NCBI RefSeq assembly: GCF_947623445.1
Contig: NC_135242.1
Coordinates: 23,436,001-23,500,000 of the forward strand
Length of the DNA stretch: 64,000 nt
From: Clavelina lepadiformis
Taxonomy: Eukaryota; Chordata; Ascidiacea; Aplousobranchia; Clavelinidae
Direction of reading: 5' to 3'
The position numbers and the translations under genes are program-made. Positions 1 to 64,000 of this stretch are shown here, in pieces (the first letter of the stretch is position 1; every line of letters starts with the position of its first letter). The notes beneath the pieces were generated by a model. It saw nothing but the letters and a program-made list of their open reading frames with translations. It was not told the DNA's origin and made no database searches.

Positions 1-345
1 GATGTCAACTTGCTGATGACAACTAGCATGACCACTAAACACAGAAATACAGAAGCCAAATATTCCACATTTAAAGCCAGGTTATTCAGATTATAGCAAA
101 CGAGCAGGTGATATGTTCAAGCCACAGATTGCTGATCCTTTATAGGTCCAATGCTGTACATCAGTGGATGGCAAAATCAAGCCAACCGTATACGAAACCC
201 CATCCCAGGCGGAAGCCCGGTTTCGTGTGGCGATATATGGTAATAATTTTGGGCGTTGGTGTCGAGCACTAGATTGTACAGCACAATTGCAAACCCACGA
301 CGATCTCTTACTAGATGTGATGACGTTTCAACTCGCTGCATATTG
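1..345 (-). repeat. Repeat module R, copy 1, with conserved peptide
   Basis: First of four copies of one module (others near 22073, 31377 and 59853). Read on the minus strand, copies 1, 3 and 4 keep an open stretch of about 65 codons with conserved words SAWDGVS, STDVQHW and CGLNISPA before a stop codon. Preservation through many base differences suggests it is or was a terminal coding exon. A second frame is also partly open, so the coding frame is not proven. I do not recognise the family. The copy begins at the window edge. Confidence 0.45.
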
Positions 346-463
346 AAATCTTCTTTGTCAGGCACATCGACGATGATGTACCAGAAAGAGATGTCATGTC
401 ATTGTCGTTAGGTGGTAATGTTGAGGAAAAACATTTTGTATGGTAGATACAAAAGTTGTATTC

Positions 464-510
464 AGTGTAGTAGTGTAGTGTAGTGTAGTAGTGTAGTGTA
501 GTGCTGTAGT
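464..510. repeat. Short TAGTG-type tandem repeat
   Basis: Irregular pentamer repeat (GTAGT/TAGTG units) seen directly. No gene overlaps it. Confidence 0.8.
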
Positions 511-730
511 TTGTTTTAAAGCGGGAAAGCTTAATTAAAAGGGTTAACCATCTCAGCGTCGTGGATTATGAGACTGACAGCGGTGACGTAAAAAGCGACT
601 TCTACTTACATATTTGTGTTCATATAACTCACTCGTATGTATGCTAGTCTGCTGTTTATAACAAATCATTGTTTTTATCGTCTGCACGGCTTTGTATGTA
701 TCGGTTTATAAACAAATGTCTTGTAAAAAC

Positions 731-1032
731 TAGGGCTGGAACAAATTGGTCGGCTAATAATAGCCGCTAGCGCCTAAGAGATCTTGGCGACTAAAGATTT
801 TGTTAGCCATTAGCCGAAAACTTAAATGTGGTGGATAATTTGGAGCAACGTTTTTTGTAATCCATTAATTCAAGGAAATTTGTTACTCTGTTAATAATGT
901 TAATGTTTGAATACCAACTTTGTGGGCTGACATATCATAAGTTGCTAATAAAACCCTTTTAATGACATTTATTAATAATATACGACTATAGTGGCTTACG
1001 GCTAAAGACAATCGGCTAAATTCCCAGCCCTA
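731..1032. mobile_element. Non-autonomous hAT element, 302 bp
   Basis: The ends are inverted repeats, starting TAGGGCTGG and closing with CCAGCCCTA. The element is flanked on both sides by the identical octamer GTAAAAAC (723-730 and 1033-1040), the 8-bp target duplication typical of hAT transposons. There is no transposase frame, so it is a MITE. Related sequence occurs as a left end at 52015-52275 and as end-less pieces near 24293 and 46480-46655. Confidence 0.85.
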
Positions 1033-1059
1033 GTAAAAACAACGCGAATATATACACGT

Positions 1060-1472
1060 GGATCGTATAATTGAATGACAGTGTGGTGCCAAATTTGTAC
1101 TGGGTATTGTGACGTAAAAATGTCGCATGACTCAGAGTTTGTCTTCGTGCAAATTTTTTAAGGTTTGTTTTGTTATTTGTAAGTTAAATTTGTAACCTTT
1201 GTAAAAGTTTTATCTAAACACGACAGCAATCTGCAAAGTTTTTAAATGAAAAACTTACACTGAGTCATTCGATATCAACACATCACAATGTCTAGAACAA
1301 ATTTGGCAAGACAACCTTATATTATATTATGACGTGCGGTATAACGGAATGACAAAATGTATAGATTATGACGTAATATGGGTGGCAACTTATAGTTACA
1401 TTTTCCTACGTTGCCGGTCTAAATACAATTCAATGTTTACTTGGTTGGTTAAAATCAACTCATGGATTTCAT
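1060..1472. repeat. 3' flank shared by all ficolin-like copies
   Basis: This stretch downstream of ficolin-like gene A recurs beside gene B (about 10900-11173), gene C (24600-24995), relic E (50270-50545) and pseudogene D (52350-52699), so it was copied along with the genes. It holds no reading frame of its own that I can support. Confidence 0.7.
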
Positions 1473-4400
1473 TCAGTCGCAACGAAGTTTCATTTTAGTT
1501 TCTTTAAGAGGTTCACGCAATTTCTTCCAATGATACCAAACAATTCCATGATAAAATCCCCCTGATTGACGCATCCAGACTCCATTGAGGTATGAATTGC
1601 CGCAACCAACAAACCACCATCCTTGAGATCCTCCAAAGTGAGTTGAACAGTTTATATTACTAGTGTATTAAAACATGAAAGATTAAAATTAATTTTTTCC
1701 TTCTATTTATATTCTATCTTATACGCTACTGGCAGGATAAAACTGAAAATCCTACTGAGGTTGTGGCACTTAATGTTTATTGAGTTGACCATATTTGTTC
1801 CTGAACATAAGATGATGTACTAGGAATTTCATATTTGGGCATATTTGTTGCTAAACGTAAAATAACTTACGATGAATCGTTGTCGCTATCTTCTGTCGAG
1901 AATGGGCGACCATTGTTATATGATAAACTGTCCCCTGCATTTCCGCTGTATCCAGAAACACGAAGCCGATATAAATTTTCAGCAGATTCGATCGAAAACG
2001 AGCTGCAAAAACAACAACTTGCTTTAAAAGATTCCAATCCAGACTGCTAAGTTATAATTTACCCAAGAAACTTTTGAGTTGATTTAATGAATCTTTGAAT
2101 TTTATCATCTTCGTTATTTATGTCACAACAATTGTCTTATAACCTATAATCGGCGTGACGTTGGTTTCCATCGAAATCCCACAGCTCTATCTTGAGTCTG
2201 CATCCTCCTTCACGCGTCATCTTGTGGATGTTGTCGAGTCCTGTAAGTAATGAAGCACGAATAATAAAACGAAAAACATCAAAATAAAATGTGTTTAAGT
2301 TGAACTAACTTCCTCTTACCGAGCCAAAATTCCCCATCAATCTGGCCAAAACCTTTCGCGTAATCGTCCCATCGTCGCCCGAAATCAACACTTCCATCAA
2401 TTCGTCTTTGAAAAATCTGTTAGTGATTTTATTTACATTTCAGCATAAGTGTAGTACATTTAAATATTGAAATAGTCTTCAGTTTATTACGTCAAAAATG
2501 ATAATAATATTACGTTATCATAAAATATAACACAAAGCCATTTACACGTCACAAACAATACGCAAAGCGTCTAATTAACTACAACCTTATTTTCTAGTGA
2601 TATGTGAGTTCGGGTGATCGCTAAAACTTTCATGTTGAGAAAACATCAAACTAAGGTTCCAGGTAGATTTTAAATGCAGGTGTTCTGAGTGAAATAATTC
2701 AGGTCTACGTGGTGATGGTTAAATTTTGACCGTTATCGCTGCAAAGTACTTACGCCATTCAATGCAATTGTTTCACATGTTCCATGAAACGAAAACAATA
2801 ATGACTCGAGTTACTTTTTTTCAAAGAATCGACAAAGAACTCAAGTCAGTTCTTTTTAATTATGATTCAGCATGAAAATAAAACGAATCTTTATTCGTTG
2901 GTCGGAATATAATAAAGTATAACTTAAAATTATTTTATTTGCCTACAAATGCGTACGGTGCAGCCAAAATTGTAATAATCCTAAACGTTTGTGGTTGATA
3001 GAAATGGAAAATTTGCTGAATATTTGGTTTGGTTTTAAATATTAATCGACTGGACTTGATTCGGGTTTTATTAACCAGATGACTCAATTTGACTCGAGTC
3101 ACTTGTACTAAATGACTCGATTTGACTTTAGTCTGAAAAGGTAAATGACTTGATTTGCGACTCGAGTTTGATCACTTGGTTAAGACTCCGAGTACAACAA
3201 CGTTATTATAGAAGTACAGTAATTTCACGCATCGTTGCATACGACCCAACTTGGCCTTATGATTATTTATGCACAATTGCACACGACAAGCACTCCCAGA
3301 GTAATCATGGTAGTTGCATTCGAATGATAATTGATATTAATTTGACACACTTATATTCCACAATTTTGAGTCTACTTTTTTAAGTTTTATTTAAAGCGTT
3401 TTATAACCAAGCACAAGTCAGCTTTAATGAAATTTACAGAAAAAATTATGTTTTAGAAAAGTGGAAAAAGTAAAAACCCTATCCTATGGTATTGAAGAAA
3501 AATCACGATCAAAGCAGACCGCCAGAAGGAAAGTGAAGTAAAGCCAAAGTTAAGGAGAAACTAGAGTGAAGTTTTAAAGTTAAAACAAAGCATGTGTGAA
3601 AATGGCAAAACCCATCACGTATGCTGACAAAATTAAAAGACAACGGAACAACGACATCGACGTAGACTATAGCAATCACCGGTAGTTTACTGTTCAAATG
3701 TTCAAAGAAAGTAAGGGAGAACATGTCTACTCATTGCTGAGAGAAACCGCGATACCGATACGTATTATCGAGGGCATTATTCAGAAACCAGGAAATATTA
3801 TCAACATCACATTAGACAGTAAGAACGCCATACGGATTGCAGACATACTTGAGAAGAGAGGCCGGAGGTGAAGCATGCCACTGCTCACGGCGACGGCAGA
3901 ACGAACCTTACAATGCGATGGGTGCCTATCGACTAACCCCAAAAACACCTTGACAAAGTTTTTTTAAAAACGTGGTGTCCGAGGCCCAGTCCAGCTGGGT
4001 TTTGAAAAACACGGCATAAAAGAAAGTAGAAGAATTTATAAAGTAACATAAGGACAGATGAAGGACAATCAACTACCATCGTACTTATACTTGGGAAAGA
4101 TGAGATGCGCTATGAGCTATGACGGTCAAATCCAAACCTGCTCCCTCTGCACGGAACAAGGACTTTAGTACAGAGAATGCCCTTATCGATCAAACTCAAA
4201 CACCGACAATTCAAGTGTAAAAAACTCTCCAACAAGTATCACTGAACAATCAAACCTTGACGAAAACGAGATACGATTTACCCCACCAAAGAGAGTCAAG
4301 AAGTGACAACGAGCACCGCCAATAATACAACAATACCCGCGACAGGCGTTCCTCGAATCAGAGCCAGTGTTTTTTTGAAGGTGTTTTGGGGGACCGAATC

Positions 4401-5912
4401 GGTCCCCCAAATTTCTCCAGCGGTTTCCCAAAATTTGGACTTGCTACTCTGGTCTTGCTAATTTGGTCTCTTAAAACTACTTAGCGGTCACCCAAACCAA
4501 ACCTTAAAAAAAACCTGATCAGAGCAAAGGACAAAAGAGCCAAAAATGTTGAAAGGAATCTAAGGAATAATAGAGAAAGGAAGGATAATTTAAACCACGA
4601 CCCAAACGAGCAACCTTCGGATTTGAAAGAGAGCTGAGAGGGCAAAAGGAAAGCCATAAGCGAGGAATCCAACGAGAGCCTGGAAAAACCTGCAACACAA
4701 CGAAGTAAGAACGTTCAGACCCAACGTGACTTCTCCCAATTTCCGATGAACGAAACTATGAATGTACAACATCTATGCAGAGAACCCCTTCTATTTTGAA
4801 GAATTGCTGACGAAAAGGAAGATACGGCTGCAGACTTTGACACACCTTTTTATGGCATAAACTGTAATGCAGCTTACATAAGATGTCACAGCACCAAGTG
4901 CTCGATTCAATACGTTAGAGACAGATACCGCACACATAGATTTGATTGCTGCCATATTATCTACAAACCGAACAAGCCAGAACTTAACTTACTGTAAAAA
5001 GAGTATAAAATTGTATTACATTCCCACAAATAAATAATTCCAGTATGTAAACTAAAGACATGCAATAGTACGTGTTACAGATATCTCTTTTTTCGCGTTT
5101 CCTTAATTTTGAATGTGTTTGAGTTTCATATCAGATTTCAGATTTCATTTCTCGCTTGACGCCACACCATGATATATCTGTACAACCGTTCTTGATATTA
5201 GCCATGTGATTACGACGTAATTATTGATGTTCACGCTATAATTTTGCCGTTTGTTGAACACTCACGCTGCCATAGACGATGATACCAGACATTAGAGTCC
5301 CATGACACTGACATGACTTCAATTGTCAGATGCTTGCATGTCGCCAAAATAAACACAGATGATACAGTCTTTTGTTGCTTTATTTGTCTGCTAAAACATT
5401 TTTATTTGTGTGTGTGTGTGTTTTCGTTTGAAAAAGACGTACATTCGAATAAAAAGCAAAAACAGAAAAGTGGGAAAAGACAAATCTGAAAAGATCGAAT
5501 GCGGTTTACTGTGACAATAAATTTATCGCCGCTTCTCTTACAAATGTGGAAAGATTTTCACTCACCGTCCATCCATCCTCGCAATAAACTTCAACACCAC
5601 TGGCCAAACGTTGTGGACCGTGACGTAGTGACGAAACACATGACCGAGGAATGAGAAACTCTTCGAGTTCTGGAAATTAAACTTCTTAAAAAACTGACAA
5701 CAAACAAAAGATTCTTTGTCTCACATCAACTTACTTGCAAGTCTGGTTCTTATGTCGGTCCCTAGCGACCCCAGAACGCACGATTCTCCTTTTTGCATGT
5801 TGGAGTTGATGACGTCATTGTCGCAAACAGTGGTTAAGACTTGACGACATTCTTGCGAGTACGTCATCATGACGTAACAAGCCAATGATAACAGAAGAAT
5901 CACTGCTCTCAT
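1473..5912 (-). CDS. Ficolin-like gene A: fibrinogen-domain lectin that has lost its collagen repeats
   Basis: Six exons with matching phases: 5735-5912, 5566-5669, 2320-2416, 2144-2240, 1871-2002, 1473-1659, giving 264 residues. Residues 1-19 are a signal peptide (hydrophobic LLLSLACYV). Exon 1 has the Cys pair of C-RQVLTTV-C, then goes straight from MQKG to ESCVLGS: the Gly-X-Y block present in paralogues B and C is missing without breaking the frame. From residue 80 there is a fibrinogen C-terminal domain: EVYCEDGWT, then [15 protein letters not shown], the calcium loop STEDSDND, the GGSQGWW and LNGVW block, and the ending MKLRCD. Such secreted proteins usually bind microbial sugars or acetyl groups (family knowledge). 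The start was chosen because a signal peptide follows and a TATA box lies about 60 bp upstream. Intron 2 is long (3.1 kb) and carries a retroelement relic. Without collagen it probably cannot form the usual ficolin trimer stalk (inference). Confidence 0.85.
3580..5040 (+). mobile_element. Decayed retroelement relic (ORF1/gag-like) in intron 2 of gene A
   Basis: Plus-strand remnants resemble a retroelement first-ORF or gag-like protein, including a zinc-knuckle-like word (C-x2-C, later YRECP) near 4138-4180. It is absent from the same intron of genes B and C. It is old and broken in many places. I saw no reverse transcriptase and no clear terminal repeats, so LINE versus LTR origin is open. 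Confidence 0.5.
5407..5421. repeat. GT microsatellite
   Basis: A short run of GT dinucleotides, seen directly. Confidence 0.85.
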
Positions 5913-5973
5913 GGTTGACTATGAAGATCTTCCGTTAAAGTTGACGATATGAAATTGCACCAAATTGCTGTTC

Positions 5974-5981
5974 TTTATATA
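5974..5981 (-). promoter_or_regulatory. TATA box of ficolin-like gene A
   Basis: The minus strand reads GGCTATATAAAG, about 62 bp before the ATG of gene A. The same box, at similar spacing, precedes genes B, C and D. Confidence 0.7.
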
Positions 5982-5999
5982 GCCTACTTCGCTTCTACG

Positions 6000-8430
6000 A
6001 TGACGTCATACAGGTTTGAAAAATTGGTACCAAAACCTCAAAATAGTTTCCACGAAATTTCTTTCTTCACGACAAAAGTGTTTTGCACAAACACAATCGT
6101 TTAAACACAAAGCTCAAGCGTTTAAAAAGAAGGGTAAGTATTAAAAAAGCTTGTACGTCAAGAAGCGTGAGAAATTGACGATAAACATCTGATTTCTGTG
6201 CCGGAGAAGTTTTTAATAAAATTTTTGACGTCACAAGATGCTTGTTTTTGACAGAAATGTTTCCACCGCAAGCGATGACGATGTAAGATTGAATTTTTCT
6301 CTTAACCACGTTAATCGCATTTGCGTCCGTTACAGAACACATAACACTACATAGGAAGTATGCAGTTGTTCAACCCAAATTAATCTTTTCCCAGAACATT
6401 TTCTATAGTGACGATTAGCATGATTTGTTATTATCGGCATTTGATTATTATTTATTTAATGTTTGAAAAGTGTTTTCATTTGATCAAGAATGTTTTTACT
6501 TGCATAAAAACAAAATTGATATATGCAGCATCCGAACTCAATTTGTTAATGTACTACTTTGTTAGAGATTCCATCATGAAATTTTTGTAGTCCAACTGTG
6601 GTAATGTACAAGCATGACCTGATATGTATTGATGGTCGTCGACCCATATTAATCTCTTTATTGCTCCGCACAAGTTATGCCAAATGTCTGCAAGATTAAG
6701 CGGTTTCACTGAACTTGCATTTCTTTTCTGTTGTCATTGCATTATTTCATTGCACTATGGGGTCTGGGTTGTAAAAACACTCACAAATTCAGTGCAAAAT
6801 AACAGTTAACAATGAAAGTGTTTTAAGCATGGAGGTAATTGAGTCAATGATAATCTTTCAGCGCATGTTATTATTAACTGTAGTTGTGTTATAAACAACT
6901 TAATATCGTAGTAATTGATAGAACCGACAGCGACGTGATAAAGTTTAACAGCTAGAAACAATTATGATGGATCGCTTCTTGGTTGTAACCTGCCAAGTAA
7001 TTACAAATTATTCGACCACACACAATCAAGTTAGGAGAATCTTCCGATCTGGAGATCACATAAAGTTTACACTACAACCAGCTACGCAAAAGAGAAGTTA
7101 ATTGCTCGAGGCAACGCATTTTTTCTCTGCTGATAATTGTCAGATTACTTCATGATATCATCATAGTTGTATGCCTATTACTTGATTTCCTGGTATTGTT
7201 TTAGTTTCAATGTATTCCTTCTTGGAGTTCCATGTTATCATTAAACCATTTGGTCCATTTAGCTTTATCAATAATATAGATCTTTATGTATAGATCTTTA
7301 ATTAATATAGATTCTATATGTTACCATACTTTATAACTCGACAGAGCAACGTTAAATTAAATATATTTGAAAATCAAATTTCCTCCCATTTAACTGGCTT
7401 CTGAAAATGGCGCCTCTTTTCTTTCAGTAATTTCCCAGAACAGGTCATCCCACTTTTGTTTGAACGAGTTCTTAATCTTTTGTTTGGAGACTTAGCATTT
7501 TGCGCCATTGTTTAGAACTTTGTTGCATCGTATCCATCGTGTTACCTCGCACAACAATTATATCAATTTCTCATCTTAAACTTTGTCATTTGCAACCACA
7601 TTTAAACGAAGCTTTTATATGCAGTCGACCATTTGATTTTCACATATTTATTCGAACATTTTACTGGCGCAGCAGAAAAGTATGGTTGAAATTAGTCATT
7701 TTAATAAAATCATGTTTTTATAGCAATTTTGTTTTAGCAAGCTTGTGGTAAAGTATTATAAATTTGCGACTATAGATGTTACTATAGTAAACTACTTTAG
7801 GACATCTTTAGGATTATATTTAATTTGTTTGATTAATTATCCAATATTTTTAAGATTTTTTACAGGAAGCACTATTTTGCGAGCCAATAATTTGCAAGCC
7901 AACATCTTTAGGATTATATTTAATTTGTTTGATTAATTATCCAATATTTTTAAGATTTTTTACAGGAAGCACTATTTTGCAAGCCAACAATTTCGTTACC
8001 AATGTTGTAGTGTTGGCCTGCCTATCAGAGCCATGTTAATCGCAACTGTCTCGGCGGTAACGGTCTCAAGTTCAGTTTATGTAAATTTGTGGAGACTTAT
8101 TTACTACTATGCCAGCATTGATCACGACTACTTGCCTGAGGGTGTTATTATAAATATCACATGACTTGGACGACCGCATGCTGAGTGATTCATAGAAATC
8201 ATAAAATGTGTCTCGTACTATTTTGTTGTTGTTTGTACGGTAAATACAGTACATTCAATAAAATATTTTTTTACGCGTTTCTTAAAAGTAAGCGTTTGTT
8301 TTTTTGCCATATTTCTACTCATTTGAACAAAAATCTTCCAAGCACGATCGCAGACTAATCATCAATTTTCACTTTGTTCCTTTTAAGTAGTTTTCGCTGC
8401 TAGTGGTTATTTTAAAGTTGAGTTACTTCG
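6000..8430. other. Duplicated spacer upstream of gene A, no gene supported
   Basis: This AT-rich spacer lies between the divergent gene A promoter and the first membrane-family relic. It is recognisably the same sequence as 27805-29680 and 55200-57290, so it belongs to the large duplication. Short open frames here do not agree between the copies, which argues against coding. Confidence 0.65.
7802..8000. repeat. 100-bp tandem duplication
   Basis: The stretch beginning ACATCTTTAGGATT at 7802 repeats at 7902 with almost no change for about 80 bp or more. The corresponding spacers at 28.9 kb and 56.55 kb have a single copy, so it arose in this block only. Confidence 0.85.
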
Positions 8431-8990
8431 TATTCTGTAAAATGAAGTTCAGTGGAATTATTCAGTCTTTGATATTGATGGTGATTTACCTGAACCATCT
8501 CAGCATAGTGGTTTATGAGACTGGCAGCGGTAAAGTAGAAATAAATTATTGAGATTACAAAGATTACATCGGAAGCGGTGGCGGAATAACTGCTTCTTTC
8601 ATTGACGCCTCTGACACTGGCATCGTGATTAGTGTTTCCAAATGTGTTTACAAAGAGTTTGACCAATGCACCGACAATAGCTACATCTAATTTTCAGCAA
8701 CATTTTATGTCATCGTGGATGAAGCCTGCAAAGTTATTCTCCAACCCAACCATTACGTCATACCGTCTTGCCTCGGGCAATGACCAACGGTGAATGACGT
8801 ATCGTATGGTGTCGTCAAAACTTCCTGCAACGATGTTGCAACCGACCAACCAAAGTGTGGTTCTTCTTTGGATTGTTTATTTGTGGACCAGTTGTTCTTT
8901 ACAGTTGTTGTAATTAAATATTATTGTCATGTTGGTCTACATCTTAGTGAAATTTGTAATACGCCACCTCACTAATTTTGTAATCTTCAT
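8431..8990 (+). pseudogene. Unrecognised secreted/membrane protein family, relic copy 1
   Basis: Matches the family copies at 29690 and 57300: an N-terminal hydrophobic stretch (YLNHLSIVVYETG), then KDYI, GIVISV, FSATFY, DEACK and NHYV words, but the central half is missing and the C-terminal membrane part is shortened. The remaining pieces are not open throughout. I cannot name the family. It lies in the same place relative to ficolin-like gene A as the other copies lie to C and D. Confidence 0.55.
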
Positions 8991-9429
8991 CATTTCTGCG
9001 ATAATTTTGCTTAAAATTATTTTTTGGTTTAAATCCCTTTCTTCTTTGCGTTTGTTTCAATTGGATGTAAGCAATGGTTCTTTTCTTTGGTACATCTGAA
9101 ATCTCCAGTGTTTGTCTACCCTATAGTTCAGGACTTATTTCCTCAGAAATACAGTTATGAAAACATTTTTTGGAATATTGAAAGTAGCAAGAGCTAGTAA
9201 GTACGTGAGAAATCAAAGCAAGCCGACCTCACTTGTATACATCCATTGTTGCTGTTCTGTCGTGTATGGGATTTTTCGAGAGCTCTGGAGCAGTGTAGTA
9301 AGGATCGAGTGTGTTGTGTGATAATTATTAAAATATCTACTGATACGTTGCTCACTCCCGCAACCATTGCTACACTGACCGATCGAAAATCAGCTACTTT
9401 GACAGCCAAATCTGATGTTAATAAAATAT

Positions 9430-10023
9430 TTTGAGGCTTCAGGTTTCCATGAACAAATGATTTTCTTTCCGTTTAGTAATGCAGATATGACAACGCATCT
9501 GCAATTTCATAAACAAAATGCATTCTTGGCACCCAGGGTATTTCTGCCACATGTTTAGACATCAACAGATCCTCAAGGTTGCCGCTATCCACACACTTCA
9601 TGATGATTCCAATGCAGTTGGCCCATTTCGTAGTTCCAACAATTTGTACGATGTTGTTGTGATGTAAGCGATAAAGAACGTCGATCTCTCGTTGAATCCT
9701 AAACATAAACTCACACATTGAACACTCATATCATGTTAATAATGTGGTCATATTGGAACTCATGGTATGTGAGGGAATTAAAAATTATTTCAAAAATTTT
9801 GCGATTGATTATAGCTTGCCAATTTATGCATTGAATCAACTTACCATATTGACTGCCACTTACTCTTTCAATGCTTCATTCTGCTTTTCTAGTGACCCCT
9901 GCACACAAAAACACTTGACTGCAACTTCTCCGAGTTTATCATGCTTGCACTTGCGAACAGTCGCAAACCTTCCTCGACCAATCAGATCGTCATTATCCCA
10001 ACTTGACTTTAGACTTGATGCAG
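9430..10023 (-). pseudogene. Broken kinase-like fragment, RIP/TKL-like
   Basis: Exon one (9864-10023) has a glycine loop IGRGRFATVRK and VAVKCF with the ATP-site lysine. Exon two (from 9698) continues in phase with REIDVLYRLHHNNIVQIVG, GNLEDLL and ALSYLHY. An in-frame TAA at 9473-9475 then precedes the catalytic loop, which reads HGNLKPQN instead of HRDLKPxN, and the DFG position reads DFR. Both catalytic aspartate and DFG glycine are thus changed as well as the frame being stopped. No other domain follows. It looks like a truncated, inactive copy of a RIP-like kinase; the closest subfamily is uncertain. Confidence 0.65.
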
Positions 10024-10029
10024 CTTAAA

Positions 10030-10900
10030 ATGGAAGTGAAAGCATTGTCAGTTAGTCACCGGACGTTTGGAAAATGTTGTCAGTAATTACTTAGTTTATC
10101 ATGCTAGAACCTACAAACTGTTGCATAATCTATGCCTAGTGACTTATATCCAATGTCATATGTATAAGAAAAAGGCAATTTATAAATAAGTTGTGCTTTA
10201 TTGTCATGATTGAGGTTTCACGTTACTACTTGAAAACCCAGAATACTTGCAGCAGAAATGACCAAGGACGCACTCGATATCGGTTGGTTATCTCGATATA
10301 ATGAGGTTCTTGGGACTGAATAGTTTAGATTGGTTAGAATATCTGGATAAACTAATCTTAAATCAATTTTGTGCATATTTTTTGTTGCCGTTTTTTACTA
10401 TATTACCAAGTATAGTTCTATATGTCCACTTTATTTGTAACCTAGTTACCGCACTGCCTCAGCATCCAATTTTTATTTGTCATTCTGTATGTTTGTTTAA
10501 TGGTTTTAAATATTGTATGTCGGTATGTTGGGTTTAGTGGCCGTGCTATCCATTGATCATGTTTATCATTTGATTACATTATTTTTGCACGTTTTAAGAG
10601 TTTGATGGTTTTTCCGGCTAATTGTTTGCTGGTGGAATTTTTATCTTATTACGCTATAATATAATATATTACACTATAATTTACCCGTTGCATTGTAATG
10701 GTTAGCATTTTGTTTTTCGTTCCTCCACAGGCAATGACGAAATACAATATTCCACACTGGATAATGTGTGGCACTGTAGCAAAACAATGCACGCTCATTT
10801 TATGCCCCATAGCAGCAATATGTGCACATTTTAGAAAAATGCAACCGCTCCAACATTTTGGATTGAAAAAAAACCTTTTCACTTGTTTTTAAATTTTGTA
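10030..10900. other. Intergenic, possible pogo/Tigger-type end only
   Basis: No gene is supported. Near 10294-10318 the plus strand reads CGATATAATGAGGTTC then GGGACTG, which resembles the right end of a pogo/Tigger DNA element (inverted form CAGTC...GAACCTC). No partner end was found. Confidence 0.35.
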
Positions 10901-11173
10901 CCTTTAAGTTTTACCTGAATACGACGGCATTCTGCAAGGTTTTTGAATGAAAAACTTACACTGAGTCATGCGAGATGAATACGTCACGATGCCCCGAACA
11001 AATTTGGCAAGACAACTGTATATTATATTATGAAGTGCTGTATAACGGAATGACAGAATATCTGTATTATGACATAACAGAGGTGGCAACTTATAGTTAC
11101 AGTTTGCTATGTTGCCGGTTTAAATACAGTTCCATGTTTACTTGGTTGGTTAAAATCAACTCGTGGATTTCAT

Positions 11174-13755
11174 TCAGTCGCAACGAAGTTTCATTTTAGT
11201 TTCTTTAAGAGATTCATCGTATCCCTTCCAAAGACGCCAAACAATTCCATGATTCACTCCACTTGATTCACGCATCCAGACTCCATTTAGCAACGAATAG
11301 GCGCAAGCTCCAAACCACCATCCTTGAGTTCCTCCCCATTGAGTTGCGCAGTTCATACCATCACTAATAGATTAAAACATGAAAGACTAAAATTACTTTT
11401 TTGAATTTCATTATACTGTATTCTATCTTGTACGTTACTGGCAGGATATAACTGAAAATCCTACTGAGATTGTGGCACTTAATGTTTATTCAGTTGGACA
11501 CAATTGTTCCTGAATGTAAGATGACGTACTGGGAATCGTTGTCGCTATCTTCTGTCGAATATGGGCGACCATTGTGATACGCTAAACTGTCCCCTGCATT
11601 TCCGCTGTATCCAGAAACACGAAGCCGATATAAATTTTCAGCTGATTCGATCGAAAACGAGCTGCAAAAACAACAACTTGCTTTAAAAGATTCGAATCCA
11701 GACAGCTAAGTTGTAATTTACTCAACAAAGTTTTACGTTGATTAACAAATGTAAGATTTTTAATGTTATTCATGTCACAACAATCGTCTTATGACCTATA
11801 ATCGGCGTGACGTTGGTTTCCATCGAAATCCCACAGCTCTATCTTGAGTCTGCATCTCCCTCCACGCGTCATCTCGTGGATGTTGTCGAGTCCTGTAAGT
11901 AATGACGCACGAATAATAGAACGAAAAACATCAAAATAAAATGTGTTTAATTTGAACTAACTTCCTCTTACCAAGCCAAAATTCCCCATCAATCTGGCCA
12001 AAACCGTTCGCGTAGTCGTCCCATCGTCGCCCGAAATCAACACTTCCGTCAATTCGTCTTTGAAAAATCTGTTAGTAATTAATTTTAGCACAAGTGTAAT
12101 ACGTTTAATTTATATGTTTAAATAATCTTCAGTGTATTACGTCATAATACAAGAAGTAAGGCAATATTTACGCTTCGCTTACAATACGCAAGATATATTT
12201 CGTTAAGTTGGAGCTCTTATTCCAGTGGCATGTTCAAATTTTTGCTAAAAATTTCAAGTTATGAAAAGTTTAAACTCATATTATAGGTAGCTGTTTGCTG
12301 CAGGTGATATGGATGAAATTAATCAGGTTTACGTGGCCTGGTTGAATTTCGCCCGTTTTCAATGCAAGCGACTTACGCAGTTCAATGTAATTGTTCCGCA
12401 TGTTGCATAAACGAAGCGAATTAGACACAACAGTAATGTTGGAATGCAACACAGTAATTATTATTAGCGTACAGTGATTTTTATGCATCATGGCATGTGA
12501 CCCAATGTGAGCTTATGATCGGCTCTGCTCAATCGCACACGACTAACACTCCTACAATTATCATTGTTGCAGAAAGTTGCATTAAAATTACAAGTAGACA
12601 GAGCTATCTTCCACAATTTTCGATCGATTTGTTTGAGTTTATCGGTAAGCGTTTTCGAACCAACCACAAGTTGGCAAACAACCTTCATTCAACGTTTTGA
12701 AATTTAAGTTTCCTAAAAGTGGAAAAAGGCACCTTTAAAAAAACGCGAATGCGTGTGAAAACAAATTCATTGTCGCTTAAATTTTTTTTCATTCTCATTA
12801 CAATGCAAATGAATAGCACACAACGCATTGCCGCCTTGAAGTCCACACAACTTGATAACTATCGCTTCAATACTACAAAGTAAGTGTATAAACTTTTATG
12901 TATATTTTTATACCTTTCAATATTACTGTATGTTCAATATAATATGTAAGCTATTACACTTATAATTGTGGAAAATCTTTCACTCACCGTCCATCCATCC
13001 TCGCAATAAACTTCAACACCACTTGTCAAAGTGTGAGGACCGTTGCTTGATGACGTAGAACATGACGTAATACTAGATGTTGTTGTCGTGGTAACAGTGG
13101 TAGTAGCCATGGTCGTGGTACTGGGAGGTGTAAGAAGCTCCTCGATTTCTGGAAACGATTTTTTGTTGTAAACAAGATTGAACTTTTCCAGCAAGGTTCC
13201 AGGCAAAACTCGCTCGTATTAAGCAATAAACATACAATTAAACAAGACAACAAGCCTAGACCATAGCATGTGAGTTCTATATAAGTGGTTGCGCATAGAT
13301 TGTAAAGCTACTGTAGTCTACATCTTTTGGTTGGTTGCCAGATGATTTTAAAATAACAAGGTCACAATAAAAATCGATTAACACATGAGTTTTATTACAA
13401 AGTTCTTTATGCTCGCAGGAAAAATGACGTTGATTAAAGTAATTAATCTAAGATTTAAAATCAACTTACTTGCCAGCTTGGTAGCTATGTCGGTTCCTAG
13501 CGACCCCAGAGCGCACGATTCTCCTTGCATCCCCTTCTGTCCAACTCCTCCGGGTTCTCCTTTGGCTCCTGGATTCCCTTGAGCTCCCGGAAGTCCGGAT
13601 TTTCCGGATCTTCCAACATCACCTTTGTCTCCTTTCTGCATGCTTGAATTGACGACGTCATCATCACAGACAGTGGTAAGGACTTGACGACATTGTTGCG
13701 AGTAGGTCATCCTGACGTAACAAGCCAATGATAACAGAAAAGTCACTCCTCTCAT
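11174..13755 (-). CDS. Ficolin-like gene B: collagen plus Thr-rich linker plus fibrinogen domain
   Basis: Six exons in matching phase: 13470-13755, 12988-13148, 11972-12068, 11796-11892, 11530-11661, 11174-11363, giving 320 residues. Exon 1 encodes a signal peptide, the CRQVLTTVC segment and about ten Gly-X-Y collagen triplets ([19 protein letters not shown] and on), then the ESCALGSLG neck. Exon 2 is longer than in the paralogues because of a threonine/serine-rich insert ([16 protein letters not shown]) that looks like a mucin-type O-glycosylated hinge. Exons 2-6 form the fibrinogen domain with [25 protein letters not shown], calcium loop [21 protein letters not shown] and the ending MKLRCD. 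Probably a secreted, trimeric carbohydrate-binding lectin of innate defence (family knowledge; no ligand residue tested). Confidence 0.88.
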
Positions 13756-13816
13756 GGTTGACTATGAAGATCTTCGGTTGAAGTTGATGATATTGAATCC
13801 CACCAAATCGCTGCTC

Positions 13817-13824
13817 TTTATATA
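13817..13824 (-). promoter_or_regulatory. TATA box of ficolin-like gene B
   Basis: TATATAAA on the minus strand about 62 bp before the ATG. The surrounding sequence is shared with the promoters of A, C and D. Confidence 0.7.
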
Positions 13825-14022
13825 GCCGTGTGTTGAAGCTCGTGGCTTCCAAGATGACGTAAAAAGGTCTCGGAAATAAGGTCGTCAAATTCGAAGATCA
13901 CGCCATCATGGCGCCTTATCCCGACCAAAACTATGTTGTCTGTGAAAACAAAAGCAGTAAAACGAAAGACAGGAAGTTAGAAAATTTTACGTCAAGAAAT
14001 GTGAGAAACTTGCGAAAAACAC

Positions 14023-14226
14023 CTGTTTAATTTTTCTGGTCATCCTCAACACAGATCCATTGACGTAATAACTTGATTGTTTTCCGGGAATATTCACAAA
14101 ACACATTTCCAACAACTTTGCTTGTGACGCATGATTGCTTATCCAATCATAGTCTGGCACCGGTTTTGCATCATCACAAGCTAATATGACGCAATTCAAC
14201 TCATTGATGACGTTAATAGTGAACAT
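14023..14226 (-). other. Possible small minus-strand exon, unrecognised
   Basis: An ATG at 14226 opens a frame with a hydrophobic start (MFTINVINELNCVILAC) that reaches a good donor site (AAACAG|GTGTTT) at 14023. It lies about 470 bp upstream of gene B. The equivalent sequence upstream of A and C is similar only in part. It could be a real short exon or chance. Confidence 0.25.
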
Positions 14227-14571
14227 TATGTAAAGTTGAATTGTTTTGAAAACGATAGGAATAAGTTTGAATGTTATTATCGCGATTCATTATTGGCTTT
14301 TGTTGGCTACAAAAACCCACTTGAACGTCAATTAACGAAATGCTTATTGTTTCGTATTACAGTGATATTGGCAAAGAAAGCATCAGCCAATTTCTTTACG
14401 AGATGTTTTTTCAGCAACGTAGCAAATTATTTCCTCAAGTCAACGAATATGTTTTTGCTGGTAATTGTTCTATGGCTGTGCTATGACTTGTTTCAGAACA
14501 TCTTATTGGTTAATTGCTTGCTAAGAACACCAACACCTGTTAAACGATGCAATTTCGATTCAGTCATTTAG

Positions 14572-17500
14572 ATTAGAAACATAAATTGTGGAAATATATC
14601 ACTTAAGTTTGCGCGACACGCAAATTCCTATTTGAGGCGGCAAGGGTCGGCATGCTTAGTGGGTATTTCACGGGCACATGAAGCGTGTGTTTAGGTTACA
14701 TGCTCGGTCGCTTAAAACGGATAAAGCGTTCCGTGAATTAGATTCGGGATTCGTTCATGTCGACCTTCATGATATTCGGGTTCGCACGAACTTGAACAAT
14801 CTTCCTCGCGGCATATCCCTAGTGTTTAGGTTACATGTTCGGTCGCTTAAAACGAATGAGAAGTATTTGATTCAGGTTGATGTTGGTTTTGACTTAGGTA
14901 ATTTCCCTTACCACTATAAGCCGGTTGCGTAAATAGACTTTTACAAAAGTTAATTGTGTGTTCAAAGTGCTGACGACGTTCGAATAAATGACGTAAAACT
15001 TTGCATGTGTAACGTATATGTTCATAGTACACAGTCAGGTTCTTATCGAGGTAACGGCTGCCGCAACAACCGGACTTTCTTCAGTCACTACTGCTATGAC
15101 TCACACGGTCAATCCACCATTTAGTAAAACGGGAACAACGAGTAGAAAGTTAACTGCGCGCTGGGATGTCAACTAAAATACTCGTTCTGGGTCAACAACT
15201 AAAAAACGTCTAAACCCCAGCAATTAAGTCACATCTCGAATCCTTCCTATCAAAGTCAGTCACCCTTCCCATTTTAGCTTGATTTTAGCACCTCGACCTA
15301 ATCAACTGAAGAGAGAGAATAAGATCAAAGTGATGGCCTTAGGAGTTAAGTCCAAGCAAATGAAACTTGCGTGTGAACAAAAGCATAGAAAAATAAGTAA
15401 AATACAACTCACCACAGTGAAAACACACGCACACAAAGAGGCTAGAAATAAAGTAATACGAGAGAAACAAACGGTACAGTGCAGGGATGGAGAACCACTG
15501 ACCTGCCTTTTCAGTGACCCACTTTTCGTTTCAAAAATTATAACAAAATATGAACAAATGTTTCAGTGACGATTATGGTGCTAGATATTTGTAATAAACC
15601 CCAGCCTAATTTTAATCTAGTACTGTACTAAATTTCTGTACAGAACACTGGCACTGCTACTCATCCCGTAGTAGTGCGTTATCACGCTTAGTCTAGGCGT
15701 TTATGACGTAACAAAACTATTGTGCTGTTCATAGATAGCCAATCATTTTGCTGATTTCTACCCTTTGTAGCGATTGCCTGATGACGTTTAGGATTACTCA
15801 TGAATTTCATGAAATCAAGGACCAGGAATCGTCTCAGCCCAGATTTACAGCTGCAGGTTGAGCTGAAAACTACACATTATCAGCCCAGGAACCCATAAAA
15901 CTTGCAGAGAAGATGCAGCAGCAAGTTTCTCAACGATATTGACCTTTAATTCAATCCATGACCAACTTTTGTTTTTTCCAGGTCTCATGTGTGACTCGTT
16001 CAATTAAAAAGGTTCGTCATCCCTATACTATAGGGTCTAACTTCATTTTCAAAGCAACGAAAAGTGAAGTAAACTCATACTGTGAAACTTTCAATTAAAT
16101 AAATAAATACTTAAACAGTGAACGCAAATTGAAATACGAAAAATATATCGTTACACATGCAATTAAAATAAGTTTTGTTCAGCTATTAAGAAAATTTTTT
16201 AATTGTAACTTATGCTTAGAATTTGAAAACAGGAAGACATCGCTGGTTGCAATTACTCCAAAGGCACCGCATGCTACTTGCAACTTTGACGTGCCTGGTG
16301 AGAATTGAGAAATAAAATAATGCTTCAGAACAGAGTTAACTGGAAGCACAACAAGGTGCTGCCACGGTGTGTTTTGGTGTTCAACAAACAGTGACCGCTG
16401 GTGGACGTGCCTGTACGTCGTTACATTTTATCTGAGGTTACCAACGTTCACTGACTCAGCATTTTTCCCTCATAACTAATTTAATGGGAAGGGTTCAAGT
16501 TTAAGCTCCCAGGTGAACTTTTGAGGAATAGAATGTAACCTCCAGCAACCCGTTAAATAGAGAGCTTGCAAAGTATGTTGCAGCCCTAAAGGCAATAATG
16601 AAATATATTAAGCCAGTTCGGACTACAAGCTATAAGAACTTTCAGAAAGATTACGTAGATCCTTGACGAAGTTCTGTGAGAAGGTTTATGTCAGGGTAGA
16701 AAAACAATCAACCCTTTCAAAGTATATTGTTGCCTGCACACTGTCAAAAGTCGTTTTATATGTAGAGTGGATTTCTCCTTGAGACAGATACAGGATGCTG
16801 ATGAGAAAAAAATAAATTAAAACCAACGATTAAAACGGCCAAAGAACTTGAAACCAGGGATTTGGAAGATGCACATTTTGCTGATCAGGTTCTTCAATAA
16901 GCCGGAAGAAAAGCTTAATGCAAAAAAAGGACGTAATTAAGGAATTCAGTTGAAATAATACTTGTTTAAAGAAAACGCAACAATTTTTTGTTTCAATCTA
17001 TGGCTATGACACCTGATAGTTTGAAATAATATTCATCCTTCAAGTATATTACTTTATTACAATATATAACCAGCGTGGCTGATTCACACAGAAAATGCAT
17101 TGAAACGTTGTTTTTAATTAAAAACCAAATTCTTGACAGATTTGTTATTATTAGCACGCACATACATGCTAACAGAGCACAAGGTCAATGAACAAAACAA
17201 CAACATACTTTGTCATAGCCTGGAACTCACCGACAGGAAACAATCAAACTTTTGAATGAAGCAAACTGCTCCACAATCCGACAACAGGCCACAACATTTG
17301 AGGTGATGATAATATACAGTGTTGATTACGCTATAGCAGGAGCGTATAAACTTTATATTAGCGCTTTATTATAAATCGACTCTAACAATCTTAGTTCGTG
17401 TTATTTCTACAAAACTTACACGAAATCGAATGGTTTCATAAACTTTGCTTTGTGTACTTTTCAAGAACCGCGCTTATTTCTTTGGTGATCACTCATGCGA

Positions 17501-17690
17501 GACGCAATATACTTTTCATGATTTGTCATTTTGTAGACAAGTGATTATGAAATAAACTTACCATATATATTAAGTTGGCTTGTTTGTTGTTTTTCCAAAT
17601 TTTAATTGTTATATTCTTTCTATTTCTAACGAATTTTGCTTACAAAAAAGACGTTTATAACTTTATATTATTATGTTGCAGTTCTTAAAT
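14572..17690. other. Gene-poor region
   Basis: A 32-base motif (start GTGTTTAGGTTACATG) occurs at 14686 and 14819, forming a short internal repeat in an otherwise unrecognised plus-strand frame (14678-14932). The frame at 15279-15569 is basic and low-complexity and shows no family. At 15481 CAGGGATGGAGAACC is mirrored near 16008-16022, possibly an eroded hAT element. Otherwise I see nothing I can support. Confidence 0.4.
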
Positions 17691-19580
17691 ACCAGAATGG
17701 TTATGTTCCGCATTTCTTGTCGTGATCCTCTTACTTTCCACGTGACCATAGATTTCGAGGATTCGGCAGCCATGGCATGCTGGAGATCATGGAGTTCCTC
17801 AAATCAGATACCCAGACTGACCAGACTCATGGTCCATTGGTATTCCTATAATGAGACTTATCAATCTAGATTCTATAGAAACTATAGACGCTTCTCAGAG
17901 GTGGGCAGTCTGTACTTTTAAAGTACCGTCGGTAACGGTACCGGTACCGGTACTCGGGAAAAAATGTATCGACGGTTCCGGTATTGGGTACTATTTTAAA
18001 AAAGTAGTCGGTACTTTGTCGGTACTCGGTACCAGTAATTTTTGTGTAAAAAAATGCTGCTGCAAATGCCGTGTTTGCCGCTATTATGACTCTGCTAAAG
18101 TTTACTCCAGGTCAAAAAATATGTGACGTTACTCGCTTGCAATTTTACTTGACATTTCTAAATTGAAAAAGATCTATACATTCTAAAATTGGCATTAACG
18201 GTTGATTAACACGTATTTTTGAAAACACACTCGTAAAATTACGATATAATCACGTGAAAATTACCGAGTACCGGGATTGATCGAAATTTCTTGAAAAAGG
18301 AGTTCGGTACAGAGATTCGGCACCGTGGTACAATAATTCGAAAAGTACTGCGTTACAGTAATTCGGTACTATAGTACTGCGGTACTGCCCACCTATGATG
18401 CTTCTCTAGACGCAGAACTGGACCCACTGGACACTTAATAAAGTGATCCGAATATTTCAGGCAGAAACCGGGTCAGACGCTGAGTACGTATTTGGAGTAG
18501 GGATTTGGAAGGTGCGCATTTTGCTGATCAGGTCCTTGGATAAGCTGAAGGAAAAGCTCAATTTAAAAAAGTAAGTAATTGAGGAATTTTCTCAACAGAA
18601 TCAAACTACTAACTCAGTTGAAATAATGTTCGTTTAAAGAAAATGCAGCAGATTTTAAACTTAATCCAGGACCATGACACCTGATACTTTGAAAATAATA
18701 TTCATCCTTCAGGTTACTTACGTTATGGATGGTGGCTGATTCAAACAGCAAATGCATTGAAAAGTTGTTTTTTAATTAAAAACCACATTCTTGACAAAGT
18801 TGTTATTATTAGAACGCGCATATACGCTAACAGAGTACAAGGTCAACCAGCAAAATAACACCATACTTCGTCATAGCCTGGAATGCACCGACAGGAAACA
18901 AACTTTTGAATGAAGTAAACTTATCCACAAACTTAAATGAAGACAACAGGCCCACAGCATTTGAGGTGATGATAATATGAATTAATTATCGATTATGCAA
19001 TAGCGGGGCTTGCTATAACTTTATAGTAAAACTCTATTATAAATCGACTTTAACAATCTTACTTCGCACTATTTCTAGTGCATTTATTCACAAAATCAAA
19101 TGACGTCATAAGCAACACTTTATGTACTTTTCCAGAACCGCGCTCGCTCATTATGTGGTGATCACTCAAGCGTGACGTGATATGTTTTCCATGATTTCAT
19201 CTATTTCGTTTACTTTCAAATGTAAATTTTATCATGGTATACATCGTACAATAGCTTACTTCAACTTCTCAGTTCACAAAAATAATCAAACCTTTGTTGA
19301 TTGGTCATAAATGTCGAAAAATGATTTTAACATAGGTTTATATCAGACATTTACTTTGCTTTGTTTTAGTATAGGTCGTGAGCGTGCTATTTTCCATGTG
19401 ACCCTACATGAGCGTAATTCGGCAACCCTGGCATGCTGGATATCATGGAGTTCCCCAAATCTGATACCCAGAATGACCAGAGTTATGGTCCATTGGCATC
19501 CATGCAATGAGACTTATCAGTCTGATGGAACAATGGATGCTTCTCTAGGCGCAGCACTGGACCAACTGTACACTTAACAA
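17690..19580 (+). repeat. Tandem pair of an unrecognised module (17690-18430 and 19370-19580)
   Basis: Both copies read, on the plus strand, FHVT, then ACW-SWSS, IPR-TR-MVHW and NETYQS words. The surrounding 16850-17540 is likewise related to 18500-19200, so a unit of about 1.7 kb was duplicated. The first copy is split by a hAT element (17896-18397). Family and coding status are unknown; the frames are short and no splice chain was found. Confidence 0.5.
17896..18397. mobile_element. Non-autonomous hAT element, 502 bp, GGTACC-rich
   Basis: Ends are inverted repeats CAGAGGTGGGCAGT and, inverted at the right, CATAGGTGGGCAGT. Flanks are the octamers ACGCTTCT (17888-17895) and ATGCTTCT (18398-18405), one mismatch apart. 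The paralogous module at about 19529 has a single ATGCTTCT followed by CTAGGCGCAG, that is, the empty site. The interior is full of GGTACC/GGTACT words and has no transposase. Confidence 0.88.
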
Positions 19581-19599
19581 AGTGAAAAGTGATTTGAAT

Positions 19600-21780
19600 G
19601 TTTCAGACAGAACTCAAATCAGACGCTGAGTAACCAGAGCTTCCCAACAAAGGACGAGACGTGGAAACATATTCATGATCTCTATATTGAGAAGCTACAT
19701 CGATCTATTTTGTATGTTTCAAGGCAATCCAGGTCTATTCAACCACGCCGTGAGTTCGACACTGAGCTTTCTTATCCAAGTCCTTATACCTTTCGGCTGA
19801 CAAGTGCGAACGCCGGTCAGCTATAAGGAAATCATCCACAAGGTTATCAAAAGTCAAAGTTAAGGACAATAACGTAGAAATATGATTGTAAATTTGGCCA
19901 CCAAACCCATCAAATAATTGATGTCCAAAGTTGAGTTGAGTTCAGTTCACAGTGTAAACTCATATTAATGTATGCTGATATTTACGCCACAATTTTTACT
20001 GAATTTTTTTTGTTTGACAGATTCCGTTCTCAACGCTCCGCCGTCGGTCATTTCGTTGACTGTCGCTTTTTTCCCACAGGTATGACGTGTGGCGATACTG
20101 CCAAGTCATGGAATGCAGAATGAAATGGAAATGGCTCTTTGTCAACATCAAGTGTAAATTTGTGAAGTTTTGTTCAAAAATGTTTCCAATTGCCTTTAGT
20201 GCAATAGATTTGCAATGTATTGTGGTAGCTACATGAATAATGTTTCATGTTTCAGAGCGATCCATATCTCTTTAGCACGCAGCGAGTTCTACGCTGAGCT
20301 GTTTGGTCACATGTCTTATACCTTTCGGCTGACAAGTGGGAACACTGATCAGCTAAAAGCAAAGCATCCCAGGTCATCAAAGGTCAAAGTTGAGGACAAT
20401 GAGGCAAAGATTAAATAAGAACAAACAAGGTCACAGTTAAACAAATTTACTTGTACAACTTACACATGCATGATGTCATATATAACCTATTCTTTTATGT
20501 ATGTGTTGCAGATTACTTTGATGAGTGGCCTTCAAAGAATCAGTATCCTTGCTACTCACAAACTATGAGGTAGTCAAGTTAACCATAATGTCACTTTCCA
20601 TCTGTGCAACATGTTGCAATAAAAATTAAATTCCTTGCAAAGAAGCTTATATTTTTAAATTTCAGACCCAAACGTTACCTGCTTGTACAACTGTAATATA
20701 ACTAACAACTTTATATAAACGAAACCGTTTGTTTCTGTTGTTTCGTGTATTTTTTTGCGCTTTCAATTAAACGGATCTGTTTTTGATTATAGCAGTTACG
20801 CAAAGCTTTACGGAACAGACATTAATTGAAGTTTTGTTATTCAATGATTAATCATTGTTTCGTGGTTATTTTTTGCCATTATTTGTGCGGAGCGAATATT
20901 ACGATTTTAACCGTTTGTTTTCTGCTGTAGCACAATAAAGAACGTGCTCAAACGATTAATGAACAAAAAGTAGCTAAACCCAAGGGCTTAGATCTTGCAA
21001 GATAGCAAAATACAATAATGCGATGATATGATTGTATATTTCGCCACCAAACCCATCAAATAATTGAGATCCAAAGTTGTGTTGAGTTAACTTGGTTGTT
21101 TAATGTATGCTCATATTTAAGCCACAATTTTTAGTGAATTTTTTTTGTTTGACATATTCCGGTCTCAAAACTCCACCGTCGGTCATTTCGTAGACTGTCG
21201 CTTTTTTCCCACGGGTATGACTTGTGGCGATACCGCCGAGTCATGGAATGCAGAATGAAATGGAAATGGCTCCTTGTCAACATCAAGTGGTCTGTAATGT
21301 AAATTTGTGAAGCATTGTTGAGAATTTCTTCCAATTGCCTTTAATGCTACAGGTATGCAACGTTTTGTGGTAGAAGCATTGGTAGAAGCTACATTGATAT
21401 ATTTTTTATGTTTCAGGGCGATCCAGATCTCTTTTACCACGCCTAGAGTCCTAAGATGAGCATGTGTCATGTGTCTTTATACCTTTCGGCTGACAAGTGC
21501 GAACGCCAGTCAGCTAAAATCAAAGCATCCCAGGTCATCAAAGGTCAAAGTCAAGGACAAAGAGGCAAAGATCAAATAAGACCATTCAAGGTCACAGTTA
21601 AATAAATTTACTTGTACAACTTACACATGCATGATGTCATATATAAATAATTATATTATTTGTTGCAGATTTCTTTGATGAGTGGTCTTCAAAGGATCAG
21701 ATTCCTTGCTACTCAAAAACTATGAAGTAGTCAAGTTAACCATATTGTCACTTTCCATCTGTGCAACATTTTGCAAGAAA
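19600..21780 (+). repeat. Tandem duplicated module with conserved last exon (19960-20600 and 21000-21780)
   Basis: Two copies, about 1.1 kb apart, share sequence from AACCCATCAAATAATTGA onward. Both end in a candidate terminal exon after TTGCAG: at 20512-20575 it reads DYFDEWPSKNQYPCYSQ and at 21669-21730 DFFDEWSSKDQIPCYSK, each followed by TAG. Base changes keep the frame and the acceptor, suggesting a former or present coding exon. Each copy also has the segment TTTCGGCTGACAAGTG. Further pieces are at 19700-19850 and 23905-23940. I do not recognise the protein, and no complete gene could be built. Confidence 0.45.
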
Positions 21781-22072
21781 TACTAAAAATTTTTGCAAAT
21801 TTTTTCTAACTTGACAAGCTAGACACAAACTTTTTCTGTTTGTGCTATTGTATTATAACCATCAACATCGTACAAACATAACCGTTTGATCTTGTTACTT
21901 TGTTTCCTCAGAAATGATGTGGATGTTGTATGGTTTTAATTAGACAGAGCAGCCTCTGAATACAGCAATTATGCAAAGCTTTGCAGAAAAACTTTACTAG
22001 ATGTTATGCTATTTACTTAAATTTTTCTTGTAATATCGTTTATATTTCGTCATTAACAATAATAATCAAGTT

Positions 22073-22340
22073 GTCAACTTGCTGATGACAAGTAGCACGG
22101 CCACCAAACACAGAAATACAGAAGCGAAAAGTTCCACATTTAAAGTCAGGTTATCCAAACTATAGCAGACGACCAGCCGTTAGAGCAACAGATTGCTGAT
22201 ACTTTATAGGTCCAACGCTGTACATCAGTGGATGGGAAATACATTTGTGCATCAGCGAAATATCAGTTTCCTTTGGCCATATATGGTAATAATGTTGGGC
22301 GTTGGTGTCGAGCTGTAGACTGTACAGCATAATTGCATCG
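22073..22340 (-). repeat. Repeat module R, copy 2, eroded
   Basis: Same module as at 1-345, starting GTCAACTTGCTGATGAC. The conserved SAWDGVS region is deleted here while the flanks remain, so this copy is not coding. Confidence 0.6.
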
Positions 22341-22649
22341 ATGATAACACAAGGGAACACAATTTTTGTTGACTTTGATCTAACCATTGTTTTTGACTAC
22401 CTTTTGGGCGCTGAATCCAAAAATGACATCAGTTTTTTTCTATCACGTCATGCTTTTCAGCTAGGCACTCACCACTTTGTCTCATAACCCACAAAAAGTA
22501 CAACATTTAAGGCATCTGCGTTTATTGTATAAAACGTTTTAAGAACTACAAGCAACCGAAAGTAACTCAATGGTTTTCAAATAGACATTTGTATAACTCT
22601 ATTCTGTTCCTTAAAACGGATATTGCTTCTGCAGGACAAATAAAGTGCG

Positions 22650-23720
22650 AGTTTTAGGGCAAAAATTTACGCTTGTAGCTTTTCCTGGCCTGTTCAAGCT
22701 GTGGGCAGTCTCGCTTAATACTCCAGCAATAGTCAGCCAGCATATGTAAGTCCCATCTTCCCTGATATCTTTCCTCCATCACCTTCAGATCTTGGTGGAA
22801 TCTTTCTCCTTGCTCATCGCTGACCGCACCAAGGTTTTCCGGGAAGTTAGCAAGATGGCTATGAAAAAATGCATCTTGATGCTCATGTTGCAGCTGAGTT
22901 CGTTGCTTTCCAATAGCTTCTGAACAATTTCGATATAATTCTCTCCCCGTGTATTCCCAAGAAATCCCTTGACAAGGTTTTTAAATGATAACCACACATT
23001 TTCTTCCAATTCTGACATTGAAACACTGAAACGGTTATCTTTGATGAGTTGCCGAATTTGTGGACCGTCAAATACACCAGCCTTAATTTTTTGTGTTGAC
23101 AGGCGAGGAAAAGCCAAAACGAGATAATTGAAACAGTTGCTTTCAGTTGACAGTGCTTTAACGAATTGCTTCATTAGGCCGAGCTTTATATGTAGAGGTG
23201 GGAAAATAATTTTCTCTCTGTCAACAAGTGGCTCATGTAGAATATTGGGATCACCAGGTTTAAGGTCAGATCTCGGAGGCCAGTTCCTCTCCACTCAGTG
23301 CTGATCTCGAGCCCTGCTGTCCCACATACACAAATAGCAGGGGTACTTTGTGTATCTGTGTTGCTGACCAAGAAGAAAACATACCATTTTAAGGTCAACA
23401 CATATGATCCAATTGTGCTTGTGATATTGCAACAATTCAATGACTCTTTTTATATTTCCGTATTCTTCACGAAGACTAACTGAATGTGCAATTGGTACTG
23501 CACCGTATAAATTGCCATTATGGAGAAGGACGCACTTTAAGCTCCTCTTTGAGCTGTCAATGAACATTCGCCATTCAGCTGAGTTGTAGATCGGAATTCC
23601 CAACTCCTCCAGTAAACCCTGTATATCATGGCAATACACAAAGCTACTGTCACTTCGAAAGTACGCTAAAAACGCACTTTCTCTCCATCGGTTCTCTCTA
23701 AATCATTGCCTGTGCCTTTT
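22650..23720 (-). pseudogene. Decayed transposon-associated conserved protein gene
   Basis: Minus-strand pieces in order: YCHDIQGLLEELG, FIDSSKRSLKCVLLHNGN, HNWIICVDLKMV, YTKYPCYLCMWDSRA, then LGLMKQFVKAL, GPQIRQLIKD, NYIEIVQKLLES, NMSIKMHF and GAVSDEQGERFHQD, ending near 22655. These words belong to a multi-copy protein seen in many insect and cnidarian genomes and generally regarded as part of a mobile element; the exact superfamily is not something I can name. The copy is broken in a few places. No terminal repeats were found around it. Confidence 0.65.
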
Positions 23721-23959
23721 TAGCTTGATAATTCAGTTGACCCTTCTTGTATATAACTTACTATATGTTTAGCTTGTGCATTCCTATTACGTATGGAAAA
23801 GCAATACGGCTAAAGTCGTGAAAAGTTGCATATTTTGGATGTATGCTGTAGAGCAAAAAATTATTATTATTAGCAAGTTATTATTAAGTTATATTATTAT
23901 TATCCAGATCTCTTTTACCAAGCCGCGAGTTCTACGCTACGAACCTAGCGAACGAACCT

Positions 23960-24250
23960 CTAACCATACCTCACTTCCCCCTCAAACCGAATGCCACCAC
24001 TGGTCAGTTGCTTTCTTCAATTAACCATATTTTAAGCTAAAAGATTTTTTGGCTCGTCACTGTTATTGTCTCGTGAAAGTAAAATACAACACGCAACGAT
24101 ATGTTAAATTTTTTTAAATTTTCTCTTGCAATAGCTGTTGTTTTGTTCTTGAAATGATAAACGTAGATAGACGTCATCTGCTCCGCTTATATAACAATGA
24201 CTAATACATTGGCTTCACGAAAGCAAACGTTTTGCTTCCAAGCTCACACT
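23960..24250. repeat. Dispersed repeat shared with 50741-51000
   Basis: From CCACTGGTCAGTTGC through GACTAATACATTG the sequence matches 50790-50998 with scattered differences. No coding content or ends could be defined. Confidence 0.6.
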
Positions 24251-24292
24251 TTCAATCTTTACTTCGATCTTTTGCTTTGTTCATGTGGCAGA

Positions 24293-24440
24293 GAATTTGG
24301 GGCAAAATATTTGATAATTCATTAATTCAAGGAAATTTGTTACTCTGTTAATCATTTTAATGTTTAAATACCAACTTTGTGGGCTAGCATAACATAAGTT
24401 GCTAATATAACACTTTTCATCACATTTATCGATAACATAG
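24293..24440. repeat. End-less fragment of the 731-1032 hAT family
   Basis: The core TTCATTAATTCAAGGAAA and following bases match the middle of the element at 731-1032, but neither terminal repeat is present. Confidence 0.5.
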
Positions 24441-24995
24441 AAAAAACAACGCGAATATTTACACATGGAGCGTACAATTGATAATAATAATTAAATGTGA
24501 TGCCAAATTTGCACTCGGCATTGTGACGTAAAAATGTCGCATGACTCAGAGTTTTTCTTTCTACAAACTTCTCAAGGTTTGTTTCGTTATTTGTAAGTTA
24601 AATTTGTATCTTTAAGTTAAACACGACGGCAATCTCCAAGGTTTTGAATGAAAATGTAACCTTCAGTTTGAATGTTCAATGTTCAGTTTGAATGTTCAGT
24701 TTGAACCTTCAATGTAACCTTTTGAATGTAACCTTCAGTTTTACCTGAATACGACGGCAATCTCCAAGGTTTTGAATGAAAAACTTACACTGAGTCATGT
24801 GACAGCAGCACATCACAATGCTCGGAAGAAATGTTACATAAAACCCGCATAATGACGTGCAGTATACCAGATTGAGAGAATGTATATATTATGACGTTGC
24901 AGAGGTGGCAACTTATAGTTACATTTTGCTGCGTTGCCGGTGTAAATACAGTTCACTGTTTAATTCGCTGATTAAAATTAATTCCTGGATTACAT

Positions 24996-27343
24996 TCAGT
25001 CGCAACGAAGTTTCATTTTAGTTTCTTTAAGAGGTTCATCAAATCCTTTCCAAGTGTTCCAAATAATTCCATGATAATATCCACTTGATTGACGCATCCA
25101 GACTCCATTGAGGAATGTAGGGCCGCAGGAAAGACTAAACCACCATCCCTGAGATCCTCCATAGCTAGTTGCGCAGTTTCTTTCACCACTAACATATATC
25201 ATTAAAACATGAATTATTAAAATTACTTTGTTGCATCTATTTATATTCTATCTTGTAGGTTACTGGCAGAATATAACTGAAAATCCTACTGAGGTTTTGG
25301 CACTTAATGTTTATTACGTTAAAGATATTTGTTCTTCAACATAAGATGACGTACCGGGAATCGTTATCACTATCTTCTGTCGAGAATGGGTAACCATTGT
25401 GATATGATGTTAAACTGTCCCCGGCATTTCCGCTGTATCCGGAAACATGAAGCCGATATAAATTTTCAGCAGATTCGATCGAAAACGAGCTGTTAAGTTA
25501 AGTACAGTTAAGTCGTAATTTACTCAACAAAGTTTTACGTTCATTAACAAATGTAAGATTTTTAACATCTTCGTTATTTATGTCACAACAATCGTTTTAT
25601 GACCTATAATCGGCGTGACGTTGGTTTCCATCGAAATCCCACAGCTCTATCTTGAGTCTGCATCCTCCTCCACGCGTCATCTCGTGGATGATTTCGAGTC
25701 CTGTAAGTAATGAAGCACGAATAATAAGAACAAAAACATCAAGATAAAATGCGATTATTTTTAACTAACTTCCTCTTACCAAGCCAAAATTCCCCATCAA
25801 TCTGGCCAAAACCGTTCGCGTAGTCGTCCCATCGTCGCCCGAAATCAACACTTCCGTCAAATCGTCTTTGAAAAATCTGTTAGTAATTTGATTTTACATT
25901 TTAGGACAAGTGTAATACGTTTAAATGGTGAAATCATCTTTAGCTTACTACATCAAAAACAATAATGATAATTATAATAATATTAATATGTCATAATAAA
26001 AATTAGACACAAGAACATTTTCACGTGCCAACAATACGCAAGGCATCTTGTTAATTTGGGCTCATTTTCTAGTGGTATCGTAGGAAGCAGTTTACGTTCC
26101 AAATTTAATATAATCCTAAACCTTTGTGGTTGATAGAAATGGTATTTTTTCTGTCTGTTTAGTTTGGTTTAGAATTTTAATCGACTTGTCTTGACTCGAG
26201 TCACTTGTAGTAAATGACTCTACCTGACTTGTGTCTGAAAAGGTAAATGACTTGATTTGCGACTCGAGTTTGATGACTTCGTTAAGACTCCGAGTACAAG
26301 AAAGTTATTATAGAAGTACAGTAATTTCACGCATCGTTGCATATGAACCAAACCTGGGCTTATAATTCTTTATGCACAATTTCACACGACAAGCACTCCC
26401 AGAGTAATCGTGGTAGTTGCCTTCGAATGATAATTAATAATAATTAAACACATTTATATTCCATAAGTTTGAGTCGTTTTTTAAGTCATATTTGAAGCGT
26501 TTTCGAACCAATCACAAGTCAGCTGTAATGAATTTTAACAAAAGTATATTGTTATATAAAGTTATATATTGTATATTTATACAACTTTATTGAAGCCTAT
26601 AGAAAAAATTATGTTTTAAAGAAGTGAGAAAAGACAAATCTGAAAAGAGCAAATGCGTGTTACTGTGTCAATACATTTATCGCCACTAGTATTTTCTTAC
26701 AATCTTGCTACAATGCAAATGATTCGCACACAACTGATTGTCATCTTAAAGTCGTAAAAACTATCGTTTCAAAATTAATAAGTTCAACACAATCTGTGAA
26801 AATTATTCGCACACAACGCACTGCCACAATGAGGTCGTAAAAACTATCGTTCAACAGTTTGTGGAACTTCTCTTATAAATGTGGAAACATTTTCACTCAC
26901 CGTCCATCCATCCTCGCAATACACTTCAACACCACTCGTCAAACGGCGAGGTCCGTTGCTTGATGACGTAGCACATGACGAAATTGAAAGAAATACTTCA
27001 ATTTCTGGAAAGAAGTGTTTTAGTAAAAAATAAATATATTGCAATTTCAAAAATGAATATGTTTCATCAACTTACTTGCCAGTCTGGTGAGTATGTCGGT
27101 TCCTAGCGACCCAAGAGCGCACGAGACACCTTGCATCCCTTTCTCTCCGACTCCTCCGGGATCTCCTTTGGCTCCTGGAAGTCCGGATTTTCCGGATCTA
27201 CCGACATCACCTTTGTCTCCTTTCAGCATGGTGGAGTTGATGACGTCATTTTCACAGACAGTGGTAAGGACTTGACGACATTCTTGCGAGTAGGTCATCA
27301 TGATGTAAGAAGCCAATGATAACAGAACAATCACTTCTCTCAT
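24996..27343 (-). CDS. Ficolin-like gene C: collagen plus fibrinogen lectin
   Basis: Six exons, phases consistent: 27076-27343, 26901-27004, 25780-25876, 25604-25700, 25355-25489, 24996-25188, giving 297 residues. Exon 1: signal peptide ([15 protein letters not shown]), the CRQVLTTVC pair, about eight Gly-X-Y triplets ([19 protein letters not shown]), then [11 protein letters not shown]. Exons 2-6: fibrinogen domain with [16 protein letters not shown], a calcium loop [28 protein letters not shown] and MKLRCD. Exon 5 is one codon longer than in A, B and D. It heads the duplicated block whose other copy contains pseudogene D. Likely a secreted collagenous lectin; the ligand is not predictable from sequence. 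Confidence 0.88.
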
Positions 27344-27404
27344 GATTGACTATGAAGATCTTACGTTGAAGTTGATGATATGAAATCCTACCAAATCCTT
27401 GCTC

Positions 27405-27412
27405 TTTATATA
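27405..27412 (-). promoter_or_regulatory. TATA box of ficolin-like gene C
   Basis: TATATAAA on the minus strand about 62 bp upstream of the ATG at 27343, in the promoter block shared by the four copies. Confidence 0.7.
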
Positions 27413-27708
27413 GCCCACTTTGCTTCTACTTTGACGTCATTTAGGCTTGAAAACTTGGTACCAAAACTGCAAAATAGTTTCCACGAAATTCTTTTCTAGA
27501 CGGAAAACATGTTTTGCACAAACACAATCAAAGTTCAAGCGTTTAAAAAGAAGCGTAAGTATTAAGAGAGCTTGTACGTCAAGAAGCGTGAGAAAGTGAA
27601 GATATACATCTAATTTTTGTGCCGGAGAACATTTTAATGTGACGATTGACGTCACAAGACGCTTGTTTTCGACAGAAATAATTTCGTCTTAAGCGATAAC
27701 GATGAAGG

Positions 27709-27804
27709 ATTAAATTTTTTACATAAGGACATGAAGCGCATTTGCGTCAGTAACAGAACACATGACGCAAATGCGCTTCATGTCCTTATGTAAAAAATTT
27801 AATT
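27709..27804. repeat. Perfect inverted repeat, arms about 42 bp, 13-base loop
   Basis: The left arm (27709-27749) runs through ACATAAGGACATGAAGCG and the right arm (27763-27804) is its exact reverse complement, separated by GTAACAGAACACA. The equivalent places upstream of genes A (about 6296-6355) and D (about 55216-55280) have the left half and the loop but not the mirrored right half, so the palindrome formed in this block only. Confidence 0.92.
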
Positions 27805-29680
27805 GTTAATTGTTAATTGTTTAATTGTTAAAATGTTCTTTTTATTGGTCCCCACAAGTTATGCCAAATGTCTGCAAGATTGAGCGGTTTCACTGAACGC
27901 AAAAGTCATTCGTGTTGGCGCAGTAGCTCAATGCATTGTAATTAGCGTCGCATTTGCTTGCTGTTGTCATTGCATTTTTTTATTGTACTTTGGGGCCGGG
28001 GTTATAAAAACGCTCACAAGTTCAGTGCAAAATCACAGTCAACAATAAAAGTGTTTTAATCATGGAGGTACATGAGTCAAAGATAAGCTCCTAGCGCATG
28101 TTCTTATATGTTGTAAATGTGTTATAAAGAGTTTAATATCATAGCAATTGATGGAACCGACTGCCAGGTAAGAAAGTTTAACAGCTAGAAACAATTATGT
28201 TTTGTTGAAACTTCTAAGTTTTAACCATTCAGATAATAGCAACTTTATGGAGCACGCACCTTCCGATCTAGAGATCACATAAAGTTTACACAACAACCAG
28301 CTGCGCATAAGAGAAGTTAATTGCTCGAGGCAACGCATTTTTTCTCTGCTGATAACTGTCAGATTACCTGATCGTATCCTCATCGTAGCTTCAGTTGATT
28401 TCCTGGTATATTTTACATTCTATGTATTTGTTCTCGGAGTTCCATTTTATCATTAAACCATTTGGTCCATTTAGTTTTATCTATGCGTTACCATACTTTG
28501 TAGTTCATCACAGTAATGTTCAACTAAATATATTTGAATGTCAAGTTGCCTTCCATTTAACTTGCATCTGAAAATTTAACTTGTATCATTTGGAGACTCA
28601 GCATTTTCCACCATTGTTTAGCACTTTGTTGCATCTTATCGTATCGATTGTGTTACCTCGCAAAACAATTATCAATTTCTCATCTTAAACTTTGTCATTT
28701 GCATCCACATCTGTACGATGCCTTTATATACAGTCGAGCATTTGATTTTCACATATTTATTTGTTATTTCACTAGCGCAGGACAAAAGTATGTTTGAAAT
28801 TATTCATTTAAATAAAATCGTGTTTTTGTTGCCGTTTTTGGCCTTTTAGCAAGCTTGTGGTAAAGTATTAAAATTTGAGACTATTGATATCATTATAGTA
28901 AACTGTTTTAGCATATTTTTAAGTTTTTATTTAATTGTTTTGATTATCCGATTTTTTTAAGATTTTACAGGCGACAATATTTTGCAAGCCAATAATGTCG
29001 TTACTATTTATGTTGCCAATCAATGCCATGTTAATGGCAACTGTCTAAGATACCTAAGTTCAGTTCATGTAGATTTGTGTAGACTTACTTACTAGTATGC
29101 CAGCATTGATCACAACTACTTGCCGCAGGGTGTTATTATAAATGCCACATGACTTGGACGACCGCATGTTCAGTGATTCATGGAAATCATAAAATGTTTT
29201 TCGTATTATTTCGTTGTTGGTTGTACGGTAAATACATTCAACAAGATGTTTTCTTATTTTCGCGTTTCTTTATAGTAAACGCTTATCTTTTAGTCGGTCA
29301 TTTTAAGTACGTTATCGGCTTGTAGTCTGAACTATGTTATGGCTTTGTCTAAAGAAAATATACCACTTTTTATTTGGCATTATTTTGAACCTGCTTAAAA
29401 CATTTATTTTACCGCACATAGATCTGTTGGTGAGATCTGTTGGTACTTATGATCATAGATCATAACCATTGGTCACATAGATCTGTTGGTACTTATGACT
29501 TATGAGTGTAATAATAAAAACTTTTGGAAAGTTTGAGGGACGCAGCATATTTCTACTCATTTTATCAAAATTCTTGCAAACACGATCGCAAAGTAATCAT
29601 CAATTTTCACTTTGTTACTTTAAATTATAATTCGCTCCAGGTTATTATTTTAAAGTTAAGTGCTTTTGTTTTCTATGAAA
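27805..29680. other. Duplicated spacer, no gene supported
   Basis: Second copy of the spacer also found at 6600-8430 and 55560-57290. It ends in short repeats of AGATCTGTTGGTACTTATGA near 29420-29510. Short frames differ among the copies. Confidence 0.6.
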
Positions 29681-29689
29681 TGAACTTCA

Positions 29690-30770
29690 GCCGAATTGTA
29701 CGATCTTTCATATCGGCGGTGGTCTGCCTGAACCATCTCAGCATTGTGGTTTATGAGACTGGCAGCGATGAATCCGAAATAAATCATTACGAGTGCAAAG
29801 ATTACATCGGAGTCGGTGGCAACATTACTGTACCGGCGCCTTTGCGGCTGGCATCGTCATTAGTGTTTTTCAAGATGTTAACAAAGAATTTGACCAAGAC
29901 GTCGACAACAACCTCAACTACTTTTCAGCAACATTTTACGCCACCCTGGATGAAACCTGCAAAGTTATTGTCCAAGGTAACCATTACGTCATGCCCCGCC
30001 CAATGTCCAACAGTGAATGACGTACCTGACGGTGTTGTCCACTAAAGAAAGCAAATTCTAAAGAAAATTCGTAGAGGTTCAACTGTCGTTGTTTGTCTTT
30101 AACCCCAACTTAACTGTCATGACGTCAAACCATTAAAGAATTGTTCCTGTCACGTGACTCCAATCCATCACCGCTTAAAGTTGCAAATAAGGCATTGGAT
30201 GGATGCCCAACCAATCCTGGATTTGTTTTTAATAAAACGGCTGGCTTGGAGAACAATTGTCGTTCGTCGTTCGTGTCATTCCTTCTTCCACTGGTAGCTC
30301 CTCACAAAGATGTATTCGGGCATATTCGCATCAAACTCCGCACCAAAGCTCAAAGCGAGTTTTGCAGCCACAACGCTTCAGTAAAGCGATGTATTTCAGT
30401 GGCAAAAACAATCACTCGCAGAACAGGATGTCACAGACGAACGTGAAAAAGTTATTGACCAAATTGTTTCTTTAAAAAACCAAGCGGGCACCAGAACCTC
30501 CAACGTATTTCCTAAAGATGGCGCTATTCCCTTTAGGTTAAACCTGACACAGACAGTCGATGGTAATAAAACTTTCCACAACGATTTTGCAACCGACCAA
30601 CCCATAGAAGTTTCTTCTTCTTTGATGCGCTTATTTACGTACTGTTTGTTCTTTACCGTTGTTGTAATTGTTATTGCGTTATTGGTTTATATTTTAATGA
30701 AATTTTCTATACACTACCCCATCACCTTTGCAATCTTCATCATTTTTGCGATCGTCAAAGGAAAATGACA
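29690..30770 (+). pseudogene. Unrecognised secreted/membrane protein family, copy 2
   Basis: Begins with a hydrophobic leader (SAVVCLNHLSIVVYETG), then CKDYI.VGGN, GIVISVFQDVNKEFDQDVD, FSATFYATLDE-C, GGCPTNPGF-like and NNCR words, a middle part, and a C-terminal TDQPIEVSSSLMRLF followed by two hydrophobic stretches (FTVVVIVIALLVYILM and YPITFAIFIIFAIV). The layout is signal peptide, ectodomain with several cysteines, one or two membrane spans, short tail. It is not open in one frame, so it is probably a pseudogene, though introns cannot be excluded. I found no match to a known family. Confidence 0.5.
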
Positions 30771-30789
30771 CATTCCTTGCAATCTTTAT

Positions 30790-31215
30790 CGAGTGTCATC
30801 CTGTCCGGCGTAATTTCCAACAGTTCATAACGTTTTCTATGTGACGGTTCTGTTTACGCGGTTGGAAAGAAAACCAATCTCATAGTCGAGGCCCAAGTGC
30901 CATCGCCTATCAGCTTAAAGTTTTTCGAACTCCAAAAATTACCGAGTTTAAGTCGTCTATTGATGTTATATTTTCCCCAAATAACGTATTGTGTTCATCT
31001 TTGAACCCATGTTCGCATGCATGTTCGTGTGTAGAAAGTGTAATTACAAATGTGGTGAAGTGTAAGTAGAAATTCGGTCCGAATTGTTTTCAAACTTATG
31101 CCACAAATCGAACAGAAGAGTCCGGTCTGGCTTAAAACTTCAATGTTAATAACATACAGACCAGTAACTCCAACAACACTTGTATTTTTAGTTGTTTCTA
31201 TAAACAGATTTCTAC
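30790..31215 (+). pseudogene. Second, shorter member of the same family, 3' part
   Basis: Immediately downstream of copy 2. The words GSVYAVGKK, VEAQVPSP and KFF correspond to GVVYSFGKK and VVVCLQPQP in the main copies, so this looks like a tandem paralogue with most of the N-terminus missing. Its counterpart at 59002-59700 retains a leader. Confidence 0.4.
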
Positions 31216-31376
31216 TGTACATTAGCATCAGAAGTTAACATTCATTTAGTCATTTTATTTTTCGTCATTGGCGCGGTGGGGACGAAAAAACAGTGCTAGT
31301 TGCAAATAACATGAGTTAATGTACGGGAATAAGCGACAAAGCCAAGACGGCTGAAAACTTGCAGGAAAATAATGGT

Positions 31377-31700
31377 GGTGTCAACTTGCTGATGACAACT
31401 AGCATGGCCAGGAAACACAGAAATACAGCATCTGAATGTTCCACATTTAAAGTCAGTTTATCCAGATTACAGCAGCTGAGCAGGTGATATGTTCAAGCCA
31501 CAGATTTCTGATCCTTTATAGGTCCAATGCTGTACATCAGTGGATGGGAAAATAAAACCCACCGTAAAAGAAACCCCATCCCAGGCGGAAGCCTGGTATC
31601 TTGTGTCCATATATTGTGATAATGTTGGGCGTTGGTGTAGAGCACTAGATTGTACAGCACAATTGCACAACCATGATGATCTCTGAATAGATGTGATGAA
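31377..31700 (-). repeat. Repeat module R, copy 3
   Basis: Starts GTCAACTTGCTGATGAC. The minus strand keeps the peptide with CAVQSSALHQRP, SAWDGVSFTVGF, STDVQHWTYKG and CGLNISPAQLL before a stop. The upstream stretch 31930-32260 (minus) is conserved with 60405-60690 and may hold an accompanying exon. Confidence 0.5.
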
Positions 31701-32128
31701 GTTACTGCTCGCTGTATGATGGAATCTTCTTTGCCAGGTACATCGACAATGATGTACTAGAAACAGATATGATGACGTTGTTGCTCAGTGTTGTTGAGAG
31801 TATTAAATAAAATAAACGGCAGGCTTATGGTCCATGCCATATAGGCGGCTTATAAATATATTTACTTGCATGTAATTGATTCTTTGTTACAAGATGGCTG
31901 GAGTGCATTCATGAGTGGGATCCAACATCAGAAGATTGGAATGTTGTCTCCGATTCCACCGCAAACACTGTCTGCTGCTTTCTTCATATTTCCAACAAAA
32001 ATGCAGAATTCGGGACTGCGCAGACTGGCCGGCTTCACTTGCTGTCTTCTTCTTGAAGTAAGGGTGGATAACTTTTCTGAGAATTCAACTGAAAGCCAAT
32101 TAGTAGGAGTTGATACGTAGTTTAAAAT

Positions 32129-32535
32129 TAGGGGTGTACTTGTTGGATGAACGAAGCTCCAAGAACCAAATCTCAATGCATCGAAATGCAGTTTTTCTTT
32201 TTTGGGATTCGTGGTAAAACTAGTTTCCTTCATACTTAAACACATCAATTGAAACACGCAGCCGACATATTTTTCAATTTGACTTCACATCGCAATACCA
32301 AGCCTACACGCATCGCCATGGATTAAACCACATCATGCCGATTTGAAATTTGTTGCGAAATTTTAACTATTAATAAATTTGGAGACTTTTTGTAAAGGGG
32401 AAAGGGAAGCGCTGTATTACGTTCAATTTGGTAAATTTCAAACTGTTCTACAGTAGAATAGTAATCGAGTTTTTTGGATCCGAAATAAACCATTCTACTG
32501 TAGAAGAGTAAAGCATTTTGGTTTGTACACCCCTA
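32129..32535. mobile_element. hAT-type MITE, about 407 bp
   Basis: Left end TAGGGGTGTAC, right end GTACACCCCTA, a hAT-like inverted pair. Inside, TTCTACAGTAGAATAG is mirrored near 32500. The same element sits at the identical place in the second block (60604-61007), so it was present before the duplication. Target duplication is no longer clear. Confidence 0.65.
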
Positions 32536-33487
32536 AATAAACAGTAAGTAGTCTATATAAGTAAGTTACCATACATGTAACTATATCATTGGCAAGTAAT
32601 AATAAACTAATTTTGATCAATAAAGCTATAGTAAAAGTAGATACGCCATCTGATCGGCGTTTACGTCGATTGATAGAGCGACTATGGAGGGCCAGATTCG
32701 CCGATTTTAGGTCGTGCAGGAAATTTCCTCAGCTTGTGTACATTATAATGTGCAAGATGATTGAAACGTAAGTCTCTATTTTTAAATACTTTGAATTAAG
32801 TGAATAAACATGAGAAAAAGTGTACAGCTTGAAATGTTCAATTCAACAGCGTACAACTTAAGGTGTACAAATTGTACAACTTAAAATTTGATATGGGCAC
32901 CAGCAATGGCTACCAGCAGCTTCGAAAGCAGCCAAGAAACAGCATCAACTGATTTAACAAGGAATTCTTGTAATGTGGAAACATATCTTCTCGTGTTGAT
33001 TTGATTTTCATGCAAGTTCGTGAACGGCTAAACGTTCACTTGCCTGGAAGATTGGTGGTTCGTCGTGGTCAGCATGATTGCCAGATGAACTAATTTTCAT
33101 CCTGCGAGCTTGGAAGGGCAAATAGGAGATGTTATGTCTTCCTACTACAAAAAGATCATAGGAAATCACTTGATGCGGTTTCCAGCCGGCTTAAGAAGCT
33201 GGTGGCGAATGCTGATGGCCGACATCAAATTTTAAACAAAATTCCATACTATACACTTTTTATCATATTTATTACCGGATACTGGTAAAAATTCTAGTTT
33301 TTAAAATAAATTATAAAAATTTAGAAATAGGGAGTTACTTTTCAATCACCTTCTAGAATTGGAAACGATACCGTACCGTACCATACCATACTATACCATT
33401 TAAATAAATAGTTCTTCGTTTAAAAACAGTAAACTACACAGTCTACTGTGAAAAGCATTTTGACTCGGCAACACTTCCAAGTCAGCC
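32536..33487. other. 3' flank of the s-Themis-like gene, no gene supported
   Basis: Conserved with 61008-61996. On the plus strand 33105-33235 and 61600-61740 share the words LEGQIGDVM, NHLMRFPAGLRSWWRMLM, open in the second copy; origin unknown. A short simple repeat of TACCGTACC/TACCATACC lies at 33368-33398. Confidence 0.5.
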
Positions 33488-34125
33488 TTATGGAGAAACA
33501 CGTTGCTTGATGACTCGCATTTCTATATTCTCCTCTGTATTTTTCTTGCGGTTGGTGCTCTTCCGCGTCGGAGAACGTTTAGTCGGATTGGTCGGTTTTT
33601 CTCTCTTCTGTTTTCTCCTTATTGCGCCACGATTAACGTAAGAGCGTGGCCTCACTTCATGAAGATATAAGTCATTAAACACGTTCAAAGCGCTCACTAA
33701 ATCATAGTTTTGATAAGAACCTGATGGTGGCAAAGGAGGGACCCAATCGCGTAGATCGTGCCTCGGATTGTTTAGCACTGAGAAGTAAGCGATCACGACC
33801 ACTTTCAAAGATTCAAGAATTATGACACTTTGAAGGAAAGCGCTCACGAACGAAACCAACCTGAAATTTGATCAAGTTTTAGAGATGTGACGTCGTCGTA
33901 ATTGTTTATTATTTGGAAACAATTGCTCACCAATCTCTGCAGGTTTCTATCCCATACGTCATACCGTACAGGACGCAAATCACAGTCGACGCGATCATAG
34001 CAGCAACGATATAAAACCAGGCGACGTATATCGAAAAGTGAACAATAGCTAAAGGATCCAGAGTATTAGGATCAATTTCCAGGATTGTGAATTCTTGTTG
34101 CGCTTCAGCAGCAGACAATGGCGGC
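33488..34125 (-). other. s-Themis-like: last two exons, membrane spans 4-5 and tail
   Basis: Exon 25 has an acidic stretch (LEIDPNTLDPLAIVHF) and span 4 (YIVAAMIASTVICVLYG). Exon 26 has span 5 (FLQSVIILESLKVVVIAYF, compare SLKVLLLA in polycystin-1) and a roughly 90-residue cytosolic tail ending in a KR-rich stretch (RRKQKREKP, RKSTNRKK). The stop falls before the place where polycystin-1 continues with the large extracellular TOP domain and six channel spans. The identical stop position in the copy at 61997 argues that this ending is real. Confidence 0.8.
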
Positions 34126-37100
34126 CTGGATATAAACAGTTTTATTTCGTGAACAAACTGACTTCAGCAAAAGCAACCGGGCATTATACCTTGCCGATGG
34201 TCTGACTGCTGATGATGTCAATGCTTTTTCTGCCGATGACGTTGTAGCCACATTTTTTTCGACGCGAGAAGCCTTTGATTTTGTCTTTTTTGATGACTTC
34301 ATTCCTTTTACCACCGGTGATGTAGTGATCACATTTTTTTCGAAGTGCGAAGGCTTTAACTTTTTCTTTTTCTGCGACGTCATACCTTTTACCGCCGATG
34401 ACGATGTAGCCACATGTTTTCCGACTGGCGAAGGCTTTAACTTTTTCTTTTTCTGCGACGTCATACCTTTTACCGCCGATAACGTTGTAGCCTCATTTTT
34501 TTCGACGCGAGAAGCCTTTGATTTTTTCTTATTTGCAGACGTCATACCTTTTACCGCCGATGATGTAGTGATCACATTTTTTTGGACGCGCGTTGCTTTT
34601 AACTTCTTGCTTTTCGGCGACATCATTCCTTTTACCGCCGATGACGTTGAAGCCACATTTTTTTCAACTCGCAAAGCGTTTAGTTTCTTTGACGACGTTA
34701 TACCTGTTACCGCCGTTGACGTTGTTGTCACAAGTTGTTCGTCGCGGGAAGGCTTTGACTTTTTCTTTTTTGACGACGTCATATCTCTAACCGCCGACGA
34801 CGACGTAGTAGTGGCCATATTTTGATTGACGTTCGACGGGATATACTTTGTCATCTTTGGTGACGTCATGTCTCTTACTGGCGGTGACAAAGCGGCCGCA
34901 TTTCGTTCAACGCGCGACGGGATGTACTTTATCATTTTTGTTGACATCATGCTTTTTGGCGATGTCGTAGTTGTTACATCTCCTTCGACACGGGACGAAA
35001 CGATTTTTTTTTTCATCGACAAATCGTTTGGGCGAGTTTTCTCTCGTCTTTTCGTTTCTTTTACAATTTCAAATTTTCCTGGGAATTTTGGCGGTTGTTT
35101 GTTGATGATATTTGCGATTTCTCTAGATATCGATGGACGATCGTTATCTTCCGGAATACATTGACCAATTTTATTTTTATTTTGGTCAACTTTTGCGTTT
35201 TCCCTTTCTGATCTATTTCTATTGTTTTGTTTGATTGTATTTCCAGTTTTCTGGCCGTCATGGTTTTGCACAAGTGACGTGGCTGGTTTTTGCTGCCCTC
35301 TGGTGAGCTTTGGGGATTCTAGATTGTTGCCAGAGATTAGATTTCTGTTTCCTTTCCGTCGTTGGGCATGACGAAACATTAGGCTGATGAAAAAGGGCCC
35401 GGGAAAGCAAATCAAAGCGCTTTGAATACCTTTATGACGGAAGAAGAAAATTAATACGCTTTGAGCAAACAAAATATTGCAAAAACATGAGCGCCTTGGC
35501 TTTTATCGACTTTTGAACGAACTTACCAACGGCAATGTGGGACCACTTGAAGTTGTAGTGCCCAAATGTCAACACATTTCCGTCCAGTGCATGATTGTGG
35601 CCATGAAACATCATTGATGTTATCATAACCATAAATATAAAGAGAGAGCAAGTGGCAGCTTTTTCGACTCTTGTCATCACGCCATGCTGCCATGGCCTCA
35701 TGCCGTAGAGAGAATACCAGACGTGTCTGTAAATGAGAAAATTATGAGATAATAAATCGGGGCAATCGGATAAAGTTTTTAACAAACGTACCTGTCTTTA
35801 AAGTGATTCTCGCATTTTAAGAGGAACAATTTGTTGGATACTTGGAGTTCCTCCAACGTAGCGGCCCGGAATGTATATTCCGTGACGTCGCTGAACCTGG
35901 TACCGCACAGAAAGAACCAACATTCGTTGGTTTCCAGATCCCGTACAACCATCCGTTCGAGGTACCTGACGTATACCTTGCAATAAATATCTACATCATA
36001 CACCCGCTGTTAACTTGTCACTAATTCATACCACTTAGGACTGCTCCCTCCGTCATTGCGCCACATTCTTACTGCTTTGATGTCGCCCAAACTATGTGGT
36101 GTAGTAATAAGGAAAGATTCCACGCTACCCACAGATAGGACGTTTTCGTTTTCTCGCTAAACAAACAATCAATCATTGTGACGTCGGAAAAAATACCACA
36201 CATTATGGCAGACGTCATCATTTTACTTGTATGACGTGAGCATTGCTTCGTTGTCTTTTGCCCAACAGTCTCATGCTGACAGTGGCGGTGGTACCGGCAT
36301 TTGGACGACTACCGGTATAAATTGTAACATAATACCGGTATTGGTCGTTTGGCGAGTTGTCCGCAACTTCAATGAAGAGTCCCTTCAATATTTTCATGAT
36401 TTCAAGTTATTAAATCAATTCAAGAAGTTGACGTATTTAGATAACTTCATACTTTTTTTTGTGCATCTTTGTCTTTACATCTAGCCCATATAAGGATAAG
36501 AGCGTAGATGACGTAAAAGACAAGTAAAACGCTGATGATCACTGGATTTTGCTGGAATTGCTCCCAAAGATTCCAGGAGAGCTAAAACCGATTCAATAAA
36601 TAACAATTAGAAGTATTCACTTCTTTTATGTCACAAATATTTTTACTTGGTCATAATTGATCTTGTTGGGAAACACAAGAAGATGGGAAGCATATATAAT
36701 CTGAGGAATCTCTTCCTCTCCGCTCCTCTTAACCCTGTTTGTTGTGACCTGGTCTACGTCACATTCACAATTAAATATCCCAGCGTTTTGATGGACCTGA
36801 TGATAATAAGATTACTTTGCTTATAATGTTTGACATGAACAAAAACTATGAGTTAAATCAAGAATTCGTTTAAACTCTACCGCAAAACTCTCTAACAATA
36901 CAACCATGGACATCAAATATCTCACCGTGCAAGAGCCCTCGCCCCAGTCGCGCATTCGGTCTTCCCAGTGCAAACAGTTCAGTATGAATGACGTAATTGT
37001 CACGTTAATCAAACTTCCAATGCGGTAATAACCCGCACCGAGATCAACAAACACTGTCAAGTTCAGTTCGACCTGTCTATGCGGAAGCGACCTCTCAGAC

Positions 37101-40100
37101 ATCGACCAAGTGTACAAATTGTCTGAGAAAATAACTCAATATTAGGTTAAAAAATTTCAAACAATGTGCTGACGTTTACTGACATAAAACATGCGACTCT
37201 TATTTTCTGTAAACAAACCCTTTTCGTGAAACTCTTTCTTTAATTTGAAAGAGCCTTGGTCGGTAGTTTGCAGACTCATTGTACAGTTTCTGATTTTCTG
37301 ATCCATGTTTTCGACGTGAATTGTAAGAAAAAGGTCGTTTCCATCTCGTTTGTAGAGCATCCAATCAAACAAAGCCCAACCTGCGGCTTTGCTGTGACAA
37401 CCAGCCACGTCGCATTCACTCTCAACCCTCATTGTTATGTTTCCTTTACCAGGCTGTGCTGGCAAGGAGAAGCCAATTGTTTGATTTTTGGCCTCGTTGC
37501 GACTGATCGGGATCTCATCTTGCCATCCCGTTGTCATGGAGACAGACGTGACTTGATCGACTTTGTGGGTCCTCGTGTTAAAGTTGATAGATGAATCGTA
37601 GGTGAAGACCTAGAAATCATGAAATCGTCTCATTATCACGATAAATCGCGCAAAATAAAGCAAATTAGAATTTATACCTCGACATTCGTGACTTCGTTGT
37701 TCAGTGTCTGTATGTTTGGAAGTCGAAATGAAGAGCTACCATTGAGTGGGTCTGAGAAACATTTTGTCATAAATCTCCGTTTGGGTCGATTTAAAGCACT
37801 AGTTGGCGTCAAAGAGCTAGAAGAATTATACATCACGCCCTATACTGAGCAAGATATACGACAAATAGTCATGTCAAACTGGTCAACCATTGCCAAGTCC
37901 ATAATTTTCGACATGAAAGTTATCGAAAGATCATCGTAACACTTTATTTCGATGTGGCAAATTATTGTATTAGCAACGCGTAGACATGTTTTGTTTTAAA
38001 CATATGACTATGAGTCGGCGTTTAAACAAAAAAAATTAGCCACAAAGTTACACTTACGCAAATATAGGGTATTAAATTTCGACGTTGCCAGATAAAACTA
38101 GACGTAACCAGCGACTTTAGAAAAAAGTTAAACGTGATATTCGGTGAAATCATGAAACAAAACTCGTCGGAGGTCGCACTTGAGCTCAAAGTGAATGGCG
38201 AGATCGACATGCCTACAAATTAGCACTTACTGATGACGTCGTTGTTTAACTTGAGGAATTTTCCTTTGACTGATTTTGTTTCAAACGTCATCGTATCTTC
38301 ACCTGGTATCAATGACGCCATAAGCAGCTTGCCCAGCCGGGTCATTCGCGAACTTTCTTTGATCTTTGATAATAATTGTCATTTAAGAATCGATTTGTTA
38401 CGTCATTAAAATTATGCACGTTGTTACCTTGAAACTGATATCGTTGGAAAATTGCATCAAATGTGACGTAACGAAAATGCATGAAGCGGCAATAGATCTT
38501 ATGACATCATCATCGTCGTCGCTAGTGCTGGGATTACGAACGGTGTGCTCTATTCGGTCCATAATTTTCGCAATTAGGCGCTGGAAATATAAAAACAAAG
38601 AAGTTATCTTATTTTAAAATAATTTTTGTAATTTAACGCATTAAATTTTTTATTCAAGATCTTACCACGTGATAATCATTTATGACGCCGAAACCGTCTA
38701 CCAGATGACGTACGACGTCAGCAAGTTGCTTAACTGACATCAAGGTTTTTATCGGATATTTCGCAACTCGTTGGTACACTTTGTTTATCTGTTAAATGAG
38801 AAAAACAAAATTTTTCAAGTGCTCGGCGGACTGAAAAAAACTCATTATTACGTCACAAGCCAACCTGGAATCGCTCGAGAATATTCGCTGAAGACATCGG
38901 CAGCATAAGCTGCGCCGTCTGCTGCAAGTTTTGACTCGAAATCGCATTAAACAAATCGCTTATGACGTCAGTGTTGTCGTGATGATTTTTGGTCAATGAC
39001 ACAGATATGTTGTTTACTGTACAAGCCTGACGAGGACCACATATCTCAACCCAAATCATGACGTCAGAAAAACTGCTCTTTGACGGAAATGTGACGTCAT
39101 TGAGATTCGGATCGCAGCCGTGTTGTAAAAGATTATTCTGGTCTGAAAATATTTCTATGTTAGATTTTAATTTATTCAAAATAGCACTTCTACAAACACC
39201 ACATGGCTTTCTACAATCATTATACCAAGCGAAGGAAACATATTTTTTCTACTCCAGTCGAACCTCGTTATAACATATACACGGCGGGGACTTTCGAAGT
39301 GTTCACGTTAAATCCACAGTTCGTTGTAACTGTTATGGCGGTTTAAGTATGAAGATGATCAATGTACAGCACAAGGCTACAATCAAATTTGCACCACGGC
39401 ACACACCACATGGTTGGAATCGATGTAACAACTCATCATTCACTCATTGTGTGAGTTATAAATTGAACACAGGACGGCAGGAAAGCCTGCAAGCTAGAGC
39501 TTGTAATTTTATGGTCGACTCCCTGCCATCGACTTCCGCTGCCTAGGATGGCTTTCCACTCAACTCTCCACGACATGGGAGTGGCAAACGTGCGGTTTGT
39601 AATATGTATGAGTATACCGGGAAGAAACAAACCGCCGACCGCGTCATATTTGACTGCACTCCATCGACTTAGCTGATGCAACGACGCCACAGCAGTGCTG
39701 CGTGGTCTATATTTTGTCTCAGAGGGCACGTGGGCTACGACTTTGCGGCTCCAGCTTACAGTAAAGCCTTAACATGATTTTAGGCAATTTTCAAATAAAA
39801 AATGTAACTTTAATATTTTTATTCGTTTTCAATTAATTTATTTTTGGGTCATTGGCACACTTGGGACGCTGTAGATTTAACTTTAAGTTTATTTTTTAAA
39901 TGGTGTCATTTTAACTTGCTGTAGATTCATGATAATGTCATAAAGTTCTATTCATGTCACTTCTTAACACGCCACAAGTTTCACCTTTCTCTGCGGTAAA
40001 GAACTTGTACTTCAAAGGCACTTGACCTTGTGCGTAGCCATGACAGCTCACGTTAAATTTTGTGACGTAAGCAATTCCACTTCTGGGGTGAACCTTGCAA

Positions 40101-43100
40101 ATGCCCCCACTAGGTGGTAGTAGTGGAGCAAGGATCAAGGTCGCCGACGCCTTGTCACCGTCAATGTTGTAACCTGCATGTCAAGTTCAAAGTTTAATTT
40201 GATGTTGGTCAACCATAGATTTACTGATCAAGTCAATCATACATAAGGGGATTCACCTGTTCCTGTGACGTTTGATGACGTCTTAACTTTGTCGAGTATT
40301 GATTTGTTAAGTTTGCAGAATCGTTGATTCTGACACAAACTCATTTGTTGTCCTGATTTCAGCGACAACATCCAACTATGACGTATGCAATCGTCACATT
40401 CAAGTTGAAGTATGATTGGTTTGAGGGAAGAAAACAGCTTTTCGCAGTTAGACCAACACCTAAAATCCAAAGGAAAAATTTGACGTTATTTGTTTTAAAT
40501 TTATAATCTACAATTATCAAAATATAGATTTAAATTTATAACATTTATAAGCGAAAAATTATTCCAAACTCGCCTTAAAATAACAACTGGGGCTGGTTTG
40601 GATTTAATAACAATTTTTTGATCAGCGAACGTTGCGTCATAATGTGGACCGGATATGATCAGCCTGACGTAATACTGTTCGCTTGGTATCAGTTTATTCC
40701 TGGAAATTTCCAAGGTGTCATTGCCAGAAACCCAAAGAGTTTTCCAATCAAAGCAGGAACCTTGGACGTAAATCACACAAATTAAATATTGATCAAAAAA
40801 CTGGGAATTGAGGAAATCTTTTCAAACCTTTTCTTTGTATTTTTCCAATCTCTTTTGTCATTGGTAAATCTTCTTGTGCGACGGCACAAAACCAGTCACG
40901 TTTGATATTTCCCTCGTGTTGGGTAAAGTCAATTGAAGATTCAAATTTCAACACTGTTGTATTTATTCCTGGATAAAGAGATTAAGAATTTCTAGATAAT
41001 ATTTCTTTTATTGGGAAACCGCAAACCTTAAACATAGAAATCTGACATTTTGTACTCACCAGCCTCCACCACATTTCCTCCCTTGATTAGAAAATTTAAT
41101 TTCCTTTTGGGAATTTCCACCAATGTGAAGTCATCGCCCTTTGCTAATGACATATGGTAATCGTCAGAGGTTATGTTGGCGTAAACCTTTATGACGTACA
41201 AACCAGGTAATAAAGTATTGGCTTTAATCAAAAGTTCAGGTTCAACTGAGCTCGCGTTAAGTTGAACTTCATCGCCAGTGTTGGGGATGTTTATTTTTGA
41301 TGTCACTCGGTACGCTCGCCATTTGTAATTAACGGAGAATAGCTCTCTAACGCATATGAAGTTAAGGTCCACGCTTAACACCAACTCTTCAACCACTTTC
41401 AAAGGTTCGTCGAGTCCACCGCCAACTTTCCCGTCGCGAATTCTCACGCTCTCCAAACATGACGTCTGCAAAGCTTTCGGGACATTTCCCACGAAACGAA
41501 ACGATTGTTTGTCATTTCTGATCAGAACTGTGACCTGCCGAGCTTCGTTGAAAATACTTTCGTCTTTGATTAACTTGTAAGGTTTTGCGTCGAAAGGTAG
41601 ATTTGGCAAAACTTCATGCTCATATTTCGACTTTGAAATCGTTAAAGTCGAATTCTTCCACACATTTTCACCGATGGTTAAATTCATTTCGTATTTTCCC
41701 AAGTCACCTCTGATGAATACAAAAACCTCTCTACGGGTTTCGAAATTAAATCGACCTGACGTAATATATACGTCAAAAATCTGTGGTAGCGCTTCAAAAG
41801 TTGTGTTTGACGTCATCAAAGATATTTTGTTTCTAGCGGTTGCTTCAACTTTGTACATTCCTGCTCTAGATAACGTTGCCTCTACCACCATCGAGCGGCA
41901 ATCACGTGAGCAGAATGTAGAAGTTTTGTAAACAGTAAAACTGGTTTGTGTCGATATGATGTCGATTGAAAGATTTACCGGCGCTCCCTGACTAACTGTC
42001 GCGCTTATGATGAAAGAATTCGGTTGTAGACCGACGTATTGTTTCGTCATCACTTTAAGATTTTTGATTTCTTCGTTGAAAGTAATTGGTGTGAGAAACG
42101 TCACTGATGAAACATGATTTTGTAACAAAAGTGTGACGAAATGTATTCCCGGTCCAACCAATCTTTGCATCGTTGAGTTCAATTTGAACTTGACGGTTTC
42201 GTTCGATGAAATTTTCTTCTCATCAAACGTCTGTGACGTCTGAAGCTCGGTTATTATGACGTCATTCAACATGAGGGCGTAAGAGATCGGAAAGTAATAT
42301 TTGTGGTGGAATATGAGTTCAGCTGAGGCTGGATATGTGTGTCTGCTTTGTTCATGAGATATTTTCAATTTTGAAGCTGATAAAGAATCTTCCACATTAA
42401 AAAAGATAACGTTTGTTTTAAAAGAATCCACCCCTCCATCGAGATCGCATTGTGCCTGAACCGAATATATTCCAGGATAATCAAAAACACGTTCTGTTGT
42501 AAGGGTGTCAGTTGAAAGGTGACTTCTTTTTGTGGAATTGTAATGCACCTCACAGTCAAGGTTTAGATCGTTCGCTCCAGACAATACAGCAATAAACGAA
42601 ACTTTTTGTCCGACATGAATGTTCTCCATTGTATTGTCCATGCGTATACGAAAGCCTCCAATGTATTCGAAATGTTAGTCACTACTAGTATAATTAATCG
42701 ATACACCGTACTTTGCTAACATTCACTCACCAATTCGATTATAAACGAAGGACATTTTTGCCTCGCTGCAATTCTTTGTGAATCTTTGAACAGAAACCAC
42801 CACGGTTTGACGAAACAGGTAATAGGGGAAGGTTAAAGGTTTTAGAGAACCGCAAATAAGATAGTTATCTTCACTTGGGTTTAGTTTCAGCGATGCTTCT
42901 GCACAACTGTACGAAACAAATATAACATGAAACATAACTAACGTATGTCTATGGACGTGTCTGTTTTTAAAGTTGCGAAGCTGTAAAACTTGTTTTAGTT
43001 AAAAGAAATAAAAATAAAATAAAGTTTGTTTAAGAATAAAAATAGCTTGGGTTTGAGAAAGCTTGATTAGCCCACAGACGTATTGCGTCAGATTAAAACA

Positions 43101-46100
43101 AACCAAGTAATTTTCATTCATGATCAAGTGTAAGCGGTAAACTGTAAACGGTAACTTTATCGGTAAACTGTAAGCAATATACAAACTTCACTAAATTCAA
43201 AATTTACGTCCTAAATAGTATTCGCATAAGTGTGCATTCAAGTTGGTGAAGAAAACTATTGGCAGAAAACTATTCACGTAAACCACGACTAATATTTTTT
43301 CAGGAACACAAAGTTTGGCAAAGTGGCAACGGTTTACAACTACCAGTAAGAACTACTGTACGTAGCACATAATCGGACATTGAGTTTGCAATAAAAGTAT
43401 TATATATTTGGTTTGATAATACACATCGATTCAGTTTTTTTCCAATGGATAAGTTACATTGCAGAGCAGTATCGAAAAAATTCTCTCTTTACCTTTTCTC
43501 GGTTATCTAACAACATAGTTACTTGCAATCTATTGCCCGCTTATAGCTTGTTATCAGTTACTGTCTTATGCTCTATCTTTAACCCTTGTTCCCCGACCCC
43601 GGACACTTTTGGCAGCAGACAATCTAAGCGCTATGTACAAGAGTTTCAAACAGAGCCAGCATGTTGCAGAAGTATTGAGCTAATCCGTCAAACTGTTAAA
43701 CAAAATATGCCCTTGATAAACGATTTTCATTGTGATGATAAAGAAAGTTTTCAAAAATATATCAACTATCAACTATATCAACTTTTTCTAATTGCCTTTG
43801 AAAAAAGTTTTCACCGCATATTAATACTCATTGTTCTATGGGAAATTGGATGGTGGTTGGATTGGTTTTAGACTGGCCTAAGCCAAGTCTTACTGTTTGA
43901 CTCCGAAATAATTGTCTATGACTCCGTTGTTTACTGTCTTTATAATGTTTCTTCAAATCAACACCAACTTCATAAAGTCTAATTGTTATATTGTCCGAAT
44001 AAGTTGTCACATCGAAACCAATTAATCACCATTCCACATTTGAATAGAACTATCACTTGAATTCAATACTGAATAAGCCAAAACGTAAAACAGATCCAAA
44101 ACTAAAAACCGAGAGAAGTACTAGCAAGTCCTGAAGGGACAAGCCCTTGCAGAGCCTCACCAGCCCGAGCAGCCAGGACGATTTGAACCAAACTTAACCT
44201 TTTATATCATACTCGTCAGCCAATCAGCAAATCACATGTCATTATTACACTGCTACCATAAAACCACGTATCGCATACATTCTACGTCATCTAAACGTTT
44301 CATCAAGTACACTCAAACTTTACGCCGTGAAAACAATGCTACTTGAATATACTTCAATCTGCGTCAAATATGTCAGTTAGAATTCCTTGTTTGAATAACT
44401 GCTTAACGACGATAATACGTAGCTTTGCAAACATTGCATTATCTAAACTGGAGAAAATACAAAAACTCATGCAAAATGCCAATTTGTATAAATTATTGCA
44501 ATTATTAGGCTATCACGAACGCTACAGTTCTTTTTGCAAATCTGTCAAACGTTTGTGTAAACGCGAGAGACTAGCAAGAGTTTGTTAGAACATTTAAAAT
44601 TGGTAGCGTTTTTGCCAAAAGTTTGATTTCGGGTTGTAATCGACACAATCCTGCTTTAGAAGTACATGTACAGACATTTCCTTACCGCAGCAACAACAAA
44701 TTAATGAAAAACTGTAGAATAACTCGAGTTGCATTAAACTTCCCACCTGAACAAAACTTCACCAAATTGCAAATATGCAACCTCCCCCTCCTTCAGTGGA
44801 ATTTCCCACGTCGTGGTATGAGGCAGCATGACGTTATTATCACACTCCTGTGCGGTTGGAAAATCAATCTTTCCACTCGCATTCCGTAGCATTATGCTGC
44901 AGTCTGTAATAAACAATCATTGTTGCAAGTATAGGCACAGGTAGGTAGACAGAAGGCTGCAAGCGGTAGCAGTAGCATTTCAATCCTTAATAAAATCTAC
45001 TAAGATGTATAAAAGAACACGCTTTATTAAAAAGAGGTTTCTGGATTTGTTCTTTCTTGTGTCGACGTTTCATTGGCGGCATTGCCAAGCAGAAATAAAC
45101 CAAGCTAACAGGTTACTACGTCGAGTTCACAAAGTTGGCGAAAGTCTGGGAAAGCACAATGTAATAAGCCGTAACATTCCATATCTTCAATATTGCGACT
45201 ACAAAAAACATTTATATACAAACGTCATTGATTTCGCAGACAACGTCATAAACTCAGGTTTTTTAACCAGTTTCCTAAAAGGTAAATATCTAAATTGTCA
45301 ATAAATTTAATACAATTACAAATTCCGGGTTAAGATATAACTTTAACACTTAGCAGAAATATCGTTTGCAGGTTACGATTTTTGAAAAGATTTTGAAGAT
45401 ATTTTATAAAAGTGTTTTATTCCAGAATGTACGAGCATCTACGCAAGTGGTTCAACATCAAGTGGTATCTACCCGATATGGCTCAAGGAACGATTCCAGT
45501 TCACCTACGTCTACTGTGATATGGACCTCGCTTCAACTAAGAAGGGCTGGACAACAATACAAAGAAGAATGAACGGGGAGGTCAACTTTAATAGAGGTTG
45601 GGACGATTACGTCAGAGGGTTTGGGAATCCCCAGAGTGAATATTGGCTTGGGTTGGAAAATATTTATCGTTTATCGAGGCAAACTGCGAAAGCTTTTGAA
45701 GATGGTGTGACCTCAATAACAGCACCGAAGCTTGGGATTGATCTTGAAGACTGGGATGGTTTCAAGGAGTTTGCGCAATACGGAACATTTCTGTACAGGC
45801 CAAATTCAAAAAAATATTATTTACATGTGGTTGGCTTAAATGGTTCTGAGTATTTCAACAACGCTCCAATTTATCAAAGCAAGTTTAGCACACCAGATGC
45901 AAACCACGATGAAACTAGAAATCCTCATTGTGCCAGAAAATACAAATCAGGTTGGTGGTTTCATGGCTGCGGAATATCAAACTTAAATGGGCCATATCCT
46001 AAATACAAGCAACAGATGAGCTGGAACAATATTTACTGGTTCGGCTGGACGGATCTAAATCTTAATGGTACTGCTTTGCGCTTCGTTTCTATGAACTTGT

Positions 46101-49100
46101 ATCATGATAATCCATAAGAAAGTTTACTTTCTGTGTAATGCGTAAATATGTTATATAAATCGTTATGATGTTAGCTTGGTGATGTTTATGATAAAGACTA
46201 AGAAAGTGTGCAATATTCTGGTGCACAAGTTTGGTAACAAACAGTCTGTAGTATGTCATGTTGTCATCCAAAACTCGCAATGGGTTCCGTTGGAAATGTG
46301 GCAGGCAGAACAGTCGGATATAACATGGTCTGCGATATTTTTCCTTCAGAAAATTTCTCGCAAATTTTGCCACCATCATTTGTATAGAGTTGAGCGGAAG
46401 CGCCTAATGTCTGTTCGCTGACAGTTAAACAGAGAGAAGAGTTAAACAGACCCGCAGAGAGAAGAGTTTGGGAGAAAATAAAGGAGAGAATTTGGAGCAA
46501 AATTTTTGCTAACTCAACTTTTCGTCCTATTTCTTTACAATTATTAATAGTTTTGTCAGCGATATTAACAATGTTACATAACAATTATCGACTATGGCAC
46601 CTAGCTGCCAGCTAACGGCTAAAGAAAATCAGCTAAATTACTAGTCCTACGTAAACGCCACGTCTAAGTATATTCCTGACCCCTTGTGGTGCACTGAGCT
46701 ATTTGATCAGTTACATCTGATTTCGCGCATTGAGTGGATTAGTGTCGAGTGTTCGCTCAATTTTCTACGAAACTGGAGTCAATCGAGTACATAATAAATC
46801 TTCTAAGATTTCTTCAAAATTTTATGCCAATGAATACATAATAAGTTGTTGGTTGTTTGTTTTACCATCATAGAAGAGTTTTTGTGGACCAGTAGATTTT
46901 TTTACACAAGTTTTAGTTTATATTTGAAACTCAATGGCTATTGCGTATAGGCACAATTTCTTACCGGTTTTATTAAATTCATCACGGGTTTTGCCTTAAC
47001 TCTGTAGTACTGTGGAATAAGTGTCTGTATACGATTCAAGTTATAATGAAATCACAACAAACTATGGTACAACCCGGGCAAAATGGGGTAAGGCTAAACT
47101 GAACATGTAGTCTACCATAAATTAAGATACACGCTTAGGAATTGAAACATTGTAAGCCTAAGTATAATAACTGTTGGTAAACATATTTTACTATCCCATA
47201 CTATACTATATTTCTAGTCACCATCCAATGCTATATACAGTAAGTTATACTTTAACTATATTTGGCAAACGCAAACTTAAATCAAATATACCTTTGGCAC
47301 AAAAGAAAAACAGCATAAGAGAAAACCTAAAACAAAAATCGTTTACAACTAATATTTGTAAACATAAACAAAAAGTCAATCCACGTTTCTATCGACCTTC
47401 ATACGCCCTAGTCTGCCAGTTCCTCTCAAAACGTAAGTCGACCTGTTTGCATTTACTTACACAATCTTTTTTTTTAAATAGCTGGAAAAAATCTGGGCAG
47501 AATCATCACTTCAGCTTGAACTAAGCAATCAATAGACCAGGGGTCGGCAACCTGCGGCTCTTTCATCCTTCTGATGCGGCTCTTATTAATTTATTGCTAC
47601 AGTAGAAACAAACAGAAGAACACTCGCGTCTTTATCTCACTGAGCACATTATAGTAAATGAAAGCATAATCATTCTGGTTGTGACGTCATAATTAGTCGA
47701 TTAACATAAAGGTTGTTTTTAGCAGTCTACTAGCAGCAGTTAGACTAGTAAGTTAGAGAGTGCGCAGGCTGTAACAGCCAACCAATTATGAGTAAATCTA
47801 AGAAAAGAAAAGTGTCTGAAGAAAACAGAACGCTCAACGATTCGTGGACAAATTCATTTGCTTTCTTACTGAATTAACTGCTTTTATAAATGCGACACAT
47901 GACAGTTTTGTTACAGAGTGTCGTTTTCGTTTTATTGTGAAAATAGTTTTGCGGCTCCCAGTGATTTTTATTTTGTGGAATATCGGTTAAAATGGCTCTT
48001 TAAGTGCAAAAGGTTGCCGACCCCTGCAATAGACCCTTGCAGGATTCCGTGCGCAAGGGCAAAACGGCCTCGAAGATTTTATTAGCCGTTGCCGAAAAGG
48101 TAAATGAAGGAGAGAATTCGCAGCAATATTTTTGGTAACAGGAGCAATGAGGAATCATTGCCGGGTTAAAGTCGTGCCAAGTCCGAGACTAAAGATTATC
48201 ACATACCAATGTGAAGACCTCTGCGTCTTTGGATACTTTTGTGGCTTTAATTTCACGGCAAGGTACGTATTTAAAAAGGCAAAGGACTAATTTCTATAAC
48301 ACAAGATAAAGTTGCATTAAGTCATCCAAGAGGGCGGCAACATTACTTAAGGAAGGTCATGGTATGACCTCAATACGGAGCTGAAGGACAAATGTTTTAA
48401 TTGGCCTACCATATCCTACTTTTACATTTTACTTCAGGCTGGCCGGTGGTCCAGCTTATTTTGACACAGGCCGCAAAGCAAGGTTAACCAACATAGGCAC
48501 GAGCCACAACATACAGAAAATGCAATGCTTAACACACAAAAGAATGACAGTAGCTATAGAGCTGTTGAATAAGTAAATGAAATTTACTTCAGCTGTTTGC
48601 GTTTATCTTTTACGATACGATTACAATATCATTGGGCTTCGCAAGGTATTAACAACTGCCGACCATTATTGTGGTTTGTGAAACTTGTACCTGTAATATT
48701 ATACCGCTTTCCTGCTAATGGAAGCCAACTTTAGGGAGCGACCGAACAAGTGTAGAATCATTAATATCATTGAGTAAATAAGGCACTTAGTTACATACAG
48801 TAATAATAAGCTTCATAAGTTAAAACGTAGTTAACACACATAGTTAGACACAAGTAAGACCCACACAGTTGCTACGGTACCTACAGTAATAAATCTAGCC
48901 AGTTATTAAAAACTATTTCAACTTCAAACCCAATTTTCTAAAGTGTTGGTTAGAGAAACAATTGCAAATGTTTTGCTAATATGAAGCAATAATTGTCTAT
49001 TGTGAGTATCAGTTAGCCTAGTCCAAGTAATTTCAACGTCACAATCATTCAATTGACAGCAAACATTGCCTCTCTGTCAACTAACAATTGATCAATTCAA

Positions 49101-49462
49101 GTGTCAATTTCCGGCTTTATCTGTGTTTCATAATTACGGTATTTTATGAACTTGCATACGGTACCGTACCAGAAAGTCAAATAACATTTTAAAGTGAGAC
49201 ATCGTTTACACTAAATTGTTATCAAAGCATTTATATAGTAACGTCGAGTGTTAATACGTATCATGCAGATTTTTGAGGCCCAAACAGAATAGCTTGGTAT
49301 GCCAACAGTGGCAAGCGAGCCAGCATTTGGAAGACGCTGCTTTAGTTAACCAACTCTTATTTTCTTATCTTACAACACAAGCTGATATGTACAAAGCATA
49401 CCTGCGCATCCAACCATGAATGAAACAGCCAAGCAAAGTTGGAAAAATCGGGTGGTCGGCAT
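33488..49462 (-). CDS. s-Themis: s-Themis-like polycystin-1-type gamete self-recognition receptor
   Basis: 26 exons, every junction in phase: 49402-49462, 44747-44903, 42731-42906, 41060-42655, 40828-40968, 40574-40760, 40257-40459, 39961-40173, 38865-39142, 38666-38788, 38428-38580, 38231-38363, 38058-38212, 37860-37941, 37678-37751, 37180-37609, 36926-37122, 36647-36796, 36453-36581, 36227-36382, 36032-36156, 35792-35965, 35527-35726, 34190-35429, 33931-34125, 33488-33860. The product is about 2366 residues. Order: signal peptide 1-19, CUB 22-130, PKD-like modules 131-640, REJ 640-1240, GAIN/GPS to about 1500, membrane span 1, PLAT about 1565-1695, spans 2-3, a long repetitive basic loop, spans 4-5, basic tail. 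The nested opposite-strand fibrinogen-like gene in intron 1 is the known Themis layout in Ciona, where the PKD1-like protein is on sperm. All splice sites are GT-AG except one GC-AG (40574). The gene name is an inference from architecture; A, B or B2 is undecided. Confidence 0.8.
34190..35429 (-). other. s-Themis-like: span 3 and cytosolic tandem repeats
   Basis: Exon 24 begins with span 3 (VGIQSALICFPGPFFISLMF, matching the VGVQSSLIVFP signature of polycystin-1). It then encodes about 390 basic residues, the last half being seven repeats of about 27 residues (SxKKKKSKxSRVEKN then VxTTSSAVKGMT). The copy at 62699-63854 has one repeat fewer plus one codon, exactly accounting for the 84-bp length difference. 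The start at 35429 rests on the acceptor CATAAAG and on the phase; the open frame extends a little further upstream but would not splice in phase. Confidence 0.8.
35792..36382 (-). other. s-Themis-like: PLAT/LH2 domain exons 20-22
   Basis: Exon 20: YRYYVTIYTGSRPNAGTTATV, the first PLAT strands. Exon 21: SVESFLITTPHSLGDIKAVR then WRNDGGSSPKW. Exon 22: completes the Trp as W-YLERMVVRDLETNECWFFLC. This is the classic intracellular PLAT after span 1 in polycystin-1 proteins, which usually binds lipids or partner proteins (family knowledge). Confidence 0.88.
36647..36796 (-). other. s-Themis-like: degenerate GPS with furin-like site
   Basis: Exon 18 carries the GPS position (FNCECDVDQVTT) and the following strand (HLLVFPNKINYD) before span 1. 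The usual His-Leu/Thr cleavage triplet is Q-V-T here. Directly after it stands NRVKRSGEEE, which fits the furin-type R-x-K-R site. Confidence 0.7.
37678..40968 (-). other. s-Themis-like: REJ region, exons 5-15
   Basis: Cysteine and tryptophan words typical of the receptor-for-egg-jelly module: DWFCAVAQ, CWSNCEK, LECDDCIRHSW, SGGICKVHPRSG, FNVSCHGY and PLKYKF, then helical segments of the GAIN-like part (HGCDPNLNDV, VADQVAK-type heptads, SITFMSKIMDLAM). REJ modules occur in polycystin-1 family proteins and in sea-urchin sperm receptors for egg jelly, consistent with a sperm surface role. Confidence 0.8.
39143..39960. other. s-Themis-like intron 8 with a pogo/Tigger-type end
   Basis: At 39255 the plus strand reads CAGTCGAACCTCGTTATAAC, the typical left end of pogo/Tigger DNA elements. 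No matching right end was found. The GC-richer stretch 39470-39770 is unexplained. Confidence 0.5.
41060..42655 (-). other. s-Themis-like: large PKD-like exon 4
   Basis: A single 1596-bp exon (532 residues) of beta-sandwich modules. PKD-like words with the G-x-Y-x-V strand recur: YPGIYSVQAQCDL near the start, APVNLSIDIIST with AGMYKVEATARN in the middle, and PGLYVIKVYANI near the end. Many N-x-S/T sites fit a glycosylated ectodomain. This part and the CUB exons are where I would look for allele diversity. Confidence 0.75.
42731..44903 (-). other. s-Themis-like: CUB domain split over exons 2 and 3
   Basis: Exon 2 (44747-44903) gives C-SIMLRNASGKIDFP, TTTWEIPLKEG and LQFGEVLF; exon 3 (42731-42906) gives SCAEASLKL, NYLICGSLKP and a last strand with KNCSEAKMSFVY. 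Joined by phase (AG|T) they make one CUB domain of about 110 residues with the usual four cysteines. The 1.8-kb intron between them (42907-44746) holds no gene that I can support. Confidence 0.78.
45005..46117 (+). CDS. v-Themis: v-Themis-like secreted fibrinogen-like ligand nested in s-Themis intron 1
   Basis: Two exons, 45005-45281 and 45426-46117, phase 1 junction (AAA G|AA TGT), 322 residues, no internal stops. The N-terminus is basic then hydrophobic (KKRFLDLFFLVSTF), a short signal peptide; residues 30-92 are a charged, probably helical spacer. Residues 93-322 are a full fibrinogen C-terminal domain: ECTSIYASG, TSSGIYPI, VYCDMD, GWTTIQRRMNG, YWLGLENI, the calcium-loop region FSTPDANHDE, HCARKYKSGWWFHGCG, LNGPY and a shortened C-terminal end. 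It lies antisense to the receptor inside its first intron, as v-Themis does in Ciona, where the protein sits on the egg vitelline coat and meets sperm s-Themis. It is clearly different from the collagenous ficolin-like genes nearby. Promoter not identified. Confidence 0.85.
46118..49401. other. Rest of s-Themis-like intron 1
   Basis: Contains the hAT element at 47538-48026 and pieces of the 731-1032 element family (about 46480-46655 and 48050-48140). The open stretch 47174-47524 (plus) is low-complexity with no recognisable domain. No further exon is supported. Confidence 0.6.
47538..48026 (+). mobile_element. Deleted hAT (Charlie-like) element, 489 bp
   Basis: Inverted ends CAGGGGTCGGCAACCT and AGGTTGCCGACCCCTG, with the perfect 8-bp duplication CAATAGAC at 47530-47537 and 48027-48034. 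Inside, 47788-47877 encodes MSKSKKRKVSEEN...NDSWTNSFAF, the start of the hAT transposase of this class, cut after 29 codons. It is therefore an internally deleted derivative. Confidence 0.9.
49402..49462 (-). other. s-Themis-like exon 1: signal peptide
   Basis: ATG at 49462 in context AGAAAATGCC, then PTTRFFQLCLAVSFMVGCA, and a donor CAG|GTATGC. The exon ends in phase 1 (G) and exon 2 begins AC TGC, giving Asp-Cys at the CUB start. Found by looking for a leader of the right phase beyond the nested gene; too short for an ORF search. Confidence 0.75.
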
Positions 49463-49499
49463 TTTCTCTTGCTGAGAAGTTCGTTTCTGTTTGAACCTA

Positions 49500-49513
49500 C
49501 CGGTATTTAAATA
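49500..49513 (-). promoter_or_regulatory. Possible TATA-like box of the s-Themis-like gene
   Basis: The minus strand reads TTTATTTAAATACC about 40-50 bp upstream of the ATG. That spacing leaves only a very short 5' leader, so the call is tentative. Confidence 0.35.
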
Positions 49514-50091
49514 AAACGAATCAGTTCTAATCTCGAGTTATGTGATACAAGATATCAGCAATATACCGACAAATCATTACCTGGTAATTGTGTAACGTCA
49601 CCTTATAGTAACAAATACTTCTTCAATGAACACGCAGTTAGATTCTCAATACAGCTGTTAAGTCTGCAAATTGAATATGCAAATTACTTATCTCAGAAAC
49701 CTTAAGGTCATATTTACGGCCGAACAAAGTAATTATAAAATTCATTGTGACGTCACTATTGTTTTTCTATTGCATGTTAATTTTGCAACAAAGAGTTTAA
49801 AACTGAATATATTTGTGTGTGGGCTTGCAGGGTCAAATCAGGTAATTGATTGTTAAATTAACTCAAGGTAATTGCAAAGTTATTTCATCTCACCAACACC
49901 TGCAGTCTAGTAGGTTACCAAAGTTTACAAAGTTTGTGACGTCACAATTGTTTTTATTATTACATGATAATTTTGCAGCAAAAAGTTTAAAACTAAAGAT
50001 ATTTGTGTGTGGGCCTGTTGTGTCAATTCATGTAATTGATTGTATAACTTGAGGTAAATGCAAAGTTATTTTATCACTAGGGCAACCAGTT

Positions 50092-50215
50092 TTTTGACCT
50101 AAAAAGTTTAAATTTTGACCTCATTTTGACCTAAAAAGTTTAACTTTTGACCTAAAACGTTTAAATTTTGACCTTATTTTGACCTAAAACGTTTAAATTT
50201 TGACCTCATTTTGAA
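50092..50215. repeat. Tandem repeat of TTTTGACCTAAAA-GTTTAA units
   Basis: About six irregular units built on TTTTGACC(TAAAA/TCA) and (A/C)GTTTAAA, seen directly, about 0.6 kb upstream of the s-Themis-like first exon. Confidence 0.85.
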
Positions 50216-50269
50216 AAACGCTATTGTACTGATAGTCTCTAACAGTTTGTCTTGCTACAAAGTTTGTAA

Positions 50270-50563
50270 AGTTTGTTTTCTTCTTTGTAAGTTAAATTTG
50301 TAACCTTCAGTTTTACCTAAATACGACGGCAATCTCCAAGATTTCTGAATGAAAAACTTATCCTTAGTGATGCGAAATTTCCACGTCACGATGCCTGGAA
50401 CAAATTTAACAAGACAACCGTATGTCATATTATGATATGACGTAATACAGGTGGCAACTTATAGTTACAGTTTGCTGCGTTGCCGGTCTAAATACAGTTC
50501 AATGTTTACTTGGTTGGTTAAAATCAACTCGTGGATTTCATTCAGTCGCAACGAAGTTTCATT
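50270..50563 (-). pseudogene. Ficolin-like relic E: 3' flank and last codons only
   Basis: Matches the 3' flanks of genes A-D up to and including the last few codons (minus strand AATGAAACTTCGTTGCGACTGA-type end), then breaks at 50563 into unrelated DNA. It marks a fifth ficolin-like copy that was truncated. Confidence 0.75.
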
Positions 50564-50740
50564 AGGCGCTCGATAGCAACAAACAAATGGAGGGTGTAAG
50601 GGGTGTTGTGTTAGAAGGGGTGTTGAGGGTGTTGTTTTTAGAAAAAAAAGGAAAATTTTATTGGACAGCATAACCCCGGACAACCTGAAATATATTGCTG
50701 CGTTGCCCCTATTTTTGGGGCCTCCATACTTTAGTCGCAT

Positions 50741-51000
50741 CATACCTCGCCGCAAGCCCACCCTCCCCCGCAAATCAAAAGCCGCCACTGGCCAGTTGCT
50801 TTGTTCGTAAATATTTTTGGGAAATAGTTTTTTGGCTCCTCATTGTTATTGTCTCGTGAAAGCAAAATACAACACGGAAAGACTCGGTAAACTTTTTAAA
50901 ATTTTCTCTTGCAATGGCTGATGTTTTATTCTTGAAATGAAAAAACGTAGATAGACATCATCTGCCCTGCTTATTTGATCATGACTAATACATTGCGTTA
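50741..51000. repeat. Dispersed repeat shared with 23960-24250
   Basis: Same sequence as near 24 kb, again joined to unrelated DNA on the other side. The stretch 51000-51900 downstream has no gene that I can support. Confidence 0.55.
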
Positions 51001-52014
51001 CTGCATGTGTAACAAATGTGACTTTACTTATAATTATCCTTGCTACTATATTTAGCTTGTGTTTGAGCACTAGTTTGGATTTTGGCACCGTTTGAGACTT
51101 AGGTTATCGTTTGCGCATTTGTATTATTTGGTTTATTGATTGGTTGGTTTGTTTGTTTTAGTTCTTCTCTGTACTTAAAAGGGTGGGTTTAGTTCATATA
51201 AATTTGCTTGTTTTGCGTTTGTATTTGTTGTCTTGGGGCTTTGCGTTATTATGATTGATTTATTTTACCGCGTGTAGGTGTCGTGTTTGCTTTTATTTTT
51301 ACAGTGTTGGGGTTTATCACTGTTGAAATTTGTTCTTGTCGCATTTGTTGCCCGCACCAGTGGTGTCGCAGCTTCTCATGTTCATTACAAAATTCTCTGT
51401 CCAGTTTCTTCATAAAATGTCCAGAGTACAAGGGGCAGTTCGGTTAGTGAGTGTTGGTGACAGGGCGTTGTGTCTACTCCATGCTTTTACAGTGATATTT
51501 TCACTACTAATTTTAGCGTTAAGTCGATGCCGCTGTTGTGTGTAATTTTTAAGAATTAGTTCTCACCAACATTCAAGTGTGACTCTTTCACTGGGGTTCG
51601 TCGTGAAAGGAGCTACAGACCTGACTAAACATCTGCGTTTTACGTAACACATGTCTTTTGCGTGCTTGCTTTATGCTGTATGACATGGTGTCAATCTGTA
51701 ACACACTTTACTTTCCTGTGACGTCAGCGTTGATTGATAAACTTCGTATAAAACAAGCAGCTTATTCGGAAATTACTAAAACAACTTCGTTGGTTCTTTG
51801 TTGGCTAACTATGTCGATCCAAGTGTATGGTTTCATGGAATCGGGTTTAGAACCGAAATAGAATGGTCCCTGTATTAAGCGAAATCTCTTTTCATATTTG
51901 TATTCATATAACTCACTCGTATGTATGCTGGTCTGCTGTTTATAACAAAACATCACTTATATCGTCAACACGGCTTTGTATGCATCGGTTTATGAACAAA
52001 TGTCTTGTATAAGC

Positions 52015-52275
52015 TAGGGCTGGAACAATTTGGTCGGCTAAAGTTAACTGGTAAGGGCTAAGAGCTGCTTTTGGCGACTAAAGATTTTGTTAGCCATTAA
52101 CCGAAAACGTACATATGTTAGATAATTTGGAGCAAAATTTTTGGTAATCTATTAATTCAGGGAAATTGGTTACTCTGTTAATCATTTTAATGCTTGAATA
52201 ATAACTATGTCGGTCAGCATAAATTACTGTAAGTTGCCAATAAAAATTTTTTGATTACAGTTATCAATAATATAG
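52015..52275. mobile_element. Left-end fragment of the 731-1032 hAT family
   Basis: Begins TAGGGCTGGAACAATTTGG and follows the 731-1032 element for some 250 bp, but the right terminal repeat is missing. Confidence 0.6.
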
Positions 52276-52699
52276 CAGTTTGCATGCGATTAACAATGTG
52301 ACATGACAATTAACGCGACGTGCCAAATTTGTACCGGGCATTGTGACGTAAAATGTTGCATGACTCAGAGTTTGTCTTCCTACAAACGTTTCAAGGTTTG
52401 TTTTGTTCTTTGTAAGTTAAATTTGTATCTTTAAGTTTTACCTGAATACGACGGCAATCTCCAATGTTTTGAATGAAAATCTTACGCTGAGTCATGCGAC
52501 ATCAACACGTCACAAAGCCCGGAACAAATTTGGCAGGAAAACCGTATATCATATAATGACGTACAATATAACGGAATGACAGAATGTATATATTATGACG
52601 TAATACACGTGGCAACTTTTAGTTACAGTTTGTTGCGTTGCCGGTCTAAATACAGTTCAATGTTTACTTGGTTGGTTAAAATCAACTCGTGGATTTCAT

Positions 52700-54848
52700 T
52701 CAGTCGCAACGAAGTTTCATTTTAGTTTCTTTAAGTGGTTCACGCGATTGCTTCCAATTATGCCAAATAATTCCATGCTGATATCCAGTTGATTGACGCA
52801 TCCAGACTCCATTGAGGAATGAAGAGCTGCAAGCTCCAAACCACCATCCTTGAGTTCCTCCAAAAGCAGTTGCGCAGTTTCTACCACTAATATATTAAAA
52901 CACGAAAGATTACAATTACTTTGTTGCATCTATTTATATTCTATCTTATACGTTACTGGCAGGATTTAACTGAAAATCCAACTGGTGTTTTAGAACATCA
53001 TGTTTATTAAGTTGAACGTATTTCTTCCTTAACATAAAGTGACGTACTGGGTATCGTTATCGCTATCTTCCGTCGAGAATGGGTGACCATTGTTATATGA
53101 TAAATAGTCCCCTGCATTTCCGCTGTATCCGGAAACACGAAGCCGATATAAATTTTCAGCAGATTCGATCGAAAACGAGCTGCAAAAACAACAACTTGCT
53201 TTAAAGGTTCAAATCCAGATAACTAAGTTGTAATTTAACCAAGAAACTTTTATGTTGATTAATAAATCTATGAATTTTAACATCTTCTTTTTTTATGTCA
53301 TAACAATCGTCTTATGACCTATAATCGGCGTGACGTTGGTTTCCATCGAAATCCCACAGCTCTATCTTGAGTCTGCATCCTCCTCCACGCGTCATCTCGT
53401 GGATGTTGTCGAGTCCTGTAAGTAATGAAGCACGAATAATAAGAACAAAAAAACATCAAAATAAAATGCGTTTAAGTTGAACAAACTTCTTCTTACCAAG
53501 CCAAAATTCCCCATCAATCTGGCCAAAACCGTTCGCGTAGTCGTCCCATCGTCGACCGAAATTAACACTTCCGTCAATTCTTCTTTGAAAAATCTGTTGG
53601 TAATTTGATTTTACATTTTAGCACAAGTGTAATACATTTCAATATTGAAATAATCTTTAGTTTATTAGGTCAAAAATAACGATAATATGACGTCATAATA
53701 AAATAAAACACAACACCATTTACACGTCACAAACACTATTACGCAAGGCATCTTATTAATTAGGAGCTCATATTCTAGTGATTTGTGAATTCGGGTGATC
53801 GCTAAAAATTTCATGTTGAGAAAACATCAAACTAAGATTCCAGATAGATTTTAAATGCAAGTGATTTGGGTGAAATAAATCAGGTTTACGTGGTGATGGT
53901 TAAATTTCGACCGTTATGATTGCAAAGTACTGATGAAGTACCATTCAACGCAATTGTTTCGCATGCTGCGTAAGCGAACCGAAAACACAACAGTAGTGTT
54001 AGTGCGCAACCAGAGACGTAATGACTCGAGTTACGTTTTTCAAGACTCGACAAAGAACTTAAGTCAGTTCTTTTTAATTATGATTTAGCGTTAAAGTAAA
54101 ACGAATCTCTATTCGCTGGTCGGAATATATTAAAGTTTAACTTAAAATGATTTTATTAGTCTACGAATGCGTACAGTGCAGCCAAATTATGTTTTAGAAA
54201 AGTGGGTACAGACAAATCTCAAAAGACAGAATGCGTGTTAATGTGACAATAAATTTATCGCTGCTAGCATTTTCTTACATTCTCGCTATAATGCAAATGA
54301 ATCGTACACAACGTACTGCCACCTTGAAGTCGCAAAAACGATCCTTTTAAAATTAATAAGTTCAACAGTCTGTGGAACTTTTCTTATAAATGTTGAAACT
54401 TTTCCACTCACCGTCCATCCATCCTCGCAATACACTTCAACACCACTCGCCAAACGTTGTGGACCGTGACGTAGTGACGAAACACATGACCGAGGAATGA
54501 GAAATTCCTCTAATTCTGGAAAAAAAATTCTTGAAAAACCGACATTCAAACAAACCATTCTTCATCTCACATCAACTTACTTGCAAGTCTGGTTCTTATG
54601 TCGGTCCCTAGCGACTCAAGAGCACACGATTCTCCTTGCTACCCCTTCTCTCCGACTCCTCCGGGTTCTCCTTTGGCTCCTGGAAGTCCGGATTTTCCGG
54701 ATCTACCGACATCACCTTTGTCTCCTTTCAGTATGGTGGAGTTGATGACGTCATTGTCGCAGACAGTGGTTAGGACTTGACGACATTCTTGCGAGTACGT
54801 CATGATGACGTAACAAGCCAATGATAACAGAAAAATCACTCCTCTCGT
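52700..54848 (-). pseudogene. Ficolin-like pseudogene D
   Basis: All six exons and splice sites are kept: 54581-54848, 54412-54515, 53497-53593, 53319-53415, 53048-53179, 52700-52886, and all phases fit. However, the start codon is ACG (54846-54848) where A, B and C have ATG, and within the collagen segment the codon that is ATG in the paralogues (GEKG-M-QG) is TAG. Downstream exons are otherwise open, with STEDSDND and MKLRCD preserved. This points to recent inactivation, or to a null allele of a gene working elsewhere. The TATA promoter is intact. It is the counterpart of gene C in the second copy of the large duplication, although its exon 2 ([12 protein letters not shown]) is closer to gene A. 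Confidence 0.8.
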
Positions 54849-54909
54849 GGTTGACTATGAAGATGTTCAGTTGAAGTTGATGATATAAAATCTCACGAAA
54901 TTGCTGCTC

Positions 54910-54917
54910 TTTATATA
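54910..54917 (-). promoter_or_regulatory. TATA box of ficolin-like pseudogene D
   Basis: TATATAAA on the minus strand about 62 bp upstream of the former start, as in A, B and C. Confidence 0.65.
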
Positions 54918-54919
54918 GC

Positions 54920-57290
54920 CCACTTTGCTTCTAATTTGACATCATTTAGGCTTGGAAAATTGGTACCAAAACTGAAAAATAGTTTCCACGAAATTTGTTT
55001 CTGACGAAAAACATGTTTTGCACAAACACAATCGTTTAAACACAAAGCTCTAGCGTTTAAAAGAAGCTTAAGTATTAAGAAAGCTTGTACGTCAAGAAGC
55101 GTGAGAAAGTGACCATAAACATCTAATTTAGATATCGGAGAAGTTTTAAATAAGATCATCGACGTCACAAGTTGCTTATTTTTGACAGAAATGTTTCCAC
55201 CGCAAACGATGACGTTGAAAGATTGAATTTTTCACTACCACATGAACCGCATTTGCGTCAGCAAAAGAACACATGACGCTGCATATGAGGTATGCAGTAG
55301 TTCAATCCAAATTAACCTTTCCCAGAACATTTTCTAAAGTGACAGTTAGCAAGATTTATTATTATCGGCAGTTTTTGAAAAGTGTTTGAATTTAATCAAA
55401 AATGTTTTTACTTGCATATTGGCAACATGGATATATGCAGTATCGTACTTTGAACTCAATTTGTTAATGCACTACCTTGTTAGAGATTCCTTAATGAAAC
55501 TTTTGTAGTCCAACTGTGGTAATGTGCATGCATGACCTGATATATATTGATCGTCGTCGACCCATATTCATCTCTTTATTGGTTCGCACAAATTATGCCA
55601 AATATCTGCAAGAATGAGCCGTTTCACTGAACTCAAAAGTCATTCTTGTTGGCGCAGTAGCTCAATGCATTGTAATTAGCGTAGCATTTCTTTTCTATTG
55701 TCATGGTATTATTTCATTATACTCTGGGGCCTGTGTTGTAAAAACGCTCACAAATTCAGTGCAAAATCACAGTCAACAATAAAAGTGTTTTAATCATGGA
55801 GGTACTTTAGTCAATGATAAGCTTTCAGCGCATGTTATTATTAACTTTAGTTGTGTTATAAATAACTTAAGATTGTAGTAATTGATGGGACCGACAGCCA
55901 GCGAGAGATGTTAATTGCTTGAGGCAACGCATTTTTTCTCTGCTGATAATTCTCAGATTACCTGATGCATCATCGTAGCTTAAGTTGATTTCCTGGTATT
56001 GTTTTGCTTTCAATGTATTTGTTCTCGGAGTTCCACGTTATCATTAAACCATTTAATCATTTAGGTTTATCTATAAGTTACCATACTTTGTAATTCGTCA
56101 AAGCAACGTTCAACTAAATATATTTGAAAATCAAGTTGCCTCCCATTTAGCTGGCTTCTGAAAATGGGCCCTTTTTTCTTTCAGTAATTTCCCAGACCAA
56201 GTCATCCCTCTGATTTTTGAACGAGTTCTTAATCTTTTATTTGGAGACTCAAACTTTTGCAGCATTGTTTGGCAATTTGTTGCATCGTATCCATTGTGTT
56301 ACCTCGCAAAACAATTATCAATTTCTCATCTTAAACTTTGTCATTTGCAACCACATCTGAACGAAGGTTTTATATACAATCAACCATTTGATTTTCACAT
56401 ATTTATTCGAACATTTCACTGTCGCAGGACAAATGTATCTTCGAAACTAATCATTTTAATAAAATCATAATTTTATTGCAGTTGTTGTGCTTTTAGCAAG
56501 CTTGTGGTAAAGTATTAAAATTTGCGATTGTAGATGTTATTGTACTAAACTATTTTAGGATTTTTTAAAGTTTTTATTTAATTGTTTTGATTATCCGATA
56601 CTTTTAAGATTTTTACGGGCGACACTATTTTGCAAGCGAATAATGTCGTTACCAATAATTTTGTGATTGCCTATCAGGGCCATGTTAATCACAACTGTCT
56701 CGGCGGTTACCTAAGTTCAGTTCATGTAGATTTGTGGAGACTTACTTGCTACTATGCCAGCATTGATCACGACTACTTGCCGCAGGGTGTTATTATAAAT
56801 ATCACATGACTTGAACGATCGCATGCTCAGTGATTCATGGAAATCATAAAATGTTTCGCGTACTATTTTGTTGTTGTTTGTATGGTAAATACATTCAATG
56901 GAAAGTTTTTTTTTTCGCGTTTCTTAAAAGTAAACGTTTGTTTGTTTGTTTGTCGGGCATTTTATGTCCGTTTTCGGCTTGTAGTCTGAACTATGTTCTG
57001 GCTCTGTATAAAGAAAATATACCACTTTATATTTGGCATAATTTTTAACCTGCTTGAAACATTCATTTTACCGCTCATAGATCTGTTGGTCAAAAGTCTA
57101 CGAGATTTATTTATTTTTCTGGTGCTATAATAACTAAAAATTTTTGAAAGTTTTAGGGTCTCAGCATATTTTTACTCATTTTACCAAAAATCTTTCAAAC
57201 ACGATCGCAGGCTAATCATCAATTTTCACTTTGTTCCTTTGAAGTAATTTTCGCTGCAGACTGTTATTCTAAAGTTAAAGCTTTTGTTTT
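54920..57290. other. Duplicated spacer, no gene supported
   Basis: Third copy of the spacer found at 6000-8430 and 27500-29680. A segment near 55890 is shorter than in the other copies. Frames are not shared. Confidence 0.6.
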
Positions 57291-57299
57291 CTATGAAAT

Positions 57300-58836
57300 A
57301 AACTTCAGCCAAATCATGCGATCTTTCATATCGGCGGTGATTTTCCTGAAATATCTCAGCATCAAGGCTTATGAAACGGCAGCGGCCAAGTGGAAATAAA
57401 TCATTACTATTGCAAAGATTACATCATAGTCGGTGGCAACCTTACTGTACCGGCGCCTTTGCCACTGGCATCGTCATTAGTGTTTTTCAAGATGTTAACA
57501 AAGAATTTGACCAAGACGTCGACAACAACCTCAACTACTTTTCAGCAACATTTTATGCCACCCTGGATGAAGCCTGCACATTTATTCTACAACCCGACCA
57601 TTACGTCATGCCGTCTTGCCCCGGGCAATATCCAACAGTGAATGACGTACCTGACGGTGTTGTCTACTCGTTTGGAAAGAAAATTCGTAGAGGTTCAACT
57701 GTCGTTGTTTGTCTTCAACCCCAACCTAACCGTCATGATGACATAAAAGAATTGTTCCTGTCATGTGACTCCAATCCATCACCGCTTAGGATTGCAAATC
57801 GTGCGTTGGATGGATGCCCAACCAATCCTGGATTTACTTTTAATAAAACGGCTGGCTTGGAGAACAATTGTCGTTAGGCGTGTGTGTTATTCCAGATTCC
57901 ACTGGTAGCTCATCACAAAGAGATATTCGGACATATTCGCATCAAACACCGCACCAAATCTCAAAGCGAGTTTTGCAGCCACAGCCCTTCAGTAAAGCGA
58001 TGCAATTCAGTGCAAAAACAATCACGCGCAGAACAGGATATCACAGACGAACGTGACAAAATTGTTGACCAAATTGTTTCTTTAAAAAACCAAGCGAGCA
58101 CCACAACTTCTAACGTCTTTCCTGAAGATGGCGCTATAGCCTTTACGTTAAACGTGACACAGGCAGTCGATGGTAATAAAACTTTCGACAACGATGTTGC
58201 AACCGACCAACCCATTGATGTTTCTTCTTGGATGCGTTTATTTTCGGACTGTTTGTTGTTTACTGTTGTAATGATTATTTTCTCGTTCATGTAGCCAGGC
58301 TTAATTTCACATTTACGGTGAACCGCGGCACGTTTAACTGCGAGTAACTATATACCGTGTACATCTGTAACAGCGAGTAACTGTGAGTAACCTTCAACTG
58401 TGAGACTTTGTAGCGTTATCACGCTAATGAAACAAACCGATGATCTTCGAAAAGCCACATTTTATTGGTCTCGGCCAGACGCCGACTCAGACTAACAACT
58501 CTAAAAAGCGCACAATCTTTATATATAACAAAGGTGCCAAATCACGTGATTAAAATAGTTCACAAACGCGTAAAAGGTGCTGATAGGTAAAAACGCTTCA
58601 AACAAAAACACGATGATAAGTAACGACACAACATGTGAGGAACAAAGTCCGTAACACTGTTGTTATAATTGTTATTGTTTTATTGGTCTATATCTTAACG
58701 AAATTTTCTAGACACTACCCCATCACCTTTGCAATCTTCACCATTTTTGCAATCGTCAGTATTTTGGCGGTCATTTTGTTCAAGATAATTTCTGGTTCAA
58801 GTCATCTTCTAATTTTCGTTATTTTCAACTGGTGAT
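57300..58836 (+). pseudogene. Unrecognised secreted/membrane protein family, copy 3
   Basis: The longest-preserved member: leader (AVIFLKYLSIKAYET), CKDYI.VGGN, GIVISVFQDVNKEFDQDVD, FSATFYATLDEAC, MPSCPGQYPTVNDVPDGVVY, FGKKIRRGSTVVVCLQPQP, LDGCPTNPGFTFNKTAGL, VFPEDGAIAFTLNVTQAVDG and ATDQPIDVSSW, then hydrophobic spans. The region coding the first membrane span is split by a 390-bp solo LTR (58267-58656). A second span block follows (IVSILAVILFKII). Not open in one frame, hence called a pseudogene. Ectodomain cysteines and two C-terminal spans suggest a surface protein; function unknown. Confidence 0.5.
58267..58656 (-). mobile_element. Solo LTR, 390 bp (Ty3/gypsy-like)
   Basis: On the minus strand it begins TGTTACGG and ends in CA. 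It is bracketed by the 4-bp duplication CTGT (58263-58266 and 58657-58660). A TATATATAA box and, about 60-70 bp further on, an AATAAA signal lie in the order expected of an LTR. Removing it restores alignment with the copy at about 30655, so the target is known. No internal retroelement region is present. It is a fossil younger than the large duplication. Confidence 0.75.
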
Positions 58837-59001
58837 GACTTTTCTTTTATTTCGGTATACCTTTGGTTGAACTGATTCACAAATGAAATTCCACAAAGTT
58901 TTACAAAAGTGATCGCAGACTAATATTATACTGTTTAGAAGACGGCAAGTTTTTAATTGACTTAAAAGTCTTACAAGGTCAGCGGAATTATACGATCTTT
59001 C

Positions 59002-59700
59002 ATGTCGTTGGTGGTTTACTTGATCCAACTCAGCATCGTGGCTTGGACAAATATTACATCATTGAAATTTGAAAACACTGGACGTGAAAGATGTAGCACA
59101 TCGATAGCTACATTGGAATGCATCAACGATGACCAACAAGCCTTCGAAGACAATGTACCGGATTCAGCAGTAAGTGCCAGGTGCGAAAGTTTGGTGAAAT
59201 ATGCCAGGCCGACCTGCATAAGACCGGTCCGGAAAGGAAAATGACGCGATCCTTTCAATCTTTCTTGAGTGTCATCTTGCCCGTCGTAATGTCCAACAGT
59301 TCTTAACGTTTTGTATCTGACGGTTCCGTTTACGCGGTTGGAAAGAAAACGATCTCATAGTCGAGGCCCAAGTGCCATCGCCTATCAGCTTAAAGTTTTT
59401 CGAAACCCAAAAATTACCGAGTTTAAGTCGTCTATTGATGTTATATTTTCCCCTAAGAACGTTTTGTGTTCAAATTTAAACCCATGCTCGCATTTACGCT
59501 CGTGTGTAGAAAGTGTAATTACAAATGTGGTGAAGCGTAAGTGGAAATTTTGTCCGAATTGTTTTCGAACTTATGCCAGAAATCGAACAGAAGAGTCCAG
59601 TCTGGCTTACAACTTCAATGTTAATAACATACAGACCAGTAAGTCCAACAACACCTGTATTTTTAGTTGTTTCTATAAACTGATTTCTACTGCACATTAG
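59002..59700 (+). pseudogene. Second, shorter member of the same family, with leader
   Basis: Begins with a hydrophobic leader (MSLVVYLIQLSIVAW) and a cysteine-containing stretch (CSTSIATLECINDD, ARPTCIRPVRKGK), then a segment matching 30820-31215 (VYAVGKK and a second frame with SCVESVITNVV, CPNCFRTYARN). It lies directly behind copy 3 as its counterpart does behind copy 2. Not continuous in one frame; family unknown. Confidence 0.4.
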
Positions 59701-59852
59701 CATCAGAAGTTAACATTCATTTAGTCATTTTATTTTTCGTCATTGGCGCGGTGGGGACGAAAAAACAGTGCTAGTTGCAAATAACATGCGCTAATGTACG
59801 GGAATAAGCGACAAAGCCAAAACGGCTGAAAACTTGCCAGAAAATAATTGTG

Positions 59853-60165
59853 GTGTCAACTTGCTGATAACAACTAGCATGGCCACTAAACACAGAAATA
59901 CAGCAACTAAAACTTCCACATTTAAAGTCAGGTTATCCAGATTACAGCAGCCGCGCAGGTGATATGTTCAAACCACAGATTGCTGATCCTTCGTAGGTCC
60001 AATGTTGTACATCAGTGGATGGGAAAATAAAACCCACCGTAAAAGAAACCCCATCCCAGGCGGAAGCCCGGTTTCTTGTAGCCATATATGGTGATAATGT
60101 TGGGCGTTGGTGTAGAGCCGAAATTTGTAAAGCACAATTGCACAACCATGATGATCTCTGAATAG
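59853..60165 (-). repeat. Repeat module R, copy 4
   Basis: Same as copies 1 and 3. The minus-strand peptide with SAWDGVSFTVGF, STDVQHWTYEG and CGLNISPARLL is intact to the stop. Confidence 0.5.
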
Positions 60166-60603
60166 ATGTGATGACGTTACTGCTCGCTGTATGATGGAAT
60201 CTTCTTTGCCAGTTACATAAACAATGATGTACTAGAAACAGATATGATAACGTTGTTACTAAGTGTTGTTGAGAGTATTAAATAAAATAAATGGCAGGCT
60301 TATAGTTCATGCCATATAGGCGACATATAAATATACTTACTTGCATGTAATTGATCCTTTGTTACAAGATGGCTGGAGTGCATTCATGAGTGGGATCCAA
60401 CATCAGAAGATTGGAATGCTGTCTCCGATTCCACCGAAACCACGGTTTGCTGCTTTCTTCATATTTCCAACAAAAAGACAGAATTCGGGTCTGCGCAGAC
60501 TGACCGGTTTCACTTGCTGTCTTCTTCTTGAAGTAAGGGTGGATAACTTTTCTGAGAATTCAACTGAAAGCCAATTAGTAGGAGTTGATACGTAGTTTAA
60601 AAT

Positions 60604-61007
60604 TAGGGGTGTACACGTTGGATGAACGAAGCTCCAAGAACCAAATCTTAATGCATCGAAATTCAGTTTTTCTTTTTGGGATTCGTGGTAAAACGGGTTT
60701 CCTTCATACTTAAACGCATCAATTGAAACACGCAGCCGACATATTTTTCAATTTGACTTCACATCGCAATACCAAGCCTACACGCATCGCCATGGATTAA
60801 ACCACATCATGCCAATTTCAAATTTTTTGCGAAATTTTAACGTTAATAAATTTGGAGACTTTTTGTAAAGGCGAAAGGGAAGCGCTGTATTGCGTCCAAT
60901 TTGGTAAATTTCAAACTGTTCTACAGTAGAATAACAATCGAATTTTTGGATCCGAAATAAACTATTCCACTGTAGAATAGTAAAGCATTTTGGTTTGTAC
61001 ACCCCTA
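60604..61007. mobile_element. hAT-type MITE, counterpart of 32129-32535
   Basis: Same ends (TAGGGGTGTAC and GTACACCCCTA) and same flanks as in the first block, so it was carried along by the duplication and did not insert separately. Confidence 0.65.
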
Positions 61008-61320
61008 AATAAATAGTGAGTAGTCTATATAAGTAAGTTACCATACATGTAACTATATCATTGGCAAGTAATAATAAACTAATTTTGATCAATAATGCTA
61101 TAGTAAAAGTAGATACGCCATTTGATCGGCGTTTACGTTGATTGCCAGATTCGCCGATTTTCGGTCGTGAAGGAAATTTCCTCAGCTTGTGTATAATATA
61201 ATGTGCAAGATGATTGAAACGTAAGTCTCTATTTTTAAATACTTTTAATTTGTTAAATAAAGATGAGAAAAAGTGTACAGTTTGAAATGTTCAATTCAAC
61301 AGCGTAGGCTACAACTTAAG

Positions 61321-61380
61321 GTGTACAAATTGTACACTTGTACAGTACATTGTACATTACACATTGTACAGTGTACAACT
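61321..61380. repeat. Local expansion of TGTACA palindromes
   Basis: At least seven GTAC cores within 60 bp. The counterpart at about 32870 has only two, so about 50 bp were gained here. Confidence 0.8.
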
Positions 61381-61996
61381 TAAAATTTGATATGGGCACC
61401 AGCAATGGCTACCAGCAGCTTCGCAAGCAGCCTAGAAACAGCATTAACTGATTTAACAAGGAATTCTTGTAGTGTGGAAACATAACTTCTTGTGTTGATT
61501 GGATTTTTATGCAAGTTCGTGAACGGCTAAACGTCCACTTCCCTGGGAGATTGGTGGTTTGTCGTGGTCAGCATGATTGCCAGAAGACCTGATTTTGCAT
61601 CCTGCGAGCTTGGAAGGGCAAATAGGAGATGTTATGTTATCCTACCACAAGAAGTTCTTAGGAAATCACTTGATGCGGTTTCCAGCCGGCTTAAGAAGCT
61701 GGTGGCGAATGCTGATGTTGTTTAATGCCGATATCGAATTTGAGACAAAATTCCATGCTATACACTTTTTATCATATTTATTACCGAGTACTGGTAAAAA
61801 TTGTAGTTTTTAAAATAAATTACAAATATTTAAAAATAGGGAGTTACTTTTCAATCACCTTCTGGAATTGGAAACGATACCGTACCGTACCATACCATAC
61901 TATACCATTTAAATAAACAGTTCTTCATTTAAAAACAGTAAACTACACAGTCTACTGTGAAAAGCATTTTGACTCGGCAACACTTCCAAGTCAGCC

Positions 61997-64000
61997 TTAT
62001 GTAGAAACACGTTGTTTGATGACTCGCATTTCTATATTCTCCTGTGTATTTTTCTTGCGGTTGGTGCTCTTCCGCGTGGGAGAACGATAAATTGGATTGG
62101 TCGGTTTTTCTCTCTTCTGTTTTCTCCTTATTGCGCCACGATTAACGTAAGAGCGTGGCCTCACTTTATGAAGATATAAATCATTAAACACGTTCAAAGC
62201 GCTCACTAAATCATAGTTTTGATAAGAACCTGATGGTGGCAAAGGAGGAACCCAATCGCGAAGATCATGCCTCGGATTGTTTAGCACTGAGAAGTAAGCG
62301 ATCACGACCACTTTCAAAGATTCAAGAATTATGAAAGTTTGAATGAAAGCGCTCACGAACGAAACCAACCTGAAATTTGATCAAGTTTTAGAGATGTGAC
62401 GTCGTCCTAATTGTTTATTATTTGGAAACAATTGCTCACCAATCTCTGCAGGTTTCTATCCCATACGTCATACCGTACAGGACGCAAATCACAGTCGACG
62501 CGATCATAGCAGCAACGATATAAAACCAGGCGACGTATATCGAAAAGTGAACAATAGCTAAAGGATCCAGCGTGTTTGGATCAATTTCCAGGATTGTGAA
62601 TTCTTGTTGCGCTTCAGCAGCAGACAATGGCGGCCTGGATATAAACAGTTTTATTTCATGAACAAACTGACTTCAGGAAAAGCAACCGGGCATTATACCT
62701 TGCCGATGGTCTGACTGCTGATGATGTCAATGCTTTTTCTGCCGATGACGTTGTAGCCACATGTTTTTCGACGCGAGAAGCCTTTGATTTTGTCTTTTTT
62801 GATGACTTCATTCCTTTTACCACCGGTGATGTAGTGATCACATTATTTTCGACGCGCGAAGGCTTTAACTTTTTCTTCTTCTGCGACGTCATACCTTTTA
62901 CCGCCGATAACGTTGTAGCCCCTTTTTTTTCGACGCGAGAAGCCTTTGATTTTTTCTTATTTGCGGACGTCATACCTTTTACCGCCGATGACGTAGTGAT
63001 CAAATTTTTTTGGACGCGCGTTGCTTTTAACTTCTTGCTTTTCGGCGACGTCATTCCTTTTACCGCCGATGACGTTGAAGCCACATTTTTTTCAACTCGC
63101 AAAGCGTTTAGTTTCTTTGACGACGTTATACCTTTTACCGCCGTTGACGTTGTTGCCACAAGTTGTTCGTCGCGCGAAGGCTTTGTCTTTTTCTTTTTTG
63201 ACGACGTCATATCTCTAACCGCCGACGACGTAGTAGTGGCCATATTTTGATTGACGTTCGACGGGGTATACTTTGTCATCTTTGGTGACGTCATGTTTCT
63301 TACTGGCGGTGACAAAGCGGCCGCATTTCGTTCAACGCGCGACGGGATGTACTTTATCCTTTTTGTTGACATCATGCTTTTTGGCGATGTCGTAGTTGTT
63401 ACATCTCCTTCGAGGCGGGACGAAATGATTTTATTTTTCATCAACAAATCGTTTCGGCGAGTTTTCTCTCGTCTTTTCGTTTCTTTTACAATTTCAAATT
63501 TTCCTGGGAATTTTGGCGGTTGTTTGTTGATGATATTTGCGATTTCTCTAGATATCGATGGACGTTCGTTATCTTCCGGAATACATTGACCAATTTTATT
63601 TTTATTTTGGTCAACTTTTGCGTTTTCCCTTTCTGATCTATTTCTATTGTTTTGTTTGATTGTATTTCCAGTTTTCTGGCCGTCATGGTTTTGCACAAGT
63701 GACGTCGCTGGTTTTTGCTGCCCTCTGGTGAGTTTTGGGGATTCTAGATTGTTGCCAGAGATTAGATTTTTGTTTCCTTTCCGTCGTTGTGCATGACGAA
63801 ACATTAGGCTGATGAAAAAGGGCCCGGGAAAGCAAATCAAAGCGCTTTGAATACCTTTATGACAGAAAAAGAAAATTAATATGACTTGTGCAAACAGAAT
63901 ATTGCAAAAACATGAGCGTCTTGGCTTTTATCGACTTTTGAACGAACTTACCAACGGCAATGTGGGACCACTTGAAGTTGTAGTGCCCAAATGTCAACAC
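61997..64000 (-). CDS. s-Themis: Second s-Themis-like gene, 3' exons only (cut by window end)
   Basis: Exons 61997-62369, 62440-62634, 62699-63854 and 63952 to beyond 64000 correspond one for one to the last four exons of the first gene, with the same splice sites, phases and stop. Exon 25 of both copies encodes the same protein apart from silent changes. The repeat exon is 84 bp shorter, with six instead of seven basic 27-residue repeats. All are open. The rest of the gene, and any nested fibrinogen-like partner, would lie to the right of the window. It could be a true paralogue (B/B2-type tandem) or a second haplotype placed in tandem by assembly. Confidence 0.85.

Follow-up and report, generated by a model that had tools for sequence, protein, structure and literature searches.

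In Ciona, self-fertilization is blocked when s-Themis on sperm matches v-Themis of the same haplotype, as has been demonstrated genetically (PMC7018956). The block requires a match at all s/v pairs, and s-Themis-B and s-Themis-B2 are near-identical except for the N-terminal HVR (PMC7018956). Homologues of s/v-Themis are also described in Halocynthia roretzi and Ciona savignyi (PMC9265791, PMC8849226).

We analyzed a 64,000-nucleotide stretch of the Clavelina lepadiformis genome (C3:23436001-23500000, hereafter the window) and searched the genome (209.06 Mb, 95 contigs) for related loci. A PKD1/REJ-type receptor gene (s) occupies the minus strand of the window, and a fibrinogen-like gene (v) lies on the opposite strand within its first intron (Table 1). 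We estimate a probability of about two in three that this locus is one of ~28 nested Themis-type s/v pairs, members of a greatly expanded gamete self-recognition family without a detected channel.

Table 1. Coordinates of the s/v pair and of adjoining features in the window.
Feature	Position in window	Strand	Basis
s gene, PKD1/REJ-type receptor	33488-49462	minus	Phase-consistent exon chain
s exon 1, signal-peptide exon, codes MPTTRFFQLCLAVSFMVGCA, ends in phase 1	49402..49462	minus	Conserved leader and donor
s intron 1, encloses the entire v gene of the opposite strand	44904..49401	minus	Gene models of s and v
s exon 2, start of the variable region	44747..44903	minus	tblastn against five cluster representatives; 29/30 v loci
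s exon 3, variable region	42731..42932	minus	tblastn against representatives; acceptor unsure (42906 or 42960, depending on the model)
s exon 4, 1596 nt, PKD-like repeat and start of REJ	41060..42655	minus	Pfam; 28 near-full-length open genomic copies
s middle exons: REJ, degenerate GPS-like stretch, TM1, PLAT/LH2, further TM segments, Lys-rich repeat	33931..40968	minus	Pfam, PDB polycystin-1, gene model; some borders unsure
s last exon: final TM segment, basic tail, stop at 33488	33488..33860	minus	Conserved in C3b and C2
v exon 1, hydrophobic leader and short following stretch	45005..45281	plus	Gene model; paralogous leader exons
v exon 2, entire Fibrinogen_C domain and stop	45426..46117	plus	Pfam Fibrinogen_C, E 2e-45
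Hyperdiverged core relative to the tandem neighbour: v gene and s exons 2, 3 and start of 4	42300..48542		Pairwise alignment
s gene of the next pair, 3' end	61997..64000	minus	FBG at C3:23508361; repeat unit ~28.5 kb

The best s model is a GT-AG, phase-consistent chain of 28 exons (2313 codons), with uncertain borders at exons 3, 6, 9, 13-14, 17 and 24-26. An earlier note on this DNA had claimed 26 exons with all phases fitting; the existence of a phase-consistent chain makes that claim plausible, but the 26 exons were not reproduced one by one. In the model, intron 1 was barred to exons by hand, and the codon table came from seven training stretches with 16 stops in 1272 codons. Exon scores are rough, because some of these training stretches are out of frame. 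Earlier gene models, which either placed spurious exons inside s intron 1 or had ill-set weights, were rejected.

The signal-peptide exon and the distant second exon proposed in the earlier note are both borne out. Exon 1 reads MPTTRFFQLCLAVSFMVGCA/G with the donor GCAG/GTATGC. Leaders resembling it, with the same donor, are present in the C3b, C2 and C4 representatives, and at every one of the 12 intact pairs in C3, C2 and C4, exon-1-like DNA lies past the FBG gene on the s strand. All five cluster representatives share exon 2 (phases 1 to 2), which lies opposite-strand near the FBG at 29/30 v loci, with C5_22548 as the exception. Exon 3 was detected in 21 of the 27 stretches examined. The first ~120 codons of exon 4 are variable and the remainder is backbone. 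In the C4 and C9 representatives, the tail coded by the last exon falls out of frame.

In the spliced s model, Pfam recognized both REJ (7e-22) and PLAT/LH2 (2e-16); the PKD repeat reached 27.2 bits, over the cut-off, with the exon-4 frame alone, and 21.2 bits, under the cut-off, with the spliced model. The s product resembles polycystin-1/PKDREJ in its REJ, PLAT and N-terminal membrane passes, and the region spanning TM1, PLAT and TM3 has a match to PDB polycystin-1 with E 2e-25. To our knowledge, ordinary members of the polycystin-1/PKDREJ group have the channel half present and no nested ligand gene. Hydropathy marks TM1, TM2, the last two segments and one segment in doubtful exons, and TM3 was seen by alignment to polycystin-1 only. 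Pfam gave no GPS match in the spliced s model of the window, and a genome-wide exon-wise profile search gave 57 GPS matches, none of them at s/v pairs, probably because an intron splits the GPS. A GPS-like Cys/Trp pattern can be read as CQCGHYPVT in a C5 copy and as CECDVDQVTT in the s gene of the window. An exon-wise search, which a split channel could escape, found no PKD channel (PF08016) near any s/v pair; all pairs therefore look five-pass, like s-Themis-A.

Lys/Ser-rich repeats, with 81-base steps between matches, are present in the s frame at window positions 34130-35494 and 62656-63927. They differ between s copies and, by topology, would lie in a cytoplasmic loop.

A complete fibrinogen-like gene between s exons 1 and 2, as had been claimed, is present: its two exons (45005-46117) code for 322 aa with a leader, one Fibrinogen_C domain and a stop. 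The leader exon suggests that the v product is a secreted fibrinogen-like protein. The nearest solved structures to the v FBG are angiopoietins (PDB, E 5e-33). The first 60 FBG codons (window 45428-45607, and equivalents elsewhere) show a synonymous divergence (pS) of 0.07-0.26 even between chromosomes; in the same between-copy comparison, pS is 0.41-0.69 for v codons 81-240 and 0.29-0.58 for the s backbone. Either interlocus conversion or constraint on synonymous sites may underlie the low values.

With the large s exon (exon 4, 531 aa) as the query, we found 28 open copies covering at least 519 residues, one copy with stops (C2:24700149-24701204) and several fragments. The 28 copies are distributed over five chromosomes (C3, 5; C2, 6; C4, 1; C9, 7; and C5, 9), and the clusters sit within the final 0.8-4.7 Mb of the contigs that carry them. 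A single-exon FBG domain is present on the opposite strand, at the exon-1 side, of every copy (28/28), at a distance of 1131-3435 bases (median 2009). It is full length in 27 of them, the exception being C5_23076, where the frame is broken and cut to 144 codons. Together with the FBG beside the stop-broken s copy and that of a repeat on C9 (C9:12988417), 30 v copies were read, and 29 of them have an FBG frame that is 222 codons or longer. Exon-1-like DNA lies beyond the FBG on the s strand at 26 of the 28 pairs, namely the 12 of C3, C2 and C4, 7/7 of C9 and 7/9 of C5, where some matches are weak; the C9 and C5 first exons were picked by a leader-plus-donor rule. At C5_22548, none of the leader exon, exon 2 and exon 1 could be identified convincingly. 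Among the matches listed, no full single-exon FBG lies beside a REJ or channel match elsewhere in the genome. The nested architecture is not a product of chance, because it is repeated at 28 loci.

In these counts, v leader exons were accepted only if >250 and <310 nt. The s exon 4 of C5_23076, although one of the 28 open copies, was left out of the set of exon-4 sequences retrieved, and this locus was also dropped from the FBG counts. The copy C9_12988, identical to C9_12919, was left out of the pS tests and trees and kept in the whole-domain dN/dS analysis.

It is most improbable that the copies are assembler-split haplotypes of few loci, or decayed duplicates devoid of function. Such a reading can draw on C9:12988417, which repeats C9:12919192 without difference over 3615 nt, with 200 N nearby and s exon 4 absent, and on the stops of C2:24700149, the cut FBG of C5_23076 and the out-of-frame tails in the C4 and C9 representatives. 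Moreover, s exon 4, s exon 2 and v, rather than whole s frames, were the parts read at all or nearly all loci. However, the tandem copies are ordered on the same contigs and mostly have distinct cores, 28/28 of the counted large exons are open, and the published BUSCO duplication is 0.6% (PMC10884593).

Several further features were observed around the pairs. The C9 segments 12917692-12921306 (L019) and 12986917-12990531 (L018) are the identical ones, the 200 N lie in the 6.5 kb after the second, and further FBG and exon-1 matches of this repeat keep the same 69,225-base offset; it is either a recent duplication or a false one. Exon-1-like DNA is doubled at 5/7 C9 pairs, and at the C2:24610491 pair exon-2-like sequence occurs a second time, on the other side of the FBG (L038:3633-3779). 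Similar plus-strand frames adjoin the s gene at window positions 29518-30768 and 57350-58294, one per tandem unit, and one of them has a likely membrane segment; Pfam gave no match for three plus-strand frames beside s genes. Dozens of short FBG-like exon matches, mostly to profile positions 44-87, are scattered over C3:23.07-25.12 Mb (window 2294, 11946 and 53468); these seem to belong to a second, multi-exon FBG family that has expanded on this chromosome arm. Away from intact pairs, exon-1-like DNA or fragments of s exons occur as orphans at C4:24173670, C3:22501468, C4:24078226 and C7:2415058-2438150.

The tandem neighbour of the window pair lies at a distance of 28.5 kb. Between the two, backbone exons are 95.6% identical and backbone introns 93.7% (2425/2444 intron bases aligned), whereas core sequence outside the s exons aligns at 1162 of 5425 bases only, with 75.6% identity. 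A third pair (C3:23135799) has a core 95-98% like that of the window over 44.5-48.5 kb, unaligned gaps aside, on a backbone that is no closer (92-96% over 39.3-42.5 kb, the part compared). We conclude that core and backbone have different histories.

In all four multi-copy clusters, v codons 81-240 exceed the backbone in pS by a factor of two to eight, with bootstrap intervals apart. The values for v and for the s exon-4 backbone are 0.536 and 0.069 in C3, 0.229 and 0.089 in C2, 0.249 and 0.076 in C9, and 0.509 and 0.221 in C5. The pS of s exon 3 also exceeds that of the backbone where it was read (C3, C9 and C5), as does the pS of exon 4 codons 1-120 in C3, C9 and C5. Intervals overlap that of the backbone for exon 4 codons 1-120 in C2 and for v codons 1-60 in C3; nor does pS set s exon 2 apart from the backbone in C2, C9 and C5. 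Point estimates of pN/pS are all <1, so that core divergence speaks for lineage age more than for proven adaptive change. At the level of whole domains, dN exceeds dS in few pairs (for the FBG in 0/10 of C3, 0/21 of C2, 0/28 of C9 and 0/28 of C5), and adaptive diversification of domains therefore lacks support.

The v gene co-diverges with the s variable region in two of the four clusters. Mantel tests of v variable against s variable distances gave r 0.93 (p 0.004) in C5 and r 0.92 (p 0.043) in C3, with r 0.10 and 0.21, respectively, for the backbone; neither C2 (r 0.42, p 0.148) nor C9 (r 0.25, p 0.117) reached significance. The corresponding rank correlations are 0.01 in C5 and 0.32 in C3. 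As r is high and the rank correlation low, a few close pairs carry the signal. Unsplit pairwise distances had given mixed rank correlations (-0.19 to 0.80), and the variable/conserved split was devised after these were known. Five close pairs are sisters both in the v tree and in the s-variable tree, and in no case in the backbone tree; the backbone rejects one of the five as a clade (C9_13118 with C9_13267, p 0.026; others 0.39-0.48).

The v tree places the five C3 copies in three lineages, one of which includes the C4 copy (support 100/98), and a single C3 clade is rejected (AU p 0.0002). The backbone tree unites C3 at 100/100 and rejects C3_23080 with C4 (AU p 2e-5). With the s variable region alone, a C3 clade is not rejected (p 0.281), and the second test (C3_23080 with C4) gave p 0.083. 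Both the C3 split and the C3_23080/C4 grouping had been noticed in a quick tree before testing, and these p values are not those of prior hypotheses.

The pairs might instead serve Themis-type gamete recognition of another kind, namely positive or species-level binding of sperm to the egg coat, or mate choice, with pairs diversified by duplication and interlocus exchange. We consider this unlikely. The same anatomy, the 28 loci and pN/pS estimates <1 are compatible with it, and in the aplousobranch Diplosoma mate incompatibilities are not predicted by relatedness (PMC7344649). In contrast, a self-recognition locus needs just such linkage of a receptor with a nested ligand, and just such lasting divergence of the core, and the variable parts of v and s co-diverge in C3 and C5.

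Under the preferred reading, that of gamete self-recognition, s would be a large polycystin-1/REJ receptor of the sperm type, in which a leader and a variable N-terminal ectodomain are joined by a PKD-like repeat, REJ, a degenerate GPS, PLAT and ~five membrane passes. By analogy with Ciona, sperm would carry s, and v would be secreted as a fibrinogen-like ligand to be expected on the coat of the egg. The core of each s/v pair would be inherited as one block, and s would recognize the coat v of its own haplotype; a match would denote self, so that the sperm would be stopped and fertilization blocked. With no PKD channel found in these genes, calcium would have to enter through a partner channel, such as TRPP. 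Expression in gametes, binding of s to v and self-sterility, for the window pair as for the others, are thus predicted from the architecture. C. lepadiformis is a colonial, embryo-brooding aplousobranch (PMC10884593), which counts against self-sterility, and our literature search found no paper on self-sterility in Clavelina.

More tentatively, and with the odds rather against it, the ~28 pairs in five clusters may constitute a many-locus barcode for self, in which the backbone would be homogenized within clusters by interlocus exchange while the ligand and receptor-tip core would be old and move as one block. In one case, a ligand is closest to a ligand on another chromosome. If the barcode exists, and if the block needs a match at all loci as in Ciona, self would be rejected and almost every relative admitted: by our arithmetic, sperm of a sib would match all five clusters with a frequency of ~(1/2)^5 = 3%, provided that clusters behave as blocks with four parental types.

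FBG proteins are common immune lectins, and a polycystin receptor with a fibrinogen lectin could serve somatic recognition, be it colony allorecognition or lectin-type immunity. REJ polycystins, however, are typically sperm proteins, and the architecture is that of the described gamete system; we regard a somatic or immune role as quite improbable. It would suit a colonial animal such as Clavelina (PMC10884593), and allorecognition in Clavelinidae is described as unstudied (PMC7344649).

No report of Themis pairs in Clavelina, or of a comparable expansion, was found in the open literature, subscription papers falling mostly outside the search. Themis pairs are already known from C. intestinalis, C. 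savignyi and H. roretzi, and the large expansion of s/v pairs in Clavelina appears to be new. It touches two open questions: how large the set of loci in a self-incompatibility system of animals can be, and what keeps receptor and ligand matched after duplication. With ~nine times as many pairs as Ciona, in a brooding colonial ascidian of another order, Clavelina would offer replicate loci for the study of co-evolution, gene conversion and match logic. The s/v pairs also suggest themselves as molecular candidates behind mate incompatibility in Diplosoma and other aplousobranchs; in a 2020 review, the genes for this incompatibility are called unknown (PMC7344649).

The earlier note held that the pair fits the Ciona Themis system. 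This stands for the PKD1/REJ/PLAT receptor, the opposite-strand fibrinogen-like gene in the first intron and the diverged N-terminus with its partner. The fit is incomplete in that the window holds one of ~28 pairs, its GPS is unrecognized by Pfam and no PKD channel was found. Clavelina belongs to a different ascidian order and has ~28 pairs on five chromosomes, against three pairs at two loci in Ciona, and its self-recognition function is predicted by likeness of architecture. For H. roretzi, "at least four alleles of s/v-Themis gene pairs" are described, and the accessible text reports no expansion of the size seen in Clavelina (PMC9265791, PMC8849226). Ciona s-Themis-A has five passes and no channel and s-Themis-B has 11 passes, whereas no channel-bearing (B-type) copy was found in Clavelina. 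Divergence among paralogues within one Clavelina genome is similar in pattern to the individual-level hypervariability of the Ciona s N-terminus and v. As in s/v-Themis-A, -B and -B2 of C. intestinalis type A (C. robusta), the v gene lies in the first intron of s in the opposite direction; and as in Ciona Themis, a REJ and LH2 receptor has a variable N-terminus, with a conserved backbone and a divergent N-terminal region in the manner of B and B2.
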